38,911 nucleotides of DNA. Origin: Actinomycetes bacterium. Lineage in GTDB: Bacteria; Actinomycetota; Thermoleophilia; Solirubrobacterales; Solirubrobacteraceae. A program made the translations under genes and the position numbers. Shown in pieces: positions 1 through 38,911 of the stretch. The notes under the pieces were generated by a model. The model made no database searches. It saw nothing but the letters and a program-made list of their open reading frames with translations, and was not told where the DNA came from. Location of the stretch: assembly GCA_021784895.1 (NCBI GenBank), contig JAJYHG010000143.1:1-38911 (forward strand), given 5' to 3'. The stretch's first letter is position 1. Every line of letters starts with the position of its first letter.

Positions 1-864
1 CGCGGGGCCGCCGGTGGGGCGCGTCTCGTTAGCCCAGCCAACGGCCTTCACGAAGGCGGCCGTCGCCAGGCCGATGATCGGCCCCGCGATGACTGCAAAC
101 ACGATGCTCGAGGCATCGGGAGACGCCGGCAGGGTGACTTGGTAGATCGAGTGGGTCGGCAGCGTGATCCAGCCGACCAGGGTCGCCACCGTCGCGCATA
201 TCACGGCCGGCACCACCGTCGTCAGGGTGATCGAGCCGAGGTAGAGCTCAGCCGCGAACAGCGCGCCGGCCAGCGGCACGTTATACACCGCGCCCACGCC
301 GGCACCCGCTCCGCAGGCGATCAACAGCAGACGCTGCTCACGCGGCAGGCCGAGCCGCTTGGAGAAGAACGAGCCAAAGGCGGCCCCAAAATGCTGTGGC
401 GCGGCCTCTCTGCCGATCGAGCCGCCGAGGCCGATGTATGCCTCCTGCAGCACACCGGTCACAGCCGTGCGCCCGACCGCCATGTTGTCCTTGCCCGTCC
501 AGACCGAGCGCGTTGGCTCACCGCCGGTCCCGCCAAGGACCTTGCGCAGGAACATGTAACCGGTCCCCGCAAGCAGGCCCCCGGCCGCCAGCACAACTAA
601 GCGCCTGAGGTCGCTGCGAGCGGCGGCGGCAGCCGAGTACGTGCCGTGATCGTAGCCAAACGCCACGTGTTGCACCGTGCGGAGCACGGCCATCATCAGG
701 ATCGCGCCAACGCCAGCGGCGACACCGGTCGCGACGGTCGCAATCCAGAAACGGTGGTCGTATTCGCTGACCGCGTGCACGAAGTTCGCCTGCGCGCGGG
801 CGCGAGCGTGGTGGTGGGGTCCTGCTCGGAGCTTGCGGGTGATGCGGGCGCGCTTGGGGTTCAT
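1..864 (-). CDS. ClC-family chloride channel/antiporter, 3' end cut by window edge
   Basis: Reading the minus strand from an ATG at 864 gives 288 open codons running off the window start. The product is a membrane protein with hydrophobic segments around residues 38-62, 88-106 and 175-215. A stretch reading GSIGREAAPQHFGAAFGS matches the selectivity-filter region of ClC proteins (classical GREGP, here GREAAP), and GAGVGAVYNVPLAGALFAAEL matches the following conserved ClC helix. ClC proteins move chloride or exchange it for protons across the inner membrane. The gene is divergent from the LysR gene at 941, with 76 bp between their starts, so that regulator may control it. The C-terminal half, including the last pore residues and any CBS domains, lies outside the window. 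Family assignment is secure; channel versus antiporter cannot be told. Confidence 0.85.
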   Translation of the reverse strand, partial: MNPKRARITRKLRAGPHHHARARAQANFVHAVSEYDHRFWIATVATGVAAGVGAILMMAVLRTVQHVAFGYDHGTYSAAAAARSDLRRLVVLAAGGLLAGTGYMFLRKVLGGTGGEPTRSVWTGKDNMAVGRTAVTGVLQEAYIGLGGSIGREAAPQHFGAAFGSFFSKRLGLPREQRLLLIACGAGAGVGAVYNVPLAGALFAAELYLGSITLTTVVPAVICATVATLVGWITLPTHSIYQVTLPASPDASSIVFAVIAGPIIGLATAAFVKAVGWANETRPTGGPA

Positions 865-940
865 CGGGCGAGACCCATTTCAGGTAAACCGAAGGTATAG
901 GTCAAGGAGATCTTACGCATGTATCTCATAGGATGTACCT

Positions 941-1843
941 ATGGACGAGCGGCGGCTGCGGTATTTCCTGGCGATCACCGAGAGTGAGAGCGTCACGCGT
1001 GCGGCCGGCAGGCTCCACATCGCCCAGCCGTCGCTCTCGCAGGCCCTGCGCAGCCTCGAGCAGGAGCTCGGCGTCGAGCTCTTTGACCGGACCGGCGGTC
1101 GGATGAGACTCTCGGACGCCGGGGCCGCACTGTTTGGACCTGCACAACGGCTACTTCAAGCCGCCGAGGAGGCGCGGGCGGCGATCGCCGGCGTAGCCGA
1201 GCTCACCACCGGGTCGGTCCACGTGGCGACGCTGTCAACCCTGGCCGCAACGCCGATCGCCGGCCTGGTCGGGCGCTTCCGTGCCGCCCATCCAGGGGTG
1301 CGGATCAGCATTATCGAGCCCGGCAGTGCCGATGGCGTCGCGTCGCTCGTGCAGAGCGGCGCCTGCGAGCTCGGCGCCGCTCACCTGACGCAGGCGAGCG
1401 CAGGTCTGGTCGTGCGCGAGCTGGGCCTGCAGGAGCTGCTGCTCGTCCTCCCTCCAGGAACCGCGAGCAACTCAGGCAGAGCGCTGTCACGCGCCGAGCT
1501 ATCCCGCCTGCAGTTCATCGTGAGCCCGCAGGGGACCTCTACGCGCACGCTGCTCGAGCAGGCGCTTGGGGCAATCGGGGTCGCGCCCGAGATCGCCGTC
1601 GAGACAGCTGCGCGCGAGTCGGTCATCCCGCTGGTGCTGGCCGGCGCGGGCGCCGCCCTGCTGCCCGACACGCAGGCCGAAGAAGCGGCGCGACGCGGCG
1701 CCGTCGTGCGCTCGCTGGCGCCGGCGATCACGCGCCCGATCGGGCTGATCCACCGCGACCGGCCACTGCCCGCGGCCGCCGCCGCGTTCCTTGAGCTCGC
1801 GCTCGCGCCGGACGACTCGCTCCGTGCCCCAGCGTCACCCTGA
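941..1843 (+). CDS. LysR-family transcriptional regulator
   Basis: A 300-residue protein of normal LysR length. Residues 1-60 form the winged helix-turn-helix: RRLRYFLAITESESVTRAAG, then a recognition helix AQPSLSQALRSLEQELGVEL, FDRTG and LSDAG, the classic LysR order. Residues about 85-290 form the periplasmic-binding-protein-like effector domain. The ligand cannot be predicted. It is divergently arranged with the ClC-type gene at 864, the usual geometry for a LysR regulator and its target. The short gap holds AT-rich sequence suitable for promoters, but I see no clear LysR T-N11-A box. A decayed MFS gene lies immediately downstream on the opposite strand, so an original partner may have been lost. 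Confidence 0.93.
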   Translation: MDERRLRYFLAITESESVTRAAGRLHIAQPSLSQALRSLEQELGVELFDRTGGRMRLSDAGAALFGPAQRLLQAAEEARAAIAGVAELTTGSVHVATLSTLAATPIAGLVGRFRAAHPGVRISIIEPGSADGVASLVQSGACELGAAHLTQASAGLVVRELGLQELLLVLPPGTASNSGRALSRAELSRLQFIVSPQGTSTRTLLEQALGAIGVAPEIAVETAARESVIPLVLAGAGAALLPDTQAEEAARRGAVVRSLAPAITRPIGLIHRDRPLPAAAAAFLELALAPDDSLRAPASP

Positions 1844-1864
1844 GACGCCGGCCGCCTCGGCGGT

Positions 1865-2049
1865 GGTCGCGGCAGCTGCCTCGAAGAAGGCCGGGCGCTA
1901 CTGCGGGCGCGCGAGCAGCCAGAGCGCGCATGCGGCAAAGACGGCGGCGATCAGGACAAGCAGGATCCGGTAGTCCACGACCATGATCAGTCCAGCGCCG
2001 ACCGCGACCGAGACCGCCTGGGGCGTGCCGATCAACAAGCTGGCGGGGT
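1865..2049 (-). pseudogene. Remnant of MFS transporter C-terminus
   Basis: On the minus strand the translation LLIGTPQAVSVAVGAGLI followed by VDYRILLVLIAAVF resembles the last two transmembrane helices of major facilitator superfamily permeases. There is no start and no upstream ten-helix body. The sequence before 2049 switches to an unrelated flavoprotein remnant, and near 1900 the frame with a plausible short C-terminal tail ending in TAG is one base off. It is therefore a decayed fragment, not a working gene. Confidence 0.5.
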
Positions 2050-2071
2050 CAGGCACTGGATGGCGCTGCCA

Positions 2072-2345
2072 TCAGTGGGCGTTGCCGCTCGGCCCGAGCC
2101 CGGGCACAACGGCGTAGTCGTTGCGGTAGCCGGTAGCGATGACGAGGTAGTCGTAGCCGTAGGTGCCGGCGCTCGTCACAACCTTCTTGCCTGCGATATC
2201 GAGCTGCGTTGCCTCGCCGTGGATGAAGTCGATCCCATGGGTCTCAAAGGTCGGCGCAAGCGGAAAGGTGATGTCGGTGGCCCTCCGCTTGCCGAATGGA
2301 AACCAGATCAGCGACGGGTTGAACAAGACCCCGTTTTCGGATGGA
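2072..2345 (-). pseudogene. Remnant of SQR-like FAD/NAD(P) oxidoreductase
   Basis: The minus-strand reading frame ending at 2072 contains LFNPSLIWFPFGKRR, DITFPLAPTFETHGIDFIHG and YDYLVIATGYRND, sequences typical of the N-terminal half of sulfide:quinone oxidoreductase-like flavoproteins. About 90 residues are recognisable. The N-terminal GxGxxG dinucleotide-binding motif and the whole C-terminal half are missing, and the residues upstream of about 2345 look like random high-GC translation. I read it as a truncated remnant; no function is expected. Confidence 0.6.
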
Positions 2346-2472
2346 TCCTTACCGCTCCTCCCGCCGGAGCCGATACGCGACCGCGGCAAACTTGGCACAG
2401 CTCGCCCGGCAGAGTGGTTGTCTTGATTGTGGATTGTGGCCGAACCCGCAGGGATGCGGCACCGGCCACGTC

Positions 2473-3120
2473 CTATCGAGCGTATGCGCCTGCGGCGGGG
2501 GCTGCGGACACTGGCGATGGCCAGGTGCATCCCTGCTCGACGAGGTCAAGCACCCGTGCCAGCTCACGCTCAGGCACGTGCGGGTTGCAGAGCGGCGATC
2601 GCATCGGGTCATGCAGGAGCTGACCGCACAGGGCGAGCGCTTGCGGGCTGAACCTCGCTCGCCTGTCGGCGACTGCTTCAGCGAGCCAGATCAGCCGGTG
2701 GGCAAAGTCGTCGACACGGGCTGCGTCAACCATCAACTGGATCCTGGCGTTGGGCTCGAGCGATCTGACAGCCAAGCGCAGGCCACGGGCCAGGCGGCCA
2801 CGCTCGCGGGGAGTCGCGAGCTGGTCTGCGTGAGCCCGCACAGCGCCAATCGTGAGCGCGTCTCCTTGAGCCACTAGCCGTACGAGCATCCGCCGGCGGT
2901 CTGAGCGCGCGAGGCCAGCAAGAGCAAACGCGGCGACGGCTCCGAGTCCCACCGGCACTCCCGGTCCGGACGGGCTGGCGGCGACCATCAAAGCGCAGAG
3001 AACCGAGAGCAAGAGCCCTATCCCCAGCAGCTGACGGCCGCGGGTGGCGAGCTCGCTGAGTCGATCCTCGGCTGCGCGGAGATCAAGCGGGCGCTGGTCA
3101 AGCAGGCCGGGCATGACCAT
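2473..3120 (-). CDS. Hypothetical protein with two N-terminal membrane helices
   Basis: A 215-residue reading frame with no family I recognise. Residues 1-30 are a charged, probably cytoplasmic lead. Residues about 31-50 and 55-70 are hydrophobic (LGIGLLLSVLCALMVAAS, then VGLGAVAAFALAGLA) and should form a membrane hairpin. Residues 75-200 are a soluble, arginine-rich, mostly helical cytoplasmic part. It follows the metallophosphoesterase gene by 27 bp on the same strand and may be the last gene of that run. The start is uncertain: ATG at 3120 and an in-frame ATG at 3114 are both possible and neither has a strong ribosome-binding site. Codon use is consistent with a real gene, but function is unknown. 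Confidence 0.55.
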   Translation of the reverse strand: MVMPGLLDQRPLDLRAAEDRLSELATRGRQLLGIGLLLSVLCALMVAASPSGPGVPVGLGAVAAFALAGLARSDRRRMLVRLVAQGDALTIGAVRAHADQLATPRERGRLARGLRLAVRSLEPNARIQLMVDAARVDDFAHRLIWLAEAVADRRARFSPQALALCGQLLHDPMRSPLCNPHVPERELARVLDLVEQGCTWPSPVSAAPAAGAYAR

Positions 3121-3147
3121 AAGTGTGGCGCATGGCGCCGCGCCATA

Positions 3148-4095
3148 TCAGCCGGACACGAGCTGGTGGTTGCGCAACCCCTTCTTGCGGTCCAGCACCA
3201 GCAGCGCGCCGTGCAGGACGCCGTCGGCGTACTCGCTGCCGGGGTTGATGCAGACGGTCCTGCCGATCTTGGTCATCCCGCGCGATTCATGGATGTGACC
3301 GTGCAGGGCAACCAGCGGCTGGTAGCGCTCGATCAGGGCACGGACCGAAGCGGAGCCCGCGGGTGCCATCGCGATAGCACCACCACGCACCACTGGCTTG
3401 AGCGACTGATCGAGCTCGGGCGCCTGGTCGAGTGCGGTGCCCTTGGGGGGAACGTGTAGGTTGAAGATGCTGTGGGACGGATCCTTAAGGTCAGCAACCA
3501 GCCGCTCGAGATGCTCGGCAAGGGCAGCCTCGGGCATCTCCCGCGGGGAGTTCCAGGGCGTGGGGTTAGCGTGCCCGCACGAGAGCATCTGGATCTCTTC
3601 GCCCAGGTCAACGGCCAGGTCCTCGCAGCTGACGTGCAGCGGGGAAGCGTCGAGCACCTCCTGCAGCTCCGGCTCGTCGTCGTTGCCGAGCATCACATAG
3701 AGCCTGGCGCCGGTCCCTTGCAGGCGCTCTTCGGCGAGCTGCAGCCAGCGCCTCACGCTGTCTGCCATGGCGCGGTTGAATAGCGCCGTCACGGCCGCCG
3801 GGTCGCCGTGCGCCTCGGCGAGCTCGTCGTCGGTGGTCAGGTAGGGGTAGAAGCCGCGGTTGCGGATCTGTGTCTCGAGCGCCCCCAATTCGGTGTCGGA
3901 CGCAACCCTGTCGCCGATCATCTCGGGCACCCGCAGGCCATCCTGCGAGCGGATGATGGGGACGACCGCCTTGCCGGTGATGTCGCCGCCCATGACCAGC
4001 ACATCCACCTCGTAAAAGGCGCCGGCGTTGACGAACTTCCGCCACAGCCGGTCAGAGCCGTGGATGTCCGAGGCGTAGTAGACCTTGAGGCTCAA
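3148..4095 (-). CDS. Calcineurin-like metallophosphoesterase
   Basis: I place the start at TTG 4095, which overlaps the stop of the upstream gene (TTGA) and has an AGGAGGT ribosome-binding site eight bases before it. The longer open frame upstream is only the shadow of the neighbour. The 315-residue protein has the full metallophosphoesterase metal-binding set in order: ASDIHGSD near residue 10, MGGDITGK near 35, GNDDE in the middle, and LHGHIHES followed by INPGSEY near the C-terminus. These residues bind two metals and hydrolyse phosphomonoesters or diesters in the cytoplasm. The substrate is unknown. Translational coupling with the nucleotidyltransferase-fold gene just upstream suggests they act on the same molecule. 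Confidence 0.88.
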   Translation of the reverse strand: MSLKVYYASDIHGSDRLWRKFVNAGAFYEVDVLVMGGDITGKAVVPIIRSQDGLRVPEMIGDRVASDTELGALETQIRNRGFYPYLTTDDELAEAHGDPAAVTALFNRAMADSVRRWLQLAEERLQGTGARLYVMLGNDDEPELQEVLDASPLHVSCEDLAVDLGEEIQMLSCGHANPTPWNSPREMPEAALAEHLERLVADLKDPSHSIFNLHVPPKGTALDQAPELDQSLKPVVRGGAIAMAPAGSASVRALIERYQPLVALHGHIHESRGMTKIGRTVCINPGSEYADGVLHGALLVLDRKKGLRNHQLVSG

Positions 4096-4838
4096 CGCGT
4101 GACCTCCTCGGGCACCTCGTACCATCGCTTGCGCCGGCCAATCCGCGCTCTGAGCTTCCAGGCAGCCGACTTCGGCTCCCATTCCAGGCGTTCCCGCAGA
4201 CTCTCGGCGCGCTCCGTCATGGTCTCGAGCTGATCGGCGCCGATCGGCAGCTCTCCGGCGATGTCCGCCAGCGCTGCGAGGTTGTCGGTGACCGTGGTGA
4301 AGAGCCCCCAGTCGGCCGAGCACGCGACGCTCACCGCGGCGACGTTGAGCAAGCCCGGCCCATCGGCGTCCGCCGGTTGGTGGTCGAGCAGGATCATGGC
4401 GGTGTCGCTCAGATCCTTGCGATTGATCTCCGCCACCTGCAGCTTGGCAAGCAGCAGCTCAGCGGCCGGGAGACAGACCTGTTCGGTGTCCAGGCGCCGG
4501 CCGAGGTTGAGCCGGTGGGACATTTCGAACTGGTCGAGGAATACGTCGATGTGGAAGCTCTGGTCGGGGGCGTGGTAGAGCAGCCGGCTCGCCCCGTGGG
4601 TTGCGTTGAACACGCGCTCCGGCACGTATGCCTCGCGCTCGAGCAGCTCGCGCAGCTGGCGCGAGCTGCTCTTGTGGGCAACGAAGTCGAGGTCGGCGTA
4701 GTCGCGTCCGAGTGCCTGGCGGGTCTGCTCGGTGGAGCGCAGCCAGATTGCGACTCCACCGAACAGGCGCAGGACCAGCCCGGCAGCATCGGCGCAGGCG
4801 ACCAGCCGTGGCCCCTCCTCGGTGAGCCCGGCGCTCAT
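4092..4838 (-). CDS. Nucleotidyltransferase-fold protein
   Basis: A 248-residue soluble protein. The N-terminal half carries the three-part signature of the nucleotidyltransferase fold: LFGGVAIWLRS (the hGG motif near residue 26), DYADLDFV (the paired acidic residues near 48-50) and HIDVFLD (the third acidic residue near 97). An LPAAELLLAKLQ segment and a LSDTAMILL helix follow, as in AbiEii/MNT-like and similar nucleotidyltransferase families. The C-terminal 70 residues are charged and helical. Its start overlaps the stop of the permease gene (ATGA at 4835-4838), and its stop overlaps the TTG of the metallophosphoesterase. All predicted catalytic acids are present, so it may be active, but nucleotide and acceptor are unknown. 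No toxin partner resembling MNT/HEPN pairs is seen. Confidence 0.65.
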   Translation of the reverse strand: MSAGLTEEGPRLVACADAAGLVLRLFGGVAIWLRSTEQTRQALGRDYADLDFVAHKSSSRQLRELLEREAYVPERVFNATHGASRLLYHAPDQSFHIDVFLDQFEMSHRLNLGRRLDTEQVCLPAAELLLAKLQVAEINRKDLSDTAMILLDHQPADADGPGLLNVAAVSVACSADWGLFTTVTDNLAALADIAGELPIGADQLETMTERAESLRERLEWEPKSAAWKLRARIGRRKRWYEVPEEVTR

Positions 4839-6445
4839 TCGGGCGGGATCTCCCTGAACGTGTTAGCCAGGGAGATACCCTGGCTTCGCCGGTAGGCCGA
4901 AACACCGACGTACCAGACCGCGGCGATGATCGGTGCTACGAACACCTTGATCATCGGTCCCCAGCCCAGCGCGCCGCCGAACCCAGTGTTGAGCGCCTCG
5001 AAGATCACGAACGCCCAGGAGAGCGCCGAGACCACCGACAGCAGCGTGATCGCCGGCACCCCCAGGATCGTTGCCCGCGACCACGCGGGTGCCTCGGCGT
5101 GCATCGCCGGGCGGCGGTACGGCACCGCGCCCGCCGCGATCGAGACCACGATGAAGGCCAGCCCCATGATCACGATCACGTTCAGCAAAAACGCCCCCAA
5201 CCCCTGGTAGATGTTCAGGTAGTTGAGCAGCTCCACGACCAGGCCGATGATCACGGTTGCGATAACCGGCGTGTGGAAGCGGTCCGAGACATCAGTCACG
5301 CGCGTGGGCGCGAGACGGTCAAACGACCACGCGAACAGGTTGCGGGTGCCAAGCAAAAAGCCCGTGGGCGTCCACCAGAAGATCGCCAGCAAGAAGCACG
5401 CCACGACGACCACCTGGAGCACCTGTCCGCCTGGCAGGAACTTAACCATCTGGGGCAGGTACGGAGCGAACCCGAGCGTGTAGTGGCTCGTGCCGCCGCC
5501 CAGGCCCAGGTACACCAGCGACCCGAAGAACTTGAAGCCGAAGTACTTGTAGACGAGCAGCGAAGCGATGCAGTAGATCACAGCCGACGCGAGCAAGCCA
5601 CCGACGATCGAGGTGACGGCTGTTCGCCGTGCGTTCTTGATCTCGCCTGCGAAGTAACCGGTCCACTGGAAGCCGGTGTAGACCTGAAAGCAGTACACCA
5701 TCGCGGCGATGGTCGCGCCCAGAGCGATGCCGCCGCCGACGTGGAACCCGTACCTGCTGGCGCTGCTGATGATCGCGGCGTAGCTTGCCCCGGCGCCGTG
5801 ATCCCAGCGAGTCACGAACCCGCTGTGGCTGCCGAACAACATCAGCAGCAGCCAGATCGCCATCCCCACCCAGACGATCACGAAGGTCACCTTCATGTAC
5901 CGCGCGACCGACCTGACGCCAACCACCATCACGGCAGTGAAGATCACCGTCAGTATGGTGGCGATCAGCATCATCTCGCCATGCGACGGAGCTGTCACCC
6001 AGCTGGCATGAATCCCCGCTACGTACCCCACCGCCGGCAGCACGATCGAGAGCATGAATGTGAAATTGAACGCCACCCAGGTGAGAAACACAAAGGTCAG
6101 CGAAAAGTTGACGACGAAGCCCAGGAACGGGTGGAGCGTCCTCGAAACCCACACGTAGTCACCGCCCGACCGTGGCATCAGGCTCGTGAAGTAGAGGTAC
6201 ACGAGCCCGAAGCAGGCGACCAGCGGCGTAGCGATCAGAAACGCGAGGAACAGGTTAGCGTGCGGCCAGAATTGTGGCGCGAACCCCATCACCTCGGTGA
6301 TGCCCACCGGGATGAGCACCGCTGAGAACACGAGGTTGAACGCGTCAAACGCGCTCAGCTCACGGACAAGGCCGGTGGCGTTGCGCGTGAACAGTGTCGG
6401 GCCGCCCCCCGGCCCGGAGGCAGTGGTTGTCTGTTGACTTGCCAT
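4835..6445 (-). CDS. APC-superfamily amino acid/polyamine permease
   Basis: A 536-residue integral membrane protein. After a short soluble N-terminus the pattern RELSAFDAFNLVFSAVLIPVG starts the first helix, the usual opening of APC-superfamily transporters, and about twelve hydrophobic segments follow to residue 510. A helix with GGDYVWVSR corresponds to the conserved end of helix 2 in this superfamily. Such proteins take up amino acids or amines driven by the proton or sodium gradient. ATG at 6445 has a purine-rich AAAGGGG site upstream. It lies 46 bp after the SDR gene, so it could be the uptake step of the kinase/SDR operon, although sugar-acid or polyol transport by APC proteins would be unusual. 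Substrate is not predictable. Confidence 0.85.
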   Translation of the reverse strand: MASQQTTTASGPGGGPTLFTRNATGLVRELSAFDAFNLVFSAVLIPVGITEVMGFAPQFWPHANLFLAFLIATPLVACFGLVYLYFTSLMPRSGGDYVWVSRTLHPFLGFVVNFSLTFVFLTWVAFNFTFMLSIVLPAVGYVAGIHASWVTAPSHGEMMLIATILTVIFTAVMVVGVRSVARYMKVTFVIVWVGMAIWLLLMLFGSHSGFVTRWDHGAGASYAAIISSASRYGFHVGGGIALGATIAAMVYCFQVYTGFQWTGYFAGEIKNARRTAVTSIVGGLLASAVIYCIASLLVYKYFGFKFFGSLVYLGLGGGTSHYTLGFAPYLPQMVKFLPGGQVLQVVVVACFLLAIFWWTPTGFLLGTRNLFAWSFDRLAPTRVTDVSDRFHTPVIATVIIGLVVELLNYLNIYQGLGAFLLNVIVIMGLAFIVVSIAAGAVPYRRPAMHAEAPAWSRATILGVPAITLLSVVSALSWAFVIFEALNTGFGGALGWGPMIKVFVAPIIAAVWYVGVSAYRRSQGISLANTFREIPPE

Positions 6446-6491
6446 CTGTAGTTACCCCTTTCTGACTGATATCCAGCCGCGCGCGGCGGAC

Positions 6492-7322
6492 TCAGTCCAT
6501 GAATGCTCCTCCATTTACCGCAATGGCCTCCCCGGTGATAAAGCCGGCGTCCGATCCAGCAAGGAAGGCAACAACCCGCGCCACATCTTCTGCAGTCTCG
6601 AGTCTCCCCATTGGCGTGTCAGCTATCCACATCGCCTGGACCTGCTGCGCGGAAACCCCGCGCAGCGCGCCTTCCCAGGCGAGTTCTCGGTCCTGCATCG
6701 GCGTGGCCACGTAACCGGGACAGACGCTGTTGACCCGGATCCCGTCTGCGGCCAGCTCGAATGCCATGGCCTGCGTGAGCCCGACGACCCCGAACTTCGA
6801 CGCCACGTAGTCAGACAGGTAGGGCACCCGTCCCTGCTTGCCCGCCATCGAGGCGGTGTTGATGATGGTTCCGCCGCGACCGGACCTGCGCATCACGCGG
6901 GCGGCGGCCTGCCCGCACACGAACACACCTTTGAGGTTGATCGCGAGCGTGCGATCGAGGTCCTTGAGAGTCACCTCGGTGAACGGCGTCATGTGCGAGA
7001 TCCCGGCGTTGGAAACCCAGACGTCGAGGCGGCCATGGGCGGCGAACACTGACTCCGCTACCTCAGTGGCCGCAGTCGCGTCGGTCACGTCAAGCCTGCG
7101 GCTGACCGCGTGAGCGAGCCCGCCTGCTACCGCTGCGCAAGCGGATTCATCCAGGTCGGTGACGACGACAAAGTAGCCGCGCGAGCCGAGCTCGCGAGCG
7201 ATGGCAGCGCCGATCCCCGACGCGCCACCGGTGATCACAGCCACTGGCATGCGGTTGCTGATCTCCGTTCCGGCTTGCCCACGGGGTGCCTGACCCATAT
7301 GTGCGCCCGACGGGTGACTCAT
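6492..7322 (-). CDS. SDR-family NAD(P)-dependent oxidoreductase
   Basis: The start is ATG 7322, sharing one base with the stop of the kinase gene (TGATG) and preceded by a GGAGGT site. A longer frame upstream is shadow sequence. The 276-residue protein is a classical short-chain dehydrogenase: GGASGIG near residue 33 binds the cofactor, VSNAG stabilises the central sheet, and YVASK contains the catalytic tyrosine and lysine with the serine just before. PGYVATPM and the C-terminal ITGEAIAVNGGAFMD are typical. An aspartate after the second strand (VVTDLDES) suggests NAD rather than NADP. Next to an FGGY kinase, the natural role would be oxidation of a polyol to a ketose before phosphorylation; that is inference from context. 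Confidence 0.92.
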   Translation of the reverse strand: MSHPSGAHMGQAPRGQAGTEISNRMPVAVITGGASGIGAAIARELGSRGYFVVVTDLDESACAAVAGGLAHAVSRRLDVTDATAATEVAESVFAAHGRLDVWVSNAGISHMTPFTEVTLKDLDRTLAINLKGVFVCGQAAARVMRRSGRGGTIINTASMAGKQGRVPYLSDYVASKFGVVGLTQAMAFELAADGIRVNSVCPGYVATPMQDRELAWEGALRGVSAQQVQAMWIADTPMGRLETAEDVARVVAFLAGSDAGFITGEAIAVNGGAFMD

Positions 7323-8800
7323 CACGCGACCTCCGCCGACAGGCGGTGTGACACCGGCGCGAGCGCTGTGCCGAGATCGCGGTAGAGCGCGTAGTGCTCG
7401 TCGTAGAGCTCGCGGTAGCGGTCGCGCGGCTCGTAGTCCTCGCCGAGCTCGACCAGCGGCGCGACCGCCCCCCAGCCGGGAACGCTGCCACTGCCGACGC
7501 CAGCTGCCAGCGCGGCGCCAAAGGCTGCGCCGGGATGGTGCAGCACCGGCTGCAGCGGAACGCCCAGGACGTCGGCGAGGATCTGCTTCCACAACCGCGA
7601 CTCACTGCCGCCGTTGGTCACCCGCGCGCCTCCGAGCGTGACGCCGCACTCGCCGAAGACTTCGACGTGATGGCGGAACCCAAACGCAACCGCCTCGAGC
7701 GCGGCCCGATGCAGGTGGGCGCGACTGTGCCCGAGGTGCAGTCCAACAAAAGCCCCGCGCAGCCGCGGATCCTGAAGCGGCGACTTCTCCCCGAGAAAGT
7801 AGGGCAGGCAGATCACGCCACCCGCGCCGGGTGGCGTGGCCCCGGCCTCCGCATCAAGTTCGGCTAGGGGCGTGTCGCCGCCCGACAGGGCGGCCAGCCA
7901 GCGCACGAGGCTGCCGCTGGTGGCCATGCAGCCGTTCGGCAGCCAGTGGCCGGCTGGATGCGCGTCCAGGTACAGGCGCGAGTCGACGATCGCATCCTCG
8001 GTGACCACCAGGATGTCGCCGGCGCCACCGAGCTTGACCAGCCAGTCGCCCGCCGACAGCAGGCCGGCGCCGTAGGCGGAGAGCACGTGGTCGGCGCCAC
8101 CGACGACGATCGGCGTGCCGACACGCAGGCCGGTCTGCCGGCCAGCCTTGCCGCTGACCGCGCCGACGACTGCAGCCGGGTCGCGAACCGGAGGCAACAG
8201 CTGGGCGTCGATCCCAGTGCGCTCCAGAAGTGGCTCGAACAGCTGACCGTCGAGGCTGTAGAGGCCGCTCTCGATCGCCCAGTTGCGTTCCACGTGTGGC
8301 TCAGCGCCGAGCTGGCGGGCCACCCAGTCGTAGGATCCGGCGATCATCCCTGTGCGCTCGAACACCTCTGGCTCGTGGCGGGAGATCCACCTGAGCGTCG
8401 GAGCCACGGACTGCTGCGTCAGCGCCGAGCCGGTCAGCTGCACCAGGTCCAGGTCGCTAAGCAGCGGGCCGAGCTCGTCGATCTCCGCGGTCGCCCGCGC
8501 GTCGTTCTGCAGGATGGCGCGGCGCAGCGGTGTACCGTGCGCGTCGAGCGCGAGAACGGCAGGCACCATCCCCGAGCAGGCGACCGCATCCACTGCCGCC
8601 GGGCTGGCATGCGGGTCAGCGAGCAGCTCGCGGACCGTCCCGCAGACGCCGCGCCACCATTGATCGGGATCGGCTTCGGCCCACCCTGGCGCCGGGGAGT
8701 AAAGCTCGACCTCACGGCGGGCCGTGGCGAGCACCCCAGCGCTACCGTCAACCAGGGCAGCCTTGACGCCTGACGAGCCGATGTCGATCCCGATCAGCAT
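7322..8800 (-). CDS. FGGY-family carbohydrate kinase (xylulokinase-like)
   Basis: I use ATG 8800, where the protein opens with MLIGIDIGSSGVKAALVDG, the phosphate-1 motif of the actin-like sugar kinases. The upstream extension in the same frame lacks homology-like features. The protein has 492 residues, the standard FGGY length. VVGGADHVLSAYGAG holds the catalytic aspartate region, and VTNGGSESRLWKQILADVLG is the C-terminal FGGY signature. The enzyme should transfer phosphate from ATP to a ketopentose or related sugar in the cytoplasm. It starts four bases after the BtpA-family gene and overlaps the SDR gene, indicating one transcript. The substrate may be xylulose, ribulose, a tetrulose or another ketose; sequence alone does not decide. 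Confidence 0.9.
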   Translation of the reverse strand: MLIGIDIGSSGVKAALVDGSAGVLATARREVELYSPAPGWAEADPDQWWRGVCGTVRELLADPHASPAAVDAVACSGMVPAVLALDAHGTPLRRAILQNDARATAEIDELGPLLSDLDLVQLTGSALTQQSVAPTLRWISRHEPEVFERTGMIAGSYDWVARQLGAEPHVERNWAIESGLYSLDGQLFEPLLERTGIDAQLLPPVRDPAAVVGAVSGKAGRQTGLRVGTPIVVGGADHVLSAYGAGLLSAGDWLVKLGGAGDILVVTEDAIVDSRLYLDAHPAGHWLPNGCMATSGSLVRWLAALSGGDTPLAELDAEAGATPPGAGGVICLPYFLGEKSPLQDPRLRGAFVGLHLGHSRAHLHRAALEAVAFGFRHHVEVFGECGVTLGGARVTNGGSESRLWKQILADVLGVPLQPVLHHPGAAFGAALAAGVGSGSVPGWGAVAPLVELGEDYEPRDRYRELYDEHYALYRDLGTALAPVSHRLSAEVA

Positions 8801-8804
8801 CCGG

Positions 8805-9617
8805 TCAGGCGATCCCGACTGCGCGTGCCTCGTCGACGAAGCGAACGGCACGCTCGCGATCGACCGGATTCCAGGTGTAACCGTCCACCTTCAGGTCGCT
8901 GCCAACGATGCAACCGTCAGCGACACGCAGGTAATCCGCGATCGTGTCCGCCTTGGCGCCGGTGTTGAGCAGCACCGGAACCTCCTCCGGGACCGCCTCG
9001 CGCACCTCCTCGAGCAGATCCCGTCCGGGGTCGGCGCCGGCCATCGGCCCCGATACGAGAATCGCGTCGGCCAAGCTGGAGACCACCGCCGACCGGGCGA
9101 CCTGCGCCGCCGTGCGCCGGCCGATGGGCGAGGCGAACTCCGGTGTGATGTTCATGAAGACCGCGAGCTCATCCACGTCCAAGCGCCGGCGCTCGCGTAG
9201 CACATGCGCGGCGTCGCCCTGCCACAGGCCCATGTCAGACTCCCAGGCGCCAGTCAGCACCTCCCGCATGAAGCGCGCACCTGTCGCGACGCCGATCGCC
9301 AGCGCGCAGCGAGCGTCCCACAGGAAGTCGACGCCGAACGGGTGACCGTACGGCATGCACTCGGTCACGACCCGCGTCATCACCGCAGCCGACTCCGGGC
9401 CCGCGCGCAGCTCGTATGGGCGATCGCCTTCATTGCAGAAGAGAAAGCCGTCAAAGCCCGCCTCGATCAGGATCTCGAGATCGCGCTTGACCGAGCTGAC
9501 CAGGCCCCCGACACCAGCGGCAGCGTCGTACAGTGGTGTTCCGGGCAGAGGCGGCACGTGCACCATCGCGATCAACGGCTTGGGGCGATCGAAGATACGG
9601 TCGAAGCGGGTGCTCAT
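8805..9617 (-). CDS. BtpA/SgcQ-family TIM-barrel protein
   Basis: A 270-residue protein opening with LIAMVHVPPLPGTPLYD, the hallmark of the BtpA/SgcQ family, and containing GFDGFLFCNEGDRPY, ADAILVSGPMAG and VPVLLNTGAK, as expected for successive strands of a TIM barrel. BtpA was first named for an effect on photosystem I assembly in cyanobacteria. In other bacteria relatives such as SgcQ sit in sugar-catabolic gene clusters, and their chemistry is poorly defined. Here it lies directly between a DeoR regulator (its ATG abuts the DeoR stop) and an FGGY kinase, supporting a sugar-catabolic role, possibly an aldolase or isomerase-like step. That function is inference; the family call is solid. 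Confidence 0.85.
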   Translation of the reverse strand: MSTRFDRIFDRPKPLIAMVHVPPLPGTPLYDAAAGVGGLVSSVKRDLEILIEAGFDGFLFCNEGDRPYELRAGPESAAVMTRVVTECMPYGHPFGVDFLWDARCALAIGVATGARFMREVLTGAWESDMGLWQGDAAHVLRERRRLDVDELAVFMNITPEFASPIGRRTAAQVARSAVVSSLADAILVSGPMAGADPGRDLLEEVREAVPEEVPVLLNTGAKADTIADYLRVADGCIVGSDLKVDGYTWNPVDRERAVRFVDEARAVGIA

Positions 9618-10394
9618 TCAGGCCTCCAGGGGTGTTACCGTGACAACTTCGACGCCCGCCTCACGGGCGGCCTCGAGTGTCGGATGATCGGGCGGCGCGT
9701 CGGAGATCAACACGTCGGCGGTGGTGAGCGGCGCCACCGTCGCGAGACAGATCCGCTCGAGCTTGGATGCATCAGCCAGCGCGACGCAGCGCGTCGAGGC
9801 AGCTATCGCCGCGCGCTTGATGCGCGCGTCGTCAAGGCTGTACTCGGTGAAGCCCTTCTCCGGGTGGACGCCACCGACGCCAAGGAACAGCACATCGCAA
9901 TTGAGCTCAGCGAACGTGCGCTCGGGTCCCGCCCCGATCAGGCTGAGCTCGCCCGGTCTGACCTCTCCGCCGCACAGGATCACGCGCATGCTGGGCTCGC
10001 TGGAGAGCTCAACCGCAGCGCGGACATTCGCCGTGATCACCGTCAGGCCAGCCCGGTTGCGCAGCACCCGCGCGAGCTCCAGCGCCGTACTGCCCACGTC
10101 GAGGATCGCGGTCTCACCGAATTCCACGTACGCAGATGCCGCCTCAGCGATAGCCCTTTTAGCCTCCTGCGCCTCCACCACCCGGCTCGCGAACGGCGGC
10201 TCATAGCTGCGGCTCACAGTGGAGATCGCACCGCCGATCACGCGCCTTGTGAGCCCAGCGGACTCGAGCGTTTCCAGGTCCCGGCGGATGGTCATCTCCG
10301 AGACCTCGAAATGCTCCGCCAGCTCAGAAATCCGCACCTTCCCGCGCTGAGCCACCAGAGCCTGAATCTCGGTCCGGCGCTCACGCGTGGTCAT
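9618..10394 (-). CDS. DeoR/GlpR-family transcriptional repressor
   Basis: A 258-residue protein with the DeoR arrangement. Residues 1-57 form the winged helix-turn-helix, including RERRTEIQALVAQRGKVRIS and VSEMTIRRDLETLE. The rest is an ISOCOT-fold sugar-phosphate sensor with TAILDVGSTALELARVL near residue 95, VITANVRAAVEL, ILCGGEVRPGELSLIG and DVLFLGVGGVHPEKGFTEY. Such regulators release DNA on binding a phosphorylated sugar. It is the first gene of the BtpA-kinase-SDR operon, so the inducer is probably the product of that kinase. Repeats just upstream at 10411-10449 are candidate operators. Confidence 0.93.
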   Translation of the reverse strand: MTTRERRTEIQALVAQRGKVRISELAEHFEVSEMTIRRDLETLESAGLTRRVIGGAISTVSRSYEPPFASRVVEAQEAKRAIAEAASAYVEFGETAILDVGSTALELARVLRNRAGLTVITANVRAAVELSSEPSMRVILCGGEVRPGELSLIGAGPERTFAELNCDVLFLGVGGVHPEKGFTEYSLDDARIKRAAIAASTRCVALADASKLERICLATVAPLTTADVLISDAPPDHPTLEAAREAGVEVVTVTPLEA

Positions 10395-10410
10395 GTGTAT
10401 GCACGCTACC

Positions 10411-10449
10411 AGAATCGTGAAAACTTCACAAGATTCTGTGAAAGAATCT
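10411..10449. promoter_or_regulatory. Candidate DeoR operator cluster
   Basis: Between the DeoR start and the end of the ABC operon lies an AT-rich patch with nested symmetry. GTGAA-AAC-TTCAC is an inverted repeat at 10417-10429 and AGATTC-N7-GAATCT is a second one at 10431-10449. The hexamer GTGAAA recurs at 10417 and 10438, 21 bp apart, which is two helical turns. This fits a multimeric repressor controlling its own operon. No footprint data exist; the assignment rests on position and symmetry. Confidence 0.5.
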
Positions 10450-10504
10450 CTGAACTCGGTCCGTGATCCAGAAACCCGGAGCGTTCAGCCAGCGGACACG
10501 GGCC

Positions 10505-11491
10505 TCACCCGCCGCGGGTGCCGGTCAGGCGCGCCGGGCCAGCGGCGACGTGGCAGGCTGCCGCGTGACTGCCGTCCAGGCAGCGCAGCACCGGCTCCGA
10601 CTGGCGGCAGATTGCTTCGGCAAGGGGGCAGCGCGGCTCGTACTGGCAGCCAGCCTCGGCGGCGCCGGTTGACGCGGCTGCCTGGGCGGCCGGCAGCCTG
10701 GCCGGCGGCTGGCCGGCCAGATCCGGGTCGGCCACCGGAACAGCGGCCGCCAGGGCGCGGGTGTATGGGTGCAGTGGCGCGTCGAGCACCCGCTGATACG
10801 GCCCCTGCTCGACAATCTTACCGAGGTACATCACGACAATCTCGTCGCTGATGTGCCTGACCATCGCAAGGTCATGGCTGATGAACACGTAGCCAAGTTG
10901 AAGCTCGTCCTGAAGGCGCACGAGCAGGTTCATGATCTCGGCCCGCACCGACACGTCCAGCGCCGACGTGGGCTCATCGAGCACCAGGATCTGTGGCTGG
11001 GCGGCGAGCGCGCGGGCAATGGCAACTCGCTGCGCCTGGCCCCCGGACAGCTCATGCGGGTGGCGGGTGACGAAGCGCTCAGGGAGCGCCACCATCTCGA
11101 GCAGCTCGGCTACCCGGTCATGCACACGCCGACGTTCGACCAGCGCGTGCACCCTCAGCACTTCCCCGATCGCCTGTTCGACAGTCAGCCGCGGGTTGAG
11201 CGAGGAGTGTGGATCCTGAAAGACCAGCTGGATCAGCCGCGCGCGCTCGCGCGAGGGTGGGGAGGTGTGCGAGTCAAGCGTGGCACCAGCAAGCGAGATG
11301 CTGCCCGCGGTCGGAGACTCCAGGCCGGCGAGCAGACGCGCCAATGTCGATTTGCCGCAGCCGCTCTCACCGACGATGCCCAGCGTGCTCCCAGCCTCGA
11401 GCGCGATGCTGACTCCCGACAGTGCATGCACAGGCGGCCGGCCGCCACGTCCGCGGTAGACCTTGGACAGCTGGTCGGTACCGAGGATCAT
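10505..11491 (-). CDS. Oligopeptide-type ABC transporter ATPase (DppF/OppF-like)
   Basis: ATG 11491 overlaps the stop of the preceding ATPase gene (ATGA) and has GGAG seven bases upstream; a GTG at 11500 is the alternative. The 328-residue protein has Walker A GESGCGKST, signature LSGGQAQRV and Walker B ILVLDEPTSALD. Its C-terminal oligopeptide-transporter extension carries cysteines (CQYEPRCPLAEAIC), typical of DppD/F and OppD/F. It powers uptake with the paired ATPase and two permeases of this operon. Because the operon also encodes AnmK and diverges from MurQ/NagA genes, the likely cargo is a muropeptide or cell-wall fragment. It is the last gene of the leftward operon. Confidence 0.92.
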   Translation of the reverse strand: MILGTDQLSKVYRGRGGRPPVHALSGVSIALEAGSTLGIVGESGCGKSTLARLLAGLESPTAGSISLAGATLDSHTSPPSRERARLIQLVFQDPHSSLNPRLTVEQAIGEVLRVHALVERRRVHDRVAELLEMVALPERFVTRHPHELSGGQAQRVAIARALAAQPQILVLDEPTSALDVSVRAEIMNLLVRLQDELQLGYVFISHDLAMVRHISDEIVVMYLGKIVEQGPYQRVLDAPLHPYTRALAAAVPVADPDLAGQPPARLPAAQAAASTGAAEAGCQYEPRCPLAEAICRQSEPVLRCLDGSHAAACHVAAGPARLTGTRGG

Positions 11492-12471
11492 GTGCTCCAC
11501 GACCCTGGCTCGAGCCAGCAGGCGGCCTGTTGCTCGGCGCCGCGGACCGACAGGACCGGCTCCGCCGCGCAGCGCTCAGTGGCGTACTTGCAACGCGGCC
11601 GGAACGGGCAGCCCTGCTCGGCGCTGGCCGGGTCGGGCGGGCGGCCGCCGATCTGCTGCAGGGTACCCCGATGCTGGGTGCCGGGACGCGGCAGCGAGCC
11701 CAAGAGCGCCGCGGTGTAGGGATGCGACGGACGCTGGAAGATCCTGCGCGTGGTCGCCAGCTCGACGATGCGGCCGGCGTACATCACGGCAACCCTGTCG
11801 ACGAGCTGGGCGACGACGCCAAGGTCGTGGCTCACCCACACCACCGCCATCCCGGTCTGCGCCTGCAGCGAGGCGACCAGCTCGAGGATCTGCTGCTGGA
11901 TGGTCACGTCCAGCGCAGTCGTCGGCTCGTCGGCGATGAGCAGCTTCGGCGAGGCGGCAAGAGCCATGGCGATCATGGCCCGCTGCAGCATCCCTCCCGA
12001 CAGCTCATGCGGGAACGACCCGGACACGCGTTCGACGTCAGCGAGTCCGACCATGCCGAGCACCTCAGTCGTGCGGCGGCGCGCGTCGCGAGCGTCATAG
12101 CCGTGCGCTCTGAGCGCCTCGACGATCTGGTAGCCGACTCGCAGCAGGGGATTCAGCGACCGCATCGGGTCCTGGTAGACCATCGCCACGCCGGCGCCCC
12201 GGATCTGTCGCAGCCGCACAGGGGCGGCCTTGGTCAGATCCTCGCCTGCGAACTCAACCCGACCAGCGAGTATGTCAAGCCCGGGCGGCAGCAGTCCCAG
12301 CACCGCGAGCATCGTCAGCGACTTGCCAGAGCCGCTCTCTCCCACAATCCCGACCTTCTCGCCCGCCGCGACGCTCAGGCTCACGCCACGCACGATCGCC
12401 TGGGATCCGCGCCGCCGGCGTACACCGACCTCCAGCGCGCCGATCGATAGCACCGGCGATCCGGAGCTCAT
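11488..12471 (-). CDS. Oligopeptide-type ABC transporter ATPase (DppD/OppD-like)
   Basis: A 327-residue ATPase with Walker [11 protein letters not shown], the D-type signature [16 protein letters not shown] and Walker [19 protein letters not shown]. The C-terminal extension has the cysteine pattern [14 protein letters not shown] found in this subfamily. It pairs with the next ATPase to energise the DppBC-like permease. Its ATG overlaps the AnmK stop (ATGA at 12468-12471), so importer and kinase are translationally coupled. The ABC class assignment is certain; the cell-wall cargo is inferred from the gene neighbourhood. Confidence 0.93.
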
Positions 12472-13670
12472 GCGCGCTCGCTTGCTGTAGTGGCAAACAG
12501 CGGCGTGCGCACGACCAGACGTGACGGGGAGCGAGCGCCTGCCGACAACGTCAGCGGTTTCAGGCCGGGAACGATCGAGCCGAGCACCACAGCACGACGA
12601 GCGCCGGTGCAGGATGCGACCACGCCTGGCAGGCCGTGAACGGTGAGAAAGCCGATCACGGCCATGGCGAGCGCCTCCTTGGCGGCCTCAGCCACGCCGT
12701 AGGTATCGGTCGTGACGATCCGCGCGCGCGGCATGCGCTGTGCGATCGCGTCCATCAGCGCCGGGTTGCGCGTGCCGCCGCCCGCAGCGACCACCTCGGT
12801 GACACCATAGCCCCCCAGCGCCGTAGCCACAGTCTGCGCGGACACGGCGGTGAGGGTCGCCAGAAGGTCGCCTGTCGCAATCTCACGATCGCCGATGTGC
12901 CGCCGCAGGTACTCGAGGTGAAACAGCTCCTTGCCGGTGGACTTGGGCGGGGTGAGCTGGTAGTACGGCTCGGCCATCAGCGCGCGGAAGAGCGGCTCGT
13001 CGACCGTGCCACGGGCAGCGGTGACACCGTCGCGGTCGTAGGTCTCGCGCCCCTGCGTACGCCAGCTGATGGCGGCGTCGATCAGCGCGTTGGCGGGGCC
13101 AGTGTCGAAGGCGATGGGCGCGCGGCCCGGCGCAATGATGGTCACGTTGGCGATCCCGCCGAGGTTGAGCACGCCCCGAACGTGAGCGGCGCCATCCGCC
13201 AGCAGCAGCACGTCGATAAGGCTCGCCAGCGGGGCCCCCTGCCCACCCGCAGCGATATCCCGCACGCGCAGGTCGTGGACCACGGTCGACCCGGTGAGCT
13301 CAGCGATGAACGCCGCCTGGCCAAGCTGGAGCGTGTTCATGGCGCGGCTGCCCACAACCCAGTGAAAGACCGTCTGGCCGTGGGAGGCGATCACATCTGC
13401 CGGCTCCCCGAAAGCGGCAGTGGCCGTCTCCTCGGCAGCCAGCGCGAAATGCTGGCCGATCGCGGCATCGGCTCGGCAGACCTGCTCGAGCGTGGTGGCA
13501 GCAGGCGGCAGCATGACCGCCAGCGCCGCCCTGAGCTCCTCCGGATACGGCGTTGAGCTGTGCGCCAGTAGGTCCGCGGTCAGGCGCTCGCCGTCGAGCT
13601 CGAGCTCCACAGCCAGCGCCTCGATCGCGTCAAACGAGGTTCCCGAGATCATGCCGATCACCTTCAGCAT
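12468..13670 (-). CDS. anmK: Anhydro-N-acetylmuramic acid kinase
   Basis: I start at ATG 13670, which shares a base with the permease stop (TGATG) and follows a GGAG site; a TTG at 13673 is possible. The 400-residue protein carries GMISGTSFDAIEAL at the N-terminus, ASHGQTVFHW, RDIAAGGQGAPLAS, VLNLGGIANVTII and FDTGPANALIDAAI, all landmarks of AnmK. D189 corresponds to the catalytic aspartate in FDTGP. AnmK opens the 1,6-anhydro ring of anhMurNAc and phosphorylates it to MurNAc-6-phosphate in the cytoplasm. Most homologs read DGxD or DAID where this one reads DAIE, so residue 17 is a conservative change. Its place inside the importer operon shows that imported anhydro-muropeptides are the likely cargo. 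Confidence 0.93.
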   Translation of the reverse strand: MLKVIGMISGTSFDAIEALAVELELDGERLTADLLAHSSTPYPEELRAALAVMLPPAATTLEQVCRADAAIGQHFALAAEETATAAFGEPADVIASHGQTVFHWVVGSRAMNTLQLGQAAFIAELTGSTVVHDLRVRDIAAGGQGAPLASLIDVLLLADGAAHVRGVLNLGGIANVTIIAPGRAPIAFDTGPANALIDAAISWRTQGRETYDRDGVTAARGTVDEPLFRALMAEPYYQLTPPKSTGKELFHLEYLRRHIGDREIATGDLLATLTAVSAQTVATALGGYGVTEVVAAGGGTRNPALMDAIAQRMPRARIVTTDTYGVAEAAKEALAMAVIGFLTVHGLPGVVASCTGARRAVVLGSIVPGLKPLTLSAGARSPSRLVVRTPLFATTASERA

Positions 13671-14587
13671 CAACTTCTCCTGGTGCGGGGGTCCGTCGCA
13701 TCACGGAACCCGTCGCCGAGCAGGTTGAAGCCCAACACAGCCAGCACGATCGCTGCCGACGGGCCGGCGAGTGTCCACCACGCGATTCCGGACAGAGACG
13801 TGGCGCTGTAGACCATCTCGCCAAGCGATGCGGTCGGCGGCGGCGGCCCGAGCCCGAGAAAGCTGAGGCTCGCCTCGGCCAGGATTCCCCAGGCCAGCGC
13901 CAGGCTCACCTGTACAGCGACAACGCCATACACGTTCGGCAGGATGTGGTGTAGCAGGACCCGTGAGCGCGAAAACCCAAGCACACGGGCCGCCCCGACG
14001 AAGTCCGCGCTGCGCAGCGAAAGCACAGGGGCGCGCACCACGCGGACGAAGATTGGGATGTAACCGATGCCGATGGCCAGCGCGCTGTTCATGATGCCCG
14101 GCCCGAGCGCGGCGACAATCGCCAGGGCCAGCAGGATCGCCGGGATCGCGAAGATCACGTCGGCCGCACGGAGGATCACTGTCGAGGCGAACCCGCCTAG
14201 GTACCCAGCGGCGATCCCGCCAAGCGTGCCGAGCACGCCCGCGATCAGCGTGGCGATGCACGCTATCTCGAGCGAGACGCCCATCGCCTCAAGAATGAGC
14301 GAGAAGATGTCCCGGCCGAACTGGTCGGTGCCGAGCAGATGGTTGAGGCTGGGGCCCTTGAGCACCTGCGAAGTGCTCTGGGCCTGCGGATTGTGCGGGC
14401 TCAGGCCGGCGACACTGACGAGCGCACCGAGCACGACGAGGCTCACGAGAATCAGCCCTGCTCGCCCGCTCTTGGATATCCAGAGCGCACGCAGGAGCTG
14501 CGCTTTGGACCGGCGGTGTGCAGAGGCGCCCACCGCGAGCTCGCGCTGCGGGCCGCCGGCGGCCTCCCGTTGCTGCAAGCTGCTCAT
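13670..14587 (-). CDS. Peptide-type ABC transporter permease (DppC-like)
   Basis: A 305-residue inner-membrane protein. After a charged cytoplasmic N-terminus the first helix (AGLILVSLVVLGALVSVAG) is followed by a periplasmic loop with HLLGTDQFGRDIFS, the conserved DppC-type sequence, and then five further helices. FVGAARVLGFSRSRVLLHHILPN is the EAA-like coupling loop contacting the ATPases, and the end LGFNLLGDGFRDATDPRTRR is the typical C-terminus of this family. It forms the channel with the DppB-like permease encoded 10 bp upstream. Confidence 0.93.
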   Translation of the reverse strand: MSSLQQREAAGGPQRELAVGASAHRRSKAQLLRALWISKSGRAGLILVSLVVLGALVSVAGLSPHNPQAQSTSQVLKGPSLNHLLGTDQFGRDIFSLILEAMGVSLEIACIATLIAGVLGTLGGIAAGYLGGFASTVILRAADVIFAIPAILLALAIVAALGPGIMNSALAIGIGYIPIFVRVVRAPVLSLRSADFVGAARVLGFSRSRVLLHHILPNVYGVVAVQVSLALAWGILAEASLSFLGLGPPPPTASLGEMVYSATSLSGIAWWTLAGPSAAIVLAVLGFNLLGDGFRDATDPRTRRS

Positions 14588-14597
14588 GGCTGGCCGC

Positions 14598-15554
14598 TCA
14601 GCGGTCCTTGCTGCGCGGGTCGATCACGGCGCTGAACACGTCGGTGAGCATGTTGATCACCACGAAGCCCGCGGCGAACAGCATCGTGACACTTTGAACG
14701 ACCGGGAAGTCGCGGTTGTTGATCGCGGTCACCAGCATGCGGCCAAGTCCCGGCAGGACGAAGATCTCCTCGATGATGACCGTGCCGCCCAGCAGATAGC
14801 CGAGCTGAATGCCAGACATTGTCACGATCGGAACCAGCGCGTTCAGGAGCAGATGCCGCCAGACGACGGCGCGCTCGGAGACGCCCTTTCCTCGCGCGGT
14901 CCGCACAAAGTTCTGGGTGTTGATCTCGAGCACCGCCGCACGGGTGGTCCGCATGATCGCGGCCGCGATCCCGACTCCGAGCACGCAGGCGGGAAAGAAG
15001 ATCTGCTGGAGGTTCAGCCAGGTGTTGGCGAAGAGCCCCGCGTAGCTCTCCGATGAGGGGAAGTAATGAAACGTCGAGGACATGAACGTGACCAGAGCTG
15101 TGCCGAGCACAAAGCTCGGCACAGCAAGGCCGACGAGCGCCAGCGCCTGGCCGGCGAGATCACCGATGTGGCCGGGCCTGAGAGCCCCGGCGACGCCGAA
15201 GAAGACGCCGAGAAGCACGCCGATCGCGAGCGCCATGATGCCCAGCTCGAGCGTCACCGGCAGCGCCTGGGCGATCATGCCTGCTACGGGCTTCTGGCTG
15301 GACAGCGAGACTCCCAGGTTCCCGGTTAGCGTCGCTCCCAGCCAAGAGGTGAACTGAGACACCGGCGACTCGCCGATTCCATAGAAGTGGTCAAGCTGAG
15401 TGATCTGGGCGTGGCTGAGAAGCCCGGCGCTCACTCCCAGGGAGGCTGTTATCGCATTGCCCGGAAGCAATCGCAGGATCACGAAGATCACAACCGCGAC
15501 GCCAAACAGCGTGATCAGCGTGCTGAGCAGGCGACGTGCGATGGCTACGAGCAA
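14598..15554 (-). CDS. Peptide-type ABC transporter permease (DppB-like)
   Basis: A 318-residue six-helix permease beginning IARRLLSTLITLFGVAVVIF, the standard DppB opening, with LGVSLSSQKPVAGMIAQALP in the first half and the coupling loop FVRTARGKGVSERAVVWRHLLLNALVP. The C-terminus INMLTDVFSAVIDPRS is typical. The start is TTG 15554 with GGGAG about nine bases upstream. It lies 36 bp after the substrate-binding protein gene. With the DppC-like partner it forms the membrane channel of the putative muropeptide importer. Confidence 0.92.
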   Translation of the reverse strand: MLVAIARRLLSTLITLFGVAVVIFVILRLLPGNAITASLGVSAGLLSHAQITQLDHFYGIGESPVSQFTSWLGATLTGNLGVSLSSQKPVAGMIAQALPVTLELGIMALAIGVLLGVFFGVAGALRPGHIGDLAGQALALVGLAVPSFVLGTALVTFMSSTFHYFPSSESYAGLFANTWLNLQQIFFPACVLGVGIAAAIMRTTRAAVLEINTQNFVRTARGKGVSERAVVWRHLLLNALVPIVTMSGIQLGYLLGGTVIIEEIFVLPGLGRMLVTAINNRDFPVVQSVTMLFAAGFVVINMLTDVFSAVIDPRSKDR

Positions 15555-15590
15555 ATGATGGCTCCCTGAGAGTGAGCGAGGCTATGCCGC

Positions 15591-17156
15591 CTACGAGATG
15601 GTCGCGAACTTCAGCGACTGCAGCTGGCGGTTCGGTGGCAGCTGGAAGCCGTGCAAGGTGGACGGGAACACAGCGTAGTCATAGCTATCAAACAGCCAAT
15701 CCCATACCGCGTTGGCGGTGAGGTAGCGTGACACGGCAGCGTTGGCCGCCTTGAGCGCGGCCGGCGTAGTTGCCTGGTCGCTCTTCAAGAGCAGCTTCTG
15801 CAGCGCCGGGCTGCTGTAGCCGGCGGGGACGGCGAGGTTTGCACCCGCCCCGAAGTAACGGCCATACATCACGTAGGGATCTGGGTCGGCCCCGTTTTCG
15901 GCAAACGCGGCCTGGAAGTCGCCCTTCAGCCAGTCCTGGATGTAGCTGTTACCGGCCAGGTTCTGGATCGTCATGTGGATGCCCACGCGCGCCAGGTCAG
16001 CCTGGACCGTAGTGGCCTGTGCCGCGCTGGTCGGGTCGAGGTCGGTAGAGGTCATGGCCGTGAACGAGAAGCCGCCTGGATCTCCGGCAAGCTTCAGATA
16101 GGACCTGGCCTTGGCCAGGTTCTGTGTCGGGCAGACCGCCGAGATCGGCGACGACTTGTACGGGCCAAGCGGCACGGGGCCGACGGCTTGCCCCTGGCCG
16201 AGCACGGCGCTGGCGACCACCTGCTGGCGGCTGATCGCGCATTCGAGTGCGAGCCGGTTATCGAGGTTGGCAAGCGGCCCAGTCTTGTCCTGAAGCATGA
16301 GCGCGCGGTAGGAGAGGTCGAGCACCTTCTGGACCTTGAACGACTTGGGGAGGTGGTCGGCGACCTGCGGCTCGGTGAGCAGGCCCAGCTGCACAGTGTG
16401 AGCCTCGAGCGCCGACGCGATCGACTGCTCGGACGCAATCGTCTTGATCTCGATCTTCTGGATCGATGGCTTGTGGCCCCAGTAAGCCGGGTTGGCCGCA
16501 ACCGTGAACGAGTTGTTCGGCGACCAGCTCACGAACTTGTACGGGCCTGTGCCGTCGGGCTTCTTGGAGAGCGTTCCCGCAGCTATCGCCTTCTTGGAGA
16601 GCATGGCGAAGTTGATCGAGGTGAGCCCGTCCAGCACCGAGGTGTCGGGGCGCGAAAGCTCGAGCTTCACGGCGTACTGCCCGACCGGCACGACTCGCTT
16701 CATGGACGCGAGAAATGAGGCGGACGCGTCGGCCACCTTCGGATTCTCGGCCCGCTGCAAGGACGCCACCACGTCGGCAGACGTAAAAGTGGTGCCGTCG
16801 TCGAACTTGACGCCCTTGCGCAGCTGGAAGGTCAGGACGCGGTTGTGGTCGCTGAACTTCCAGCTCGTGGCCAAGTCCGGCGTGACCTGTAGCTTGTTGT
16901 TGAACTGCACGAGCGTGTCGTAGATGAGGCCCAGCGCCTGGAAGTCCAGGAAGTTGGTGACCACATCCGGATCCAGCTTCTGCACACTCGAAGTGTTTGC
17001 CACTACGAAAACCGGGCTGCTCTTGCTCTTCGCCGCGCGCGCCGCGCCGGTCGACGCAGAGGCCGCGCTGGCTATAGCGCCCGCCGCGATCGCGGCCGCG
17101 ATACTGCAGCTGATGCCGACGATCGGCCGCGATGGGCCCTTCCACAGACGTTTCAT
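15591..17156 (-). CDS. Extracellular solute-binding protein, family 5 (peptide/muropeptide)
   Basis: A 521-residue secreted protein, first gene of the leftward operon. The N-terminus MKRLWKGPSRP followed by a long alanine-rich hydrophobic stretch is a Sec signal peptide, probably cut after an ASA near residue 34; I see no convincing lipobox. The mature part shows family 5 landmarks: VQFNNKLQVTPDLATSWKFS, FQLRKGVKFDDGTTFTSADV and GTGPYKFVSWSPNNSFTV. It should capture the substrate outside the membrane and deliver it to the DppBC-like permease. A strong AGGAGGAG site precedes ATG 17156. Context with AnmK and MurQ points to a muropeptide ligand rather than ordinary peptides; this is inference. 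Confidence 0.92.
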   Translation of the reverse strand: MKRLWKGPSRPIVGISCSIAAAIAAGAIASAASASTGAARAAKSKSSPVFVVANTSSVQKLDPDVVTNFLDFQALGLIYDTLVQFNNKLQVTPDLATSWKFSDHNRVLTFQLRKGVKFDDGTTFTSADVVASLQRAENPKVADASASFLASMKRVVPVGQYAVKLELSRPDTSVLDGLTSINFAMLSKKAIAAGTLSKKPDGTGPYKFVSWSPNNSFTVAANPAYWGHKPSIQKIEIKTIASEQSIASALEAHTVQLGLLTEPQVADHLPKSFKVQKVLDLSYRALMLQDKTGPLANLDNRLALECAISRQQVVASAVLGQGQAVGPVPLGPYKSSPISAVCPTQNLAKARSYLKLAGDPGGFSFTAMTSTDLDPTSAAQATTVQADLARVGIHMTIQNLAGNSYIQDWLKGDFQAAFAENGADPDPYVMYGRYFGAGANLAVPAGYSSPALQKLLLKSDQATTPAALKAANAAVSRYLTANAVWDWLFDSYDYAVFPSTLHGFQLPPNRQLQSLKFATIS

Positions 17157-17214
17157 GCGCTCCTCCTAGGAGTAGTCGGTAGGGTCGCCAGGTACAGAAC
17201 CTACGCGAACTTAT

Positions 17215-17258
17215 CTATACCAATCCTCGCCGACTGTATCACTGGTAGATTGGTATAG
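17215..17258. promoter_or_regulatory. Perfect 11-bp inverted repeat, candidate operator for the GntR-GNAT regulator
   Basis: In the 179-bp divergent gap, CTATACCAATC at 17215-17225 is exactly repeated in inverse orientation as GATTGGTATAG at 17248-17258, with 22 bp between. Each arm resembles half of the TGGTCTAGACCA-type operators known for HutC-subfamily GntR regulators such as DasR and NagR. The pair lies about 60 bp from the start of the importer operon and 78 bp from the regulator gene, so one protein bound here could control both arms. Confidence 0.7.
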
Positions 17259-17335
17259 TCAACTGTCTGAACACGATGGCTGACAACACTCCGAAGAGGC
17301 AGACGGCGAGCGAGGCAACGGTTGGGTGGCTTTGA

Positions 17336-18604
17336 ATGACTGATAGCGCGACGCGTGAACGCGACGGACGGGCCGGCAAGGGGGAGCGGCTGCGCGAGTC
17401 GCTGGTCGAGATGCTCAGAAGCCTCCCGGAAGGGTCCGCACTCCCAACCGAGCGCGAGCTCTGCGAGCGCTTCGATGTATCCCGCGGGACGGTTCGTACC
17501 GTGCTGCAACGCCTCGAGGCAGAACGCCGGATCTACCGCCACCAGGGTCGCGGCACCTTCGCCGGGCCGGCGAAGATCGAGCAGCGCCTGGGACTCACCA
17601 GCCACACAGAGGAGATGCGGGCAAGCGGCTTCAGGCCGGGCTCGAAGCTGATCGACGTCAGCCGGCTCGAGGCACCGATTGACGTGGCCAGCGCCCTGGC
17701 GCTCCCGGCTGGCGCCGAGGCGCTCAAGATCGAGCGCCTCAGGCTCGCAGACGGAGAGCCGATCGCGCTCGAGGTCCTCTACCTGGACGCAGAACGCTTT
17801 GACGGGATCACCGGCGAGCTAGGGGAGGATGTCTCGTTCTATCAGCTGCTCCGGCTGGGCTACGGAGTCGAACTCGAGTCCGCGGAGGAGACGATCGAGG
17901 CCGTGATCGCGACGCCACGGGAGGCACGGTTCCTCGGCTGCGTGCTGCCAGCAGCACTGCTGCAGCTCACGCGGCTGACCGTCGATAGCCGCGGGCGGCC
18001 GGTCGAGTTCGTGCGCTCGCTCTACAGAGCCGACCGTTTCCGCTTCCGCCAGCACCTGCAGCGGCCGCGCGAACCGGGTTCAGACGCCGCCAGCCTACGC
18101 GTCGCCGCTGCAGCAGACGCCTCCGGCCTAGCGGCGGTGTTCGTCTCCGCGTGGCGCGAGCGGTACCGGTCCGTGGTGCCACACGACGTGATCGACGCGC
18201 TCGACGAGCACGAGATCGCAGACTGGCTGCGCCGTCTTGTGACCACAACCGACCAGACCACGATCGTGTGCGAAGCGCACGATCGAGCATTGGTCGGGTT
18301 CGTGCGTTACGGGCTTGACCCTGCCGACCCCCGGACCGGACACATCTACGCTCTCTACGTACACGGCGCGCAGGTCAGGCGGGGTCATGGACGCCGGCTG
18401 CTCGAACACTCCCTGGCGGCGCTCGCCGAGCGCGGCCACACCGAGGTGACGCTCTGGGTGTTTGAGGAAAACTGGCCTGCACGCGAGTTGTATGCCTCGT
18501 TTGGCTTCAAGCCGGACGGCGCGACCCGGATCGAGCCACAGTACCGGACACCGGAGATCCGCCTGCGCCGAGGCTCACAACCAGCAGCCGAGGCTCAGAG
18601 TTGA
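17336..18604 (+). CDS. GntR (HutC/UTRA) regulator fused to a GNAT acetyltransferase domain
   Basis: A 422-residue protein, much longer than the usual 240-residue HutC regulators. Residues about 16-76 are the GntR winged helix (LPTERELCERFDVSRGTVRT, then LEAERRIYRHQGRGTF). Residues about 85-245 are a UTRA ligand-binding domain with the family pattern EEMRASGFRPGSKL, EVLYLDAERF and RPVEFVRSLYRADRFRF. Residues about 255-412 are a GNAT domain: IYALYVHGAQVRRGHGRRLL includes the acetyl-CoA loop RRGHGR, and ENWPARELYASFGF is the usual last motif. UTRA relatives such as DasR and NagR sense aminosugar phosphates, which suits the neighbouring MurQ-NagA. The GNAT part may sense acetyl-CoA or acetylate an aminosugar or protein; no direct evidence favours one. 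First gene of the rightward operon. Confidence 0.9.
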   Translation: MTDSATRERDGRAGKGERLRESLVEMLRSLPEGSALPTERELCERFDVSRGTVRTVLQRLEAERRIYRHQGRGTFAGPAKIEQRLGLTSHTEEMRASGFRPGSKLIDVSRLEAPIDVASALALPAGAEALKIERLRLADGEPIALEVLYLDAERFDGITGELGEDVSFYQLLRLGYGVELESAEETIEAVIATPREARFLGCVLPAALLQLTRLTVDSRGRPVEFVRSLYRADRFRFRQHLQRPREPGSDAASLRVAAAADASGLAAVFVSAWRERYRSVVPHDVIDALDEHEIADWLRRLVTTTDQTTIVCEAHDRALVGFVRYGLDPADPRTGHIYALYVHGAQVRRGHGRRLLEHSLAALAERGHTEVTLWVFEENWPARELYASFGFKPDGATRIEPQYRTPEIRLRRGSQPAAEAQS

Positions 18605-19707
18605 GCCAGGCGGAGCTGGCGGACGGCGTGAGCATCGACCTCGCCGGCCGCACGCCGACGGCCCTGGCGGCCGCAGCCCGGCGCGCGGCGCGAGCACTCG
18701 CGGCAGCCGTGGCGGCAGGCTTCCCCGCAGGCGGCACGGTGGTGGTCACCGACAGTCAAGGTGAACTCGTGAAGATAATGGCGGGCTGGGCGTGCGTGGT
18801 GGGAGAGCGGGTACCCACGGCTACGCGCACGCTGTATGACCTCGCCTCGCTGACCAAGGTCGTTGCAGCCGTGACGCTCACCCAAGTGCTCGCCGAGGAT
18901 GGGCTGTGGAAGCTCGATGATCCGCTGGCCAGCTGGCTTCCCGGTGTCGGCAATCACACGATCACGCTGCGGGGGCTGCTGACGCACACCAGCGGCCTGC
19001 CCGCGCACCGCAGCTTCTACCGCCTGGTCGGTGGCCGGGAGGCTGTTGAACGCGCCATCTACGCTGAGGCGGCCCGCGACCTCAAGGCAGGAGCCGTCTG
19101 CTATAGCGACATCGGCTTCATCCTGCTCGGCTGGGCTCTGGAGAGCTGCGCACAGATGCCGCTCGACGAGCTCTTTCGCGAGCGTGTCGCCGAGCCGCTC
19201 GGCCTGAGCCGGACCGGGTTCAGGCCGAGCGCGGAGAACCAGCACCTGACGGCCGCCACCGAACTGGACGGCGACCAGCGACTTGAGCCCGGGCTAGTTT
19301 GGGGAACCGTGCACGACGGCAATGCCTGGGCGCTTGGCGGGGTTGCGGGCCACGCTGGCCTGTTTGGCTCCGCCGATGATCTCGCCCGCTTTGCGGCAGC
19401 TCTGCTGCGGCCCACGTCGCACCCAGTGCTGCCGGCAGCGTCGATCGAGGAGCTGCACCGGCCGCACGCGGGCACCCCACCCGACATCAGGTCACTCGGC
19501 TGGCGGCTGGACGCCAGCGACTGGGGGCCGTGGCCATCTCAAACCTTCTGGCACACCGGCTTCACCGGCGGCTCACTGCTGGTCGCACCGCAACTCGGCC
19601 TTGCCGTGGTGAGCCTGCTGGGCGGCGTTCATCCCAAGCGTAACCCCGGTCGGCTCCAGGCGCTGCGCCGGGAGATCCACCGCGAGCTGGCGGATGGGCT
19701 TGTATGA
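18601..19707 (+). CDS. Serine hydrolase of the beta-lactamase fold, AmiE (YbbE)-like
   Basis: A 368-residue protein starting at TTG 18601, overlapping the stop of the regulator (TTGA). It has all three active-site motifs of the class C beta-lactamase/penicillin-binding fold: S83-L-T-K86, Y168-S-D170 and H318-T-G320. The stretch VHDGNAWALGGVAGHAGLFG closely resembles the matching segment of Bacillus subtilis AmiE (YbbE), which removes the stem peptide from MurNAc, and of domains attached to NagZ-type enzymes. Between the regulator and MurQ-NagA, an N-acetylmuramyl-L-alanine amidase role is the best guess. Unlike secreted AmiE there is no visible signal peptide, so it may act in the cytoplasm on imported muropeptides. 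Confidence 0.85.
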   Translation: MSQAELADGVSIDLAGRTPTALAAAARRAARALAAAVAAGFPAGGTVVVTDSQGELVKIMAGWACVVGERVPTATRTLYDLASLTKVVAAVTLTQVLAEDGLWKLDDPLASWLPGVGNHTITLRGLLTHTSGLPAHRSFYRLVGGREAVERAIYAEAARDLKAGAVCYSDIGFILLGWALESCAQMPLDELFRERVAEPLGLSRTGFRPSAENQHLTAATELDGDQRLEPGLVWGTVHDGNAWALGGVAGHAGLFGSADDLARFAAALLRPTSHPVLPAASIEELHRPHAGTPPDIRSLGWRLDASDWGPWPSQTFWHTGFTGGSLLVAPQLGLAVVSLLGGVHPKRNPGRLQALRREIHRELADGLV

Positions 19708-21797
19708 GCGGTCCGGCTGACAACGGCCAGCAGCGCCAACAGAGCACCGAGGAGGCGCGCCCGGAGCTAGCGGAGCTTGACCTGATGTCCACGAGCGAGC
19801 TGACGGAACTCATGTGCGCCGATCTGGAGCGCGTCTCGCACGCCGTCAGAGACGCGCAGAGAGCGATCGTGCAGACGGCCGAGGCGGTGGTGGAAAGGAT
19901 GCAACGCGGCGGACGGCTGATCTACGTCGGGGCGGGCACCGCCGGCCGGCTGGGCATGCTCGACGCCGCCGAAGCGGGGCCGACATTCAACGTACCCCGC
20001 GGCCAGGTGGTTGGCATCATCGCCGGTGGCAGCAGCGCCCTGAGCGCACCGGTCGAGAACGCCGAGGACGACCGTGACCAGGGGGCCGCTGAGGTCCGCA
20101 CGCTATCGGTCACGGCGGCTGACACCGTGATTGGGATCGCTGCCAGCGGTCGCACGCCCTACGTCCTTGGGGCGCTCGAGGCCGCCAACACCGCTGGCGC
20201 GCTCACGGTCGCGCTGGTCTGCAACCCCGCCAGCGAGGCGGCCGTGCTCGGGCAGATCGCGATCGAGGCGCTGGTCGGTCCCGAGGTTGTGGCCGGCTCA
20301 ACGAGGCTGAACGCCGGTACTGCGCAGAAGGTGATCCTGAACATGATCTCAACCACGGTCATGGTCAAGCTTGGCAAGACCTATGGCCCGCTGATGGTCG
20401 ATGTGCGTGCCACCAACGCAAAGCTGCGCGACCGCGCGGTGGCGATCGTCAGCGAGATCACTGGCGCCAGTGCCGAGCAGGCACGCGGCGCCCTGGAGCA
20501 GTGCGGCTGGCAGGCCAAGGTGGCAGCGGTGATGCTGGGGACTGGCTGCGGCAGCACCGAGGCTGAGGCCGAGCTTGCGCGCCACGGCGGCCGGCTCCGA
20601 ACTGCGCTCGCCGCTTCCGCGGGATCGGGGCGGCAAGAACGCACGCGAGTCATCGGCCCGAGCATGCGGCTCGGCGTCGCGGCGGCGTTCGTCCACGGGC
20701 GCTTGATCCGCGGCGACGTGGCCATTCGGGACGGCCTGCTGGAGGCAGTCGGCCTGCCGGGGGAAGGCGTTGGGATCGCCATCCCTGGCCTGGTTGACGC
20801 CCAGGTCAACGGTTACGCCGGGGTCGATGCCCTCGAGGCAGACGACGAGCAGCTGATGCACATGGGGTCCGCGCTGCTGCGCGATGGCGTCACGGCCTAC
20901 CAGCCAACGCTGATCACGGCTCCAGAGCGAGACATGATCGCTGCGCTCAAGACCATCGCCAGGCTACCGCCATCGTCGGCCAGCGCGGCCATTGCCGGGG
21001 TGCACCTGGAAGGCCCCTTCCTCTCGCCGCAGCGTGCAGGCGCTCACCCCGCCGAGCATCTGCGCCTGCCCGACCCCCGGCTACTCGAACGCCTGCTCGA
21101 CGCGGGGCCGGTGAGCATGGTCACGCTCGCCCCTGAACTTCCCGGTGCGATCGAGTTGATCAGGCTATGCCGCCGGCGGGGTGTGGTGGTCTCGCTCGGT
21201 CATAGCCAAGCTAAAAGGGCCGAGGTGCAGCGAGCATTTCAAGCGGGCGCCTCGGCGGTCACGCACCTGTTCAACGCCATGGCCCCGCTCGGCGCGCGCG
21301 AGCCGGGCCTTGCCGGGACGGCACTCGCGGCGTCAGGGTGCGCGATTCAGCTGATCGCAGACGGCGTCCACGTCGATGATCAGCTGATCCGCGTGGCCTT
21401 CAGCGCGGCGCCCGGCCGCTGCAGCCTCGTGAGCGACGCGATCGCCGCCGCGACCCTCGACGACGGTGGCTACATGCTCGGCTCGGTGAAGGTGACCGTG
21501 CGGGGCGGGGTGGCGCGCCGCGATGACGGCACGCTCGCCGGCAGCACCGCGCCGCTCGTCGCCGGCCTCGGGAGGCTGAGGAGCCTCGGTATCAGCCAAC
21601 AGGACGCTATTGCGGCGGCCACCGAGCTTCCCGCAAGACTGCTTGGCCTGCGCAGCCGCGGCCGGCTCTGGCTCGGCGGGCCGGCCGAGCTGGTAGTGGT
21701 CGACGAGCAACATGCGGTCCGCAGGGTCTTCCTCGGTGGACACGAGATCGAGCCCATGCCCGAGCGTGAGCGCAGCACCCCGGGGGGGGAGCGGTGA
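19704..21797 (+). CDS. murQ-nagA: Bifunctional MurNAc-6-P etherase / GlcNAc-6-P deacetylase fusion
   Basis: One uninterrupted 697-residue frame joins two consecutive enzymes. Residues about 20-305 are MurQ: LIYVGAGTAGRLGMLDAAE, then GSSALSAPVENAEDDRDQGA. E90 and E121 have the same 31-residue spacing as the catalytic glutamates 83 and 114 of E. coli MurQ. Residues about 318-690 are NagA: Q367-V-N369, E436 in HLEGPF, H500 in LGHS, H521 in THLFNAM and D578 in LVSDAI. The intervals 64, 21 and 57 equal those between E131, H195, H216 and D273 of E. coli NagA. The protein should split MurNAc-6-P into GlcNAc-6-P and lactate, then deacetylate to GlcN-6-P. It overlaps both neighbours by four bases. Both halves look intact. 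Confidence 0.95.
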   Translation: MSGPADNGQQRQQSTEEARPELAELDLMSTSELTELMCADLERVSHAVRDAQRAIVQTAEAVVERMQRGGRLIYVGAGTAGRLGMLDAAEAGPTFNVPRGQVVGIIAGGSSALSAPVENAEDDRDQGAAEVRTLSVTAADTVIGIAASGRTPYVLGALEAANTAGALTVALVCNPASEAAVLGQIAIEALVGPEVVAGSTRLNAGTAQKVILNMISTTVMVKLGKTYGPLMVDVRATNAKLRDRAVAIVSEITGASAEQARGALEQCGWQAKVAAVMLGTGCGSTEAEAELARHGGRLRTALAASAGSGRQERTRVIGPSMRLGVAAAFVHGRLIRGDVAIRDGLLEAVGLPGEGVGIAIPGLVDAQVNGYAGVDALEADDEQLMHMGSALLRDGVTAYQPTLITAPERDMIAALKTIARLPPSSASAAIAGVHLEGPFLSPQRAGAHPAEHLRLPDPRLLERLLDAGPVSMVTLAPELPGAIELIRLCRRRGVVVSLGHSQAKRAEVQRAFQAGASAVTHLFNAMAPLGAREPGLAGTALAASGCAIQLIADGVHVDDQLIRVAFSAAPGRCSLVSDAIAAATLDDGGYMLGSVKVTVRGGVARRDDGTLAGSTAPLVAGLGRLRSLGISQQDAIAAATELPARLLGLRSRGRLWLGGPAELVVVDEQHAVRRVFLGGHEIEPMPERERSTPGGER

Positions 21798-22834
21798 GCG
21801 CCACAGGCCAGCGGATCTCCTCCGGCGAGCTGATGGCCAAAGAGATCGCAGAGCAGCCCGGCGTGCTCGAGCGGATCCTGCAGTCGCGGCAGCAGAGCAC
21901 TGAAGCTGCGCGCCAGATTGCCACCGCACAGCCCCGTTTCGTGCTGATCGCCGCGCGCGGCACCAGCGACAACGCGGCTCTCTACGCCAAGTACCTGGCA
22001 GAGGTACGCATGCAGCTTCCAGCCGGCCTGGTCTCACCCTCCGCGCTGACGATTTACGGCGCGCGGCCGGACATGCGTGGCGTGCTGTTCATCGCGGTCA
22101 GCCAATCCGGCCGCTCGCCCGATCTGGTTGACACGCTGCGTGCAGCGCGGGCACGGGGGGCGCTGACGGTAGCGGTCACGAACGCGATCGGTTCGCCGCT
22201 GGCGGACGCCGCGGAGATCCTCGTTGACGTGCAGGCCGGCAGCGAGCTCGCCGTCGCCGCGACCAAGTCCTACACGGCTGAGCTGCTGTCGTTGTACCTG
22301 CTGCTCGCCGGTGATCGGGCAGCCGAAGCAGCGGCGAGGCTGCCCGAGGCAGCGGCACGAACCCTTGCGCTGGCGGCCGAGGATCTCGTGGCGGCCGTCG
22401 CCGCGCCTTTGCGTCTTGCGCAACGGCTCGTCGTGACCGCGCGCGGATACTCGTACGCAACCGCGCGCGAGGCGGCGCTGAAGCTCATGGAGACGAGCTA
22501 CCTGGCCGCGATGGCGTTCTCCGGTGCCGACCTGCTCCACGGGCCGCTGGCGATGATCGACCGGTCGGTGCCGGTGATCGCGGTGGGCGGCGGCGGCCGC
22601 GGTGGGCAGGCGCTCGAGCCAGTCGTGACCAAGCTCGCCACAGCCGGAGCGCACATAGTGCGGGTGGGCGGCTCCGGGCCGGACCTGGCGGTGGCAGCGG
22701 ACACGCTACCGGAAGAGCTGTCGCCGGTGGTTGAGATCCTGCCGCTGCAGCGGCTTGCGTGGCGGCTGGCACTGGACCACGGTGTCAATCCAGACCAGCC
22801 GCGTGGGCTAGCGAAGGTGACACAGACGCACTGA
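21794..22834 (+). CDS. Double-SIS sugar isomerase, probable glucosamine-6-phosphate deaminase (NagB-II type)
   Basis: A 346-residue protein starting at GTG 21794, overlapping the MurQ-NagA stop. It equals the isomerase half of GlmS without the glutaminase domain: MAKEIAEQPGVLERIL at the start, the first SIS domain with AARGTSDNAALYAKYL and AVSQSGRSPDLVDTL, then ELAVAATKSYTAELL, and a second SIS domain with TARGYSYATAREAALKLMET. Stand-alone GlmS-like double-SIS proteins of this type act as NagB-II deaminases, converting GlcN-6-P to fructose-6-P and ammonia. Directly after NagA this is the missing last step of the pathway. AgaS-like or fructosamine-specific activity cannot be excluded from sequence alone. 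Last gene of the rightward operon. Confidence 0.85.
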   Translation: MSATGQRISSGELMAKEIAEQPGVLERILQSRQQSTEAARQIATAQPRFVLIAARGTSDNAALYAKYLAEVRMQLPAGLVSPSALTIYGARPDMRGVLFIAVSQSGRSPDLVDTLRAARARGALTVAVTNAIGSPLADAAEILVDVQAGSELAVAATKSYTAELLSLYLLLAGDRAAEAAARLPEAAARTLALAAEDLVAAVAAPLRLAQRLVVTARGYSYATAREAALKLMETSYLAAMAFSGADLLHGPLAMIDRSVPVIAVGGGGRGGQALEPVVTKLATAGAHIVRVGGSGPDLAVAADTLPEELSPVVEILPLQRLAWRLALDHGVNPDQPRGLAKVTQTH

Positions 22835-22996
22835 CCCCGACAGGGACTCATCCGTGCTTGGAGCGGGGTGCACGGCAAGGGCCCAGTTGGTGCCCCGCGG
22901 GCCTGGGACGACCGAGGAGGTTAGGGGTGGCCTGCCCCGGACCCGCGGTGGTGGGCACCTACTCCTTACCGGGCGTAGAGCACCGATCGAGAAGTT
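22835..22996. terminator. Structured convergent intergenic region, possible bidirectional terminator
   Basis: The 162 bp between two convergent genes contain strong GC hairpins: GCGGGG at 22863 pairs with CCCCGC near 22893-22898, extended by CAC/GTG, and GGGG-N7-CCCC at 22924-22938 forms a second. No T-run follows on either strand, so a classic intrinsic terminator is not shown. I recognise no tRNA or riboswitch here. An unidentified structured RNA remains possible. Confidence 0.3.
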
Positions 22997-24112
22997 TCAT
23001 AGGCGCAATCGCTCGGTCCGAGGCGCACGGCTCTGGGCGCTGGCCAGTGCGGCACGCACCGTCTCGCCCGCGGACGCGGTGGTCGAGCGACCGCCGATGT
23101 CAGGGGTGCGCCCCTCGTCCGTCTGCACGGCCACACCGACCGCCTCCTCGAGCAAGCTGGCCGCTGCATCCAGGCCGTTGGCCCGCAAGAGCATCGCACC
23201 CGAGAGAACGCAGGCCATCGGATTGGCGATGCCCTTTCCGGCGATGTCGGGCGCGGAGCCGTGGACGGGCTCGAACACGCCCGGGGAATCGGTGTCCGGG
23301 GCTAGGTTGGCACTCGGCACCATCCCGAGGCCACCCGCTATCGGCGCCGCGCCGTCGGAGAGGATGTCGCCAAAGAGGTTACTGCACAACAGCACCCCGA
23401 GTGACGCTGGTCGCTGGATCAGCCTAGCCGCCATCGCATCAACGAATGTCTTCTCGAGCGGCACATCCCCGTACTCAGCCACGCCGAGTTCCTCGACAAC
23501 CTCGTCCCACAGCGCATAACCATGACGAGACACATTCGACTTGGTCACCAGCGTCACACCCTGTCCGCGGGCTCGCGCGAGGTCAAATGCATAGCGTGCG
23601 ACTCGTGTGATTGCCCTGCGGGAGTGCACAGCGACATCGGTCGCGACCTCGTGGACGGATCCAGTGTGCACACGGCCGCCAACACCGGTGTATTCACCTT
23701 CGGTGTTCTCGCGAACCACTACCAGATCGGTCAGCTCGGCATTCCTGACGACCGATTCGACACCGTTCCAGGCTCTGACGGGGCGGAGATTGACGTACAG
23801 GTCGAGCGCTTTGCGCAGCGGCAGTACCAGCGACCACACTGATACGTCCGCGGACAACCCCGGATGCCCCACCGCGCCCAGTAGGACCGCGTCATGCGCC
23901 CGCACGATTCCGATTGCGTCGTCAGGCATCGCGGCACCCTTGGCCAGCAGCCGGTCGCCACCCCAGTCAAGCTCGGTCACGAGCACCTCAACTCCGTAGG
24001 CTGCGGCAGCGTCGATAATTGCCGGGAGCGCTGCGCGTACGACCTCGGGGCCGATGCCATCTCCGCCGATGACCGCGAGCTTTAGGGTATTCGACTTCCT
24101 GGCCCCATTCAC
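22997..24112 (-). CDS. Isocitrate/isopropylmalate/tartrate dehydrogenase-family enzyme
   Basis: I start at GTG 24112, which overlaps the ALDH stop (GTGA); an ATG-type extension to 24124 is less likely. The 371-residue protein is a beta-decarboxylating dehydrogenase: IGGDGIGPEVV at the N-terminus, RENTEGEYTGVGG around the substrate-binding arginine and glutamates, VTKSNVSRHGYALWDE with the catalytic lysine, and LCSNLFGDILSDGAA with the metal-binding aspartates. HGSAPDIAGKGIANPMA binds NAD. The RENTEGEYxGxGG form is seen in tartrate dehydrogenase/decarboxylase-like members rather than leucine-biosynthetic LeuB. At the end of a catabolic operon it probably oxidises and decarboxylates a 2-hydroxy-acid intermediate. 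Exact substrate unknown. Confidence 0.88.
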   Translation of the reverse strand: MNGARKSNTLKLAVIGGDGIGPEVVRAALPAIIDAAAAYGVEVLVTELDWGGDRLLAKGAAMPDDAIGIVRAHDAVLLGAVGHPGLSADVSVWSLVLPLRKALDLYVNLRPVRAWNGVESVVRNAELTDLVVVRENTEGEYTGVGGRVHTGSVHEVATDVAVHSRRAITRVARYAFDLARARGQGVTLVTKSNVSRHGYALWDEVVEELGVAEYGDVPLEKTFVDAMAARLIQRPASLGVLLCSNLFGDILSDGAAPIAGGLGMVPSANLAPDTDSPGVFEPVHGSAPDIAGKGIANPMACVLSGAMLLRANGLDAAASLLEEAVGVAVQTDEGRTPDIGGRSTTASAGETVRAALASAQSRAPRTERLRL

Positions 24113-25500
24113 AGAACCACACACACATTCTTGATCTGGGTGTAGGAGTACATGGCCTCGACCCCCTTGCCGCGCCCGAAACCGCTGCGCTTCATGCCGC
24201 CGAAGGGCAACTCGATACCGCCCGCAACGCCATATCCGTTTATGTAGACCTGTCCTGCTTGGACCTCGGCCGCAACCCGGTGGGCACGGCTTATGTCTCT
24301 GCTCCAGACCGCCGCTACAAGCCCGTACGGGGTCGCGTTCGCAAGCTCCACGGCCTGCTCCTCCGTCGCGAAGGTAGACACGCTCAGCACCGGCCCGAAG
24401 ACCTCCTCATCGAAGATCTCTAACCCCGCCACGACGTCAGTCAGGATCGTGGGCTCCATGTACCAGCCGTCCTCGAGTCCCTCTGGGCGCACGCCACCCA
24501 GTTCGACATGCACACCAGCGCTAACCGCGCGTCTGAGCATGCCTTCGGCGCGTTCGATCTGGTGTTCGGAGATCAACGGCCCAAGGTCGGGATCGTTGCT
24601 ACCGGGACCGATCGACAAGCCGCGCATCACATCCGCGACGCGCTGAACAAGTTCGTCGTGGACACTGGACTCGACAAGGAGCCGGGACCCTGCCGAACAG
24701 CTCTGCCCCGCGTTCTGGATCAGGCTCTTGACGATCGCCGGTACTGCCCGCTCTAGGTCAGCGTCGGCGAATACGACATTGGGCGACTTCCCGCCGAGTT
24801 CCAGCTGCACAGGGGCGAGGCGCCCCGCGGCGGCAGTTGCCACCTTCCGCCCCACGGCGGCCGACCCGACGAAGGTCACGAAGTCGACATGCTCGTTGGC
24901 GACCAGCCGCTCGCCCACCGGGCCATGGCCGGTCACCACCTTGAAGATGCCCTCAGGCAGCCTGGCCGCATGCGCCAGCTGGTCGATCAGTACCGGTGTA
25001 ACCGAGCCAAGCTCGGATGGCTTGAGCACCACCGCGTTGCCGGCGGCAAGCGCAGGAGCGGCGCAGCGGGCGAGAACCTGCATCGGATAGTTCCAGGGGA
25101 TGATCTGTGCGCACACCCCCCACGGCTCCCGAGTAGTGAAGTCGACGAAACCGGGGCCGAGCGGGATCGACGTGCCGAGCAGCTTGTCCGCTAGACCAGC
25201 GTAGAAGTCGAAGTACCGCACGGTCACCGTGACGTCGGCCCGCGCCTGCGAGATCGGCTTACCGGTGTCACGGCACTCGAGCGTCGCCAGTTCGTCAGCT
25301 CGCGCCTCGATCGCGCGTGCGAGCAGGTGCAGCGCACCCGCGCGGTTGGCGGGCACACGCCAAGCGGCTGACCGCTGGGCGCTACGCGCCGCATCGACGG
25401 CCGCATCGACCTCGTCCGCTGAGGTCTCCCGAACACTGGCGAACGGCTGCCGCGTCGAGGGATCGACGGCATCGAACTCAGCGCCTGCCAATTCGTTCAC
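24109..25500 (-). CDS. NAD(P)-dependent aldehyde dehydrogenase
   Basis: A 463-residue ALDH superfamily member, slightly shorter at the N-terminus than the 480-500 typical. PWNYPMQVLARCAAPALAAG is the cofactor-site region, FVGSAAVGR the dinucleotide loop, LELGGKSPNVVFADAD contains the general base glutamate, and NAGQSCSAGSRLLV the catalytic cysteine. EEVFGPVLSV and GGMKRSGFGRGKG follow in the usual order. It should oxidise an aldehyde produced by the upstream SDR to a carboxylate. It overlaps the SDR gene by four bases at 25497-25500 and the dehydrogenase gene by four at the other end, so all three are co-translated. Confidence 0.93.
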   Translation of the reverse strand: MNELAGAEFDAVDPSTRQPFASVRETSADEVDAAVDAARSAQRSAAWRVPANRAGALHLLARAIEARADELATLECRDTGKPISQARADVTVTVRYFDFYAGLADKLLGTSIPLGPGFVDFTTREPWGVCAQIIPWNYPMQVLARCAAPALAAGNAVVLKPSELGSVTPVLIDQLAHAARLPEGIFKVVTGHGPVGERLVANEHVDFVTFVGSAAVGRKVATAAAGRLAPVQLELGGKSPNVVFADADLERAVPAIVKSLIQNAGQSCSAGSRLLVESSVHDELVQRVADVMRGLSIGPGSNDPDLGPLISEHQIERAEGMLRRAVSAGVHVELGGVRPEGLEDGWYMEPTILTDVVAGLEIFDEEVFGPVLSVSTFATEEQAVELANATPYGLVAAVWSRDISRAHRVAAEVQAGQVYINGYGVAGGIELPFGGMKRSGFGRGKGVEAMYSYTQIKNVCVVL

Positions 25501-26285
25501 AGATCCCTCCCTCCGTCGATGTTCATCACCAAGCCGGTGACGTTGCAGGCTTCGTCGCTAGCGAGGTAGACAGCGGCAGCGGCAATGTCGGCCGGCTGGA
25601 TCGCGCGCCCGAGCGGTAGCGCTTCTCCAAGCATCCTCAGCGCCTCAGCCTCAGAGGCGGCGAACGAAAATTCCTTCAGCATCGGCGTCTGCGCAGGTCC
25701 CGGGTTGAGCACGTTGACCCGAATCCCGTCGCCGGCGAGCTCGACCGCGAGGGCTCGGGCGAGGCCGATCACTCCGGCCTTGGATGCCACATAGGCTGCC
25801 ATCCCCGGTCGTGGCCTGCGAGCCGCTATCGACGCTGTCACAATCATCGCACCTCCGTCGGCCGCTCGCATCTGCGGCGCCACCGCCTGCGCGCAGAGGA
25901 AGAACGCTTTGAGGTTGATGTCGATGATCCGGTCCCACTCCAAGCTGGAGATCTCCGCGAGTGGCTTCACGGATTCGGCGACACCGGCGTTGCTGAACAA
26001 CACGTTGACCGCACCAAACGCGTCGAGCGCAGCCTGGACCATAGCCGCGACCGCCGTCTCGTCACTGACGTCCACCTGCGTGGGCACCGCTGCATCACCC
26101 AGACGCTCGCAGACGGCCGCTGCGCGGGAGCCGTCGATGTCGGCCACGAGCACGCGAGCGCCTTCGGCCACGTAGCGCTCGGCCGTCGCACGCCCCAGAC
26201 CCGAGCCAGCACCCGTGATGATCGCCGTCTTACCGGCGAGGCGACCGGGCACCAGCGCCGCGGCCGCCGCTTCAGGCAGAAACAT
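25497..26285 (-). CDS. SDR-family oxidoreductase
   Basis: ATG 26285 is chosen because AAGGAGGTG stands at ideal distance before it; the longer frame runs into the permease gene. The 262-residue protein has the classical SDR order: GAGSGLG near residue 22, VADIDGS after the second strand (NAD preference), FSNAGVA, and YVASK with the catalytic tyrosine and lysine, followed by PGPAQTPM. The C-terminus VTGLVMNIDGG is typical. It overlaps the end of the permease gene by 14 bp. In context it would oxidise an alcohol derived from the imported substrate, feeding the ALDH. Confidence 0.92.
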   Translation of the reverse strand: MFLPEAAAAALVPGRLAGKTAIITGAGSGLGRATAERYVAEGARVLVADIDGSRAAAVCERLGDAAVPTQVDVSDETAVAAMVQAALDAFGAVNVLFSNAGVAESVKPLAEISSLEWDRIIDINLKAFFLCAQAVAPQMRAADGGAMIVTASIAARRPRPGMAAYVASKAGVIGLARALAVELAGDGIRVNVLNPGPAQTPMLKEFSFAASEAEALRMLGEALPLGRAIQPADIAAAAVYLASDEACNVTGLVMNIDGGRDL

Positions 26286-27291
26286 CCCCAGCACCTCCTT
26301 GCATGTTGTCGGGCAGTGCCAGACCGCGTCGCCAAAGCCGGCCAAGCAGCCGGTGTCCGGTGCTCGCCAGCCAGACCCCGATCAGGATCACGACCCCGTA
26401 GACGATCTCGAGACCGGCGTTGCTCAGCTGGAAGAGCGGCAACAGCGAGCTCAGGACGGTGAGCGTGAGCGCCCCGGCGACAGTGCCCCAGTAGCTGCCG
26501 CTACCGCCGAGGATCGATGCCCCGCCGATGATCACCGCCGCGATCGACGTGAACAGATACGGGCCGCCGATGTCAAGATATGTAGTGCCCACATAGCCCG
26601 CCAGGACGACGCCGCCGAACGTCGTCATCGCGCCTGAGATCGTGTAGGTGAGGATGCGGATAAGCGCCACGTTGACACCCGACAACCAGGCCACGGTGTC
26701 ATTGGCGCCGACGGCATACAGACGCCGGCCGAAGGCTGAGCGCGACAGGACGATTCCTGCCGCGACGGCGAAACCAAGCCAGACGATCGCGACCACCGGG
26801 AAGGGCCCGACCCGGTTGCTGGCTAGGTGCACTGCGACCGCCGGAACCTGGTCGCCGGTGCTCTGCAGCTCACCGACAGCCAGCAGGAAGGCCTGTACCA
26901 AGCCGCCCATCGCAAGCGTCATAACAATCGGGGCGATCCGCAGCCAGGTAACGCCGACACCGTTGATCAGCCCGATGATGGCTCCGATCGCCACCACCAG
27001 AGCGATGGCTGGCACAGCGGGCATGCCACCGGCTGCCAGCCTCGACAGCTCGATCCCGCCGAACGCCATCAGCCACGGGACCGTCAGGTCGAGCCCGCCG
27101 GCGATGATGACCAGCGTCTGCCCGAGCGCGGCGAAACCCACGAAGCTCGCGAACACGAGCATCTGCCTGATATTGCTTGCGGACGCGAAACCCGGCGAGT
27201 GAATCGCGCCGATCACGAACAGGACAGCGCACAGTGCGTATGACGACGCGACCCCCAGGCGCCCGCGGATCCATGATCCCACCTGCTTCAT
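26272..27291 (-). CDS. RbsC-type ABC transporter permease
   Basis: The start is ATG 27291, with AAAGGAGG upstream; a longer frame is shadow sequence of the neighbour. The 339-residue protein has eight to ten hydrophobic segments. It contains GQTLVIIAGGLDLTVPWLMAFGG, the signature of the carbohydrate-uptake-2 permease family, and GSGSYWGTVAGALTLTVLSSLLP near the end. It forms the membrane channel with the second permease encoded upstream (overlap 27288-27291) and the double ATPase. Family members import ribose, other sugars, autoinducer-2 or small cyclic compounds; the cargo here is not identified. Confidence 0.92.
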   Translation of the reverse strand: MKQVGSWIRGRLGVASSYALCAVLFVIGAIHSPGFASASNIRQMLVFASFVGFAALGQTLVIIAGGLDLTVPWLMAFGGIELSRLAAGGMPAVPAIALVVAIGAIIGLINGVGVTWLRIAPIVMTLAMGGLVQAFLLAVGELQSTGDQVPAVAVHLASNRVGPFPVVAIVWLGFAVAAGIVLSRSAFGRRLYAVGANDTVAWLSGVNVALIRILTYTISGAMTTFGGVVLAGYVGTTYLDIGGPYLFTSIAAVIIGGASILGGSGSYWGTVAGALTLTVLSSLLPLFQLSNAGLEIVYGVVILIGVWLASTGHRLLGRLWRRGLALPDNMQGGAGDVSA

Positions 27292-28283
27292 CTGCGCCTC
27301 CTTTGCCTGAGCTGCGCTTCGACCAGTGTGCGCCCGGCAACCATGACCAGGAGCAAGCTCGCCGACGCTGCCACTGAGACCCAGGTGTTGAGGTTCAGGG
27401 CATCGACTATGTCGTTGATGAGCGTCAGAGCCATCGCCCCCATGAGCGTCACACCGACTCCACCTTCCCCGCCCCGCAGGCTGGTGCCGCCAATCACCAC
27501 CACCGCAACCGACATGAGGATGTAGGCGTCGCCCGCCGTCGGCGTGCCGCTCACATCCGCTCCGGCGGCGTAGATCCCGCCAATCGCGGCACACAGCCCA
27601 GCCAAGCCGTACACCGCAAGCTTCACGCGCCGCACCGACGTGCCATTGAGACGGGCGCGTTCCTCATCGGCTCCGACCGCGTAGATGCGGCCGCCGAACC
27701 GGGTGGCTCGCAGACACCGCCAGGCCAGGAACACGACGACCAGCATCACAATCGAGGTCGGCACCCCGAAGACCGTCGCGACCATGAAGTTCGACAGGAA
27801 AGGCGGCGGCGTACCGCCATCGGTTGGCAGGATCGTAAGCGCGATCCCGTTGTAAATCGTCCATGTGCCAAGCGTGGCGATAAATGGCTGGAAGCCCAGA
27901 CCCGTGACGAGCAGCCCGTTCAGCGTGCCCATCGCGATCCCGACCGCGAACGCGGCGACGATCAGCAGCTGATGCGCACCGCCACCGCCGCCGACCCAAA
28001 CGACCGTGACCGCATTGGCGACGACAAACATGCCGCCCACCGAGAGATCAATGCCGCCCACCAGCACGATCAGGGTCTGGGCCACAGACACCATCACGAG
28101 TGGCATCGCTGTCTCAACCAGCAGACCGATCTGGGTCAGATTGGCGAGCGCCGGCTGGATGCTGAGATCAATGATGATCAGCGCAAGCAGAATGGCCGCC
28201 GTCAAGGCGCTATTCCACGACAAGCGCTGTGGCATAGCCACGCCGAGGCGCGGCAGACGTCTGGTCGGGGCGGAGCTACTCAT
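27288..28283 (-). CDS. RbsC-type ABC transporter permease
   Basis: A 331-residue polytopic membrane protein of the same family as its downstream neighbour, with AQTLIVLVGGIDLSVGGMFVVAN and the late GGTSLRGGEGGVGVTLMGAM. Its ATG overlaps the ATPase stop (ATGA at 28280-28283). Having two different permease subunits in one operon suggests a heterodimeric channel, as in the Lsr-type and several actinobacterial sugar-type importers. Substrate unknown. Confidence 0.92.
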   Translation of the reverse strand: MSSSAPTRRLPRLGVAMPQRLSWNSALTAAILLALIIIDLSIQPALANLTQIGLLVETAMPLVMVSVAQTLIVLVGGIDLSVGGMFVVANAVTVVWVGGGGGAHQLLIVAAFAVGIAMGTLNGLLVTGLGFQPFIATLGTWTIYNGIALTILPTDGGTPPPFLSNFMVATVFGVPTSIVMLVVVFLAWRCLRATRFGGRIYAVGADEERARLNGTSVRRVKLAVYGLAGLCAAIGGIYAAGADVSGTPTAGDAYILMSVAVVVIGGTSLRGGEGGVGVTLMGAMALTLINDIVDALNLNTWVSVAASASLLLVMVAGRTLVEAQLRQRRRR

Positions 28284-29797
28284 GCAGCCACCCGGCCGTG
28301 CGAGCCCGCCGTCAAGCGCACCGCAACGCGCAAGATCGCATCCTCGGTCAGCTCGTCGCGTGATATCACCGCGCCGAGCCGTCCCTCGGCGATCACGGCA
28401 ACCCGGTCGCAGACGTGCACAAGCTCGGAGAGGTCACTGGAGTAGAAAAGGATCGCCGTGCCTGCTGCGGCGATCCTCGACATCAACTCGAAGATTTCAG
28501 CCTTGGTCCCTACATCCACGCCGCGCGTGCAGTCGTGCAAGAGCAGTACCGCCGGTTCGCCAAGCAGAGCCTTGGCAAGCACAACCTTCTGCTGGTTGCC
28601 GCCGCTCATGGTGCTCGCCCTGGCGCTGAGCCGGTCGTGGCTGATGCCAACTCTGGCAGCAGCGTCCTGCGCGGCGCGCAGCTCCGCTCGAGCGTCCAGC
28701 AGTCCGTGACGCACGAAGCTCCCCAGGCCGGAGATCGTGATGTTCGACTGGACGCTGTGACCGAGGAACAGGCCCTCGCGCTGGCGGTCTTCTGGGACGT
28801 AGGCGACACCACGCCGCAGCGCCTCACGCGGCGATCGCGGTGCGTAGGCGGCTCCCAACAGCGTCGCCACGCCTCCTGCCCACGGCTGCGCGCCGGCCAG
28901 CGCCATCAACAGCTCTCGCTGCCCCTGCCCCTGCAGCCCGCCAACGCCGAGAATCTCGCCACGGTTGACCTGCAGATCAATCGGGCCCGGCAGCCCTTGG
29001 GCAACCAGACCCACCACCTTGAGCACGTCTTCCGCAGAAGGCGGTACGCGCGAGGGATACAGCACCTCGGCCCGCCGGCCGAGCATGGCAGTGATGAGCG
29101 CGTCGTCCTCGAGCTCGTCGACAGTGCCGTTGAGCACATCAACACCCGAGCGCAGCACCGTGATGCGGTCGGCCGTCGCCCTAACCTCGTGGAGCCGGTG
29201 CGTGATCAGCAGGACCGCGGCGCCTGCCGCCGCGGCTGCCCGCCCCTGCGCCAGCACCCACGCGCTGTCGGTCGCGGACAACGCCGACGTCGCCTCGTCC
29301 AGGATCAGTACGCGTGGCGACTTGCGCAGCGCCTTGACCACCTCGAGTAGCTGGCGGTCGCCAAGACCAAGTTCGGAGACAGGCGCCGCTGTGTCGATGC
29401 GGCCAAGGCCGAACCCGTCGAGCAGCTTCCGGGCGAGCTCCTGGCGCCGGCGTCGCAGAACCAACCCACGTGCGCTTGTCTCGGATCCGTAGAGCAGATT
29501 GTCCGCTACCGTCAACTGCGGGATCACGCTGAGGTCCTGAAAGACGGTTCTGATCCCGGCCGCTACCGCCGCTGACGGGCTTCCGAGTGACACCGCCCTG
29601 CCGTCTAGCGTCACCTGGCCGGCGTCGGCGCTGATGACGCCAGCCAGGATCCGCATCAACGTGGACTTGCCTGCGCCGTTCTCTCCCAGCACTGCGTGCA
29701 CCTCGCCGGCGCGAGCCTCGAGGGATGCTCCCTCGAGGACCCGCACCGCACCGAAACGCTTACGCACACCAGTGAGCTTGAGCAGGACACCGCTCAT
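28280..29797 (-). CDS. RbsA-type double ABC ATPase
   Basis: A 505-residue protein with two fused ATPase domains, as in RbsA/MglA. The first has Walker A GENGAGKST near residue 40 and Walker B VLILDEATSAL. The second has a degenerate Walker A and signature MSGGNQQKVVLAKAL, normal for this family. In the second domain the Walker B region reads LLLHDCTRGVDVG instead of the usual LDEPTRGVD, so the Asp-Glu-Pro positions are His-Asp-Cys. The DNA supports this reading. The protein energises the two RbsC-type permeases. Its ATG shares a base with the stop of the binding-protein gene (TAATG at 29797). Confidence 0.93.
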   Translation of the reverse strand: MSGVLLKLTGVRKRFGAVRVLEGASLEARAGEVHAVLGENGAGKSTLMRILAGVISADAGQVTLDGRAVSLGSPSAAVAAGIRTVFQDLSVIPQLTVADNLLYGSETSARGLVLRRRRQELARKLLDGFGLGRIDTAAPVSELGLGDRQLLEVVKALRKSPRVLILDEATSALSATDSAWVLAQGRAAAAAGAAVLLITHRLHEVRATADRITVLRSGVDVLNGTVDELEDDALITAMLGRRAEVLYPSRVPPSAEDVLKVVGLVAQGLPGPIDLQVNRGEILGVGGLQGQGQRELLMALAGAQPWAGGVATLLGAAYAPRSPREALRRGVAYVPEDRQREGLFLGHSVQSNITISGLGSFVRHGLLDARAELRAAQDAAARVGISHDRLSARASTMSGGNQQKVVLAKALLGEPAVLLLHDCTRGVDVGTKAEIFELMSRIAAAGTAILFYSSDLSELVHVCDRVAVIAEGRLGAVISRDELTEDAILRVAVRLTAGSHGRVAA

Positions 29798-30876
29798 TAG
29801 CCGTTCAGGACTTCCTTCGGCGTCAGCTTCCAGTTGCCGAAAGTCACCGGCGTGATGAGGGCAGCCGATTCCTTCGGGTAGTAATTGACGCCTGGTGTCA
29901 GGACTTGGAGTTTCTGGACGTGCTTGAACCTGACGTCTCCTTGCTTGGTTACAAAGTTCGTGTTGTAATCAAACTCACTCTTCGGATACTTGACCTTGTG
30001 TTCCAGCAGGTTGACGATGTGCTCAACCGCCACGCCGCTGACCCAGGCCGGTGCACCAAAGAAGAAGCAGGGGAGCTTCGCCTTCGCGCACGCCTGCTCG
30101 TTACCGTTCACATCGAGGCAGGTCAGCGGCACCAGCGGCCGGCCCGCTCGCCTGAGCGCTTCGATGTCACTGCTGCAGTAGCCCCCGCTCAAGATTCCGC
30201 TGATGTGCGCATTCTGGGCGAGATCGGCCGAAACCCCCTGCAGCTCGGGACCGGGCGCGTACTGGCTGGAGAACGTGCCCACGATCTTGATGTGTGGGTA
30301 CTTTGTCGCCAGAACGTGTTTCCAGACGTTCAGGAAGGTGGTCGAGATGGCGATCCCTGGCAGGCCCGTGTCCATCAGGATGTTGCCCTTTCCCTTCAGC
30401 ACCGTCCCGAGCCAGTTGGCCATGTCCTCGGCCTCCGCCCGGTAGTTCTCAGGCAACTTGTAGGCGCAGGGCGCAGTGACCACCTGGTCAAAGGTGAACA
30501 CCAGGATCCCTGCGTGGCAGGCCTGCTCGATTGTCGGGTTGAGTGCCGTCGGCGAAGCCGCGTCCACCATGATCGCCGAGGGCTTTTGGAGAATGATGCT
30601 CTGCAGCGACTGGATCTGCGCCGCGGGAGTGAGCTGGACATTGCGGATTTGGAGGCTGACCTTGCCCCTGTACTGCGGCGAGCTGGCGATGACTTTGGCG
30701 ACGTTCTCCATCTGCGGGCGCCACTCATTGCCCATGTAGTTGTTGGACAGATAAATCGTGAACTTGCGGGATGCAGCCGTGGCACGAGCCTTGGCGCTCA
30801 CACTACTGACGGCATATCCGGCAACAGCTAGCCCGGCGGCCACGGCCGCCACTAGCCAATACCTCGTTTTGACCAT
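29797..30876 (-). CDS. Periplasmic-binding protein of an RbsB-type importer
   Basis: ATG 30876 follows a GAAGGGAGAAGGAG purine-rich site. The 359-residue precursor starts MVKTRYWLVAAVAAGLAVAGYAV, a Sec signal peptide with probable cleavage near VSA-KA and no lipobox cysteine. The mature protein opens FTIYLSNNYMGNEWRPQM and has the two-lobed sugar-binding-protein pattern, with LQSIILQKPSAIMVDAASPT and a later GNILMDTGLPG. Several cysteines (QACHAG, APCAYK, GYCSSD, LTCLD, KLPCFF) are unusual for this family and may form disulfides. It delivers the unknown substrate to the permeases. The HyuAB neighbours suggest a small cyclic amide, ketone or related compound, not necessarily a sugar. Confidence 0.88.
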   Translation of the reverse strand: MVKTRYWLVAAVAAGLAVAGYAVSSVSAKARATAASRKFTIYLSNNYMGNEWRPQMENVAKVIASSPQYRGKVSLQIRNVQLTPAAQIQSLQSIILQKPSAIMVDAASPTALNPTIEQACHAGILVFTFDQVVTAPCAYKLPENYRAEAEDMANWLGTVLKGKGNILMDTGLPGIAISTTFLNVWKHVLATKYPHIKIVGTFSSQYAPGPELQGVSADLAQNAHISGILSGGYCSSDIEALRRAGRPLVPLTCLDVNGNEQACAKAKLPCFFFGAPAWVSGVAVEHIVNLLEHKVKYPKSEFDYNTNFVTKQGDVRFKHVQKLQVLTPGVNYYPKESAALITPVTFGNWKLTPKEVLNG

Positions 30877-30959
30877 CTCCTTCTCCCTTCGCTGGTTGAT
30901 CTTCGCCGGTGCGACCTCCTCAAGCCCCACACAGCGGCGACCTACTGCTGCGGTCGGGA

Positions 30960-33140
30960 TTAACCCAACTCGAAATCTCTCCAAGCTGGCGCATCCGCCG
31001 GCAAGACCTCCACCCACAGTGCGGTGACGCAGCTGGGGCACACGAACTGCCGTGCGACCAGGCCAGGGGGCAGCTGGACAAGGGGCCCAAGGTCGTCGGC
31101 TTGGACTGCGATGGAGCCGGCAAGCTCACGCCAGTCTCCCCGCAGCTCTCCCAACAACGCATCACAGTGCGCGCAGTGGGCGATATGGGCGCCGTTACCG
31201 TCGCGGCGTAAAGTGAGACTGTCACCCCAGTGCCCCGACGCTTCACTGTCGGCCGCTGCGGGCGCTGCACTAGGACGTATGGGCGGCCGCATCGCGCGGC
31301 GCCGGGCCGCTCTGATCTCGGCGCGGCGGCTCTCGGTCGCCTGGCGATCGAGGCCACCGTCCGCAACGACGACGCCATAGATGCGGCTTGCGACTGCAGC
31401 GCTGACAGCCCCGCTCTGAACATCGCGGACCACATCCTGCAGGTCGCGGACGATGGGGTCTCCGTAGCCGCCACCGTTTTGCAGGCGGACGTTGATGATC
31501 TCCCCCTGTTTGACGACCAGCCCAGAGTTGACACCGGGGAGCTCCTCGTAGCTACCGTCCACGAGATCTAGGCGCTCGATCGTCTTGCCGGCAGCAAGGT
31601 CGCCCAGCGCGTTGCTTCCACGGACGATTTCGAAGCGTGCACACGAACCTGGTAGACCGCCGAAGATGCCAGTGCGATTCGGGAGGGTCGTGCCATGGGT
31701 GGCCATGACACCGGAGACCGCATCGGTGTCGATCGGCGTCAGCGCAAACTCGATCCCGTTGCCGCCACGATGACGTCCTGCGCCACCAGAGTCGCGCACC
31801 TCGCGGCGCCAGAGGTAGAGCAGCGGCTGTCCGACCTCCTGCTGCTCCACGTCCTGGGTGCCACCACCGAGGATCACCATCGCGCCGCCGGAGTCCACTC
31901 CATCGCGATCGGCGAACGCCGGCCCGCCCCATAGGAGTGAATCGAGATACATGGCAGCGAACGGCTCGCCGTACTGGTTGATCCCACCGAACTGGGCCAG
32001 CTGCCAGGAGCCGTCGCCGGGTCCGAACGCCAGCCCCGCGTACTCCTCCGAGAAGGAGACCATCTTTGCGATGCAGCCCGCCGCAGCGTTCATCGCAACC
32101 CAATTCGCTCCGGCCGCTCCGCCGCTGACCGGCATCGGCGAGACGGCGGTCACGCACAGGCCGTCGTCGATGACGACCTCGACCGGTCGCATGAGCCCGT
32201 GGTTCCACGGCACCTCGGATCCGAACAGGCACAGCATCAGCGTGGCGACGGCACCGACGGTACCCGCGCGCGTCGCCATGCCATATCCCGCCGACTGTGG
32301 GTCTGACCCGTTGTAGTCGAAGATCAGCCTATCGCCGGTCTTCGTCATCCGGCAGTTGATCGCCAGCAGCTCAGTCTCGTGTGCCCCGGCACTGACCGGG
32401 CGATCGAGATAGGAGGTGTGCTCAAACTTCCCGTCTGGCAGCGCTGCCAGGATTTTCCGGAAGGCACGCTCGGATGCATCGATCGACTGTCCCATAACTC
32501 CGGCGACGACATCGGCGCCGTAACGTTCACAGAGTTCGTGCAGGCGCTCCGCGGCGACCTTGAGGCCAGCCAGGAATGCCGTCATGTCGTTGGAGACGGT
32601 GAAAGGCATTCGCGAGTTGTCGGTGATGATGTTCCACAGCTCCTGGTTGAGCCTGCCCTCGCGCACGATCCGGCCCGGTGGTATCCGCAGCCCCTCTTGG
32701 AACGTGTCGGTCGCGGTCGGGCACCATGAACCCGCGTCCATACCCCCAAGATCGACCTGATGTGCCATGCACCCGATCCAGGCGACGAACTGGCCGTCGT
32801 GGAAAAATGGGGCGCAGAACTGGACGTCGTTCTGATGCTCGGCCGCTATGTACGGGTCGTTGATGATGAAGACGTCACCGTCTGCGATGTCGTCGAAGCG
32901 CCTAAGGAACTCACGGATCGCCATGGAGCCCGTGTAGACCGGCACCAGCAGGTACACGCCGATCACCGCCATTTCACCAGCGGCTGTGTACAGACCGAAG
33001 TTGTAATCGGTGGCGTGTACGACTGGCGAGCCCGAGACGTGGATCATTGTCGCCGAGCCCTCCTCGTTGATCGACCAGAGCTTGTGCCGGATCACCTCGA
33101 AGGTGACTGGGTCAATCTTCTGATCAGTCTGCGCTGTCAT
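30960..33140 (-). CDS. Hydantoinase B/oxoprolinase-type subunit with fused acetone-carboxylase-gamma-like zinc domain
   Basis: I prefer ATG 33140 with GAGGAAAGAG before it; TTG 33152, overlapping the HyuA stop, is possible. Of 726 residues, about 1-570 are HyuB: DPVTFEVIRHKLWSINEEG at the start, FIINDPYIAAEHQNDVQF, ITDNSRMP and RGGNGIEFALTP near the end. A basic linker follows, then a C-terminal module with C656-AH-C659 and C701-PS-C704 and an ending LWVEVLPADAPAWRDFEL. That module resembles the small zinc-binding gamma subunit of acetone carboxylase, normally a separate protein. With HyuA the complex would use ATP to open a lactam/hydantoin ring or to carboxylate a ketone; the zinc module tilts the choice toward carboxylation but does not prove it. 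Confidence 0.88.
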   Translation of the reverse strand: MTAQTDQKIDPVTFEVIRHKLWSINEEGSATMIHVSGSPVVHATDYNFGLYTAAGEMAVIGVYLLVPVYTGSMAIREFLRRFDDIADGDVFIINDPYIAAEHQNDVQFCAPFFHDGQFVAWIGCMAHQVDLGGMDAGSWCPTATDTFQEGLRIPPGRIVREGRLNQELWNIITDNSRMPFTVSNDMTAFLAGLKVAAERLHELCERYGADVVAGVMGQSIDASERAFRKILAALPDGKFEHTSYLDRPVSAGAHETELLAINCRMTKTGDRLIFDYNGSDPQSAGYGMATRAGTVGAVATLMLCLFGSEVPWNHGLMRPVEVVIDDGLCVTAVSPMPVSGGAAGANWVAMNAAAGCIAKMVSFSEEYAGLAFGPGDGSWQLAQFGGINQYGEPFAAMYLDSLLWGGPAFADRDGVDSGGAMVILGGGTQDVEQQEVGQPLLYLWRREVRDSGGAGRHRGGNGIEFALTPIDTDAVSGVMATHGTTLPNRTGIFGGLPGSCARFEIVRGSNALGDLAAGKTIERLDLVDGSYEELPGVNSGLVVKQGEIINVRLQNGGGYGDPIVRDLQDVVRDVQSGAVSAAVASRIYGVVVADGGLDRQATESRRAEIRAARRRAMRPPIRPSAAPAAADSEASGHWGDSLTLRRDGNGAHIAHCAHCDALLGELRGDWRELAGSIAVQADDLGPLVQLPPGLVARQFVCPSCVTALWVEVLPADAPAWRDFELG

Positions 33141-33148
33141 CTCTTTCC

Positions 33149-35287
33149 TCAATTCGCCGGGCTGATGACAACATTTCCGTACTCATCCACCACGGCGGCC
33201 TGGTCGGCACCGACCACGACAGTCGTGTCGGGCATCTCGATGATCGACAGGCCGCGCAGCGCCAGCCCCGGCCGAACCGCGCCGTGCGCGTAGACCTGCG
33301 CCTCGTGCCATTCGCCATGCTGGAACACCGGCCGCTGCGTGACGCCGCTTCCCCGGGCGCCCGGCCCGCTGGCCGGGGCGCCCGGATCGGGCCGGTCAGC
33401 GAGCAGCGACCGCAGAGCCGGGCGTGCGGTCGGCACGGTGGCGACGACGCGGAAGGTGGTCAGCTCGACGCCTGCGGCTTCAAACGCCGACCCCTCGCCG
33501 AAGCGTGCCTCGTAGCTCTCGATGAAGCGTGCGACCAAGCGCCGGACCCCGTCGTCATCGAGCGGACCGTCCGGCACCGGAACGCTGAGCACGTGTATCT
33601 GAAAGCGGAAGCGCATCTCCACGAACCGCGAGCTATGCAGCTTCGACACGTCCGCTCCAGCCTCGGTCAAGCGCTTGCGCGTACGCTCCGCCAGGAAAGT
33701 GAGCCGCCCGTTAATCTCCTCCGCGCGGAGCACGCTCGCGTAGTCCTGCGTTCCGGGTGGGCTCATCATCGGGTCCGATAGCTCCTCAGCGACCGTTAGG
33801 TCGGAGGTGGCCACGCCAAAGGCCGAGTGCACGGATGCCGTCAGCGGCACTACGATCTCCTTCGTTCGCAGCTCGGCTCCGTAGGAGAACGCGTGGCTCG
33901 GGCCGGCACCTCCGTATGCGTACAGGACGAAGTCTCCTGGGTCGTACCCCTGCTGGATGGTGGCGGTACGAATCAGGTCCGCCATGCGCGCGTCGATCAC
34001 GGTCTTGATCCCCTCAGCCGCCTCCTCGAGGCTGAGGCCCAGCGGCTCGGCGACATGCGTCGCGATCGCCTGGCGGGCGCACTGCGGGTCAAGCTTCAAG
34101 CGGCCGCCCAGGAAGTTGTCAGGGTTGATGTAACCGAGCACCAGGTCCGCGTCCGCCACTGTCGGTCGCTCGCCTCCGCGGCCATAACAGGCGGGCCCCG
34201 GGACGGCGCCCGCGCTCTCAGGACCGACGGTGAGCAACCCGTGGTTGACACCCGCGATCGAGCCCGAACCGGCGCCCACGGTCCGTACCGCAACCGAAGG
34301 AAGCGCCAGCTCGTGCCGGCCGACCCAGGTCGAGTTGGCGATGTGTGCTCTGCCGTTTAGCACTAGCCCGACCTCGAAGCTGGTGCCGCCCATGTCGGTG
34401 GCGACGATGTTGCCGTCTTGGCGCAGCTCGCCGAGGTGCTGGCAGGCGACGACGCCGCCGACTGGGCCTGACATCACCGTCGAGGCCGCCTCGCGATCTA
34501 CCTCTGACACGCGCGCGAGTCCGCCGTTGGACTGCATCAGCAGCGGCTCTGCCTTCATCCCACTGTCGCGCAGCGTTGTCTCCAGGCTCCGCACGGCGGT
34601 GCGCAACACCGGCCGCAGGCTCGCGTTCACGGCGGTCGTCACCGTGCGGCGGTACTCGCCAAGCCGGGGGAGAAGCTGCGATGAGAGCGTGTAGAGCGTG
34701 CCCGGAGCCTCCTCCTCGATCAGCTCGCCGATGCGGCGCTCATGAGCACTGTTCTTGAAGGCCCACAGAAGCGAAACGGCAAGAACTTCGGCGCCAGCGT
34801 CGCGGAGCTCGCGGATCGCACGGCGGGCGTCGCCGTCGTCTAGCGGCTGCACGACGCGGCCGCGGTAGTCGACCCGCTCGCTCACCTCGCGCGTCAGTTG
34901 TCTAGGCACCACGAGCTCTTGCTTGACCATCGAGCGGAAGTTCTTGACGCCGTCCTCATCGAGCCCGAGCGACTTGAAGCCACGCATGATCGAGAGCGTG
35001 TCGCCAAAGCCGCGAGTCTGGAGCAGCCCGACCCTGGCCGTCTTCCCTTCGAGCATCGCATTGGTCGCCACGGTCGTGCCGTGGGCAAAAAGGGAGATCC
35101 TTGCTAACAGCTCCCCAAGGTCGGTCCCCGTGTCCTTGGCGGCGAACTCGAGGGTGTTGAGCACGCCGACAGCAGGATCCTCGGGCACCGTCGGCGCCTT
35201 GTAGCGACGGATGGCGCCGTCGCCATCGATCATCACCGTGTCGGTGAAGGTGCCGCCGATGTCGCTGGCGACGAGAAGTGTGTCCAT
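33149..35287 (-). CDS. Hydantoinase A/oxoprolinase (acetone carboxylase beta-like) ATPase subunit
   Basis: A 712-residue protein beginning ASDIGGTFTDTVMIDGDG, the actin-like nucleotide-binding opening of HyuA proteins, with LFAHGTTVATNAMLEGK, MQSNGGLARVSEV, VATDMGGTSFEVGLV and YAYGGAGPSHAFSYG in family order. It binds ATP and activates the substrate or bicarbonate for the HyuB partner. ATG 35287 has GAGGAGGTAG upstream. The gene lies 20 bp after the GntR regulator and overlaps or nearly touches HyuB. Candidate reactions are N-methylhydantoinase, 5-oxoprolinase or ketone carboxylase; none can be fixed by sequence alone. Confidence 0.92.
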   Translation of the reverse strand: MDTLLVASDIGGTFTDTVMIDGDGAIRRYKAPTVPEDPAVGVLNTLEFAAKDTGTDLGELLARISLFAHGTTVATNAMLEGKTARVGLLQTRGFGDTLSIMRGFKSLGLDEDGVKNFRSMVKQELVVPRQLTREVSERVDYRGRVVQPLDDGDARRAIRELRDAGAEVLAVSLLWAFKNSAHERRIGELIEEEAPGTLYTLSSQLLPRLGEYRRTVTTAVNASLRPVLRTAVRSLETTLRDSGMKAEPLLMQSNGGLARVSEVDREAASTVMSGPVGGVVACQHLGELRQDGNIVATDMGGTSFEVGLVLNGRAHIANSTWVGRHELALPSVAVRTVGAGSGSIAGVNHGLLTVGPESAGAVPGPACYGRGGERPTVADADLVLGYINPDNFLGGRLKLDPQCARQAIATHVAEPLGLSLEEAAEGIKTVIDARMADLIRTATIQQGYDPGDFVLYAYGGAGPSHAFSYGAELRTKEIVVPLTASVHSAFGVATSDLTVAEELSDPMMSPPGTQDYASVLRAEEINGRLTFLAERTRKRLTEAGADVSKLHSSRFVEMRFRFQIHVLSVPVPDGPLDDDGVRRLVARFIESYEARFGEGSAFEAAGVELTTFRVVATVPTARPALRSLLADRPDPGAPASGPGARGSGVTQRPVFQHGEWHEAQVYAHGAVRPGLALRGLSIIEMPDTTVVVGADQAAVVDEYGNVVISPAN

Positions 35288-35307
35288 GTGTCTGCTACCT
35301 CCTCGTG

Positions 35308-35994
35308 TCAGGCTCGGGCCTGCGCTTGACCGCTGGACTGGCGACTGGCGATGCGCTCCATGGTGCTGCGGATGTGAGCGCGCGCCAGCCGCTCGGCGGT
35401 CGGACCGTCACCCGCAATGACCGCCTCGATGATGCGCTCGTGCTGGGCCACCGCGCGTTGCGCGTACTGCGGCTCGACCAGCGCGAAGGGAGTGAACACC
35501 TGGGAGGTCATCCGCACGATCGGAGCCTCGGCAGCGAGGTACTCATTACCAGAGAGCGCGATCAGCGCAAGGTGAAATCGCACGTTCTCGCGTGTGTAGT
35601 CAGCCGCGACCCAGGGATCAAGCGCCGCTCGTTGGTCGATCAGGCTGTCAGCGAGGGCAGCGCGAGCGTCTGCGTCCCGGGACTCGGCGGCAAGCCGTGC
35701 CGCCAGCCCGTCGAGCACTTCGCGCAGCTGGTACGCGGCAGAGACCTTGTTTATATCCGCGGGAACGACGCGCACACCGCGGCCCGGTTCGCTGTGGAGG
35801 AGCCCTTCGCTCTCGAGCACGCGGAGCGCCTCGCGCAACGGGGTGCGGCTGATCTGCAGATCTTCGGCAAGCTGTTCTTGGTGCAGCTTTGTGCCAAGGG
35901 GGTAGTCGCCAGCGTAGATCCGCTCACGCAGCTCTTCGGCTACCTCATCAACGAGGCGCACGCGGCTGCGGAAGTTGACCTGAGCACGTTCCAA
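35308..35994 (-). CDS. FadR-subfamily GntR regulator (FCD domain)
   Basis: A 228-residue protein starting at TTG 35994 after GGGAGAGAG. Residues 10-75 are the GntR winged helix (EELRERIYAGDYPLGTKLHQ, then ISRTPLREALRVLESEGLL). Residues 85-220 are the helical FCD domain with ENVRFHLALIALSGN and AVAQHERIIEAVIAGD, whose histidines usually bind a metal next to a carboxylate-type ligand. It heads the HyuAB-importer operon and presumably controls it in response to the substrate or an acid intermediate. Candidate operators lie at 36061-36091. Confidence 0.92.
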   Translation of the reverse strand: MERAQVNFRSRVRLVDEVAEELRERIYAGDYPLGTKLHQEQLAEDLQISRTPLREALRVLESEGLLHSEPGRGVRVVPADINKVSAAYQLREVLDGLAARLAAESRDADARAALADSLIDQRAALDPWVAADYTRENVRFHLALIALSGNEYLAAEAPIVRMTSQVFTPFALVEPQYAQRAVAQHERIIEAVIAGDGPTAERLARAHIRSTMERIASRQSSGQAQARA

Positions 35995-36060
35995 AATCTC
36001 TCTCCCGACCGGTGGCAGCCCACGGGGCCCCCGGTCCTTGTTCTCTCTCGTGTCCCTCAG

Positions 36061-36091
36061 TTCGGATTTTGTATCCGAACATACTGGATAC
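36061..36091. promoter_or_regulatory. Candidate GntR/FadR-type operator repeats
   Basis: Upstream of the regulator, TTCGGAT at 36061-36067 and ATCCGAA at 36073-36079 form a perfect 7-bp inverted repeat, and GTATCC at 36071-36076 is mirrored by GGATAC at 36086-36091 with nine bases between. The patch is AT-rich against a GC-rich background and ends about 70 bp before the TTG start, where a promoter would sit. GTA/TAC-containing palindromes are usual for FadR-type regulators. Confidence 0.55.
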
Positions 36092-36130
36092 TATTCGGGT
36101 CGCACGGGGCTGTCAAGCGCTCATTTCACT

Positions 36131-36202
36131 TCACGCAAGCAACTCGCCGAAGTCGGTCTCGGCTGAGACGAGGATCCGCGAGGCGCCCGCGGTGGCCGCC
36201 AT
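36131..36202 (-). pseudogene. Remnant of a DUF5615 (PIN-like toxin) C-terminus
   Basis: The minus strand reads MAATAGASRILVSAETDFGE then LLA and a stop at 36131. ILVSAETDFGELL resembles the conserved metal-site segment of DUF5615 PIN-like proteins (normally followed by another 40 residues). Nothing upstream continues the family, so only a 24-codon scrap remains. The short length limits certainty. Confidence 0.35.
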
Positions 36203-36227
36203 CACCGAATTGGGGTCCGGGGCTGAG

Positions 36228-36262
36228 ATGCCCCCGGCTTTAGCCGCGGGGAGGGATAAGCC
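36228..36262. repeat. IS200/IS605-type end hairpin
   Basis: CCCCCGGC-TTTA-GCCGCGGGGAGGG around 36233-36255 forms a hairpin with one bulged base. This form, a GC stem around TTTAGCC followed by GGGAGG, is characteristic of the ends of IS200/IS605-family elements. It lies about 45 bp before a TnpB-like N-terminal remnant, so it is probably part of that decayed element. Confidence 0.4.
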
Positions 36263-36296
36263 CCGGCGGCTGGTGCTGCCAGCCATGTCCGGCACC

Positions 36297-36515
36297 CATG
36301 CGAACCTGTGTTCGGTAAAGGTTCGCTACACGTATCGCGCTCGGGTGGGCGCCCGTAACGCCTGGCTGTTGGAGGCCGAGTGGGATAGGTGCCGGTGGGT
36401 GTGGAACCAGTGCGTTGAGCTGGATCATGAGGCCCGCAGGCTCGCGCGCGGCACGGGCGGCAAGCCCAGGTATGTGACGCCCGGCGGGCTTGACCGGGAT
36501 GCTCGTTGGCGCCAG
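36297..36515 (+). pseudogene. Remnant of a TnpB-like (IS605 OrfB) N-terminus
   Basis: The frame reads VKVRYTYRARVGARNAWLLE, then WDRCRWVWNQCVELDHEAR and VTPGGLDRDARWRQ. These match the start of TnpB-type proteins: a short beta-rich opening, then the CRxVWN helix, then the TpxxLD region. After about 36515 the sequence becomes a different transposase in another frame, so the RuvC nuclease domain of TnpB is gone. No activity is expected. Confidence 0.55.
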
Positions 36516-37190
36516 GCTATCGGGGGTCTGGCATCACGCCCGCGCGCACCGGTTCTTCTCGGGTGCGCGCTGGTCTGTGGACGAGCTCGGGCTGCGGCTC
36601 GCGTGCCTGATCGTGGACCGCTTCACGCAGCCCGGCGAGGCGGTGCTGATCGCGGTGGACGACACCCTCCTCAAAGCGCTGGGACGCCGGGTTCACGGCA
36701 CGTTCTGGCATCACGACACAGGCCGCCAACAACCACTCAGGCTCGGTCGCGTGAGGCAACAACTTCCTCGTCGCAGGTATCTGCGTGAGACTGCCGTTCA
36801 TGGATCGGACAGTGTGCCTGCCGGTCCTGTTCCGGCTCTGGCAGCCACGCCGCAAACAGTACGCCAGGGCCCGTGCTGCTGACCCTGAGCGGCCTGGGAA
36901 ACCCCAGCTGGCACGACAGATGACCTGTCTGCTGGCCGGCCGGCTGCCCGGCCGGGCAATCGATGTGGTCGCAGGTAGCGCCTACGCGACCGAGGCGTGG
37001 CGCGGCCTTGACCCGGCGACGATCACGCTCACCTCCCGCCTGCGGTCAAACGCCGCCCTGTATGCCCCCGCGCCGCCACGCACCGGCAAACGCAGGCGGC
37101 TACCAGATCGCGCTGATCACCACCGACCTTCACAGCACACCCGCCCAGATCGTTGAGCGCTACGCGAACCGCTGGCCGATCGAAGTTGGT
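36515..37190 (+). pseudogene. Frameshifted DDE-type (IS701/DDE_5-like) transposase remnant
   Basis: Three reading frames must be joined to recover one protein. 36515-36745 reads SGVWHHARAHRFFSGARWS and LIAVDDTLLKALGRRVHG, with the first catalytic aspartate. 36746-37080 reads GNNFLVAGICVRLPF after an in-frame TGA, then AIDVVAGSAYATEAWRGLDP. 37100-37190 reads YQIALITTDLHSTPAQIVER and YANRWPIEV. The order matches DDE endonucleases of the IS701/IS4 type, which end in RWxIE. The stop and frameshifts make it inactive. The N-terminus is replaced by the TnpB remnant. Confidence 0.6.
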
Positions 37191-37194
37191 CACG

Positions 37195-37251
37195 ATGACC
37201 CACAACCTCACCAAGCTCCACCGCCAGCAGATAGCCACTCCCAGAGCCTGA
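37195..37251 (+). pseudogene. Possible transposase C-terminal scrap
   Basis: MTHNLTKLHRQQIATPRA and a stop follow the DDE remnant in a new frame. HNLxKLHR is a common ending of IS1182-type transposases, so this could be a third decayed element or just the frameshifted tail of the one before. Too short to decide. The 139 bp from here to the VapC stop hold nothing I can identify. Confidence 0.25.
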
Positions 37252-37390
37252 AACGGCCCCGCAGCACACACTGGCCCAACCCCACCGCGCCGGACGGTCG
37301 ACGGCCCGACAGGCCCCGACGGGCGTCCGAGCCCCAGACCCTTTACGCGAAAGCTCCGCGGGATGCCGCACCGTTGGGAGGCAGGAGCGG

Positions 37391-37783
37391 TCAGCTGCTG
37401 TGCTGCGCGCGGGCAGCGACCCGGGTGAGCTTCTCGTCAAGCGTGTGGAGCATCGCGCCGTTTTCCAGCGCTGTGGCGAGTGACATCGCGTCCGGGCGCC
37501 GGAGCGCTGGGTGATCGGCGCGTAGGCGCGCAGCTCGGCGAGCGATCGCGCGATCCACCGGCACGAACCGCACGCCGGCCGCTTCCAAGAACCCGTCGAC
37601 TGTTGCTTCGTTTTGTTGCTGCAGCGGACGGACGATTACTTCGGCATAGACGGTCGCCCCGATAAGCAGCTCATCTCCAGCCCTGAGACGGGGACGCAAC
37701 TCAGTCACGGCACGCTCGTGCTGCGCGTCCCCGGGATCGAGGAACGCGATCAGCAGATCCGCGTCGAGCGCTACGCGTGCCAC
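37391..37783 (-). CDS. vapC: PIN-domain ribonuclease toxin, VapC-like
   Basis: A 130-residue PIN-domain protein from GTG 37783. The four acidic positions of the metal centre are present: the aspartate in ALDADLLIAFL near residue 7, the glutamate in VYAEVIV near 48, the aspartate in RRPDAMSLATA near 98, and that in HTLDEKL near 115. VapC toxins cut tRNA or rRNA when freed from their antitoxin. It overlaps the antitoxin gene by 13 bp, the usual coupled order with antitoxin first. The gene looks intact although it sits beside decayed mobile elements. Confidence 0.87.
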   Translation of the reverse strand: MARVALDADLLIAFLDPGDAQHERAVTELRPRLRAGDELLIGATVYAEVIVRPLQQQNEATVDGFLEAAGVRFVPVDRAIARRAARLRADHPALRRPDAMSLATALENGAMLHTLDEKLTRVAARAQHSS

Positions 37784-37992
37784 TCGTCCCGGAGCTGGTT
37801 CAGATAGCTGGGCGGATACGTCCCGGCCGGTAGGCTCCCGGCGTAGCGATCGATTACGTCCTCGGCCCGCTCAACCTCGATTCGACCACGGCCGACGACA
37901 CGGATCACGACTTCATCGCCGGCCTCCAGTCCCGCGTCCTCGAGAACTCGGACCGGCAGTGTCACCTGATGCTTGCTAGATACCTTGCTCAT
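37771..37992 (-). CDS. vapB: AbrB/SpoVT-fold antitoxin, VapB-like
   Basis: A 73-residue protein. Residues 3-46 are a swapped-hairpin AbrB DNA-binding domain: SSKHQVTLPVRVLEDAGLEA then GDEVVIRVVGRGRIEVER. Residues 47-73 are an extended tail (GSLPAGTYPPSYLNQLRDEW) that should wrap around the toxin. It starts two bases after a 7-bp inverted repeat that likely serves as its own operator. Confidence 0.88.
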   Translation of the reverse strand: MSKVSSKHQVTLPVRVLEDAGLEAGDEVVIRVVGRGRIEVERAEDVIDRYAGSLPAGTYPPSYLNQLRDEWHA

Positions 37993-37993
37993 C

Positions 37994-38021
37994 GCTTTAC
38001 CATTCTATCATACAGTAAAGC
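37994..38021 (-). promoter_or_regulatory. Inverted repeat and promoter of vapBC
   Basis: GCTTTAC at 37994-38000 is perfectly mirrored by GTAAAGC at 38015-38021 across 14 AT-rich bases. On the minus strand the spacer contains TATGAT and TAGAAT, either of which could be a -10 box, and the ATG at 37992 follows almost at once, so the mRNA may be leaderless or nearly so. AbrB-type antitoxins repress through such palindromes. Confidence 0.6.
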
Positions 38022-38204
38022 TAGCTCCGTTCTCGCTCCACTGCTGCGAGAGGAATCACGCCGTCCACACCAGCGCACCTGCCTTGCTCGGAAACGAGGG
38101 GTCAGCGACCGCTATCGCCCGACTATCGGATTGGCGACGTGCGACACGAGGTCGCACGCATTGAGTGAACTACTGGATTGGAGATCGACGATGTGATGTG
38201 GAGC

Positions 38205-38339
38205 AGCTAGACACTATGGCGCGACAGCCCGGTTGCATGGGTTGTCCGCCGGGCTTGTAGGCCGGACGCTCCTCGCGGGGGTTTGTCTGGCCGGAGAGTG
38301 GCTCCGGCTGACCCCAATATGAGTTGAGGAGGTCCGGCC
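38205..38339 (+). ncRNA. IS110-family 5' non-coding region, candidate bridge RNA
   Basis: The 135 bp before the IS110-like gene are rich in hairpins: CCGGGC-TTGTA-GGCCGG near 38252-38268, a perfect CCGGAG-N5-CTCCGG at 38291-38307, and an outer CCCGG/CCGGG pairing. In IS110-group elements the bridge RNA that guides recombination comes from this upstream segment. The loops that would pair with target and donor cannot be verified by eye. A GAGGAGG site precedes ATG 38340. The earlier part of the gap, 38022-38204, shows nothing recognisable. Confidence 0.35.
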
Positions 38340-38789
38340 ATGGCTAAAACGATGACGTATGTCGGCTTTGATGTCCACGCTCGCTCAGCGCACGCGGTGG
38401 CGATCAACATCGTGAGCGGTGAGCTGGTGCGAATGCGGTTCGGTGGTGGGGTGCAGGCGCCGGTGCAGTAGCTGCTGGGTCTGGACGGTCCGGTGGAGGT
38501 TTGTTATGAGGCTGGGCCGACCGGGTATGGGCTCTACCGCGCTGCGGTCGCTGCGGGGATCGACATGGATGTGACCTGGCCGGGCAAGACGCCGCGCGGA
38601 CCCAGTGACCGGGTCAAGACCGATCGCAAGGACGCCGAGCTGTTGGCGCGCTGTCTGATCGCGGGGTCGCTGACGGCGGTGGTTGTTCCACCGCCGGCGG
38701 TTGAGGCGGCACGGGAGGTCACTCGTGCGCATGATGCATGCCGCCGGGATCTGATGAACGCCCGCCACCGGGTCTCGAAGATGCTTTGA
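38340..38789 (+). pseudogene. IS110-family transposase, amber codon and 3' truncation
   Basis: ATG 38340 begins MAKTMTYVGFDVHARSAHAV, the RuvC-like DEDD domain of IS110 transposases, with the first aspartate at residue 11. A TAG at 38469-38471 replaces codon 44, just after PVQ, where a second glutamine codon (CAG) is likely ancestral. The frame then continues with VEVCYEAGPTGYGLYRA (catalytic glutamate) and VKTDRKDAELLARCL (last two aspartates), to RHRVSKML. It stops at 38787 where an IS3-type end begins, so the serine-containing Tnp_20 domain is absent. Both lesions disable it. Confidence 0.8.
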
Positions 38790-38911
38790 GGTTCCCCCAA
38801 TGTCGTGGAGGCTCCAGCTATAAGGAGTCCCCATGTCAGAGAGCAGGAAGAAGTTCGATCAGGAGTTCAAAGCCAGCGCGGTCCGGATTGTCGAGGAGTC
38901 CGGCAGGCCGA
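38787..38911 (+). mobile_element. Left end of an IS3-family insertion sequence
   Basis: The IS110 homology ends abruptly and TGAGGTTCCCCCAATGTCGT follows, beginning with the TG typical of IS3-family inverted repeats. About 46 bp later an IS3 OrfA gene starts. The element runs out of the window, so the right end and target duplication cannot be checked. Confidence 0.55.
38833..38911 (+). CDS. IS3-family transposase OrfA, N-terminus only
   Basis: ATG 38833, with TAAGGAG nine bases upstream, opens SESRKKFDQEFKASAVRIVE followed by ESGRP at the window edge. The pattern KKFDxEFKxxAVxIVxESGR is the start of the helix-turn-helix OrfA of IS3/IS911-type elements, which is usually joined to the integrase-like OrfB by programmed frameshifting. 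Only 26 codons are visible. Confidence 0.8.
   Translation, partial: MSESRKKFDQEFKASAVRIVEESGRP

Follow-up and report, generated by a model that had tools for sequence, protein, structure and literature searches.

In the E. coli-type route of MurNAc recycling, AnmK, MurQ, NagA and NagB carry out steps that follow one another (PMC13041923). Among relatives of the bacterium described here, MurQ and NagA are encoded as separate polypeptides. The nagA gene comes immediately after murQ, in a different frame, in 18 relatives and 4 Acetobacteraceae loci, and in all 22 of these adjacent pairs the TGA stop of murQ overlaps the nagA start by 4 nt through an [A/G]TGA motif (ATGA or GTGA). Here, we analyzed a stretch of DNA of 38,911 nucleotides (the window) from a member of the Solirubrobacteraceae that is probably uncultivated, in which the two enzymes occupy a single open reading frame. 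The MurQ-NagA fusion appears to be a genuine joining of ordinary enzymes of which there is so far a single instance, which makes it a new architecture assembled from known enzymes and represented by one genome.

The forward strand contains one uninterrupted frame of 697 codons (19704-21797), which begins with ATG at 19704, closes with a TGA that ends at 21797 and contains no internal stop, as the initial annotation had described. Frame reading together with family profile matches divides the 697-residue product into a MurQ (MurNAc-6-P etherase) half (residues 1-302; 19704-20609), a linker with the sequence AASAGSGRQERTRVIGPS that lacks any in-frame stop (residues 303-320; 20610-20663), and a NagA (GlcNAc-6-P deacetylase) half (residues 321-697; 20664-21794). 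Matches to two curated families within one frame are far beyond what chance could produce. Codon-usage log-odds favored the fusion frame across MurQ and across NagA and were uninformative over the 18-codon linker, in which usage is non-coding-like in every frame.

The MurQ half scored 333 bits against NCBIfam TIGR00274, with residues 15-302 covering positions 3-290 of the 291-position profile, which exceeds the curated equivalog cut-off of 302 bits. The glutamates E90 and E121, which the initial annotation had cited in proposing a complete etherase, are located where it placed them and are invariant in 20 aligned MurQ relatives, in line with that proposal. A homology search matched this half to the solved MurQ structures 4s12, 4lzj and 1nri, and a Foldseek search with the full-length model matched the SIS fold of MurQ to 4lzj (E 7.1e-25). 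Residue 203, which falls in the conserved stretch TRLKAGTAQK, is Asn (AAC, 20310-20312), whereas Lys occupies this position in 20 of 20 aligned relatives and in the solved MurQs of the alignment, which leaves this half without a Lys that is conserved in MurQ. Such a replacement, together with the long and unplaced end branch (0.87) of the MurQ half in the tree, would fit a protein in which one half (most probably MurQ) is no longer catalytic and acts as a sensor or structural domain like the MurQ-related glucokinase regulatory protein. We consider this highly unlikely given that E90 and E121 are kept, that the score lies above the equivalog cut-off and that the half deviates at 13 of 98 conserved columns, which is within the range of the most divergent other rows. 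Furthermore, the operon would be sensible only with an etherase step, and a profile search of the genome found no second MurQ over the cut-off.

The NagA half scored 265 bits against TIGR00221 (residues 358-674), for which the curated equivalog cut-off is 225.65 bits. The residues on which the proposal of a complete deacetylase had been based (Q367, N369, E436, H500, H521 and D578) are all found at the positions given for them, and H556 is also present. Among 21 aligned NagA relatives, E436, H500, H521 and D578 are invariant, and His replaces Q367 in two and N369 in one. Homology searching matched this half to the solved NagA structures 2vhl, 7nut and 1ymy, and Foldseek aligned it with 2vhl (E 2.7e-24). 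Although the profile match begins at residue 358, the deacetylase is not truncated, because the native NagA of relatives starts, with MRLGV, at the residue equivalent to Met321 and because residues 321-697 modeled alone yield a complete fold, comprising a TIM barrel and N-terminal strands (pLDDT 93.6, pTM 0.92). The half deviates at 16 of 129 conserved columns, also within the range of the most divergent other rows, and no second NagA over the cut-off was found elsewhere in the genome by profile search. Judged by conservation, neither half looks decayed, and N203 is the single notable change.

In the full-length model, from whose folding we left out a large mixed alignment that misplaced NagA rows on MurQ, both cores are confident, and residues 308-373 and the arrangement of the domains have low confidence (pTM 0.51). 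Foldseek returned both MurQ and NagA structures for this model. The low values at residues 321-373 are best read as the result of poor alignment, because the same residues form part of the high-scoring model of the NagA half alone. The linker is predicted to be disordered, and the full-length model leaves the relative placement of the domains undefined. A disordered linker, together with a methionine that aligns with the native start of NagA, would also be compatible with an open reading frame that is fused in the DNA and yields separate MurQ and NagA, either through internal initiation at the ATG at 20664 (Met321) or through cleavage of the linker. However, no processing site is known, and no clear Shine-Dalgarno motif lies directly upstream of 20664, which is not decisive because weak start sites are the rule in this operon; we regard separate products as quite improbable. 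The reading that we favor is a single bifunctional polypeptide.

At the junction, the window bases that correspond to the overlap motif of the adjacent pairs are ATGC, and the murQ and nagA frames agree. Beyond the residue equivalent to L302, MurQ extends by 0-6 residues in adjacent pairs and by up to 19 residues in solo MurQs, and the window has 18 residues between L302 and Met321. A stop near residues 303-309 would be typical of such tails, and the MurQ of one other genome ends in AASAG, like window residues 303-307. Codons 307 (GGA) and 308 (TCG) are each one substitution away from a stop. Along with linker codon usage that is not coding-like and the dependence on one draft genome (287 contigs) with no second fused case, these features are what would be expected if an error in the draft consensus, or a mixture of strains, had disguised separate in-frame murQ and nagA genes by replacing the murQ stop (e.g., at codon 307 or 308) with a wrong base. 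However, the error would have to strike one specific stop codon, and it would imply in-frame neighbors that are themselves unusual, given that 22 of 22 adjacent pairs are out of frame. By family match, the remaining genes of the window are full-length and undamaged, which also argues against such an error. A single 1-nt indel is a poor explanation because any such change in codons 300-321 would place the end of murQ 43 or 134 nt into nagA, unlike the 4-nt overlap in all 22 pairs. A wrong base in a stop codon is less easily set aside than an indel, but we consider it unlikely and continue to favor a genuine fusion.

Relatives with separate murQ and nagA have the same neighbors as the window (anmK, the SIS gene and permeases). 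In at least six relative genomes anmK adjoins murQ, most of the examined relatives from the class have a SIS gene 3' of nagA, and one genome encodes permeases beside murQ that are 52-56% identical to those of the window. Descent of the fusion from overlapping pairs, which had been expected from ATGCGGCTCGGCGTC in the window versus ATGAGGCTCGGCGTC in the pairs, was dropped because the trees disagree. A NagA of the same genus, encoded without an adjoining murQ, is the sister of the NagA half (support 94/96). Neither half nests among the overlapping murQ-nagA pairs, which suggests that the fusion may have arisen separately from them. As a separate observation, four loci from Acetobacteraceae and another proteobacterial bin, lineages distant from that of the window, have adjacent murQ and nagA that likewise overlap through ATGA, which suggests that the coupling arose repeatedly or was transferred.

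A second MurQ-NagA fusion was found neither in more than 800 distinct genomes, mainly of the same phylum, nor in a plasmid collection, and a search at a stringent threshold detected none in 395 genomes from a further class within the phylum. Other phyla were covered to a small extent, through plasmids and a pattern-limited scan. Scanning genome contigs with six short patterns recovered separate genes only, and a scan of viral contigs revealed no relative. The plasmid collection contained adjacent and separately annotated murQ and nagA, e.g., in Haliovirga and Mycoplasmopsis. Two candidates were rejected: a seemingly in-frame murQ-TGA-nagA pair in genome G661, where the upstream open reading frame is nuclease-like and the alignment had extended by chance, and a long frame in genome G852 that holds NagA only. 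In the literature, our searches found no MurQ-NagA fusion, and the matches concerned separate enzymes. The initial annotation had known of no characterized enzyme with this architecture, and neither a fused homologue nor a description of one emerged here.

The fusion lies within a forward-strand operon in which each junction is a 4-nt overlap. The first gene (17336-18604) encodes a regulator that combines GntR-UTRA with a GNAT domain. It is followed by a gene for a PF00144 serine hydrolase (18601-19707), which is of the beta-lactamase/PBP4B type, by the fusion, and by a gene (21794-22834) whose SIS product resembles NagB-II and the GlmS isomerase domain. The SIS protein scored 212 bits against NagB-II, for which the cut-off is 430, and is likely a GlcN-6-P deaminase. 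Divergent from this operon, the reverse strand encodes a solute-binding protein of family 5 from an oligopeptide-type ABC transporter (15591-17156), two ABC permeases (14598-15554 and 13670-14587), the anhydro-MurNAc kinase AnmK (12468-13673; PF03702, 359 bits), and two oligopeptide-type ABC ATPases (11488-12471 and 10505-11500). The fusion, AnmK, transporter, hydrolase and SIS protein together read as a cluster for the uptake and catabolism of wall sugars, i.e., peptidoglycan amino-sugar recycling. A GH3 NagZ was not found in the genome.

Several other features of the neighborhood were observed. The GntR-UTRA-GNAT protein is a second unusual fusion within the operon, and in 60 relatives its two parts match separate proteins only. 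In fungi, the GNAT protein Ngs1 senses GlcNAc (PMC5063960), which offers a possible parallel to this regulator. A gene related to that of the PBP4B-like hydrolase is also found near nagA-anmK-murQ in another genome. Downstream of the transporter-AnmK operon, the reverse strand (7322-10394) encodes an FGGY kinase, a BtpA-family protein and a DeoR regulator.

Taken together, we propose that the window probably encodes a bifunctional enzyme in which a short flexible linker connects a MurQ and a NagA that are both complete and would have the activities predicted for their families. AnmK, from the divergent operon, would convert imported anhydro-MurNAc to MurNAc-6-P, which the N-terminal half would cleave with E90 and E121 to GlcNAc-6-P and D-lactate. 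The C-terminal half, with a metal site composed of Q367, N369, E436, H500 and H521 and with D578, would then release acetate from GlcNAc-6-P to generate GlcN-6-P, which the NagB-II-like SIS protein encoded by the next gene would convert to fructose-6-P. The initial annotation held that the product of the first half is the substrate of the second, and the family assignments likewise place the two halves at consecutive steps. We infer both activities from family assignment and catalytic residues, and we likewise infer what the transporter imports and that the 697-residue product is used as such.

The advantage of the fusion is probably a fixed 1:1 synthesis of the two enzymes, which would replace the 4-nt translational coupling of relatives. 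Fixed stoichiometry, which the initial annotation had considered plausible, would be a consequence of a real fusion, but in relatives the 4-nt overlap already couples both genes. A further reading is channelling, also considered plausible in the initial annotation, in which the enzyme would pass GlcNAc-6-P from etherase to deacetylase without mixing with the free pool, such that wall-derived sugar would be kept apart from the GlcNAc-6-P signal that controls GntR-type regulators. The fusion itself is the one feature of the sequence that speaks for channelling, and we view this reading as quite improbable. The fusion leaves the known chemistry and pathway unchanged. If real, it represents a natural joining of two consecutive steps of peptidoglycan recycling, an alternative to the gene overlap by which relatives couple both enzymes, and it could be used to ask whether fusion alters flux or the leakage of GlcNAc-6-P, which is a common regulatory metabolite.

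The window protein shares with known MurQ (TIGR00274; 4s12, 4lzj, 1nri) its full length, both catalytic glutamates and 46-50% identity in the structural match, and it differs in adding a whole second enzyme at the C terminus and in having Asn for Lys at residue 203. Similarly, its second half resembles known NagA (TIGR00221; 2vhl, 1ymy, 7nut) over the full length, in the metal-site and acid/base residues and in an E. coli-like Q-x-N, whereas it is preceded in frame by MurQ and the linker and does not begin a polypeptide with a Met of its own. In comparison with the adjacent murQ-nagA pairs of the same class and order and of the Acetobacteraceae, the window keeps both genes and their order, with the SIS gene 3' as in most relatives, but the pairs encode two polypeptides in different, overlapping frames and the window encodes both in one. 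Relative to the E. coli-type AnmK-MurQ-NagA-NagB route (PMC13041923), the window lacks a detectable GH3 NagZ in its genome and has a NagB-II-like SIS protein in place of NagB, and by family assignment it follows the same sequence of steps, with steps two and three carried by one polypeptide.
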